From the IMG/VR virus record IMGVR_UViG_3300034418_004092, positions 1-21,362 of that record: a DNA stretch of 21,362 bases. One strand, given 5' to 3'. The position numbers and the translations under genes were made by a program. Of this stretch, positions 1 to 21,362 are shown in pieces; the stretch's first letter is position 1, and every line of letters begins with the position of its first letter. Source of the stretch: a virus. The notes beneath the pieces are model-generated. The model saw only the letters and a list, made by a program, of their open reading frames with translations, searched no databases and had not been told where the DNA came from.

Positions 1-1
1 C

Positions 2-3000
2 CTCTCGGCAAACGGATTGACAGTCCCTGAGAAGACGCTGCTAGAGAAGTACGGAAGTGAAGCAGCTGCCTTTTCTTTGAGATGTGTAAATAGGTCATAC
101 GTGGGTCCTATCATAAACCTAGACGCAGCTACTCTTACTCCGAGCAATAATGATATATACCTAAACTCTAGCGGTGAGATAAACACGGACAGGATAGAGG
201 CCCTCTGCACAAACCCAGATACCACAACGTCGTACGGGTATTGCAAAAAATGGTATGATCAAAGCGGTCAAGGACTCGACGCTACAGCTTCAACTAGCAA
301 CAACGCAGAAAAGCCACTCATCTTTGATAAAAATTCTGGTTCAGTATATCTATCTAACGGAAAGCCAGCACTGTTCTTTAACGACAACAATGTGGATATG
401 ACAACTGGCTCGATACCGTCGAATAAGGGGACCTCTTATGTTGTCTTCGAGCCAGAGATCGCCTCTCCTCAGAGTCAAGGTTATATGTTTGCTAAGGGTG
501 GGGGTGGGGGTTCTTGGTACCTAACAGCATTTAATGGCCCAAGCAATGCTGCAATGTTGCCAGCTGAGGGAACTGTATCTGTAAACTCTGCAACAGACAT
601 AGACCCTGCCACAGGAAGAGTGGATCTTTATTCTGCTACAGCAGCAAAGGTATCGCTCGTTGTTGTCGACGAGTATCTTCAAACTAGCGGAGAGCCCTGG
701 ATAATAAGCGGATATTCAGACTATAGCTTTGATATAGAAGGTTATGTCCAAGAGTGGGTATGGTGGAAAGACAGCTTGACGAGTAGTATACCGAGTATAG
801 AGGAGAGCGTTAATGCTCACTACCTCATCTACCAAGAGGCTACGGCATCCCCAGCTTCTGGGTTCTTGGCTGATTACAGCGGAGCTGCTGCAGCTTACTC
901 TGTAAGACAGCTAGGTGATGCCAACCTCTGCATGAAGGTGAGACGGTCTGGTGATAGCGCTACAAAGAACATAGGGTTTGGATCTGACGGGTTTGTAGAT
1001 ACGACTGCTATCTCAGACTTCTGCGGTACTGACGACGGGTTTGTCGTCACTTGGTACGACCAAAGCGGTAACGCTGTAGATGCAACTCAGGCGACTGCAG
1101 GAAGTCAGCCTAAGATATACGACGGGACAGATGGTATTGTTTTTCTTAATGGATTCCCAGCTGTAGAGTTTGATGGATCTAACGATATTCTTCAGTCATC
1201 AACTCAGGATATCAACGCTCAAGCTATAATTGCTGTGGCTTCTACAAGTAGCGAATTAACATCAGCTCAGCACATCATTCGCTTTTCCGCCTCTTACATA
1301 AGGTTCGATGGTACCAATAAGATTGAGTATAGAAACAATGTAAACCTTAGGGATGCAGGTTTTACCGACTATGCTGAATTGACTGAAGATGCAGCTACCC
1401 TAGTGTCTTGGTATACTAAAGGAACTTCTGAAAATGATGGTAGTGCTTCTTGGAGGAGATATGCTAATGGAGAACTTCTTGCGACTATTACTGGAGATAA
1501 CTTGTCTTCTGAAAGCGCTACCGTTAAAATCGGAGCTCAAGGTTCTTCTCAAGAGCCTCTCAACGGTAAGGTGTGTGAGGCTATCATCATCGACAAGCTA
1601 GACGCTCACTACGACGAAGCTGATGTCATACACGAGGAGATTAACGACGCTTTCAATATATACCCAGACGCAGACACCACTCCAGAGTCAGGATTCCTGA
1701 GCGAGTTCTCTGGGGCTGCAGCTGCATACTCAGTACGTAAGCTTGGGGACTCCCCAGTATGTATGAGAGTCAGGAAGACTGTCAGTGCTGTCGACTACTA
1801 CCAAGTCATCGGCTTCGACTCTAACGGTGATCTCGATACAGCAGCTATCGAAGAGTTCGGTGGTACCGCTGACGTATTCGTGCAGACGTGGTACGATCAG
1901 AGTGGGAACGGAAAGCACGCTACTCAAGATACTAATGCAGCGCAACCAAAGATTTATGACGGAACGAACGGTGTAGAAAAAGAGAACGGTTACCCGACTA
2001 TTAACTTCGACGGGACAGACGACTACCTTGAAGTAGATGGGTACATAGTTGAGCTCAGTCAAAACTCTGCTTCTGTTTTTGCTTTGTCAAACGTAGGCAC
2101 ATCAGATGCCAGTGATTACTTATTGTCTGAAGGAGACGCAGAATCTCCATATAGTAGTAACTTTATTCTTGGCGGCGGTGGTGATGTCACTCCTCGACCT
2201 GTTGTCTGGGTAAATGGAACTGGCTTTGGGACACAAACAACTGGTCAAAACTTAATAGGATTTGACTACGACGGGACAAACTTTCAAGCCTATGTGGATG
2301 GAGCGGCATCAGGTTCTTCTGGATCAGCTACTGTAAATGCAGAGATATCTGGAGGCAATACTGTGATTGGATCAAGAGCGTCTGGAGACACTGACTTTTA
2401 CTCTGGGAACTTGCAAGAGCTAATCACTTACAAGTCAGATAAGTCCTCCAGTCGTTCTGATATAGAAGACAACATCAACAACTACTACCTGATTTACCAA
2501 AGCGCTTCTACCACCCCAGCTACTGGACTGCTCGCAGCCCACCCAGCAGAGGCTGCGTACTCAGTACGCCAGCTCGGTGATGCTTTGCTCTGTATGAAGG
2601 TGGCGAGCGGAGCTTCTGGCAACCCTACGAAGAACATCGGGTTTAAGAACGGGGTGCTGGATACAGCAGCCATCGAAGAGTTCTGCGGGAACAACGACGG
2701 GTTTGTGGCTACGTGGTACGACCAGAGTGGGAACGCTGTAGACGCTTCTCAAAGCACTCACTCTAGAAGACCCAAGATCTACGACAACGCCACTGGTATT
2801 CTAAAGGAAAACAACAAGCCATGCGTAAGACAAGTTGACGGAACTTCTCAGCTTCAGTTTGGTCTTGCTGGAAATGCAAACCAACACTACTTCGGTGTAG
2901 TCACTTCAGATGTAAACAATTTTCTCTTCACCAACGATCTAGCTTCAGACCAAAGGTTTTATTTGGCGGCTACCGACGCCAATAGCGCTTCGGCTTCCAA

Positions 3001-4846
3001 CAATGTAACGGCAGATGATTTTTATCTTAACGGAACGCTTTCTAATGGGGCCGACGATTCAAGAGATAGTGTGTACGATGCTTTCATAAATACGCAGCGT
3101 CTTTTCTCTCAGAAAATTGACAACAGCTCGTGGAGCTCAACCCAAGTATTTGGCTATCAGTTTAGCTCAACATACAGAATGATGGACATGCAGGAGGTTG
3201 TTATATACAACTCCGATCAATCTGCGAGCCGCTCATCCATAGAGACCAACATAAACAATCACTACAAGATCTACACTCCTTTCATTGCTGGACTTCTTGA
3301 CTCATACCCTGGGGCTGCTGCAGCTTACTCTCTGAGAAGACTTAGCTCTACTTACACAGGACCAGCTATTGAGATCACTAGCACCAGCGGTACGCAAGAC
3401 ATCGGCTTTGATTCAGAAGGCAATCTTAACACTTCAGATATTATAGCCTTCTGCGGCGCTAACGACGGGACGGTTTCTAAGTGGTACGATCAAAGCGGTA
3501 ATGGTAATGACGCAGTTCAAGCGACACTCGCTCAACAACCAAAGATCTACGATGCTACTACTGGGTTGGTGACAGAGAATGGGGAGCCTGCGGTGGAGTT
3601 TGATGGCAGTAATGATTGTTTCACAATGGATCTCATTTCGGATAGCACAGAAGTGAGTATTTGTGCAGTTCATAAAAACGCTCACAGAGCCGATTACGAT
3701 CCTATTATTGGGGTTGGCGATGGAGATGGTTATGCCCTGACCACACAAAACAACAAATACAATCTGTTCTATAGAACTGTTGCAGATCAAACAACAACAA
3801 GTGATGCACCAAATAATACTCAAGCCATTGTTTTTGCATATACTAAATCTGCCACTAGTCAGGTGTTGTACTCAAATGGTACTGAGATACAAAACATTAC
3901 TCCAGCAACCATGCTCACCCCAACGACTGGATCTAGCATTGGGGCTTATGATGTTGGAGATAGCGCGACTAAATACGACGGCTTCATTCAAGAGATTGTT
4001 CTGTACAACTCCGACCAATCCGACAACCGAAGCGGTATTGAGAAGAATATCAATAAGCACTACAGCATCTACAACCAACCGCTTCTCGATGTCGTCCCTG
4101 ACGCTGCAGCTGCGTACTCACTGCGTAAGTTGAGAGCGGGGTATACAGGCCCAGCGATCAACGTATTCAACGGTACGGACTACAAAGACATCTACTTCAA
4201 ATCTGACGGTACTCTTGATACAGGAGCTATCTCTAGGTTCTGCGGTAGCAATGACGGTACTGTGGCTATATGGTATGACCAGAGCGGTAATAACAATCAC
4301 GCAAATCAGACGACATCCGCAAACAGACCTAAGATCTACGACAGCGTTACTGGTATCCACACCGTTGAAACAGATCCAGCTATTGAATGGTTGACTTCTG
4401 ACAGCCTGTCGATAAGCCCAACTGGTTCTGTTACGACATTTGCAGTGGTTAAGGTCAACACCATAGATGTAATCAACTATTTGCTTTTCGAAGATCATGA
4501 GGTCGGCGGTCTGGTTTTGTCTGGAACATTCTCAGGAGTCGACGGTTTGGGGGTTGTGCAAATTAATCCGAGCCTTGTCGCTTCAACCATAACAGGAGAG
4601 GACACCTCAAGGCATCTTGGCGTATGGAATTATAGCGGTTCACAATATCAGGTAGCAAAAGATGGTGGCAGTTTCACTGATTTGTCAAATACAAATAAAT
4701 TTAGCTTCACATCTATTGGCCGTCAAATCGAGGTAAGCGCCCGACTCTTGGGGAGCGTTCAAGAGATCGTTCTGTACAACTCCGATCAATCTAGCAACCG
4801 CAATGTAGTCGAGACCAACATCAACCACTACTACTCGATCTACTAA
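2..4846 (+). CDS. Six-module concanavalin-like adhesin or receptor-binding protein (5' partial)
   Basis: Probable virion adhesin or tail-associated receptor-binding protein. The frame is open from base 2; the first start-like codon (TTG at 17) has no start context, so the gene very likely begins before the window. Numbering from that TTG, six modules begin near residues 12, 286, 563, 841, 1096 and 1359. Each opens with an A-A-Y-S-x-R-x-L segment, has a W-Y-D-Q-S-G-N/Q motif (W at 79, 346, 625, 900, 1156, 1419) and a P-K-I-Y-D segment, then about 100 variable residues, and mostly closes with E-x-x-x-Y-x-S-D-Q-S and N-I-N-x-x-Y-x-I-Y. The YDQSG signature and size recall the LamG/arabinofuranosidase-B-type concanavalin fold found in phage fibres. 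No catalytic function can be claimed. It ends with TAA overlapping the stop of the convergent minus-strand gene. Confidence 0.85.
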   Translation, partial: LSANGLTVPEKTLLEKYGSEAAAFSLRCVNRSYVGPIINLDAATLTPSNNDIYLNSSGEINTDRIEALCTNPDTTTSYGYCKKWYDQSGQGLDATASTSNNAEKPLIFDKNSGSVYLSNGKPALFFNDNNVDMTTGSIPSNKGTSYVVFEPEIASPQSQGYMFAKGGGGGSWYLTAFNGPSNAAMLPAEGTVSVNSATDIDPATGRVDLYSATAAKVSLVVVDEYLQTSGEPWIISGYSDYSFDIEGYVQEWVWWKDSLTSSIPSIEESVNAHYLIYQEATASPASGFLADYSGAAAAYSVRQLGDANLCMKVRRSGDSATKNIGFGSDGFVDTTAISDFCGTDDGFVVTWYDQSGNAVDATQATAGSQPKIYDGTDGIVFLNGFPAVEFDGSNDILQSSTQDINAQAIIAVASTSSELTSAQHIIRFSASYIRFDGTNKIEYRNNVNLRDAGFTDYAELTEDAATLVSWYTKGTSENDGSASWRRYANGELLATITGDNLSSESATVKIGAQGSSQEPLNGKVCEAIIIDKLDAHYDEADVIHEEINDAFNIYPDADTTPESGFLSEFSGAAAAYSVRKLGDSPVCMRVRKTVSAVDYYQVIGFDSNGDLDTAAIEEFGGTADVFVQTWYDQSGNGKHATQDTNAAQPKIYDGTNGVEKENGYPTINFDGTDDYLEVDGYIVELSQNSASVFALSNVGTSDASDYLLSEGDAESPYSSNFILGGGGDVTPRPVVWVNGTGFGTQTTGQNLIGFDYDGTNFQAYVDGAASGSSGSATVNAEISGGNTVIGSRASGDTDFYSGNLQELITYKSDKSSSRSDIEDNINNYYLIYQSASTTPATGLLAAHPAEAAYSVRQLGDALLCMKVASGASGNPTKNIGFKNGVLDTAAIEEFCGNNDGFVATWYDQSGNAVDASQSTHSRRPKIYDNATGILKENNKPCVRQVDGTSQLQFGLAGNANQHYFGVVTSDVNNFLFTNDLASDQRFYLAATDANSASASNNVTADDFYLNGTLSNGADDSRDSVYDAFINTQRLFSQKIDNSSWSSTQVFGYQFSSTYRMMDMQEVVIYNSDQSASRSSIETNINNHYKIYTPFIAGLLDSYPGAAAAYSLRRLSSTYTGPAIEITSTSGTQDIGFDSEGNLNTSDIIAFCGANDGTVSKWYDQSGNGNDAVQATLAQQPKIYDATTGLVTENGEPAVEFDGSNDCFTMDLISDSTEVSICAVHKNAHRADYDPIIGVGDGDGYALTTQNNKYNLFYRTVADQTTTSDAPNNTQAIVFAYTKSATSQVLYSNGTEIQNITPATMLTPTTGSSIGAYDVGDSATKYDGFIQEIVLYNSDQSDNRSGIEKNINKHYSIYNQPLLDVVPDAAAAYSLRKLRAGYTGPAINVFNGTDYKDIYFKSDGTLDTGAISRFCGSNDGTVAIWYDQSGNNNHANQTTSANRPKIYDSVTGIHTVETDPAIEWLTSDSLSISPTGSVTTFAVVKVNTIDVINYLLFEDHEVGGLVLSGTFSGVDGLGVVQINPSLVASTITGEDTSRHLGVWNYSGSQYQVAKDGGSFTDLSNTNKFSFTSIGRQIEVSARLLGSVQEIVLYNSDQSSNRNVVETNINHYYSIY
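50..4846 (+). repeat. Six tandem coding repeats of about 0.75-0.83 kb
   Basis: Module starts at about 50, 872, 1703, 2537, 3302 and 4091 share DNA-level similarity around the W-Y-D-Q-S-G codons (251, 1052, 1889, 2714, 3482, 4271) and in the closing segments near 3209, 4003 and 4771. The middles of the modules are dissimilar. Modules 2-4 share an L-G-D-x-x-x-C-M-K/R-V segment; modules 1, 5 and 6 carry Y-T/V-G-P-A/I-I at the same place. Confidence 0.85.
496..510 (+). repeat. G-rich tract G3-T-G5-T-G5 inside module 1
   Basis: A run of three, five and five G residues separated by single T residues, encoding a short glycine stretch in the variable centre of module 1. Such runs are prone to polymerase slippage. 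No function beyond a flexible glycine loop is shown. Confidence 0.8.
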
Positions 4847-5268
4847 TACTCTTCTACATGCCTGTAAAAAGCCTGCACCAACATGCGGGCTTTTTGCGTT
4901 ATAGCATACCGCACTCGGTAGTTCATCTTGGTCTCGTCACGGAACAGATGATCTTCTGCAGTCTGACTGGGGGTCAGCCTGTCGAAGTGCTTGTAGATAT
5001 ACCCCATGTTCATGAGCGGGTAGAGGACTCTCTCCCCTAGCTTCTTCTTGGACATCTCATAATCCTCAGAAGCAAAGTCCTTGGTAAAGAACTCTAGGTC
5101 GTACCCCCACACCAAGAAGTCTAAGTGGCTACCAGCAATACCTTTCTGTTCGCAGAAATCTATCTTGGCTGTCCTGTAATACTTGAGGTAGTTTCTATTC
5201 AGGTACCTGTCCTGCATTACGGAGAACTCTCTAAAGAGTCTTGTCTTTCTAACCTTTGACTTGGGCAT
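4843..5268 (-). CDS. Putative winged-helix (MarR-like) regulator
   Basis: A 141-residue basic protein, the only convincing minus-strand gene here. The C-terminal half (about residues 85-140) resembles a winged-helix ending: a helix with L-Y-P-L-M-N-M-G-Y-I, a charged wing, then Y-A-I-T-Q-K-A-R-M-L-V-Q-A-F-Y, which matches the y-x-L-T-x-x-G-x-x-L pattern that ends MarR-type DNA-binding domains. That match is by eye only. It starts at ATG 5268, about 23 bases beyond a TATCTTTG element on its own strand, and diverges from the operon starting at 5304; a 7-bp inverted repeat in the gap could be its operator. Its stop overlaps the stop of the adhesin gene. A terminator hairpin lies within its last codons. 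It could instead be a small virion or packaging protein. Confidence 0.75.
   Translation of the reverse strand: MPKSKVRKTRLFREFSVMQDRYLNRNYLKYYRTAKIDFCEQKGIAGSHLDFLVWGYDLEFFTKDFASEDYEMSKKKLGERVLYPLMNMGYIYKHFDRLTPSQTAEDHLFRDETKMNYRVRYAITQKARMLVQAFYRHVEEY
4866..4895. terminator. Bidirectional hairpin terminator, 12-bp stem
   Basis: Stem AAAAAGCCTGCA (4866-4877) pairs with TGCGGGCTTTTT (4884-4895) with one T-G wobble and a 6-base loop. It has T5 at the 3' end on either strand, so it could stop transcription both ways. It lies 20 bases after the adhesin stop but inside the 3' coding part of the minus-strand gene. Confidence 0.85.
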
Positions 5269-5287
5269 AATTAAATTCGTATCTTTA
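5255..5287 (+). promoter_or_regulatory. Rightward promoter for the 5304 operon (Bacteroidota type)
   Basis: TTTG at 5255-5258 is followed after 21 bases by TATCTTTA at 5280-5287, one mismatch from the Bacteroidota TAnnTTTG -7 box. The expected transcript would begin about ten bases before the ATG at 5304. The -33-like box lies inside the divergent gene. Confidence 0.55.
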
Positions 5288-5298
5288 CTACAAAGATA
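5280..5298. promoter_or_regulatory. Inverted repeat TATCTTT-N5-AAAGATA, possible operator
   Basis: A perfect 7-bp inverted repeat with a 5-base spacer in the 35-bp divergent gap. Each arm is most of a -7 box on its strand, so RNA polymerase on one side should exclude polymerase on the other. A dimeric regulator, perhaps the neighbouring winged-helix protein, could bind here; that is inference. Confidence 0.5.
5291..5298 (-). promoter_or_regulatory. Leftward -7 box for the winged-helix gene
   Basis: The minus strand reads TATCTTTG, a full match to TAnnTTTG, with the ATG at 5268 about 23 bases downstream. No clear -33 box is seen upstream, which would lie inside the 5304 gene. It overlaps the rightward promoter region. 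Confidence 0.55.
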
Positions 5299-5303
5299 GA
5301 GCC

Positions 5304-5621
5304 ATGGAACCTAAAGACCTGAAATTCATTGCGGATGTCTATCACTTGATTAAGGAGATAGAGAAGCTAGTAGAGGAGAGCGACATGGGTCACAGGGTTA
5401 TGGCTGCGATCTTTGTGGGGGTTATTGACGAAGGCGATCTAGAGGAGCTGGCTGAGCAGGAGGCTGAGTTCGGTCACGTCAACATGCGGTCTATGTACAG
5501 CTTCAATGTAGACAGCAAGCAAGAGCTCGAAGTAATCAAAGAGATTATGGACGAGGCTTACGGTAACGACAATCCAGACCTAGGTGATCTTCTCGATGGG
5601 CTAGGCATATCCCTTAACTAA
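5304..5621 (+). CDS. Small acidic protein of unknown function
   Basis: A 105-residue protein, strongly acidic (many E and D, especially in residues 50-65 and near the C terminus) and mostly helical in appearance. There is no signal peptide or cysteine motif. I do not recognise the family. It is the first gene of the rightward operon, 17 bases downstream of a probable -7 box, and there is no Shine-Dalgarno sequence before the ATG. Its TAA stop shares one base with the next gene's ATG (TAATG), so translation of the two is probably coupled. Acidic proteins in this size range are often phage proteins that interact with host factors, but nothing in the sequence shows that here. Confidence 0.75.
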   Translation: MEPKDLKFIADVYHLIKEIEKLVEESDMGHRVMAAIFVGVIDEGDLEELAEQEAEFGHVNMRSMYSFNVDSKQELEVIKEIMDEAYGNDNPDLGDLLDGLGISLN

Positions 5622-6265
5622 TGAAATACCTTTTCCTTTTGCTGGTCGCCATCAGCGGAACTCTCAACGCGCAGCTACGATTTGATACTGGCAACACACA
5701 CGAAGGCAAGTATGCCGCTGGTAGTTTCCTGACTCTCAGTGGGTTAGCACTAATTACTTATACCGATGGTCCAACACAAGGCATAGGGGCTGTATGGTTG
5801 GCTGGCGGCGTAGCTAACTTAGCCTCAGGCGAGATAGAGTCTAAGTACAGAGATTACTACCCGACAGACATGAAGTGGCGCAAAGAGATACTCCCTGTCA
5901 CGTCTATGTTCTTGGCTGGTGCCCTGAACGGAGTGAACCAAGACCTGCTGTTCCACTACCACGAGTTTCAGAACACCTTCCCCAACGCCAACCCACAGTT
6001 CTGGGACCCAGAGCTAAGCTGGAGGAACAAGTACATGAACGGAGATCCAGCTCAGGGTGAGGCTTTTACAGGATCTAGCACTATATTTGTAGCTGCAACC
6101 GATGGCTATCACGCTACGGTGGCAGGAAGAAATTTAATGATAACCACCGCGATCTGCTTAGGACCACGGACCAAAGGATGGAAACCATTTGTGAAGAGAA
6201 CGCTGTTGTATTCTCTGAGTTACGGTCTGGGGTTTGAGCTGGTGTACGGGAAACTAATTCAATAA
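5621..6265 (+). CDS. Secreted or inner-membrane protein with signal peptide
   Basis: A 214-residue protein with a clear N-terminal signal: M-K-Y, a hydrophobic core (residues 4-11) and a likely signal peptidase I site after L-N-A (residue 17). Further hydrophobic segments near residues 33-46, 50-64, about 90-102, 150-175 and 190-210 suggest re-entrant or membrane helices. The middle carries W-D-P-E-x-S-W-R-N-K-Y, F-T-G-S-S-T and A-T-D-G-Y-H. From memory this W-x-N-K-Y / G-S-S-T / T-D-G-x-H pattern recurs in small envelope proteins of Bacteroidota and their phages, but I cannot name a family. It is coupled to both neighbours by TAATG overlaps. Possible roles include envelope remodelling, superinfection exclusion or lysis support; all are speculative. 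Confidence 0.8.
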   Translation: MKYLFLLLVAISGTLNAQLRFDTGNTHEGKYAAGSFLTLSGLALITYTDGPTQGIGAVWLAGGVANLASGEIESKYRDYYPTDMKWRKEILPVTSMFLAGALNGVNQDLLFHYHEFQNTFPNANPQFWDPELSWRNKYMNGDPAQGEAFTGSSTIFVAATDGYHATVAGRNLMITTAICLGPRTKGWKPFVKRTLLYSLSYGLGFELVYGKLIQ

Positions 6266-6504
6266 TGGACGAAGGACTTATCAGGAAGATCATCATCGGG
6301 CGTGACCCGAAAGACGCTATGGCCTACTACATAGGCATGAGGGCTGGGGACGGGAAGGTCTCCGCCATACTAGAAGATGAGCGAGCATTTGTAAAATACA
6401 ACAAGCGTCGCTATCTTGTGTACATCGAAACAGACGAAGGCACGTTGCTATGGAAAGCCATCGACGATATGCCGTGTATGCTAGAATTTGATTTGAACTT
6501 TTAA
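6265..6504 (+). CDS. Small conserved-looking phage protein, function unknown
   Basis: A 79-residue protein with an alternating beta-strand pattern. It has an N-terminal I-I-G-R-D-P-K-D-A-M-A-Y-Y-I-G motif, a central I-L-E-D-E segment, a Y-L-V-Y-I strand and the ending L-W-K-A-I-D-D-M-P. I recall similar short proteins in phages of Bacteroidota, without a known role. The ATG shares its A with the stop of the secreted-protein gene, and its own TAA is one base from the next ATG, so it sits inside a translationally coupled set with the co-chaperonin. There is no signal peptide, zinc motif or helix-turn-helix visible. Confidence 0.75.
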   Translation: MDEGLIRKIIIGRDPKDAMAYYIGMRAGDGKVSAILEDERAFVKYNKRRYLVYIETDEGTLLWKAIDDMPCMLEFDLNF

Positions 6505-6505
6505 T

Positions 6506-7087
6506 ATGCGAAGCCTTAAGAAGTTTGTCGTAGAGCTCAAGAAGAGACTCAATGACACCATGAAGCTAGATAGCGGACTGGAGCTGTACGTCGATACGAA
6601 GTACAACGAGTTCCAGCACCGCGTCACAGAAGGACCAATCGTCTCAGTACCAGCCAAGTACGACACGGGGGCTAAGCCTGGAGACACGCTGTACTTCCAC
6701 CACCTTGTAGTTGTTAATGGAGGCCAGTCGCTCACGGGCGATGACGACCACTACCTCGTACACTACCACCCAGATATGGCGACCGAGTCACAAGCGATTG
6801 CCTACAAAGGTGAAGACGGTATTGGTTTGCTCGGTGGCTGGGGTCTTCTTGAGCCAGTAGAAGAAACTAAACAACCAGAGTCAGATGCAATCGAAATCGT
6901 CAAACTCAAGGAGGATAAGGTTACAAAGGGTCGTGTCGCTTTTACGGCTCCTTGGATTGAAGAACTTGGCGTCAAGGTTGGCGACGTGGTAGGGATTCCT
7001 AGGAACATGGACTACCGCATCAAGATCGACGGCAAGGAGTATTACCGAACCAGAGCTCAAGATTTTTTGTATGTCGAGGAAAGCTAA
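6506..7087 (+). CDS. GroES-like (chaperonin-10) co-chaperonin, tandem fold
   Basis: A 193-residue protein with two chaperonin-10-like parts. In the first (about residues 5-115), G-P-I-V-S-V-P (43-49) and G-A-K-P-G-D-T-L-Y-F-H-H (55-66) correspond to the GroES strand and K-V-G-D-x-V-x-F segment, followed by a longer insertion and L-L-E-P-V-E. The second (about 118-193) aligns well by eye with the GroES C terminus: L-G-V-K-V-G-D-V-V-G-I-P, then Y-R-I-K-I-D-G-K-E-Y-Y, then Q-D-F-L-Y-V-E-E. Bacterial GroES has about 97 residues. Residues 30-42 could form the mobile loop that touches GroEL. No GroEL is present, so it would act with the host's, as T4 gp31 does. Its end overlaps the next gene by 17 bases. 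Confidence 0.7.
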   Translation: MRSLKKFVVELKKRLNDTMKLDSGLELYVDTKYNEFQHRVTEGPIVSVPAKYDTGAKPGDTLYFHHLVVVNGGQSLTGDDDHYLVHYHPDMATESQAIAYKGEDGIGLLGGWGLLEPVEETKQPESDAIEIVKLKEDKVTKGRVAFTAPWIEELGVKVGDVVGIPRNMDYRIKIDGKEYYRTRAQDFLYVEES

Positions 7088-7364
7088 GTTCACCACGCTC
7101 GACGCCTCGTCACGCCTTATGGATAGCATGGCTATCGCCATAGACAATATGATCGAGGAAGTCAAGAAGCCTGTAGACCCAGAGGCTGGAGGCTCAGCCC
7201 GCAAAGCTGAGCTGCAAGCCGTAAAGCAAACGGCTGTAGATTGTAAGGAGCTAATTATCGAGCGACAGAAGCTCGAACAAATGATTAAAGAATTAAGTGA
7301 GAATGGAAAAATCGAAGAAGACAAAGACTACTCAGGAGGTTTCGCTGAGCGATTCTCTAAATGA
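7071..7364 (+). CDS. Small helical protein, possible small terminase subunit
   Basis: A 97-residue charged protein. Residues 10-35 and 48-78 look like long helices, the second with coiled-coil character (K-E-L-I-I-E-R-Q-K-L-E-Q-M-I-K-E-L). Its start overlaps the end of the co-chaperonin gene by 17 bases, and its 3' end overlaps a 45-codon gene. Its position a little upstream of the large terminase and its helical, oligomer-like make-up fit a small terminase subunit, but I see no diagnostic DNA-binding motif. A scaffold or regulator role is equally possible. It is more certain as a gene than as any function. Confidence 0.65.
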   Translation: MSRKAKFTTLDASSRLMDSMAIAIDNMIEEVKKPVDPEAGGSARKAELQAVKQTAVDCKELIIERQKLEQMIKELSENGKIEEDKDYSGGFAERFSK

Positions 7365-7440
7365 TTGGAAAGAGATAGTCTATCAAAGAAACAAAGTAGA
7401 CCATATGTTCTGGGAGGAATCCTGGAACGACGAAGACTAA
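7303..7440 (+). CDS. 45-residue overlapping small protein
   Basis: An ATG at 7303 opens a 45-codon frame ending TAA 7438-7440, which overlaps the last 62 bases of the preceding gene and runs up to the tRNA leader. The product starts M-E-K-S-K-K-T-K-T-T and ends W-E-E-S-W-N-D-E-D, with a basic head, tryptophan-rich middle (W at 22, 37, 41) and acidic tail. It fills an otherwise empty 75-base stretch in a region where genes are packed end to end. No family is recognised. The non-overlapping C-terminal half is where coding constraint could be tested. Confidence 0.5.
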   Translation: MEKSKKTKTTQEVSLSDSLNDWKEIVYQRNKVDHMFWEESWNDED

Positions 7441-7485
7441 GTTGGTTTCGTCAGGCGGCCCCCTACGCATACGGGGCAATCAAAC
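7441..7485 (+). other. Short non-coding leader with a GC hairpin before the tRNAs
   Basis: No gene is seen. GCCCC (7458-7462) can pair with GGGGC (7473-7477), with a C-C mismatch and two further A-T pairs closing a CGCA loop. There is no T-run, so it is a poor terminator. It may influence tRNA 5' processing, or mean nothing. Confidence 0.3.
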
Positions 7486-7559
7486 TGGGGCGTAGTTCAG
7501 TTGGTTAGAGCGTCTGTCTTATACACAGGAAGTCGCGGGTTCAAGTCCCGCCGCCCCAA
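7486..7559 (+). tRNA. tRNA-Ile (anticodon UAU)
   Basis: A 74-base cloverleaf: acceptor TGGGGCG/CGCCCCA, D arm GTTC/GAGC (one G-T pair), anticodon stem TCTGT/ACAGG (one T-G pair) with loop CTTATAC, variable loop AAGTC, and T arm GCGGG/CCCGC with loop TTCAAGT. Positions 34-36 are TAT, reading AUA. The 3' CCA is not encoded. Isoleucine identity rests on the anticodon. Most bacteria read AUA with a lysidine-modified CAU tRNA instead, so a UAU tRNA is unusual. Confidence 0.9.
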
Positions 7560-7563
7560 CTAT

Positions 7564-7637
7564 GCCCTCGTAGCTCAACAGGATAGAGCATTTCACTTCT
7601 AATGAAACGGTTACAGGTTCGAGTCCTGTCGGGGGTA
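7564..7637 (+). tRNA. tRNA-Arg (anticodon UCU)
   Basis: A 74-base cloverleaf four bases after the first tRNA: acceptor GCCCTCG/CGGGGGT (G-T pairs at 1-72 and 5-68), D arm GCTC/GAGC, anticodon stem TTTCA/TGAAA with loop CTTCTAA, variable loop CGGTT, and T arm ACAGG/CCTGT with loop TTCGAGT. The anticodon TCT reads AGA and AGG, codons common in this phage's genes. The CCA end is not encoded. It is probably transcribed with the upstream operon. Confidence 0.92.
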
Positions 7638-7651
7638 CAAATTAAATAGAC

Positions 7652-7840
7652 ATGGCACAATACAAATGCAGTTGCAGTGACGATATCGTGGATGCCACGG
7701 GCGTCACAATCAGATTCATCGACGGGGAAGCCCGACACGATATCAAGTGCGAGAAGTGCGGTGAGTATATGGATGTCGCCAATCCAAAGACTGGCGTACC
7801 TAGCCTTGGCCGCATGAATAAACTAGGTCAGAGCTACTGA
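7652..7840 (+). CDS. Small zinc-ribbon protein
   Basis: A 62-residue protein with C-x-C at residues 6-8 and C-x-x-C at 33-36 flanking a short beta segment (V-T-I-R-F-I-D-G), the layout of a small zinc ribbon. It starts 14 bases after the tRNA-Arg gene, and its TGA stop shares a base with the terminase ATG (TGATG), so the two are probably translated together. Small zinc-ribbon proteins of this type are often found beside phage terminase genes; a role in packaging or as a structural cofactor is possible but not shown. There is no signal peptide or nuclease motif. Confidence 0.8.
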   Translation: MAQYKCSCSDDIVDATGVTIRFIDGEARHDIKCEKCGEYMDVANPKTGVPSLGRMNKLGQSY

Positions 7841-9960
7841 TGTCAACGCTTATCGACATAGATGGATACGACGATAAGGGGATTAAGATCGACCCTAACG
7901 GTACAGTGGGTGAGAGTGTTGAACTCCATGGGCTTCTTGTTGTCCTCCCGAAGAAACCAAAGCGATCTGAAATACTCTTCCATGAAAAGCCAAAGGCTAT
8001 GCAACTGTGGCAGCGCCTTCCTATGCCCGAGGAGTTGCAGAAGATACGAAGTATGGATGAGTGGTACGAGAAGCCTTCCGAATTCCGTCGGAAGTTTTCT
8101 GGTTATATCGAGAAGGAGTTTGAGCGCCGCCGTAACGGTGTTTGGTTTTACAATCATGGTGTCCCTACGTACATTACAGGAAGGCATTACATGCTTCTCC
8201 AGTGGTCAAAAATCGATATCGGATATCCTTACTATCTTGCGTTCCAGAGAGAAATCTTTCTCCACATGGCTGCGTGCGAAGCTGACCCCCGTTGTCTCGG
8301 CCAGCTTTATACTAAGTGTCGTCGTTCTGGGTACACTAACATATGCAGCTCTGTACTTGTGGACGAAGCTACACAAGTTAAAGACAAGCTCCTAGGGATA
8401 CAGTCTAAGACGGGTAAGGATTCCCAGGAGAATATATTCATGAAGAAGGTGGTCCCGATCTTTAAGTCGTACCCCTTCTTCTTCAAACCTATTCAAGATG
8501 GAACGACCAATCCGCGCATGGAGCTGGCTTTTCGCGAGCCCTCTAAGAGAATCACGAAGAAGAATAAGACTTCGCAGAAGGGCGACGCTCTTAATACGGT
8601 CATAAACTGGAAGAATACCACCAACAACGCATACGACGGTGAGAAGCTGCACATGCTGTACCTCGATGAGGCAGGCAAGTGGGAGAAGCCTGTCGATATC
8701 CGCGAGGCTTGGCGCATTGAGCGTACGTGTCTTATTGTGGGTCGTAAGGTGGTGGGAAAGGCTTTGGTGGGTAGTACTGTAAATCCTATGGACAAGGGCG
8801 GTAAAGAATACAAAGCCCTGTGGGAGGATAGCGACCCGTCGGAACGCAACGCCAACGGCAGAACGAAGAGCGGCCTCTACCGTATCTTCATACCTGCTTA
8901 TGAAGCTCTCGAAGGTTTTTTTGACAAGTACGGAAATCCAGTCGTGGAAGATCCTGATACTGTTCTCGATGGTATTGATGGTGATGACGTGGCTGGAGGA
9001 GCGAAAGGATACCTGAAGAACGAGAGGGACTCTCTCAAGTCCGATGCCTCCGAGCTTAACGAGGTGGTGCGTCAGTTCCCGTTTACTGAGGAGGAGGCTT
9101 TCCGCGACAGTGTGGAGGGTAGCATCTTCAACATCGGAAAGATCTACCAGCAGATAGACAGCAACGAAGACCTCTACCCTAACCCTGTTGTCCGTGGCAA
9201 CTTCCTATGGAAGGAGATGGACAAGGAGGTGGCCTTTACCCCAGATCCTAATGGAAGGTTCCGTGTATCGTGGATGCCTCCTACTGAGATGCGTAACGTA
9301 ATCAAAGAAGAAGGGGGTAAGAAGGTTCCTCCGTTTGATCACCTGGGCTGTGGTGGTGTTGACTCCTATGACCTTGACGCCACGGTTGATGGCCGTGGCT
9401 CTAAGGGGGCCCTGCATCTGTACAACAAGTTCAGCATGACAGAGACGCACCCGTCTAACATGTTCGTGGTGGAGTATGCCTCGCGTCCTGACCTAGCCAA
9501 GATATTCTACGAGGATGTCTTGATGGCTTCGTTCTTCTACGGGTACCCACTCTTAATTGAAAACAATAAGTACGGCATCGTAAGATACTTTGAATCAAGG
9601 GGTTACGATGGCTACGTAATGAACAGGCCAGATCACTTGCGCCCTCCTGGGAGTAACAGCAACGTACGTACCAAGGGTATCCCCTCTAACTCTCAGGACG
9701 TCATCCATGCCCACGCTCAAGCTATCGAGCAATACATCTTCGATCACGTAGGTGAGAAGGCAGACGGTAGTGTTGGCAATATGTATTTCAACAGAACCCT
9801 TGAGGACTGGATCGGGTATCGCATAGACAAGAGAACTAAGTTTGACTTGACCATCAGCTCGGGTCTAGCTTTGCTTGCTGCGCAGAAAGTCAAGGTAGAA
9901 AAAAAGGTGAGCAAGTTCGACGACAAGAAGTTCTTTAGGCGCTACAGGCCTAATGCCTAA
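7840..9960 (+). CDS. terL: Terminase large subunit (packaging ATPase and nuclease)
   Basis: A 706-residue motor that drives DNA into the prohead at the portal and cuts the concatemer. The Walker A region is Y-T-K-C-R-R-S-G-Y-T (residues 157-166), the deviant form with R-R-S-G in place of the classic G-x-x-x-x-G-K-T. Walker B is L-H-M-L-Y-L-D-E-A-G with D276 and E277. The C-terminal RNase H-like nuclease shows G-G-V-D-S (D508), L-L-I-E-N-N (E574) and T-K-F-D-L-T-I-S-S-G (D669), matching the expected acidic triad. The length is above the usual 450-600 residues, with extra N-terminal sequence (about 1-140). It is coupled to the zinc-ribbon gene by TGATG. The portal gene follows after a 48-base gap with its own promoter-like box. 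Confidence 0.93.
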   Translation: MSTLIDIDGYDDKGIKIDPNGTVGESVELHGLLVVLPKKPKRSEILFHEKPKAMQLWQRLPMPEELQKIRSMDEWYEKPSEFRRKFSGYIEKEFERRRNGVWFYNHGVPTYITGRHYMLLQWSKIDIGYPYYLAFQREIFLHMAACEADPRCLGQLYTKCRRSGYTNICSSVLVDEATQVKDKLLGIQSKTGKDSQENIFMKKVVPIFKSYPFFFKPIQDGTTNPRMELAFREPSKRITKKNKTSQKGDALNTVINWKNTTNNAYDGEKLHMLYLDEAGKWEKPVDIREAWRIERTCLIVGRKVVGKALVGSTVNPMDKGGKEYKALWEDSDPSERNANGRTKSGLYRIFIPAYEALEGFFDKYGNPVVEDPDTVLDGIDGDDVAGGAKGYLKNERDSLKSDASELNEVVRQFPFTEEEAFRDSVEGSIFNIGKIYQQIDSNEDLYPNPVVRGNFLWKEMDKEVAFTPDPNGRFRVSWMPPTEMRNVIKEEGGKKVPPFDHLGCGGVDSYDLDATVDGRGSKGALHLYNKFSMTETHPSNMFVVEYASRPDLAKIFYEDVLMASFFYGYPLLIENNKYGIVRYFESRGYDGYVMNRPDHLRPPGSNSNVRTKGIPSNSQDVIHAHAQAIEQYIFDHVGEKADGSVGNMYFNRTLEDWIGYRIDKRTKFDLTISSGLALLAAQKVKVEKKVSKFDDKKFFRRYRPNA

Positions 9961-9979
9961 GGGGTTACTTTATTTACAC

Positions 9980-9987
9980 TATATTTG
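9980..9987 (+). promoter_or_regulatory. TATATTTG -7 box before the portal gene
   Basis: A full TAnnTTTG match 21 bases before the portal ATG, in the 48-base gap after the terminase gene. No convincing -33 box is seen. AAAGGA (9995-10000) nine bases before the ATG is the only Shine-Dalgarno-like sequence I noticed. Confidence 0.55.
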
Positions 9988-10008
9988 TGCTATAAAGGAA
10001 TACTGTAA

Positions 10009-12444
10009 ATGTCCTACTCTAGCACGAATAAGAAATCCAGTACTTTCCCAGATCCATTAGCTCCTGCCTCGGAGAAGCTCGACAAGTCTTACGGACTAAA
10101 GTACGCGAAAGCTATTGAAGCGAACTGGGGAAAGATCGATGATGAGTCTGGGACGTACCAAAAGCGTCGTCGAGAATTCGAAAGAAACCGCGACTATGCT
10201 AACGGGACTCAGGATACAACTATCTATAAGCAGATCCTCAACAGCCTCGATCCTAACAACGGAGACGGTACGCTGCTGAATCTGGACTGGGCCCCTGTAC
10301 CTATCATACCTAAGTTCGTCAAGATCGTAGTCAACAAGATCTTGTCGTCTGACCCATACCCTAACCTTCAAGCTATCGATCCTATATCGAGCAGCGAGAA
10401 GGATGCCAAGAAGCGCAAGCTGCAGATGCAGGTGCGCAACAAAGACATGTATGCACAGATGAAACAGTCTGGCATTCAGATGTCTACGGATGCAAGCGAG
10501 ATTCCAGACACGCTGGAGGAGGCGGAGATCTTCTTGGAAACAAACGTCAAGACCGACGCCGAAGTTGCTGCACAGATAGCAACCAACATGACACTGTCTT
10601 GGAACGACTTCAATGACTCTACGTTTAGGCGCTGCGTCAATGACCTCGTGACTCTGGGTATGTCTGTCGTAAAGAGAGAGAATGATCCTAACTACGGGAT
10701 CACCACCAACTACGTAGACCCCTGCGACTTCGTTCACAGCTACACGGAAGACCCTAACTTCAAGGACTTGGTGTACGCTGGTCACGTAAAGACCATCACT
10801 ATCGAGGAGCTGAAGAGAACCTCTGGTGACGACTTTACCGAAGAGGAGTTCGAGAAGATCGCTAAGTCTGTAGCTGGAAAGTTCAACAACGACTCATCAG
10901 TCTTCGGAAGAAAGTACCACGACGACAAGCGCGACAGAATGAAGTATGGGTACGATGAGTACCGCATCCAAGTTCTTGACTTCGAGTTCTTGTCTGTTGA
11001 CTGCATGTACTTCGAGGACAAGGAGAACCGCTTTGGCAACACCAACTTCTTCTACAAGGGTGAGGAGTACAGCGAGCCTAAGAGCTCTGTCTACGAGCGT
11101 AAGGCTCACAAGATGGAGAACGCCACGGTATACGGTGGTAAGTACATCGTGGGAACCGACTACATTTATGGGTACGGGATGAAGACCAACATCCCTAAGA
11201 ACATCCACGACTTGAGCAAGGCTCGCCTGTCTTACTCTATTGCGGCTACTAACATGCGTCGCATGATGCCTAAGTCTATCGTGGGTAGCATCACTGGTTT
11301 TGCAGACCAGCTTCAGCTCACCCACCTTAAGATCCAGCAGGCGGTCGCCAAGGCCAAGCCTGATGGATTGATTGTAGACATCGAGGGATTGGATAACGTA
11401 CAGCTCGGTAGAGGCGGGGAGCTCCAGCCACTGGAGATCCAAGACATCTACGAGCAGACTGGTGTCTTCTACTACAGAAGCAAGAACCCAGAGGGTGGTT
11501 TCCAAAACCCACCCGTTCGTCCTTTGGACAACACCATAAGAAACATCAACGAGCTTGTGGCTCTGTACAACCACTACCTGCGTATGATTCGTGATGCTAC
11601 AGGCATCAACGAAGCTATGGACGGCACGACGCCTAAGAGCGAAGACTTGGTGGGAGTGAGAGAGCAAGCTATCGCTGGCGGCAACAACGCTATCTACGAC
11701 GTAACTCACGCATCGATGATGCTCTTCAAGAGAGTCGTAGAAGATATCGTGAAGTGTCTTCAGATCCTGCCTCCAGAGTCAGCCATCTACAAGGCGTATG
11801 AGAACGCAGTGGGTGCTACGAACATGGGGGTGCTTAGCTCTTTCTCAGAGATACCTATGTACAACTTCGGCGTTATGGTGAGAAAGCAGATGGACGATAA
11901 AGACAGAGCGTACCTGGAGCAAAACATCCAGGTAGCGTTGTCACAGAGAGAGATCGATATTGAGGATGCGGTTGCTATTCGTCAGCTGCGCGATGTCGAT
12001 CAGGCTGAGCGCTTGCTTATCGTAAGAAGAAAGAAGCGTATCAAGCAGCAGATGGAGCAAGCTCAAGCTAACTCCCAAGCTCAGGCTCAGGCCAACATAC
12101 AGACAGCTCAGGCTGCCGCTCAGGTTAAAGCCCAAGAGATTCAGCTCAAGGGGCAGATCGATATGCGCATGCTTGAGATGAAGGCTCAGTTCGAGGCCCA
12201 GCGTATGCAGATGGAGCACGAGATGCGCAGGGAGGTAGAGATGATCAGAGCTCAGGCTACTCTCGGCTTCCGCACTGAGGATCAAGAGTTTAAGGAGAAG
12301 CTCGAAGTCCTTAAGGAGGATAGAAAAGACGATCGCTTGGACAAGCAAGCGAGTAAACAATCGAAGCTTATCTCTCAGCGCAAAGGCCAAAGAGGGGAGC
12401 TTGAAGAATCAGAATCAACAAACGTAAACGACCTTTTGCAGTAA
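10009..12444 (+). CDS. Portal protein
   Basis: An 811-residue probable portal: the dodecameric ring at the capsid vertex through which DNA enters and to which the terminase docks. The assignment rests on position directly after the terminase and before the scaffold and capsid genes, the length, and features typical of portals of Bacteroidota phages: an N-terminal segment ending P-I-I-P-K-F-V-K-I-V-V-N-K-I (residues about 100-113), an alpha/beta core, and a conserved A-T-G-I-N-E-A-M (about 530). Residues about 680-770 form a long helical, Q/A/E/M-rich coiled coil that probably extends into the capsid interior as the portal barrel. It is coupled to the next gene by a TAATG overlap. Several hundred bases of antisense open frame lie within it, but those are shadows. 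Confidence 0.85.
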   Translation: MSYSSTNKKSSTFPDPLAPASEKLDKSYGLKYAKAIEANWGKIDDESGTYQKRRREFERNRDYANGTQDTTIYKQILNSLDPNNGDGTLLNLDWAPVPIIPKFVKIVVNKILSSDPYPNLQAIDPISSSEKDAKKRKLQMQVRNKDMYAQMKQSGIQMSTDASEIPDTLEEAEIFLETNVKTDAEVAAQIATNMTLSWNDFNDSTFRRCVNDLVTLGMSVVKRENDPNYGITTNYVDPCDFVHSYTEDPNFKDLVYAGHVKTITIEELKRTSGDDFTEEEFEKIAKSVAGKFNNDSSVFGRKYHDDKRDRMKYGYDEYRIQVLDFEFLSVDCMYFEDKENRFGNTNFFYKGEEYSEPKSSVYERKAHKMENATVYGGKYIVGTDYIYGYGMKTNIPKNIHDLSKARLSYSIAATNMRRMMPKSIVGSITGFADQLQLTHLKIQQAVAKAKPDGLIVDIEGLDNVQLGRGGELQPLEIQDIYEQTGVFYYRSKNPEGGFQNPPVRPLDNTIRNINELVALYNHYLRMIRDATGINEAMDGTTPKSEDLVGVREQAIAGGNNAIYDVTHASMMLFKRVVEDIVKCLQILPPESAIYKAYENAVGATNMGVLSSFSEIPMYNFGVMVRKQMDDKDRAYLEQNIQVALSQREIDIEDAVAIRQLRDVDQAERLLIVRRKKRIKQQMEQAQANSQAQAQANIQTAQAAAQVKAQEIQLKGQIDMRMLEMKAQFEAQRMQMEHEMRREVEMIRAQATLGFRTEDQEFKEKLEVLKEDRKDDRLDKQASKQSKLISQRKGQRGELEESESTNVNDLLQ

Positions 12445-12818
12445 TGGCAAGTATCAACCTAGACAAGGCTTCTCGCCTTGACATCAAGTGTAGACGTGGG
12501 GATACGTTTACTATGATCATGACTTTCACCTCAGATCAGTCTACTGCTCGTCCGTACACTGGATGGAAGATGGAGGTTCGTGACGCTGCGACTAACGATG
12601 AATCAACGATAATAGCATCATCTGATATTACATTCAGCAACTATGATGCGTCTGGCACTACGCTTACTGTTACGATAAGCTCTTCCGTCATGAAGGCCGT
12701 AGAGTCTGGTCAGTATGTTTATGACATACAGCACCAGAGCGCTGACTCCCCTCCTGTAGTAGAGACTTTCTTGTACGGGACATTTACTATCGTCGAAGAT
12801 GTAACTATAACGGCCTAA
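12444..12818 (+). CDS. Small beta-rich virion protein (baseplate or fibre-attachment type)
   Basis: A 124-residue protein, almost all short beta strands. It has R-R-G-D-T-F near residue 17-22, a T-G-W segment (about 39), A-V-E-S-G-Q-Y-V-Y-D-I-Q (about 91-102) and G-T-F-T-I-V-E-D-V-T at the end. This R-G-D-T-F / G-x-Y-x-Y-D-I-Q / G-x-F-x-V pattern is common in small phage proteins encoded next to fibre genes, resembling the N-terminal domain of BppU-like baseplate proteins. It starts in a TAATG overlap with the portal gene and lies three bases before the fibre gene, consistent with a part that attaches the fibre. Function is inferred from pattern and position only. Confidence 0.7.
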   Translation: MASINLDKASRLDIKCRRGDTFTMIMTFTSDQSTARPYTGWKMEVRDAATNDESTIIASSDITFSNYDASGTTLTVTISSSVMKAVESGQYVYDIQHQSADSPPVVETFLYGTFTIVEDVTITA

Positions 12819-12821
12819 CAC

Positions 12822-15242
12822 ATGAGTGACTTTACGCTGACATTTGGTGATCCGCTAAGGGTTAGCGTCACCGTTCCAGAGGGGGCCACTCAGGTTGCGT
12901 TGTCTACGTCGGACAGCAATGTCGTCGTAGTGCAGAACGCTCTAGCTGTCACTGGTGGTACTGGTGCTGCTGGGGCTGGGGTACCTGTTGGTGGCACCAC
13001 AGGACAAAGCCTTGTCAAGCTTACGGATGCTGACTACTCTACTCAGTGGGCCGACAGGCTTGCTTCTGTTGTGGAGGATACATCTCCTGAGCTAGGCGGT
13101 AATTTGAATACCGCTGGTAACGCTATCACATTTGAAGACGAAGGCGGAGTTGCGGCTGGAAGTTTGGCTTATGACGTCGACGAAGAGACCGTGGCATACA
13201 CCAATGCCGACGGAGTTTCTATAGAGCTTGGTGAGAAGAACGTGTTTTACGGCAGAGCTGATGAGGCTATCTCTAAGGGTGACGTTGTTATGTTTGGGGG
13301 CTCCACGGGTAGCAAATTGCTTTTTAAGAAGGCCGATCAATCATATCCTGGATTTATTCCAGAATGGGTTGTTGGGTTTGCAGCCCAGGACATGGCTCTC
13401 AATGATTGGGGCTACGTAGTATGGTTCGGAAAACTTGACGGGTTGTCTGGGTATGATCCTTCTGAGTACGACCAAGGCGATCTCCTGTACCTCGATCCAG
13501 ATAACGCTGGCGGAGTAACTACGACAGAGCCTGCTCCTGCAGACGGTCACAGCATACTTCTTGCAGCTGTCTTGACCACAAGCCCTGGAAGCTCTGGCAG
13601 AATCATCATCAGGCCAACGCACAAGCAAGACACGGACGAAGTACCTGAAGGCAGCACTAACCTGTACTACACGGCAGCTAGGGCTCAATCAGACGTACCT
13701 ACACTGAAGACTTCCGATCTTACTTTAGATGACACTACTAGGGTAGTAAACTTGCTAGCAGGCGGTAGGATCACGTTCAGAGACAGTGCAGCTAACCCAC
13801 TGCTTTATATCGACGAGAACAATGCTTACGTCGGGGTAGGTAACGTAACCCCGACAGCTGGACTTCACGTAGCTACTAATGCCCTTATCGGAAACAACCT
13901 TGAGGTAGACGGCTCTGAGGTCAGACTAGCTGACTCAGCGACAATAGGTGTTGACGGGGGCGAGAGGTTTACAATAGGCAAGATTACTGGAGCAGGATCA
14001 GCTTACATTACTATCAATGGAGCCGTCGATGTAGGTAACACGTTCCAGATTTCAAACACCACTGGTATTCAATTCAGTGGTGCTGCTGGCAATTCCCTTG
14101 GTGCATCCACCCTTGGGGACTTCTCGTTTACGAAGAATGGAAGCGGGTCCGCAAACTACAAGTTTGACAATCAAGTCAGTGAAGTGTCCTTTGAGAACAC
14201 CACATCAGTAAGCCTCAAGGACCAACTTCCTCTTAGGCTCTACGACTCTGACTCCAGCAACTATGTAGGTATACAGCCACCAGCTACGGTAGCTGCCGAC
14301 TACACACTCACCCTCCCATCCGATGATGGTGATGCAGACCAAGTCCTCACTACGGATGGTAGCGGAACTCTTAGCTGGACAACGCCAGTAAGTGACAGCA
14401 TCTATACGGCTAACGGTACGCTGTCTGGAAACAGGGCCATTGAGCTTAATGGCAATTCGCTCGAACTTACTCAAGGCGGTACGAGTCAGGTAAAGTTCTT
14501 TAACGCTGGTACTGCTCAGATAAACAACAGGCTTACGATAGATGGAGACACCGCGAACTCGTCTATTCGTATGTATGACAACGGCAACTCAAATGCCGTC
14601 ACGATAAACGCCCCAAGCTCTATGAGCGGGAACGTGACTGTTACACTTCCGACAGTAAACCTTACTTTCCCAACGAGCGCTGGAAGCGATGGAGATTTCA
14701 TAAAGACTGATGGTAGCGGAAACCTGTCCTTTGCAAATCCCATTGCAACATACGGAGGAGGCACTTTTTCTTGGTCTGATTTTGATGCAGCATTTAAGAG
14801 TGTAACAAGCTCTACAACGTATGCCACTCTTTTTACATACGCAGAGATAGACGCCGATGCAGATGTCACTATATCTGACACAATGGTGGGCCCGTGCGTC
14901 TCTCTTGGAGACAATCAGGACGGGACAAGGGGTACGCAGAATACTCTTGATATCAGAAACATTCCTTCAGGAAGAACTGTGGAGATTTCTACGGTGATTT
15001 CTTTTTATACAAACGGTAGTTGGCTCGCATCATGGGGAACTCCTGGGGCCCCCTATGCTGGAGGAACAGCGTCGTACTACGGCTCAGCAGCTACTGGTGG
15101 TGTGTACCAGGACGTAACGTTTGATCTTACAGACGCTACGATAAGTAACGGGCATATGGTTAAACAGTACCTCACACTAAGCCCCGTTACTGCCACGCAA
15201 ATTCGGTGGAGATGGAAGTCTCTTACAATAACGATTTCATGA
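12822..15242 (+). CDS. Tail fibre protein
   Basis: An 806-residue modular fibre, probably a trimer that contacts the host. In order: a beta-rich N terminus, a short collagen-like G-x-G-A-A-G-A-G segment (about 45-55), G-T-T-G-Q-S-L-V-K and L-G-G-N-L-N-T-A-G-N-A-I (about 90-105), a globular domain (about 130-265), V-P-E-G-S-T-N-L-Y-Y-T (about 274-284), a G-V-G-N-V-T-P-T-A-G-L-H-V segment, then two copies of a Y-D-x-x-x-S-N / T-L-P / T-D-G-S-G-x-L-S motif (about 470-520 and 580-635), and a beta-rich C-terminal tip (about 640-806). These are hallmarks of phage fibres, especially marine ones. It ends in an ATGA overlap with a small partner gene. Its place between portal and scaffold genes is unusual. 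Confidence 0.85.
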   Translation: MSDFTLTFGDPLRVSVTVPEGATQVALSTSDSNVVVVQNALAVTGGTGAAGAGVPVGGTTGQSLVKLTDADYSTQWADRLASVVEDTSPELGGNLNTAGNAITFEDEGGVAAGSLAYDVDEETVAYTNADGVSIELGEKNVFYGRADEAISKGDVVMFGGSTGSKLLFKKADQSYPGFIPEWVVGFAAQDMALNDWGYVVWFGKLDGLSGYDPSEYDQGDLLYLDPDNAGGVTTTEPAPADGHSILLAAVLTTSPGSSGRIIIRPTHKQDTDEVPEGSTNLYYTAARAQSDVPTLKTSDLTLDDTTRVVNLLAGGRITFRDSAANPLLYIDENNAYVGVGNVTPTAGLHVATNALIGNNLEVDGSEVRLADSATIGVDGGERFTIGKITGAGSAYITINGAVDVGNTFQISNTTGIQFSGAAGNSLGASTLGDFSFTKNGSGSANYKFDNQVSEVSFENTTSVSLKDQLPLRLYDSDSSNYVGIQPPATVAADYTLTLPSDDGDADQVLTTDGSGTLSWTTPVSDSIYTANGTLSGNRAIELNGNSLELTQGGTSQVKFFNAGTAQINNRLTIDGDTANSSIRMYDNGNSNAVTINAPSSMSGNVTVTLPTVNLTFPTSAGSDGDFIKTDGSGNLSFANPIATYGGGTFSWSDFDAAFKSVTSSTTYATLFTYAEIDADADVTISDTMVGPCVSLGDNQDGTRGTQNTLDIRNIPSGRTVEISTVISFYTNGSWLASWGTPGAPYAGGTASYYGSAATGGVYQDVTFDLTDATISNGHMVKQYLTLSPVTATQIRWRWKSLTITIS

Positions 15243-15565
15243 AAACTATAGATTCATCAGGCCTGTTTGTTTCTCTTGACGGAGTCGAGTCTAAGCCTCC
15301 AGGAGCTACTGGATGCGGGATCGCATACTCTGGTTCTCAGTTGATTGCAGCAGATCAACTTTCTTCAGCAACTAATGTTTGCTTTACTATTGTCGGTGAC
15401 GATGCTTCATACGATACTCAGTGTACGTCTGCGACTACGGCTACGGTTAAATACACAGCCAACTCAGCCACCTATGTCGCCTCTGGTTCGTTTGTTCATT
15501 CGTTTAGGTCTGACGATGGTAACTACAACGTCGTCTTCGCGGCCTCATCAATAACTCAGCAGTAA
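15239..15565 (+). CDS. Small fibre-associated protein
   Basis: A 108-residue protein. I choose ATG 15239, which overlaps the fibre stop as ATGA, rather than the GTG at 15206, because the overlap fits the coupling used throughout the window. The product is rich in S, T and A with short beta strands (V-C-F-T-I-V-G-D-D; F-V-H-S-F-R-S-D-D-G-N-Y-N-V-V-F) and three cysteines spread over the chain. No family is recognised. Its size, composition and position suggest a tip, cap or chaperone for the fibre, or a minor virion protein. Confidence 0.65.
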   Translation: MKTIDSSGLFVSLDGVESKPPGATGCGIAYSGSQLIAADQLSSATNVCFTIVGDDASYDTQCTSATTATVKYTANSATYVASGSFVHSFRSDDGNYNVVFAASSITQQ

Positions 15566-15566
15566 T

Positions 15567-15574
15567 TATATTTG
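15567..15574 (+). promoter_or_regulatory. TATATTTG -7 box abutting the 15579 start codon
   Basis: A full TAnnTTTG match two bases after the previous stop. Only four bases separate it from the ATG at 15579, so a transcript starting at the usual distance would begin at or within the start codon. Confidence 0.5.
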
Positions 15575-15578
15575 TATT

Positions 15579-15860
15579 ATGAGCAGCCCATCTAAACTCG
15601 GAAACAGAATAAAGAACATGCTTAAGAAGTATGGTTTGTCTGGTGTTAACAAGGCAAAGCGTACACCTAAGCACCCCAAGAAGTCACACATAGTGTTGGC
15701 AAAGGAAGGGGAGAAAGTAAAGCTTATTCGTTTCGGTGAGCAGGGGGCTAAGACCAATCAGAACGCTAAGCAGCGCAAGGCGTTTAAGGATAGGCACAGA
15801 AAGAATATCAATCGTGGCAAGATGAGTGCTGCATGGTGGGCCAATAAAATTAAGTGGTGA
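15579..15860 (+). CDS. Small basic phage protein, DUF6321-like
   Basis: A 93-residue lysine-rich protein with L-K-K-Y-G-L-S-G-V-N-K (residues 15-25), H-P-K-K-S-H-I-V-L-A-K-E-G (32-44), I-R-F-G-E-Q-G-A-K (50-58) and the ending R-G-K-M-S-A-A-W-W-A-N-K-I-K-W. I recall this ending and the S-H-x-V-x-A-K-E-G and R-F-G-x-Q-G-A-K motifs as a family of small proteins in phages (DUF6321), function unknown. It is probably a nucleic-acid-binding or virion protein. A Met at residue 14 is an alternative start; that would give a normal mRNA leader after the -7 box. The stop overlaps the next ATG (TGATG). Confidence 0.75.
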   Translation: MSSPSKLGNRIKNMLKKYGLSGVNKAKRTPKHPKKSHIVLAKEGEKVKLIRFGEQGAKTNQNAKQRKAFKDRHRKNINRGKMSAAWWANKIKW

Positions 15861-16036
15861 TGAAGGCGTACAAGAAGCAAAAGCTTAGCGTAGGCAAGAA
15901 GAAGATCTCAGTGGATCCTCCAAAGGGATACCACTGGATGGAAGAGGGTGGGAGGTTCTATCTCATGGAGGGAGACTACGCACCGCACCCCAAAGCAATA
16001 GAGAAGGCAGAGTTTAAGACAGTGACGCATGGCTGA
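15860..16036 (+). CDS. 58-residue basic protein
   Basis: A 58-residue protein from ATG 15860. Two in-frame GTG codons just upstream are less likely because 15860 forms a TGATG overlap with the previous gene. It has a lysine-rich head (K-A-Y-K-K-Q-K-L-S-V-G-K-K-K) and P-P-K-G-Y-H-W-M-E-E-G-G-R-F-Y-L-M, a motif seen in small phage proteins encoded beside DUF6321-type genes. It overlaps the next gene by eight bases. With its two neighbours it forms a block of three short basic genes between the fibre and scaffold genes. The function is unknown. Confidence 0.7.
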   Translation: MKAYKKQKLSVGKKKISVDPPKGYHWMEEGGRFYLMEGDYAPHPKAIEKAEFKTVTHG

Positions 16037-16421
16037 GACAGCAAAGAAAAAGAATCCAGGACTCTGGAAGAGAATTGTTGCACGCATCAAGTCTGGCTCC
16101 AAAGGAGGGAAGGCTGGTCAGTGGTCTGCTCGTAAGGCTCAGCTCGCTGTAGCTGCATACAAGAAAGCTGGCGGGGGATACTCTGGGAAGAAGTCCAGCA
16201 GCAATTCACTGGCTAAGTGGACCAAGCAGAAGTGGCGCACCTCAGACGGAAAACCGTCTAAAGGAAAGAAGCGGTACCTTCCAGACAAAGCATGGAAGTC
16301 TCTGAGCGCTAGTGAGAAAGCTGCCACTAACAGGGCCAAGGCCGAGGGCAATAAGAAGGGTAAGCAATTTGTAAGGCAACCCGAGAAGATCGCCAAGAAG
16401 GTGGCAAAGCACAGGAAATAA
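16029..16421 (+). CDS. Basic protein of the DUF5872 type
   Basis: A 130-residue, very lysine-rich protein. It reads G-L-W-K-R-I (11-16), K-G-G-K-A-G-Q-W-S-A-R-K-A-Q-L (25-39), G-G-G-Y (48-51), S-L-A-K-W-T-K-Q-K-W-R-T (60-71), R-Y-L-P-D-K-A-W (about 82-89), A-A-T-N-R-A-K (about 97-103) and K-G-K-Q-F-V-R-Q-P. These segments in this order match DUF5872 as I remember it, a family found in phages, bacteria, giant viruses and some eukaryotes with no established function. The high charge suggests DNA or RNA binding, perhaps packaged in the virion. It is last of three overlapping basic genes; a promoter-like box follows it. Confidence 0.8.
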   Translation: MAETAKKKNPGLWKRIVARIKSGSKGGKAGQWSARKAQLAVAAYKKAGGGYSGKKSSSNSLAKWTKQKWRTSDGKPSKGKKRYLPDKAWKSLSASEKAATNRAKAEGNKKGKQFVRQPEKIAKKVAKHRK

Positions 16422-16429
16422 ATAAGTTA

Positions 16430-16437
16430 TATATTTG
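16430..16437 (+). promoter_or_regulatory. TATATTTG -7 box before the 16452 gene
   Basis: A full TAnnTTTG match 14 bases before the ATG in the 30-base gap after the DUF5872-type gene. The bases after it (CAAAAAC) resemble those after the box at 19689 (TAAAAAAC), so the two leaders look related. Confidence 0.55.
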
Positions 16438-16451
16438 CAAAAACAATAAGC

Positions 16452-16745
16452 ATGGCATATCCAGGAGCAACACTACCGTCTACGTTCTATTACATCAGCG
16501 ATAGCACTGAGGCGACCGCACCTACAAGCAAGAAGTTCACGGCCTTTACTTGCACAGAGGCAGGGACGGTTACGTTTAAGGCATCTGACAATGGAGCTAG
16601 CCTTTTTGAAGTTAGCGGCGCATCGTATGCTGCTGCTGGGGCAGACGGCGTGGCTATTCCGCTGGAGGCTGGCATGACTATCTACGGTATGTTCTCTTCC
16701 GTTACCTCTGACGGTACGGCAAAGGGCGTAGCATACGTAGGATAA
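16452..16745 (+). CDS. Small beta-rich protein, possible capsid decoration protein
   Basis: A 97-residue protein rich in A, T, S and G, with predicted short beta strands, no charge clusters and no signal peptide. It has A-G-T-V-T-F-K-A-S-D-N-G, a mid-chain G-A-D-G-V-A-I-P-L-E-A-G-M-T-I-Y-G-M-F, and a hydrophobic end. The I-P-L-E-A-G-M-T-I-Y-G pattern is reminiscent of small virion surface proteins. It has its own promoter-like box and lies directly before the scaffold and capsid genes, which fits a decoration protein. No family is recognised, so the role is inferred. Confidence 0.65.
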   Translation: MAYPGATLPSTFYYISDSTEATAPTSKKFTAFTCTEAGTVTFKASDNGASLFEVSGASYAAAGADGVAIPLEAGMTIYGMFSSVTSDGTAKGVAYVG

Positions 16746-16769
16746 TACTGATAATCAATAATTTAATTC

Positions 16770-17840
16770 ATGGAAAACGAAAACATCCAACCACAGGAAA
16801 CCGCTCAGGAAGGCGGTTTCACTTTTGTATCTGAGCAGGAAGTCGCAGCGTCTATGGCACAGCCACAGCCAGAACCGACTCCTGAACCAGAACCACAAGC
16901 CGAGGTTCAACCTGAGCCCCAGCAACAAGTGGAGGTAGAGCAGCCTACCCAAGAGGCTGCTCCCGAACAAGAAGAATACTCTGATGCACAAGTCGAAGAA
17001 GCGGTCTTCTCATTCTTAAGCGAAAGGCTTGGTAGAGAAGTAAAGTCTTTGGATGACTTGGCTCAACAATCTCAGCCTCAGCTGGACGAACGTATCGCAG
17101 TGATTGCCGACTTCGTTAGCAAGACAGGACGAGACCCTATGGATTGGTTCAAGTACCAGTCAGTAAACCCATCCGAAATGGATGACATGACTGCGATTGC
17201 CACTCACATGCGGACTCAGTACCCTGACTTGAGCGACACGGAAATCAACGTGCTTATGAAGAATAAGTACACGGTCGATGCCGACCTCCACGATGAGTCT
17301 GAGGTACAGATGGGTCAGATTCAGATGAAGCTCGATGCGAAGGCAGCTCGGGACGCCATAAGCGAAATGCGAGATGGGTACCAGATGCCAGTTGTTGAGC
17401 AGCAGTCTGCTGAAGAACCATTCATCAACGAAGAGTGGATCTCGAAGATGGCGTCTAGCGTCAATGAACTTGAAGGGTTGCAATTCGACCTAGGAGACGG
17501 CAACGATTTCAAGTTCGGATTCCAAGAGAACTACAAGAAGTCTCTCATCGATAAGAACGCCCGACTCGATGAGTACTTCGATCCTTACGTTGATAACAAC
17601 GGCAACTGGAACTACGAGTTGCTTAGCTCACATAGGGCTCTGATCGATAACATCGACACCATCGCAAAGGAAATCTACAAGAAGGGGTTGGGTGACGGTC
17701 AGAGAAACTTGGTGACTAAGGCAGCCAATGTTAGTTCTACACAGCCAAACTCACAGGGCGTACAACCAACTGAAAATTCCCTGACTCAGCAGTTGAAGGA
17801 TGCTATGATGGGTAACTCTACTATGACCTTCAAAATCTAA
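16770..17840 (+). CDS. Probable capsid scaffolding protein
   Basis: A 356-residue acidic protein placed 12 bases before the major capsid gene, where tailed phages usually encode the scaffold. Residues about 28-72 form a low-complexity P/E/Q stretch (repeated P-E-P-x-P units). The rest is largely helical and acidic, with E-A-V-F-S-F-L-S-E-R-L-G-R-E-V (about 76-90), an E-L-L-S-S-H-R segment (about 286-292), and a short C-terminal tail T-Q-Q-L-K-D-A-M-M-G-N-S, followed by hydrophobic residues that could be the capsid-binding end. No protease motif (S/H/D set) is evident. It would guide capsid assembly and leave the prohead. The assignment rests on position and composition. Confidence 0.7.
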   Translation: MENENIQPQETAQEGGFTFVSEQEVAASMAQPQPEPTPEPEPQAEVQPEPQQQVEVEQPTQEAAPEQEEYSDAQVEEAVFSFLSERLGREVKSLDDLAQQSQPQLDERIAVIADFVSKTGRDPMDWFKYQSVNPSEMDDMTAIATHMRTQYPDLSDTEINVLMKNKYTVDADLHDESEVQMGQIQMKLDAKAARDAISEMRDGYQMPVVEQQSAEEPFINEEWISKMASSVNELEGLQFDLGDGNDFKFGFQENYKKSLIDKNARLDEYFDPYVDNNGNWNYELLSSHRALIDNIDTIAKEIYKKGLGDGQRNLVTKAANVSSTQPNSQGVQPTENSLTQQLKDAMMGNSTMTFKI

Positions 17841-17852
17841 CATTAGACAAAA

Positions 17853-19244
17853 ATGGCTATTTCTTATACTAACAGCGGAGCTTCTAACGAAGGACCGTCA
17901 AAGCTTCTGGCAACCCCAGAAAAATATGTCTCTCTCGGGGACTTGATTGGCGACTACGCCAAGCCTGACAACAGAGACTTGTTGATCAGCACTTACGGAG
18001 ATCAAGGTATCACTGGCTTCTTGCAGCTCACTGGTGCTGTGACCAACGCTGGTACTCAGGACGAAGTCCAGTACTGGGAAGAAGGTCGCTTGCACCCATA
18101 CGTGACGGGTACTATCTCTACTGCTACCCTGACCATGAGCGGCACTGCAGACGACTCTATCGACCTGCGCTTGAACGACGTTCTCTTGACTCCTGAGAAT
18201 GAGCGCCTCGTGGTTACTGGCATCACTGATGGCGACAGCGACGGAAACGACAACTCTTACACTGTGGCTCGTCTCGATGGTGCAGGAAACCCCACGGGTT
18301 CTTACGGCTCAACGACTCAGTTTGCCGTTATCGGTAACATCTACGCTCAAGGTTCTGATCAGCCTGGCCGCTTCCGCGAGCCTGGAATCACCAAGCGCGT
18401 CAACCCATTCATCATCACCAAGGAGACTTACGCAGTCAACGGTTCTCAAGCAACCAACATCGGCTGGGTAAACATCGGAAATGGTGACTACAGATGGTAC
18501 GTAAAGGGTGAGATGGATACGCGCAAGCGTTTCATGAACCAGCGCGAGATGATGTTGCTCTACGGTCAGAAGGCTGCTACTGATGGGACTGAGGTTCAAG
18601 TTCCAATCGACGACTCTACCACCTTGGGTAAGGTTGCTGGGTCTGAAGGTTACTTCGAAGCTGTCGAGAAAAGAGGCTTGGTTGCTGACGTTTCTGGCGG
18701 CGCTCAAGGCACGTTCGCTGACATGTCTGACATCGACGGTATCATCCTCGAATTGGACAAGGAGGGGGCTCCAGCAGAGTACGCTATGTACTTGAACAGA
18801 GCTGCATCTTTGGACATCGACGACATGCTTGCTCAAGGTATCGCTACGCAGGTGACTGCTGGCTTGCCTGGACAGTTCGGTGCATTCAACAACGACTCTG
18901 ACATGGCTGTGAAGCTCGGCTTTAAGTCATTCACTCGCGGTGGATACACCTTCCACAAGCACGACTGGAAGCTCTTGAATGATCCTATGTTGGGTGCTGT
19001 CGGCAACATCAAGGGAGCTATGGTTCCTTTGGCTAACGTTGTTGACCCACGCACTGGTAACTCAGCTCCTGCTTTGGAGATGAACTACAAGGGTACGAAC
19101 GGTTACAACCGTGACATGGAGCACTGGGTACGCGGTTCAATCTTGGGACACACCAACTTGTCTAAGGACGTTGCTGAGTTCTACTACCGTTCTGAGTGCA
19201 ACTTGATCACTCGCGCTGCAAACCAGCACGTACTCATCAAGTAA
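17853..19244 (+). CDS. Major capsid protein
   Basis: A 463-residue protein, presumably HK97-fold, forming the shell. The evidence is its position after the scaffold, its length, and codon use unlike its neighbours: by hand, all 24 isoleucines are ATC (22) or ATT (2), with no ATA, as expected of a very highly expressed gene. The N-terminal region (about residues 15-60) reads as an arm followed by helices. R-V-N-P-F-I-I-T-K-E-T-Y (about 183-194), W-Y-V-K-G-E-M-D-T-R-K-R-F-M-N-Q-R-E-M (about 212-230) and M-E-H-W-V-R-G-S (about 427-434) are conserved-looking segments of capsid proteins in phages of Bacteroidota. A strong UUCG hairpin follows the stop. I do not see a processing protease gene nearby. 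Confidence 0.85.
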   Translation: MAISYTNSGASNEGPSKLLATPEKYVSLGDLIGDYAKPDNRDLLISTYGDQGITGFLQLTGAVTNAGTQDEVQYWEEGRLHPYVTGTISTATLTMSGTADDSIDLRLNDVLLTPENERLVVTGITDGDSDGNDNSYTVARLDGAGNPTGSYGSTTQFAVIGNIYAQGSDQPGRFREPGITKRVNPFIITKETYAVNGSQATNIGWVNIGNGDYRWYVKGEMDTRKRFMNQREMMLLYGQKAATDGTEVQVPIDDSTTLGKVAGSEGYFEAVEKRGLVADVSGGAQGTFADMSDIDGIILELDKEGAPAEYAMYLNRAASLDIDDMLAQGIATQVTAGLPGQFGAFNNDSDMAVKLGFKSFTRGGYTFHKHDWKLLNDPMLGAVGNIKGAMVPLANVVDPRTGNSAPALEMNYKGTNGYNRDMEHWVRGSILGHTNLSKDVAEFYYRSECNLITRAANQHVLIK

Positions 19245-19259
19245 TTAACCTGAAGAGAC

Positions 19260-19285
19260 GAGAGAGGGGCTTCGGCCCTTCTCTC
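19260..19285 (+). terminator. Hairpin after the capsid gene (11-bp stem, UUCG loop)
   Basis: GAGAGAGGGGC pairs with GCCCTTCTCTC (one G-T pair) around a TTCG tetraloop, 16 bases after the capsid stop. There is no T-run after it, so it may be a weak terminator, an mRNA 3'-end stabiliser or a processing site. It resembles the hairpin at 19658. Confidence 0.8.
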
Positions 19286-19309
19286 TGATCTTCACAATAC
19301 TCAGAACAA

Positions 19310-19648
19310 ATGGCACAAACAAGCGTATTTCCATTGTACTTGGATGCTGCGGCTGCAACACTTACTGCAGACGACGCAACCTATACTGTTACTTCAAGCA
19401 GGGTGATTCTTGACGGAACGTCCGCTACCGTAAATGTGGTTGTAGACGACCTTAACACCAAGGAGGTTGGAACTGTCGTGGTCTTTGAGTGCATCAATGC
19501 AGCCAATGCCGTAACAGTTACTCTTAGCAACCCCGCTGACGGAACTAGTTTGGACAAAGCAACATTTGCGGCTAACGAAGAAGCTACTTGTATGTACTTC
19601 GATGGTGGCTGGAGATGGATTGCCCTTAATGGTCCATCACTCGACTAA
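19310..19648 (+). CDS. Small beta-sandwich virion protein, paralogue A
   Basis: A 112-residue protein rich in T, A and V. It begins M-A-Q-T-S-V-F-P-L-Y-L-D, has T-V-V-V-F-E-C-I-N-A-A-N-A-V-T-V-T-L-S in the middle, and ends Y-F-D-G-G-W-R-W-I-A-L-N-G. That layout (a beta strand block, a V-T-V-T-L strand and a closing G-x-W-x-x-I-A-L) is typical of small phage head-fibre or decoration proteins. Its N terminus and its closing W-x-x-I-A-L-N match the protein encoded at 19712, so the two are probably paralogues. It lies between two hairpins. Confidence 0.7.
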   Translation: MAQTSVFPLYLDAAAATLTADDATYTVTSSRVILDGTSATVNVVVDDLNTKEVGTVVVFECINAANAVTVTLSNPADGTSLDKATFAANEEATCMYFDGGWRWIALNGPSLD

Positions 19649-19657
19649 TCGGTAACT

Positions 19658-19686
19658 GAGAGGGGAGAATGGCTCCCTTCTCTTTT
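19658..19686 (+). terminator. Intrinsic terminator (10-bp stem, T4 tail)
   Basis: GAGAGGGGAG (19658-19667) pairs with CTCCCTTCTC (19673-19682) with one G-T pair and loop AATGG, followed by TTTT. It stands ten bases after the stop of the 112-residue gene. The TATCTTTG box begins only three bases after the T-run, so terminator and promoter are back to back. Confidence 0.8.
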
Positions 19687-19688
19687 AC

Positions 19689-19696
19689 TATCTTTG
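19689..19696 (+). promoter_or_regulatory. TATCTTTG -7 box before the 19712 gene
   Basis: A full TAnnTTTG match 15 bases before the ATG, just after a terminator. The leader TAAAAAAC that follows is similar to that at 16438. Confidence 0.6.
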
Positions 19697-19711
19697 TAAA
19701 AAACGAACACA

Positions 19712-20479
19712 ATGGCAAGAAATAAAAGAGTATTCCCGTTCTTCCTTGATGGAGGAGTTCAGGAAGTAACGGCACCATCTGGCAGCGGAACCGTTGCGTG
19801 GAATGGAACGTCTAGTTTCGTATACGTCACAGGGACGCAGGACGGAGGAACACTTACCCTCGGAACAACAGACTCCTATGGGAGGCCACTCCCTCATGGC
19901 GTCATGGTTACTGTGTTTGTAGACGGCTCTGGTCGGATTACCGTCGACACTACTTCTGCTGATATGCAAGACTTTAATGCAGATGTAACTCTTGGAAGCC
20001 CAGGAGAAACAGCAACGTTTTTGTTTAAGTCCCCTACTGCTACCAACGACAAGGGCGAGTGGGTGCTTATCGCGCTCAATCAAAGGTTGACAAACGTATA
20101 CGACGTAGTCTCTTTTAATAGCAACGTTACTGTAAACGGTAAGCTGGCCTTGACCGCAGAAACAACTCATTCTGACTCAGCTGTTGTTGCTTCTTCAGGA
20201 ACAGGTTCAGGCGATGCTGCAACAATTACAAACGCATTTACAAAGCCCGTCAGCGTAGTTAGCGGAAGTGCTCACGTAATTTTCCCCACAGGAGCTGAGG
20301 GCGGGCAGATGCTCACCTTGATAAACGCAGGCGCTAGCTCCATTACGGTTCACCCTCCAGCTGGCAGAACCACCATCAATGGCGCAGCTTCACCATACAC
20401 GCTTACAGCTAACTCTACGGTGACGGTTTATTTCCCTAGCGCAACATCTGGTTTAGGGTCAGACATCCGCATCTACTAA
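19712..20479 (+). CDS. Two-domain beta-rich virion protein, paralogue B
   Basis: A 255-residue protein. Residues 1-125 start M-A-R-N-K-R-V-F-P-F-F-L-D-G-G and end K-G-E-W-V-L-I-A-L-N, matching the plan of the 112-residue neighbour with an insertion that makes it longer. Residues about 130-255 form a second beta-rich domain with A-H-V-I-F-P-T-G-A-E-G-G-Q-M-L-T-L-I-N-A-G and P-Y-T-L-T-A-N-S-T-V-T-V-Y-F, the strand-and-hairpin style of phage head fibres and decoration proteins. It probably sits on the capsid surface or at a vertex. It is transcribed from its own promoter-like box. The assignment is by pattern and place. Confidence 0.7.
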   Translation: MARNKRVFPFFLDGGVQEVTAPSGSGTVAWNGTSSFVYVTGTQDGGTLTLGTTDSYGRPLPHGVMVTVFVDGSGRITVDTTSADMQDFNADVTLGSPGETATFLFKSPTATNDKGEWVLIALNQRLTNVYDVVSFNSNVTVNGKLALTAETTHSDSAVVASSGTGSGDAATITNAFTKPVSVVSGSAHVIFPTGAEGGQMLTLINAGASSITVHPPAGRTTINGAASPYTLTANSTVTVYFPSATSGLGSDIRIY

Positions 20480-20510
20480 TACAGACTACTAATTTCAATT
20501 CAATATCTTA

Positions 20511-21350
20511 ATGGAACAACAAACAAAGCCCAGCGCTCGACGCGGGAGAAAGCCTGCTGCTAAGCCAGCAGAGCAGACCACAGTAGAACAACCAGCAGCA
20601 CCTACTGCTGTATCTACACCAAAGCCTAAGGTCAAGAGACAAGAGGTTAAGTATGAAGCTCGTGAGTTTAAGGCTCTCCAAAGCCAAGCCACGTTTATGC
20701 TCATGCAAAGTGGAATAACCGTCTATGACGAAGAGAAAGATATGGTCCGCGAGATCCGCTACTGCGAGCGCGAGAACTCTATCTGGAGAGACGAGCAAGC
20801 TCCTAACTCTGTCAAGACCCCAGTCATCTTCCGTATGGGTAGGCTTTTTGTCCCCAAGACAAAGCCTAACTTGATGAAGTTCTTGACGATGCACCCTGGA
20901 AACAAAGCCAATGGCGGCAGCTCGTTCGAGATTATCGATCAGCTCAAGAAGAAAGAGGTTAGCCTCGATCAAGAGTTCTTGGTTAACGACGCTATTAACT
21001 TGCTCAGAACCAAGGAGTTAGACGACTTGCTTGCAGTGGCGGCAGCGTACAACATGGACGTAGACCGCCCATTCGCTGAGATCAAGCACGACCTCTTGCT
21101 CAAAGCCAAGAAGGATCCAGCTGGATTTATCCAGTCGTTTGACAACCCTTCTGTAGCTATGAAGGCTAAGCTTCGCATGGCACAGAAGTACAACATCATC
21201 AAGATGGATAGAGATGCTGTCCGTTGGTTTGACACCAACAACATGATCATCTCTGTTCCTGCTGGTCAGGACCCTGTTGATGTGTTTACTAGGTACTGCC
21301 TCACCGAGGCTGCAGTGCCAATCGTAGAAGAGATAGATCGGCAGCTTTAA
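20511..21350 (+). CDS. Capsid-region protein with AT-hook-like N terminus
   Basis: A 279-residue protein. Its N-terminal 45 residues are K/R/A/P-rich and disordered in appearance, with S-A-R-R-G-R-K-P (8-15), close to the AT-hook core (R-G-R-P) that binds the minor groove of A-T-rich DNA. A mixed domain follows with E-I-R-Y-C-E-R-E-N-S-I-W-R-D-E-Q (about 81-96), a signature I associate with proteins encoded after the capsid gene in phages of Bacteroidota, and R-L-F-V-P (about 110-114). The second half is helical. A head-tail connector or internal DNA-binding virion protein fits the position; neither is proven. The stop falls 12 bases before the window's end, so its downstream neighbour is unseen. 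Confidence 0.7.
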   Translation: MEQQTKPSARRGRKPAAKPAEQTTVEQPAAPTAVSTPKPKVKRQEVKYEAREFKALQSQATFMLMQSGITVYDEEKDMVREIRYCERENSIWRDEQAPNSVKTPVIFRMGRLFVPKTKPNLMKFLTMHPGNKANGGSSFEIIDQLKKKEVSLDQEFLVNDAINLLRTKELDDLLAVAAAYNMDVDRPFAEIKHDLLLKAKKDPAGFIQSFDNPSVAMKAKLRMAQKYNIIKMDRDAVRWFDTNNMIISVPAGQDPVDVFTRYCLTEAAVPIVEEIDRQL

Positions 21351-21362
21351 TTGCAGAGCGCT

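Follow-up and report, generated by a model that had tools for sequence, protein, structure and literature searches.

The T-even phages carry one adhesin, at the tip of the fibre. In this distal tail-fibre adhesin, recombination between conserved motifs has been described (Tetart et al. 1998, as cited in PMC7468147). Excerpts on marine phages describe metaviromic islands, in which host-recognition genes vary while the core is nearly identical (PMC3909814), and excerpts on near-identical cryoconite phages describe variable or flexible tail genes (PMC7468147). For the phage gene analysed here we consider one overall reading probable, namely that it encodes a surface adhesin of at least seven tandem concanavalin-like, GH54-related domains, whose frames are conserved and whose centres are swapped by homologous recombination.

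The gene opens the viral record IMGVR_UViG_3300034418_004092, whose 21,362 bases were analysed as one stretch (the window) that also contains genes for terminase, portal, capsid-like and GroES-like proteins. Because the terminase and capsid proteins have their nearest relatives in phages of Flavobacteriia (Flavobacterium elemo phages, Cellulophaga phi38:1 and Maribacter Panino), the host is likely to be a marine member of the Bacteroidota. Elsewhere in the window we observed a phage GroES-like co-chaperonin at 6506-7084 (PHROG 13932, E = 7e-59), adjoining genes for tRNA-Ile(tat) (7486-7560) and tRNA-Arg(tct) (7564-7638) just upstream of the terminase, and a fibre-like protein of 806 aa without a PHROG family at 12822-15242. 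A conserved neighbour gene on the minus strand (4846-5268; 141 aa, no family) served as synteny anchor for a comparison with 51 relatives, of which only 7 have array-type modules beside it, the other 44 having no such module at the locus. In several relatives (L014, L024 and L076), one array-type module closes a gene downstream of the terminase.

The array gene occupies positions 2-4846 of the plus strand, as an open reading frame whose 5' part lies beyond the window edge and whose last module is followed directly by the stop codon; its complete orthologue lies at 1054-6706 of the relative L004. It is a tandem array of modules of 249-268 aa (n = 6) separated by short linkers. The first residues, LSANGLTVPEKTLLEKY (positions 2-37, plus strand), are the end of a preceding, cut-off module and its linker, and they correspond to the end of module 1 of L004 (R1) and the linker to R2 (LSANGLTVPDLTMLEKY; 86.8% nucleotide identity over 53 nt). 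On the same strand there follow M1 (38-832; opening 38-391, centre 392-700, closing 701-832), M2 (863-1663; opening 863-1177, centre 1178-1525, closing 1526-1663), which is a chimera, M3 (1694-2497), M4 (2528-3274), M5 (3293-4072) and M6 (4082-4843), which pair by their openings with positions 2 to 7 of L004. M1, M5 and M6 are of one subtype, B, and M2, M3 and M4 of another, A. The openings of M4, M5 and M6 match those of R5, R6 and R7 (86% nucleotide identity for R7), but the centres of M4 and M6 do not match; M3 has the same centre as R4 (77% nucleotide identity over the full length) and as module S3 of L242 (94%).

The initial annotation had placed six modules at 50-4846, in the order B-A-A-A-B-B, and all of its motifs were found as described: LGD...CM(K/R)V in modules 2, 3 and 4, and Y(V/T)GP(I/A)I, aligned there without gaps, in modules 1, 5 and 6. 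Its description of conserved opening and closing segments around a divergent middle agrees with the mean pairwise amino acid identities among the six modules, which are 49% for the opening, 15% for the centre and 43% for the closing. All 15 opening pairs are significant by blastp (median E = 3e-26), and no centre pair among the six modules is, except M3/M6 (E = 0.003). Two details need revision. The variable middle, put at a hundred residues, ranges from 76 to 142 aa in the wider family, with a median of 111, and the six modules, though complete in the window, are a lower bound, since the gene is cut.

The full extent of the array can be judged from L004 and L006, which were obtained by scanning IMG/VR with the terminase (94% terminase identity) and both have a complete array gene. 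The gene of L004 encodes 1884 aa, in which an N-terminus of 20 residues (MPELGIGLGIHKGGVPKKS) precedes the seven modules R1-R7; L006, from a different metagenome, has the identical seven-module order. Because the window starts in the tail of a first module and R1 carries YNGP, the full order is probably B-B-A-A-A-B-B. Relatives differ in how many modules they have, as had been anticipated: there are seven in L004 and L006, four in L162 and from one to seven over the whole family. A midpoint-rooted tree was built from 75 openings, and in it the openings cluster by position, together with their counterparts in other phages. The A-type openings lie in one supported set (19 rows, of which 16 are A and 3 are B), and the B-type openings form no common group, M1, M5 and M6 lying apart; the separate clustering predicted for the two subtypes thus holds for modules 2, 3 and 4 and fails for 1, 5 and 6. 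Subtype A seems to be derived and B to represent the general form, the direction being deduced from the midpoint root.

For each of the two subtypes, a concanavalin-like two-sheet jelly-roll sandwich is predicted with high confidence. AF2 models of M5 (pLDDT 95.2) and M2 (pLDDT 90.8), one for each subtype, are mainly beta, and their best PDB matches in Foldseek are the GH54 structures 2d43 and 1wd3 (E = 7e-9 for M5 and 1e-10 for M2, over 310-317 columns), followed by concanavalin-like lectin domains and a cyanopodophage tailspike, with trans-sialidase and pentraxins also among the hits; the shared core expected by the initial annotation is present in both models. The Pfam family ArabFuran-catal (PF09206) matches with 75.9 bits against a cut-off of 25 (E = 3.8e-21), at profile positions 11-88 of 315 only, and a profile search against 1wd3 gives E = 3.4e-7. 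GH54 was reached by profile search; phmmer with one module against the PDB returned only artefacts with repetitive proteins. The Pfam match to Laminin_G_3 is sub-threshold (E = 1.4e-4). A PHROG virion structural protein is matched with E = 4.7e-75, and the PHROG category of the array family is 'head and packaging', not tail.

With GH54 as the closest relative by sequence and by fold, the modules could be active GH54-like depolymerases that cut polysaccharides, rather than binding domains. We think this unlikely. In the mapping of catalytic residues the hhalign alignment ended after 98 columns, leaving a weaker, anchored count and a weak alignment of the centre; by that count, an Asp lies within two residues of the place expected for the GH54 acid/base, Asp297, in 55 of 237 modules (23%), a frequency estimated to be no higher than chance. 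No Glu is conserved among the 237 modules at the column of the nucleophile, Glu221, where the alignment is weak, and the centres, in which the active site would be expected, are not conserved. Because the GH54 acid/base is not conserved, it is more likely that the modules bind without cutting, and between them they may bind several ligands or glycans.

Openings and centres were compared separately between phages. The position-3 openings of four phages are 80-92% identical at the nucleotide level and carry four unrelated centres: L004 has its own, M2 of the window has that of R2 (65% amino acid identity), L162 has that of R4 (92.7% nucleotide identity) and L242 has another. In module 3 of L162 (Q3), informative sites favour R3 by 91:6 over nt 3-273, then R4 by 244:4 over nt 274-773, and are mixed at the end (12:6 for R3). 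In M2 the ratio of R3 to R2 sites is 110:15, then 59:170, then 21:2; its opening and last ~50 nt are R3-like and its centre R2-like. None of 2000 permutations scored as well as either chimera. Since the informative sites switch source and revert, the inside of both modules is replaced and both flanks are kept in place. Recombination at conserved DNA blocks with exchange of centres, as suggested initially, is thus seen directly in these chimeric modules. Over 12,092 nt the identity between L242 and the window is 98.65%, and even so modules 1 and 2 are different; the centre of M5 has 65-74% amino acid identity to centres in other phages (L082, L083 and L084).

Modules have also been lost among close relatives. 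From position 4753 of the window onwards, where homology restarts within the closing of M6, L162 shares 93% nucleotide identity with the window, but it has four modules instead of seven; the last combines a position-4 opening with the terminal closing and has a weakly M4-like centre (E = 2e-7), consistent with an unequal exchange that deleted modules. An insert of ~130 aa, without a Pfam family, lies in the opening of module 2 of L162 (L162:3757-4170), at the loop that separates the A and B subtypes, and modules of L037 and L081 are likewise interrupted by insertions in their openings near that loop. In 51 close pairs the breakpoints lie inside the conserved blocks, dispersed over consensus residues 75-107 and 216-234 (~32 codons in the left block, 18 in the right one), a pattern consistent with homologous recombination within these blocks and not with a fixed recombination site.

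For a family-wide comparison we collected 243 distinct modules. Column entropy is high in their centres (3.0-3.4 bits) and low in their openings (about 1.4-1.9 bits) and closings (1.7-2.4 bits), although the module scans relied partly on conserved opening motifs, so that set-wide opening conservation is partly selected; position-matched comparisons are unaffected. In 306 pairs from different loci, unrelated centres lie behind openings that are at least 85% identical; the reverse, centres at least 55% identical and openings below 65%, was seen in about 47 pairs (between module 1 of L103 and module 3 of L174, the centres are 90% identical and the openings 48%). The 243 centres fall into 122 clusters, 85 of them singletons. 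In a second array family, L103 and L104 are 98.0% identical to each other at the nucleotide level over 3.8 kb on one side of the array and 98.6% over 3.7 kb on the other, but at none of the six positions are their centres related, and centre lengths differ. When L110 is included, both flanks remain about 98% identical and the openings are 85-97% identical at nearly all six positions, with six non-homologous centres in each phage. For most differing position-matched centres no donor was identified, and their replacement is deduced from the near-identical flanks.

The relatives with arrays are all metagenome contigs. Phage isolates gave no match to the array at the DNA level and, at the protein level, only single-module proteins below 60% identity; among the single-module Gordonia phage isolates, which all come from one host strain, centre exchange is absent, and the case for exchange therefore rests on metagenome contigs. 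Module-like openings, up to six per locus, also occur in genomes of Bacteroidota, Planctomycetes and Vampirovibrio (L332-L407), and phage centres gave zero matches to bacterial loci with related openings. We suggest tentatively, as slightly less likely than not, that the phages of marine Bacteroidota draw on one pool of interchangeable lectin centres, which circulate between unrelated phages and array positions, and that by the time its genome has diverged by about 2% a lineage can have rewritten most or even all of its six or seven recognition centres, yielding a combinatorial receptor repertoire at the level of the population.

A turnover fast enough to change six of six centres between phages about 98% identical might instead come from a programmed switch in one genome, by shufflon-like inversion, an archive of silent cassettes or a diversity-generating retroelement, which we regard as very unlikely. 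Shufflon and silent-cassette systems hold unexpressed or inverted copies, whereas the loci, in contigs that are incomplete, contain 0 orphan or silent centres among 788, every centre match adjoining an opening; modules outside fibre genes were not found in contigs of 37-64 kb, and the breakpoints are dispersed and not at one site. A diversity-generating retroelement introduces substitutions at template adenines in a segment of fixed length, unlike the array centres, which are non-homologous and vary from 76 to 142 aa.

That every array relative is a metagenome contig raises the question of whether the mosaics are chimeric assemblies joined at repeats. We hold this to be highly improbable for the arrays of the window, L004, L162 and L242, because their longest exact inter-module repeats (18 nt in the window, 17-21 nt in the other three) are too short for ordinary mis-joins; more care is needed in the second family, where modules of an array share identical stretches of up to 71 nt. 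The chimeric segments have 65-93% identity to their sources, as expected from divergence between phages, where a mis-join would give ~100%, and the shared module order of L004 and L006 was assembled from separate metagenomes. Very fast point mutation under selection within conserved frames, to which the lack of detectable similarity among centres of one array and the position-matched centres without an identified donor might be ascribed, is hardly tenable in view of the R4 centre behind a position-3 opening in Q3, the 90% identical centres of the L103 and L174 modules with their dissimilar openings, and the unrelated centres of different length between 98% identical flanks; as the sole mechanism it is ruled out by the chimeric modules, and it may add divergence after an exchange.

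Under the reading that we prefer, exchange by recombination, each domain consists of a conserved frame, made up of an opening of ~107 aa and a closing of ~44 aa, and an exchangeable centre of ~111 aa. Homologous recombination at the conserved frame DNA, whether between co-infecting phages or within one array (as gene conversion or unequal exchange), would swap centres with fold and reading frame intact, and whole modules would be gained or lost. The domains would bind cell-surface glycans without cutting them, at a site presumably located in the centre, and a swap may alter which Bacteroidota strains are recognised.

The protein would be attached to the tail of the virion by a short N-terminal peptide. 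In Gordonia phage isolates, single-module relatives directly follow minor tail protein genes. The peptide MLGLG starts 37 distinct ORFs in these loci (L251, L272, L277, L289, L295, L296, L315, L318 and L319 among them), and five permuted motifs start 0 of 4107 ORFs. The ectodomains that it heads are unrelated, being array-type modules, Laminin_G_3, Ig-like domains and others of no assigned kind, and array genes begin with a similar peptide, MPxLGxGLG (L004:1054-1113). The simplest reading is that this start is likely a shared docking peptide for interchangeable adhesins.

Nearly identical phages probably recognise different bacterial surfaces through exchanged centres. This would explain, for one protein class, variability of the kind seen in metaviromic islands and flexible tail genes, and it offers a testable mechanism by which nearly identical sea phages could keep differing host ranges, in which the frame supplies recombination homology and the centre specificity. 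The 122 clusters from 243 modules would also form a naturally occurring catalogue, in which a single scaffold bears many putative sugar-binding centres, of use for receptor mapping and for studying the co-evolution of recombination and recognition.

Compared with known proteins, the array modules have in common with the catalytic domain of GH54 alpha-L-arabinofuranosidase B (PF09206; 1wd3, 2d43) a homologous opening and the fold of the whole domain, and they differ in that the catalytic residues are not conserved and the domains form a tandem array in a phage gene. With the Laminin_G_3 and concanavalin A-like lectin modules of phage fibres they share the fold class, but PF09206, and not Laminin_G_3, is the family that matches their GH54-type opening, YSLR...WYDQSGN...PKIYD. 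In the excerpts describing metaviromic islands and cryoconite phages, genes or domains vary, whereas here the exchanged unit is the centre of a repeated domain. In the literature available without subscription we found no description of centre exchange inside such modules or of a tandem array of this kind. The swapping of centres resembles, in a form that we did not find described, the swapping of segments in the T-even adhesin. As that system is described, conserved segments flank variable ones, and the recognition part is swapped when the conserved segments recombine; in the array, too, conserved segments surround hypervariable ones, with recombination inside them in Q3, M2 and the 51 pairs. 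The array differs from the T-even adhesin in consisting of tandem folded domains of ~260 aa, each with its own exchangeable centre, and in that their number also changes.
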